Assembly (NCBI GenBank): GCA_029932675.1
Contig: JAOZPP010000104.1
Location: forward strand, 1 to 5,622
Length of the DNA stretch: 5,622 nucleotides
Source of the DNA: a bacterium
Lineage (GTDB): Bacteria > SM23-81 > DAOVCL01
Reading direction: 5' to 3'
In this document: positions 1 to 5,622 of the stretch, piece by piece
How positions within the stretch are numbered: position 1 is the stretch's first letter
How the letters are laid out: each line of letters starts with the position of its first letter
Notes under the pieces: model-generated
The model's input: only the letters and a program-made list of their open reading frames with translations
The model's database searches: none
What the model was told of the DNA's origin: nothing
Program-made: the position numbers and the translations under genes

Positions 1-339
1 ACATTTGATACCATTATCCCTTATCGTTATAACGAGGAGGATAGGAAGAAGGGATATATAATCTCCACCGATCGGAAACACCGAGCTGGTATCTTCCCCC
101 TAATGAGCATCTCTATTGGTGTAGTAACAAACAAGGCCAGGACATTCTTTCATCCCGCCCATGTAAGTCAGATAGCTACAGAGATGAAGAACTATGTGAA
201 AACAATGGAAGGGAGTAGATATGCGGTGGATAGGAGAGGTGATGATGAAGAGTTTCTTTCCCGCCAGAAGAAAGCGGAACTGATAATGCGCAAGTGGAGA
301 CAGAAATGGTTAAAGGAGCACATCAAAAAATTTAGTTAA
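1..339 (+). CDS. C-terminal part of a GGDEF-family (diguanylate cyclase-like) protein, 5' end outside window
   Basis: The frame is open from base 1 to a TAA at 337-339, giving 112 residues of a longer protein. Residues 18-45 hold a glycine-tyrosine-isoleucine strand, an Asp-Arg pair and then FPLMSISIGVVTN. Next comes a helix (SQIATEMKNYVKTMEGS) and YAVDRR, followed by a charged Lys/Arg/Glu-rich tail. This order matches the end of the GGDEF domain in response-regulator/GGDEF proteins, which make or sense cyclic di-GMP in the cytoplasm. The GGDEF signature and any receiver domain would lie upstream of the window, so catalytic competence cannot be judged. The ATG at 103 falls in the middle of the conserved FPLMSISIG strand and is an internal methionine, not the start. 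The gene converges on the large minus-strand gene that ends at 459. The family call is from recalled motif similarity, and the specific function is inferred. Confidence 0.78.
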   Translation, partial: TFDTIIPYRYNEEDRKKGYIISTDRKHRAGIFPLMSISIGVVTNKARTFFHPAHVSQIATEMKNYVKTMEGSRYAVDRRGDDEEFLSRQKKAELIMRKWRQKWLKEHIKKFS

Positions 340-346
340 ATTTTTT
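325..346. repeat. AT-only inverted repeat overlapping the GGDEF-gene stop codon
   Basis: AAAAAATTTA (325-334) and TAAATTTTTT (337-346) are perfect 10-base inverted arms separated by GT, and the TAA stop at 337-339 lies in the right arm. The right arm ends in six T residues, as in an intrinsic terminator. The stem has no G or C, however, so it would be weak. It may be a weak or bidirectional terminator between the convergent genes, or only base-composition bias. Confidence 0.3.
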
Positions 347-358
347 AAATTTAAGAGG

Positions 359-373
359 TTTTCAAATTGAAAA
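359..373. repeat. 15-base near-perfect palindrome in the convergent intergenic gap
   Basis: TTTTCAA (359-365) and TTGAAAA (367-373) are perfect 7-base arms around A366. It sits in the 119-base gap (340-458) between two convergent genes. Read from the minus strand, it would be transcribed after the large fusion gene. It is AT-rich with a one-base centre, so it is a poor RNA hairpin. A protein-binding site or chance are equally likely. The rest of the gap shows only a 4-base stem AGCC/GGCT (420-423/429-432) and no gene. Confidence 0.25.
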
Positions 374-458
374 GGAAGGCGATAGAACGGATTTCTGCCC
401 CCTAAATAGGTTTGATAGTAGCCCTTCAGGCTTAGAAGACTGAACAGTATGAGGGCAC

Positions 459-3400
459 TTAAAATTCTGTCCCTAATGAGAAGTAATACTTAGGTTTAGA
501 GACCTGGGAAAGATCTGTTTTCCAAGCAGCATCAAATTTGAGGACAAACAATCCTAAATTCGCCCTCGCTCCATATCCAAATCCCACCTTGAGATCTTTC
601 AACCTAGGGTTGTCATCCTTGCTTGTCCCCCCCTTAAATTTGCTGGCCTCATTCCAGACCCCACCTACATCCAGGAAGAGGTTTCCTCTTACTCCTCGGA
701 GATTAAACTTCAGCGGCCAATGGAAGGCAAGGTAATCTAAGAAAGGATACCTAAACTCTATATTGGCCAAGGCAAACTTGTTTCCAGCAAGCTCATAGTA
801 GTTATAGCCGCGCAAGGGAAAGACCATAGATGAAAAGTAGAAGCTTTTCACCTGGGAGAGATAGCGGTGGACGACAGTGGGAGCTATCCAGTTCTGAGTC
901 CCTCCTAAGAAGAACATCTGAGCATCCGGCCCCCAACTTCCCCCTCCGGAGAGCCGAAAAGCGAAGCCATACCTCTGCAAAAAGTGGAGATACCGCCGGT
1001 AGTCCCCCTGGAGGGTATAGAAGCGGAGGCTGTTTCGCAGTCCTGGTGGGGAAAACTCAAATCTCAGATAGGATCTTGTCCCGTTGATAGGTCCTGTGTA
1101 ACCCCAGAGGGCGGTGTCATTTGTCAACTCTACAGCAGGGAGAAACACCTTAGTGTATGAATCCTCATAAGGGGGATCGTAATAGGTACGGTCAATGGCC
1201 ACATTAGTAAGCTCAAAGTCAGCGCGGGTAAACTTGCTAAAGGGATAGCTCAAAAGTAGACTGAATCCATATACGCGATCGGAGAATAGCCTATAGTATT
1301 CATCGATATAATACTCCTTATAGTGGAAGAGTCCTCCTCCATAATGACATCTGTGAGGGAGATAAGTATAGAAGAGGAAGAAATTGCTCTCGGTGAGGGA
1401 ATAATAGAGGTCACTTGCCAAAAGAAATGAATGATTTCCTAAAACATCACTGATCTGAATGAATGACTGTCCCTGCAGGCCAAAGTAGGTATCATATCCT
1501 AAGGTAGCGGTAATCAAATCAGGTGTAAACCTGGTCTTGTAGGGCTTGGTTCTGTACTCCCCATTGGGAGGCTTGTAGCTTGTAGTCTCTGAGAGGGCAG
1601 TTGTGGTTTCCTCCACGCTGGGCTGAGTTTCTTCCTCGTTAGGTGGTTTGAAGACATAAGTCTCTAAGCTCTCCAACTTGAGCTCAGGTGCAGAAGGGGA
1701 AGGTTGGACAAGGGGTTTAGGGAGATATTTTTCCTTCTTCCTACTGTTTATGGTTTTTGTGGGTTTAAGCTGAGCAGGCAGGGGCTTAGGTGCTGATAAG
1801 ATGTAGATGTCCCAGCCTCCTTTACTAAACAGGGAAAGGGCAATTCTCTTTCCATCAGGTGATATGGATGGAGAGAAACAGCCAGTGAGCAGATCGGTAA
1901 GGGGAGAGACAGATCCAGAGTCTAAGGATAACTGATAGAGGTTGTAGATTCCATTCCGGTCGGAGATGAATAATATGTTCTCCCCGTCAGGGGACCAACA
2001 GGGGGAGATTTCGTCCTCCTTAGAGATAGTTAACCTCCTTAAGTCTCCATCGTTTAGCTGGTAGATAAAGAGGTCATATTGGCCGGAGGATGTATCGGCA
2101 GAGACCGAATCTCGATCAGAGGAGAAGCAGATCTGCTCTCCATCAGGGGACCAGGAGGGTTCCCTATCGTCGGCCAAGTCATCGGTGATCTTCTGGAGAT
2201 TTCCGTCGGAAAGGCGGAGGAGATAGATATCCGATTGCCCATTTTTCAGGCCAGATAAAGCGATTAGTTTTCCTTTTGGTGACCAAGAGGGGGAGAAGAG
2301 GCCATCCAAACCTAAATCATATTTCTTGATTATCCTTTTCTTTTCTATGCTCAACAAGCAGAGGGTTTCCCTCCCCTTGGATTTGGCCACGAAGCCAATC
2401 ACCCGGCCATCGGGAGACCAGCAAATACCGCTGCGGAAGGAGTGGAGCTCCTCCAGCCCCCCTGATCTTTCCCCCTTTACTAATCTGCCCAAAATCTTCC
2501 CGCTTATTGAGGAGATGAGGTAGATATCGGTGTAGTCGCTGCGATTGGAGAAGAAGGCTATTTTATCCCCCTGAGGTGAAAAGGCTGGTTTAAGGTTTAG
2601 ATAGGAACCGTCCTTGGTATGGTCGGTGAGTTGGCGAGCGACTTCCCTTCCCTCCTTGCGACAACTGATCTCCGGCCAATAATCCTTTTTCAATTGATGA
2701 ACCCACCTCTTGTTCAACCTCTTTAGATCGATGCCTAATGTAGCTTTTAAGGCTTTATCCATATCCCTCTTTAACCTACAGTTGGTGATCAGTTCTCCCA
2801 CCTTCTCCCTTCCATAGGTATGGGCGATATAGTTCATCACCGACTGCCCTTCCTTATAGACTAAGTAGCCACCTGCCTCTTCCAAAGGGATGATATAATC
2901 ATTGATTATGGCATCGCGCACCACCATATCGGCCTCTGTGTCCCAACCTCTTGATGCAAACTCAGCATAGCCCTCTGCTACCCAGAGGGGAAGCTGGAAG
3001 AAGGACCCTCTGGTAAGGAGGGAGCCAATGGCCCCTCCATAAAGCATATCATTGGTAAAGGCGTGGGTGAGCTCATGGGTAATTAACTGTCTGAATTCCC
3101 TCCAGGAGCCGGTGAAGTGGACCACCACCCTGTTTTTGAACTGTTCGGTAAATCCCTGTACCCCTTCCTCTAAAATTTCTGGCACAACATTGGTCTGTTG
3201 GAAATCGTCAAGAGAATTGTAGACGATCAAAGGAATCCTTTTTCTGGGCTGATATTTGAGGTCGTCGCTTATTCTCAGATAGGCTTCTTCTGCCGCCGAG
3301 GCAGCGAAGCTGGCCAGTTCCTTCCCCCCTTCATAGTAGTAGATATCGAAATGGGGGGATTGGATGTATGACCAATGGAACTGTTTATATTGTACTTTGT

Positions 3401-3500
3401 TCTTGCCAAAGCTCCAGGCGTCTCCCTTCCCAGCAAAGAGGAGGGAAAGAATGAGAAGGACCGCAAACCTTGGCTTTTTTAAATTCACCTTTTTACCCAC
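459..3500 (-). CDS. Exported fusion protein: peptidase MA-like metallopeptidase, TolB-like beta-propeller, BamA/TamA-like outer-membrane barrel
   Basis: This 1013-residue protein has five visible parts. Residues 1-28 form a signal peptide: a Lys-rich start, a hydrophobic core at 12-24 and likely cleavage after GDA28. Residues about 40-275 resemble peptidase MA-family zinc metallopeptidases: HELTH (H142, E143, H146) followed by WVAEG, where E176 fits the third zinc ligand. Residues about 290-570 carry six PD40/WD40-like repeats (FSPQG 307, WSPDG 361, WSPKG 406, WSPDG 450, WSPDG 502, ISPDG 546), as in the TolB propeller. Residues 571-655 are a Pro/Glu/Thr-rich linker. Residues about 656-1013 are rich in alternating aromatic strands, contain LRGY (896-899; compare VRGF/Y of Omp85 proteins) and end in Phe, a typical BAM insertion signal. 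No POTRA domain is seen. The GTG start at 3500 has GAGGG nine bases upstream and overlaps the murA stop. A GTG four codons later (3488) is the alternative. The protein probably has its barrel in the outer membrane and its N-terminal domains in the periplasm. Substrate and role are unknown. Confidence 0.9.
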   Translation of the reverse strand: MGKKVNLKKPRFAVLLILSLLFAGKGDAWSFGKNKVQYKQFHWSYIQSPHFDIYYYEGGKELASFAASAAEEAYLRISDDLKYQPRKRIPLIVYNSLDDFQQTNVVPEILEEGVQGFTEQFKNRVVVHFTGSWREFRQLITHELTHAFTNDMLYGGAIGSLLTRGSFFQLPLWVAEGYAEFASRGWDTEADMVVRDAIINDYIIPLEEAGGYLVYKEGQSVMNYIAHTYGREKVGELITNCRLKRDMDKALKATLGIDLKRLNKRWVHQLKKDYWPEISCRKEGREVARQLTDHTKDGSYLNLKPAFSPQGDKIAFFSNRSDYTDIYLISSISGKILGRLVKGERSGGLEELHSFRSGICWSPDGRVIGFVAKSKGRETLCLLSIEKKRIIKKYDLGLDGLFSPSWSPKGKLIALSGLKNGQSDIYLLRLSDGNLQKITDDLADDREPSWSPDGEQICFSSDRDSVSADTSSGQYDLFIYQLNDGDLRRLTISKEDEISPCWSPDGENILFISDRNGIYNLYQLSLDSGSVSPLTDLLTGCFSPSISPDGKRIALSLFSKGGWDIYILSAPKPLPAQLKPTKTINSRKKEKYLPKPLVQPSPSAPELKLESLETYVFKPPNEEETQPSVEETTTALSETTSYKPPNGEYRTKPYKTRFTPDLITATLGYDTYFGLQGQSFIQISDVLGNHSFLLASDLYYSLTESNFFLFYTYLPHRCHYGGGLFHYKEYYIDEYYRLFSDRVYGFSLLLSYPFSKFTRADFELTNVAIDRTYYDPPYEDSYTKVFLPAVELTNDTALWGYTGPINGTRSYLRFEFSPPGLRNSLRFYTLQGDYRRYLHFLQRYGFAFRLSGGGSWGPDAQMFFLGGTQNWIAPTVVHRYLSQVKSFYFSSMVFPLRGYNYYELAGNKFALANIEFRYPFLDYLAFHWPLKFNLRGVRGNLFLDVGGVWNEASKFKGGTSKDDNPRLKDLKVGFGYGARANLGLFVLKFDAAWKTDLSQVSKPKYYFSLGTEF

Positions 3501-3516
3501 TTGAGTTAACCCTCTC
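3493..3516 (-). promoter_or_regulatory. Ribosome-binding site and 8-base stop/start overlap between murA and the fusion gene
   Basis: On the minus strand, GAGGG (3514-3510) lies nine bases before the GTG at 3500-3498. The GTG itself is part of GTGGGTAA, whose last three bases (3495-3493) are the murA stop. The Shine-Dalgarno therefore sits inside the murA coding sequence, and termination and initiation occur at almost the same point, an arrangement typical of translational coupling. It also supports choosing GTG 3500 over the second GTG at 3488. Confidence 0.6.
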
Positions 3517-4761
3517 TATCTTTGCCCCAAGGGATTCAAGCTTTTCCTCCATCCCTTCATATCCCCGGTCTATGTGATAAACCCTGAGGATCTCTGTTCT
3601 CCCCTCTGCTTTTAAGGCGGCGAGGACTAGGCTGGCACCGGCTCTTATATCGCTGCACATCAGGGAGGCGCCTTCTAACTTTTCCGTTCCAAAGACAGTG
3701 GCCTCGTTCCCACTTACTCGGATGTCCGCCCCCAACCTGATGAGCTCCATCACCTGCGAAAACCTTTCCTGGAAGATAGTCTCCCTAATATGGCTCGTCC
3801 CAGAAGCTACTGCGGCCAAGGCCATAATTGATGGTTGGAGATCAGTGGGAAATCCTGGATAAGGATAGGTAAGGATCTCCACTGGAGACAGCCTCGGCGG
3901 TCCCTGAGCAGTTATCCAACCATCTCCTTCCTCAATAGCTACGCCCATCCCCTCTAACTTGTGGAGGACTATCCTTAGGTGGTTGGCCTTAGCTCCATCT
4001 ACTGTTACCTTGCCACCAGTAATTGCCCCAGCCATTAGATAGGTGCCCGCCTCAAGCCTATCCCCTATGGGCGAATAGTCGGTGGCCTTCAAATTGCTTA
4101 CCCCCTCCACCTCCACCATATCTGTGCCTGCCCCAGTTATCCTTGCTCCCATCTTATTGAGAAAGCAGGCCAAATCAACCACCTCTGGATCAGTGGCCGC
4201 GTTAATGATCCTTGTCTTTCCGCGGGCTAAGCTGGCTGCCATCAACAGGTTTTCCGTCCCGGTATGGGTGGGACGGTCGAAGACGATTACCCTCCCCTGC
4301 AACCTCTCGGCCTGCGCGCTCACATAGCCGTGTTCCTCCTCAATATTAGCTCCCAGCAGTTTAAAACCCTCTAAATGGAGGTTGATCGGACGGGGTCCGA
4401 GCACACACCCTCCAGGGAGGGAGACCTGAGCCCGACCCATCCTGGCCAGAAGCGGGCCCATAACCAAGAATGAGGCCCTCATCTTTCTGACTAACTCATA
4501 GGGAGCAATATAGCTACTTAAACTTTGAGCATCTATGGTGACGACCCTCTCAGGGATTGACCTTTCCACCTTGACGCCTAAGTTCTCCAGCACCTTGAGC
4601 ATCCAGGTTATATCGGCGATATTCGGGACATTCCTGATGATGGTCCGCCCTTTATTGGCCAGGAGGGAGGCCGCCAGTATGGGTAGAACGGCGTTCTTGG
4701 CCCCAGCCACCTTTACCCTGCCAGAAAGCCTTCTTCCTCCTTCAATCAGAAACCTATCCAT
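3493..4761 (-). CDS. murA: UDP-N-acetylglucosamine 1-carboxyvinyltransferase (MurA)
   Basis: MurA transfers enolpyruvate from phosphoenolpyruvate to UDP-N-acetylglucosamine, the first committed step of peptidoglycan synthesis, in the cytoplasm. The 422 residues match the usual length of about 420. Family landmarks are present: K22-N23 in GAKNA, R95 in KMRAS, the catalytic cysteine loop LPGGCVLGPRP with C119 (E. coli C115), FPTDLQP with D307 (E. coli D305), SDIRAG with R373, and HIDRGYE with R399 (E. coli R397). Because the loop has Cys rather than Asp, the enzyme should be of the fosfomycin-sensitive type. The ATG at 4761 fits the canonical N-terminus (MDRFLIEGG) but has no good Shine-Dalgarno. 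A candidate promoter lies so close that the mRNA may be almost leaderless. The stop codon is inside the first codons of the downstream fusion gene (8-base overlap), so the two are almost certainly cotranscribed. Confidence 0.97.
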   Translation of the reverse strand: MDRFLIEGGRRLSGRVKVAGAKNAVLPILAASLLANKGRTIIRNVPNIADITWMLKVLENLGVKVERSIPERVVTIDAQSLSSYIAPYELVRKMRASFLVMGPLLARMGRAQVSLPGGCVLGPRPINLHLEGFKLLGANIEEEHGYVSAQAERLQGRVIVFDRPTHTGTENLLMAASLARGKTRIINAATDPEVVDLACFLNKMGARITGAGTDMVEVEGVSNLKATDYSPIGDRLEAGTYLMAGAITGGKVTVDGAKANHLRIVLHKLEGMGVAIEEGDGWITAQGPPRLSPVEILTYPYPGFPTDLQPSIMALAAVASGTSHIRETIFQERFSQVMELIRLGADIRVSGNEATVFGTEKLEGASLMCSDIRAGASLVLAALKAEGRTEILRVYHIDRGYEGMEEKLESLGAKIERVNSSG

Positions 4762-4770
4762 CTTATTATT

Positions 4771-4799
4771 AAATTAACGGGAGGGTTAACAAAAGTCAA
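4771..4799 (-). promoter_or_regulatory. Candidate sigma70-type promoter of murA, nearly leaderless
   Basis: On the minus strand there is a good -35 box, TTGACT (4799-4794), then a 17-base spacer and TAATTT (4776-4771) as a weak -10 (3 of 6 matches to consensus). Transcription would begin around 4764, only a few bases before the ATG at 4761. This agrees with the lack of a Shine-Dalgarno there. A later -10 choice such as TTTAAT (4773-4768) would need a 20-base spacer. The spacer contains inverted TTAAC/GTTAA arms (4774-4778 and 4785-4789). This is a prediction from sequence alone. Confidence 0.35.
4774..4789. repeat. Short dyad TTAAC-N6-GTTAA inside the putative murA promoter
   Basis: TTAAC (4774-4778) and GTTAA (4785-4789) are perfect 5-base inverted arms around GGGAGG. 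The arms lie between and partly over the proposed -35 and -10 boxes of murA, where a repressor site would block polymerase. Arms this short also occur by chance, and no regulator gene is next to it. Confidence 0.25.
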
Positions 4800-4926
4800 G
4801 CAAATTTCCATCCTTCTATTCGCCTCTGGAGAACCCCCCTTTCCCCTGAGCGCTGGGAGAAATCGGGGTAATTTTTGAAACAATATGAATATTTTCCCGT
4901 CTATATGGGTAGAGACCTAACTTAGG

Positions 4927-4941
4927 GGAGGAGAAAAGATG
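4927..4941 (+). promoter_or_regulatory. Strong Shine-Dalgarno for the DUF6249-like gene
   Basis: GGAGG (4927-4931), within the longer purine run AGGGGAGGAG, lies seven bases before the ATG at 4939. It fixes the start of the small membrane protein and contrasts with the missing site in front of murA. Confidence 0.75.
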
Positions 4942-5292
4942 GACTTTATACCTAATACCTTAGGAGTTCTTATCCCTATAGTGGCCATTATTGGGGGTAT
5001 TACCGTGGCAATAGTGGCCATCTTTGTGGATTTAAAGAAGGCTCAACTGGCACAGAAGCTAAAGCTTACCGCCTTGGAAAAGGGGGTGGAGCTTCCTCCC
5101 GAACCCCCTCAACCTCGCCCTTATCCCTACCGCTCTGGGCTGGTATGGATTATGGTGGGAGTAGGGGTATTTGTCGGCATCTGGGTGTCCACTGGTAGTG
5201 TGGAGGGGGCCATTTGGGGGATAATCCCCTTTCTCATCGGCTTGGCCTTGATCATCTCGGTCAGGTTGCGGGGGAAAGGGAGCGATGGCTAA
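4939..5292 (+). CDS. Small membrane protein, DUF6249-like
   Basis: The 117-residue product has an N-terminal hydrophobic segment (about residues 9-31). A cationic amphipathic stretch then contains the LEKGVELPPEP motif (about 46-56) and a proline-rich run. Two more hydrophobic segments follow (about 67-85 and 89-107), and a basic tail RLRGKG ends the protein. One membrane helix, an 'EKG-x-x-(L/I)P' loop and a glycine-rich helical pair is the layout I associate with DUF6249 proteins, whose function is unknown. The positive charges suggest that the loop and tail are cytoplasmic. The start is supported by GGAGG seven bases upstream. It is transcribed divergently from murA with a 177-base gap. 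I see no convincing promoter in the gap for this direction. The stop overlaps the open frame of the FN3 remnant by 8 bases. Gene reality is well supported, but the family name is from recall. Confidence 0.8.
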   Translation: MDFIPNTLGVLIPIVAIIGGITVAIVAIFVDLKKAQLAQKLKLTALEKGVELPPEPPQPRPYPYRSGLVWIMVGVGVFVGIWVSTGSVEGAIWGIIPFLIGLALIISVRLRGKGSDG

Positions 5293-5622
5293 TCCGGCCA
5301 TTATGAAGACGAAGGCGATTCCAGAGCTTGATCCTTCACCATCTGGGAGCAGAGATAGCTGTATAGTTACAGGACTTAACAGCCGCCAAAGATATTACTT
5401 TGCCATAAAAACAGCCGATGAGGTCCCTAACTGGTCAGGATTCTCTAATGTGGCTACGGAAACAACGGGAATAGGTTGGAAGGGCCCAATCACTGGGCTA
5501 CCCTCTTCTTATAGCCTCCAATCCATTCAACTCGGCCACCCTCATTCGATACACTCTGCCAGCTATCAGCTCTGCCGTTCCGAGCACGGGTCAGCAGTCA
5601 GCTTAAAGATCTACAATCTATT
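5285..5622 (+). pseudogene. Truncated and frame-disrupted FN3 / FlgD-Ig C-terminal region of a secreted or surface protein
   Basis: From the ATG at 5285 a frame stays open to the window end (112 complete codons). It encodes the last strands of a fibronectin type III domain: IVTGL, YYFAIKTADEVPNWSGFSNV, then ATETTG. The first half of the domain and any signal peptide are absent, because the DUF6249-like gene lies immediately upstream. After LPSSYSL (ending 5518) this frame loses sense, but the next frame reads NPFNSATLIRYTLP (5520-5561), the hallmark of FlgD-Ig / sorting-type C-terminal domains. That frame meets TAA at 5604. The original frame again makes sense as VSLKIYNL (5597-5620), the next conserved strand of the same domain. 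There are thus two frame changes, one near 5518-5520 and one between about 5561 and 5603. No proper ribosome-binding site precedes 5285. A decayed gene fragment is most likely. Sequencing or assembly errors are possible for the frame changes but would not explain the missing 5' end. Confidence 0.6.

Follow-up and report, generated by a model that had tools for sequence, protein, structure and literature searches.

The gene on the minus strand of the window, the whole 5.6-kb contig analysed here, is a member of a conserved, phylum-wide core family, which is old and nearly universal in several little-studied phyla. Its product combines a predicted gluzincin metallopeptidase, a TolB-type propeller and an Omp85 barrel in one polypeptide. 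The protein may be an outer-membrane-tethered periplasmic factor for assembly and quality control, a protease-chaperone on an Omp85 platform, comparable to BepA on BAM but built in. A probability of roughly 0.4 is assigned to this reading; it is held at this level because the link to BamB is one paralogue removed and because the topology and the activity are predicted only.

The features of the gene and the encoded protein are listed in Table 1. The strand, on which the initial annotation was silent, is minus. The first 8 nt of the gene also belong to the end of murA. The source genome is 3.03 Mb in size and 97% complete. Among the matches listed, the nearest named relative is a protein from a Candidatus Zixiibacteriota MAG, with 82% identity. 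For the domain calls we relied on the window protein, some selected paralogues and the conservation of residues.

Table 1. Features of the three-domain gene, its product and the adjoining murA gene. Positions are those of the window; invariance refers to the 79-sequence conservation set.
Feature	Position	Strand	Residues	Description and basis
Coding sequence	459..3500	minus	1-1013	1013 aa; GTG start at 3500, stop at 459-461
murA	3493..4761	minus		NCBIfam murA, 544 bits (over cut-off); immediately upstream of the coding sequence
Signal-like N-terminus	3420..3500	minus	1-27	Followed by conserved FGKNKVQY at 31-38; sequence
Predicted gluzincin metallopeptidase domain	2646..3410	minus	31-285	PF13485, domain model, fold matches
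HELTH	3063..3077	minus	142-146	Supplies the first two predicted zinc ligands, with E143 as general base; H142, E143 and H146 invariant in 79/79
WVAEG	2970..2984	minus	173-177	W173, E176 and G177 invariant in 79/79; E176 is the predicted third zinc ligand
Y215, candidate catalytic tyrosine	2856..2858	minus	215	Invariant in 79/79
TolB-type propeller, six blades	1776..2648	minus	285-575	PD40, TolB structural match
Disordered Pro/Lys/Glu/Thr-rich linker	1536..1775	minus	576-655	pLDDT <50 at 594-639, composition
Omp85 16-strand barrel	462..1535	minus	656-1013	PF01103, strands, BamA/SAM50 matches
LRGY, Omp85 loop-6 motif	804..815	minus	896-899	R897 and G898 invariant in 79/79; long loop between strands 844-856 and 908-926
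E915	756..758	minus	915	Invariant in 79/79
D944	669..671	minus	944	Invariant in 79/79

The initial annotation had read a zinc metallopeptidase, a TolB-like propeller and an outer-membrane barrel in this single frame, and the reading is borne out by Pfam, structure and conservation. Three profiles exceed their Pfam cut-offs in the 1013-aa protein: Peptidase_MA_2 (PF13485) at residues 69-270 with the E-value 8e-15, PD40 in five stretches with 3e-31, and Omp85 (PF01103) at residues 790-1013 with 1.5e-15. No model reached its cut-off in the NCBIfam scan of the same protein. Neither a POTRA nor a patatin model was found among the Pfam matches with E-values up to 1, and the predicted structure fills the whole sequence with domains other than POTRA. 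The sequence motifs named earlier (HELTH, WVAEG, six SPDG-type repeats, LRGY and the terminal Phe) were all located in the reading frame, and the six SPxG motifs start at residues 308, 362, 407, 451, 503 and 547. Of the signal peptide proposed together with them, sequence and model retain a signal-like N-terminal segment (helix 12-20) ahead of FGKNKVQY.

The full-length AlphaFold2 model, based on a 79-sequence alignment, has a mean pLDDT of 87 and a pTM of 0.87. It is composed of a mixed helical domain (31-285), a propeller extending to residue 575, a disordered linker and a 16-strand barrel. A gluzincin fold, a six-bladed propeller and a closed 16-strand barrel, the three structures on which the initial annotation had staked its reading, are all present in the AlphaFold2 models. 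The propeller matches TolB (3iax) with a Z score of 28.3 and an rmsd of 2.1 over 244 residues, at 22% identity. The 16 long strands of the barrel span residues 658-1009, and the barrel matches BamA and SAM50 with Z scores of 21-23.

Residue conservation was analyzed with 79 sequences, orthologues which are 37-82% identical to the window protein. Folded alone, the peptidase domain gives a pLDDT of 88 and a pTM of 0.84. Its fold matches M9 collagenases (Z 17.2), M30 lugdulysin (Z 16.6) and M1 aminopeptidases (Z 13.7); fold Z scores alone are weak for a largely helical domain, and the HExxH...E site concurs with them. The domain, as modelled, is a gluzincin. HExxH and the downstream Glu are kept in 80/80 named loci, the best 80 of at least 566 relatives, and the HExxH...E site is invariant in 23 sequences covering three paralogue groups. 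Y215 is a candidate for the catalytic tyrosine equivalent to Y315 of lugdulysin, because the spacing from E143 to Y215 is 72 and that from E242 to Y315 in lugdulysin (M30; E242Q/Y315F structure entry) is 73. None of the solved structures matched when they were searched with the sequence profile of the peptidase domain. No match to PF13485 was obtained in the 14 control genomes, and a studied homologue for comparison is therefore lacking. In the barrel, R897 presumably corresponds to the loop-6 arginine of BamA, with two barrel-wall acids nearby, and we take E915 and D944, by eye, to be the conserved barrel-wall Glu and Asp of BamA. The C-terminal residue of the window protein is Phe, which is the last residue in 63 of the 79 sequences.

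Scanning of genome contigs revealed at least 566 relatives. The best 80 of them are collinear with the window protein along nearly its whole length, and carry the names Zixibacteria, KSB1, LCP-89, GN15, Marinimicrobia, Ignavibacteria, Calditrichota, Latescibacterota, Chloroherpetonaceae and others. The family was counted per phylum with the peptidase profile at an E-value of 1e-40 or better (1e-10 in the own phylum), and the frames holding this profile are mostly 900-1250 aa, matching the expectation for the full architecture. In the phylum with the named Zixibacteria records, recognised by exact sequence match to loci L062, L065 and L096, every genome (60/60; 59/59 of good quality) carries the family, almost invariably as two copies. 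In the phylum with the LCP-89 records it is present in 36/39 genomes (27/27 of good quality), mostly in one copy. A third phylum shows 16/17 genomes (9/9 of good quality), mostly with two copies, and the own phylum 4/4 genomes sampled. The initial annotation had suggested a survey of the phyla which carry all three domains in this order. Collinearity over nearly the full length was confirmed for the best 80 relatives, while the near-universality in three other phyla was established through the peptidase profile.

The family contains at least three paralogous groups. The own genome encodes three such proteins: the window gene belongs to group 1, the gene on contig C108 to group 2 and the gene on contig C55 to group 3, and the barrel of the last one scores below the Pfam cut-off. 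In a quick tree with SH-aLRT support only, group 1 falls on one side of a branch (96), core group 2 comes together (100) with 26 of its 29 rows, the remaining three being placed elsewhere, and group 3 comes together (100). Groups 1 and 2 are both present in the own phylum, in Zixibacteria and in the third phylum, and hence the duplication between them is old; it probably predates the split of the phyla concerned. Group-3 paralogues (L039:5892-8864 (-), L041, L044, L049, L035 and L036) adjoin genes for a PorV-like outer-membrane protein and an M6-peptidase-like protein with a type IX secretion tail. These surroundings constitute a conserved T9SS-linked cluster.

No partner gene of group 1 is constant across the loci, and the neighbours differ between phyla. 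murA lies directly upstream of the group-1 gene in 18 other loci, mostly from Zixibacteria, where it belongs to the conserved surroundings of the gene; this adjacency may be operon chance only. A scan of viral contigs for murA gave no match. RNase R is a neighbour in 16 loci, and in 11 loci, of the Ignavibacteria type, a TamB-like gene comes before RNase R; the TamB-like identity was obtained with PF04357 (E 1e-19) for one member and by direct similarity to that member for the rest. An LpxH-like phosphoesterase is a neighbour in 9 loci. MlaE is found directly downstream in 6 loci, and MlaF adjoins in 5.

Group 2 shows a different arrangement. In 17/19 Zixibacteria loci, the group-2 gene is followed by a gene for a PQQ-propeller BamB-like lipoprotein, mostly with a 13-nt overlap, and the same pair is present in 4/4 core-clade loci of the own phylum. 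The partner is missing at L034, L048, L055, L056, L057, L218 and L219. BamB (TIGR03300) is the top NCBIfam match in 7/7 lipoproteins tested, with E-values from 3e-34 to 5e-72, below the cut-off. The lipoprotein is the best BamB match genome-wide in 7/9 genomes and reaches the cut-off in one. A SurA/PpiD-type chaperone gene adjoins the pair in two loci. A gene for a 640-760 aa protein often comes after the pair in Zixibacteria (L200-L217) and may share the operon.

The own genome contains about nine Omp85-type loci with very different architectures. The true BamA (537 bits) is encoded on contig C83, in a skp-lpxD-lpxC-lpxA-like context whose genes were named by eye, and a POTRA-Omp85 protein is encoded beside TamB on contig C81. 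Since both are encoded elsewhere, the window protein is neither BamA nor the TamB-side Omp85. The identification as BamA was rejected also with the score against TIGR03303 (32 bits against a cut-off of 297) and the absence of POTRA, and that as TolB with the score against TIGR02800 (164 bits against 343). The idea that the TolB-like propeller substitutes for TolB was not adopted; the genome has no TolB over the cut-off, but TolB was found in only 2/14 control genomes, so that its absence carries little weight. Two further fusion proteins were recognized in the own genome. One is a patatin-POTRA-Omp85 protein (L154:7683-10271 (-), contig C21). The other (L157:4047-6968 (+), contig C59) is a 974-aa protein with Peptidase_M1 (E 6e-22) and, after it, an Omp85-like barrel that narrowly misses the Pfam cut-off; this is a second fusion of a metallopeptidase with a barrel, distinct from the window protein.

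Omp85 barrels with an even number of strands have both ends in the periplasm. The default topology is therefore one with a periplasmic propeller and peptidase. The protein would be exported by its signal peptide, and the C-terminal barrel would be placed in the outer membrane, presumably by the separately encoded BamA. With the N-terminus of the barrel toward the periplasm, the propeller and the gluzincin peptidase would hang beneath it on the flexible 80-residue linker. The propeller could dock partners or substrates, the barrel could contact proteins under insertion, and the zinc protease could clip or remove stalled ones. We infer the periplasmic topology, zinc binding, proteolysis and the substrates, and likewise that the BAM link of the paralogue extends to the window gene.

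A role in outer-membrane assembly and quality control is favoured because the family is strictly retained, its active site is intact, and the sister paralogue shares an operon with a BamB-like gene. The barrel fold with R897, E915 and D944, the SurA/PpiD-type gene at two group-2 loci, the murA, TamB-like, LpxH-like and MlaE/MlaF genes around group 1 and the precedent of BepA were counted in its favour too. The initial annotation had mentioned a POTRA-less assembly device as one option, and this part gains support from the overlapping BamB-like operon of the paralogue and the phylum-wide core status. The BamB link itself belongs to the paralogue and not to the window gene, and it is missing in other lineages; this counts against an assembly factor. 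So do the group-1 neighbours, which vary from phylum to phylum, and the barrel, which in the model lacks POTRA, the domain BamA uses for substrate handling.

Another reading is a surface protease that displays itself: the peptidase and the propeller would pass through the barrel, a route proposed for PlpD (type Vd), and would digest or process proteins outside the cell. According to the main text of Heinz and Lithgow (PMC4104836), PlpD is a case in which an N-terminal enzyme can reach the surface by means of an Omp85 barrel. The linker is long and disordered and could run through the pore, and secreted collagenases are among the closest peptidase folds. Yet the AlphaFold2 model predicts no linker helix in the pore, and the strict phylum-wide retention and the BamB-like operon of the paralogue are more in keeping with a role in the envelope than with a secreted accessory enzyme. 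We consider surface display, which the initial annotation had also raised as a surface-anchored protease, unlikely.

Next in rank, and also unlikely, is a protease for the site-specific maturation of outer-membrane or surface proteins instead of quality control. The PorV-like and T9SS-tail M6-peptidase genes beside group 3 connect this paralogue group with a secretion route which uses cleavage; the connection is limited to group 3, and group 1 has no constant candidate substrate alongside. A factor for lipid assembly or a partner of TamB is improbable; in this reading, AsmA/TamB- or Mla-type lipid transfer would end at the barrel in the outer membrane, and the peptidase would act mainly as a regulator. 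In 11 loci of the Ignavibacteria type the second gene upstream is TamB-like, and MlaE is directly downstream in 6 loci, which points in this direction, but RNase R sits between the TamB-like gene and the group-1 gene, the own genome has a separate POTRA-Omp85 beside TamB, and the active-site residues are strictly conserved. A structural scaffold with a dead peptidase is very improbable: we know of no measured peptidase activity, which was counted in its favour, but all catalytic positions are invariant over the 79 sequences and are kept in the paralogues.

The caution of the initial annotation that the architecture may not be new was right. Ten Omp85 subfamilies were defined in 2014 by Heinz and Lithgow, among them WD40-Omp85 with a TolB-like propeller, which their main text likens to a BamA-BamB fusion; the extra subfamilies are described there as scattered (PMC4104836). 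The window protein shares with WD40-Omp85 the Omp85 barrel, the N-terminal TolB-like propeller and the lack of POTRA. Compared with the main-text description (PMC4104836), the window family is different in having an invariant gluzincin before the propeller and in being near-universal in several phyla. The word "peptidase" has zero occurrences in that main text, so that none is mentioned in WD40-Omp85 there (PMC4104836). In our literature searches, the term WD40-Omp85 was found in one paper, no paper was found for Peptidase_MA together with Omp85, and no relevant paper was found for Zixibacteria envelope proteins. The architecture is known in outline. The features that appear to be undescribed in the literature searched are a gluzincin that is invariant, the rank of the family as a core gene across whole phyla, paralogues of ancient origin and an operon with a BamB-like gene.

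The "Metallo" Omp85 subfamily also has an enzyme domain fused to an Omp85 barrel. The main text of PMC4104836 calls this domain, PF00149, a metalloprotease domain and suggests periplasmic quality control, and mentions no propeller with it. In Pfam, PF00149 is the calcineurin-like phosphoesterase (Metallophos) and not a zincin, and thus the "Metallo" subfamily is not the window family. Readers could confuse the two through the "metalloprotease" label in PMC4104836.

E. coli BepA (M48) is a zinc metallopeptidase which promotes or degrades LptD on BAM, and is likewise proposed to work at an Omp85 barrel (PMC8423444). BepA belongs to another family and is a free-standing periplasmic protein with neither fusion nor propeller, and the match of the window protein to M48 (PF01435; E 0.34, 11 bits) is below the cut-off of 20. 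TolB has the same six-bladed propeller, whereas the window protein has a peptidase in place of the N-terminal domain of TolB. The PlpD-type patatin-Omp85 proteins (type Vd) share the plan of an N-terminal enzyme and an Omp85 barrel; the enzyme is a patatin lipase in PlpD, and a zincin with a propeller in the window protein. M9 collagenases and M30 lugdulysin are the closest solved peptidase folds and share the gluzincin site, but they are soluble secreted enzymes without propeller or barrel, at 12-14% identity.

BAM is regarded as the sole route for building outer-membrane proteins, with BepA and DegP as separate helpers. The window family places a predicted protease, a putative docking propeller and an Omp85 barrel in one polypeptide, and all good-quality genomes that were sampled from three phyla have it. 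It is conceivable, if doubtful, that Zixibacteria, LCP-89, Ignavibacteria and their kin possess a second, obligate system for outer-membrane assembly and quality control: a POTRA-less Omp85 machine with a built-in protease, a docking propeller and its own BamB-like partner, working alongside ordinary BAM and the pair of POTRA-Omp85 and TamB. If the protein is a built-in machine for quality control or assembly, the picture of outer-membrane biogenesis would change for a large section of the bacterial tree, most of it uncultured. The family provides a concrete gene to delete or express.

Three other open reading frames were observed in the window. Those at 1-339 (+) and 5285-5620 (+) are truncated by the contig ends and gave no NCBIfam matches; the former has no Pfam match either, and the latter resembles, by eye, a piece of a fibronectin-type repeat protein. 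The third, at 4939-5292 (+), is divergent from murA and encodes a small, membrane-protein-like product which matches DUF6249 (PF19762) with 51 bits, over the cut-off.
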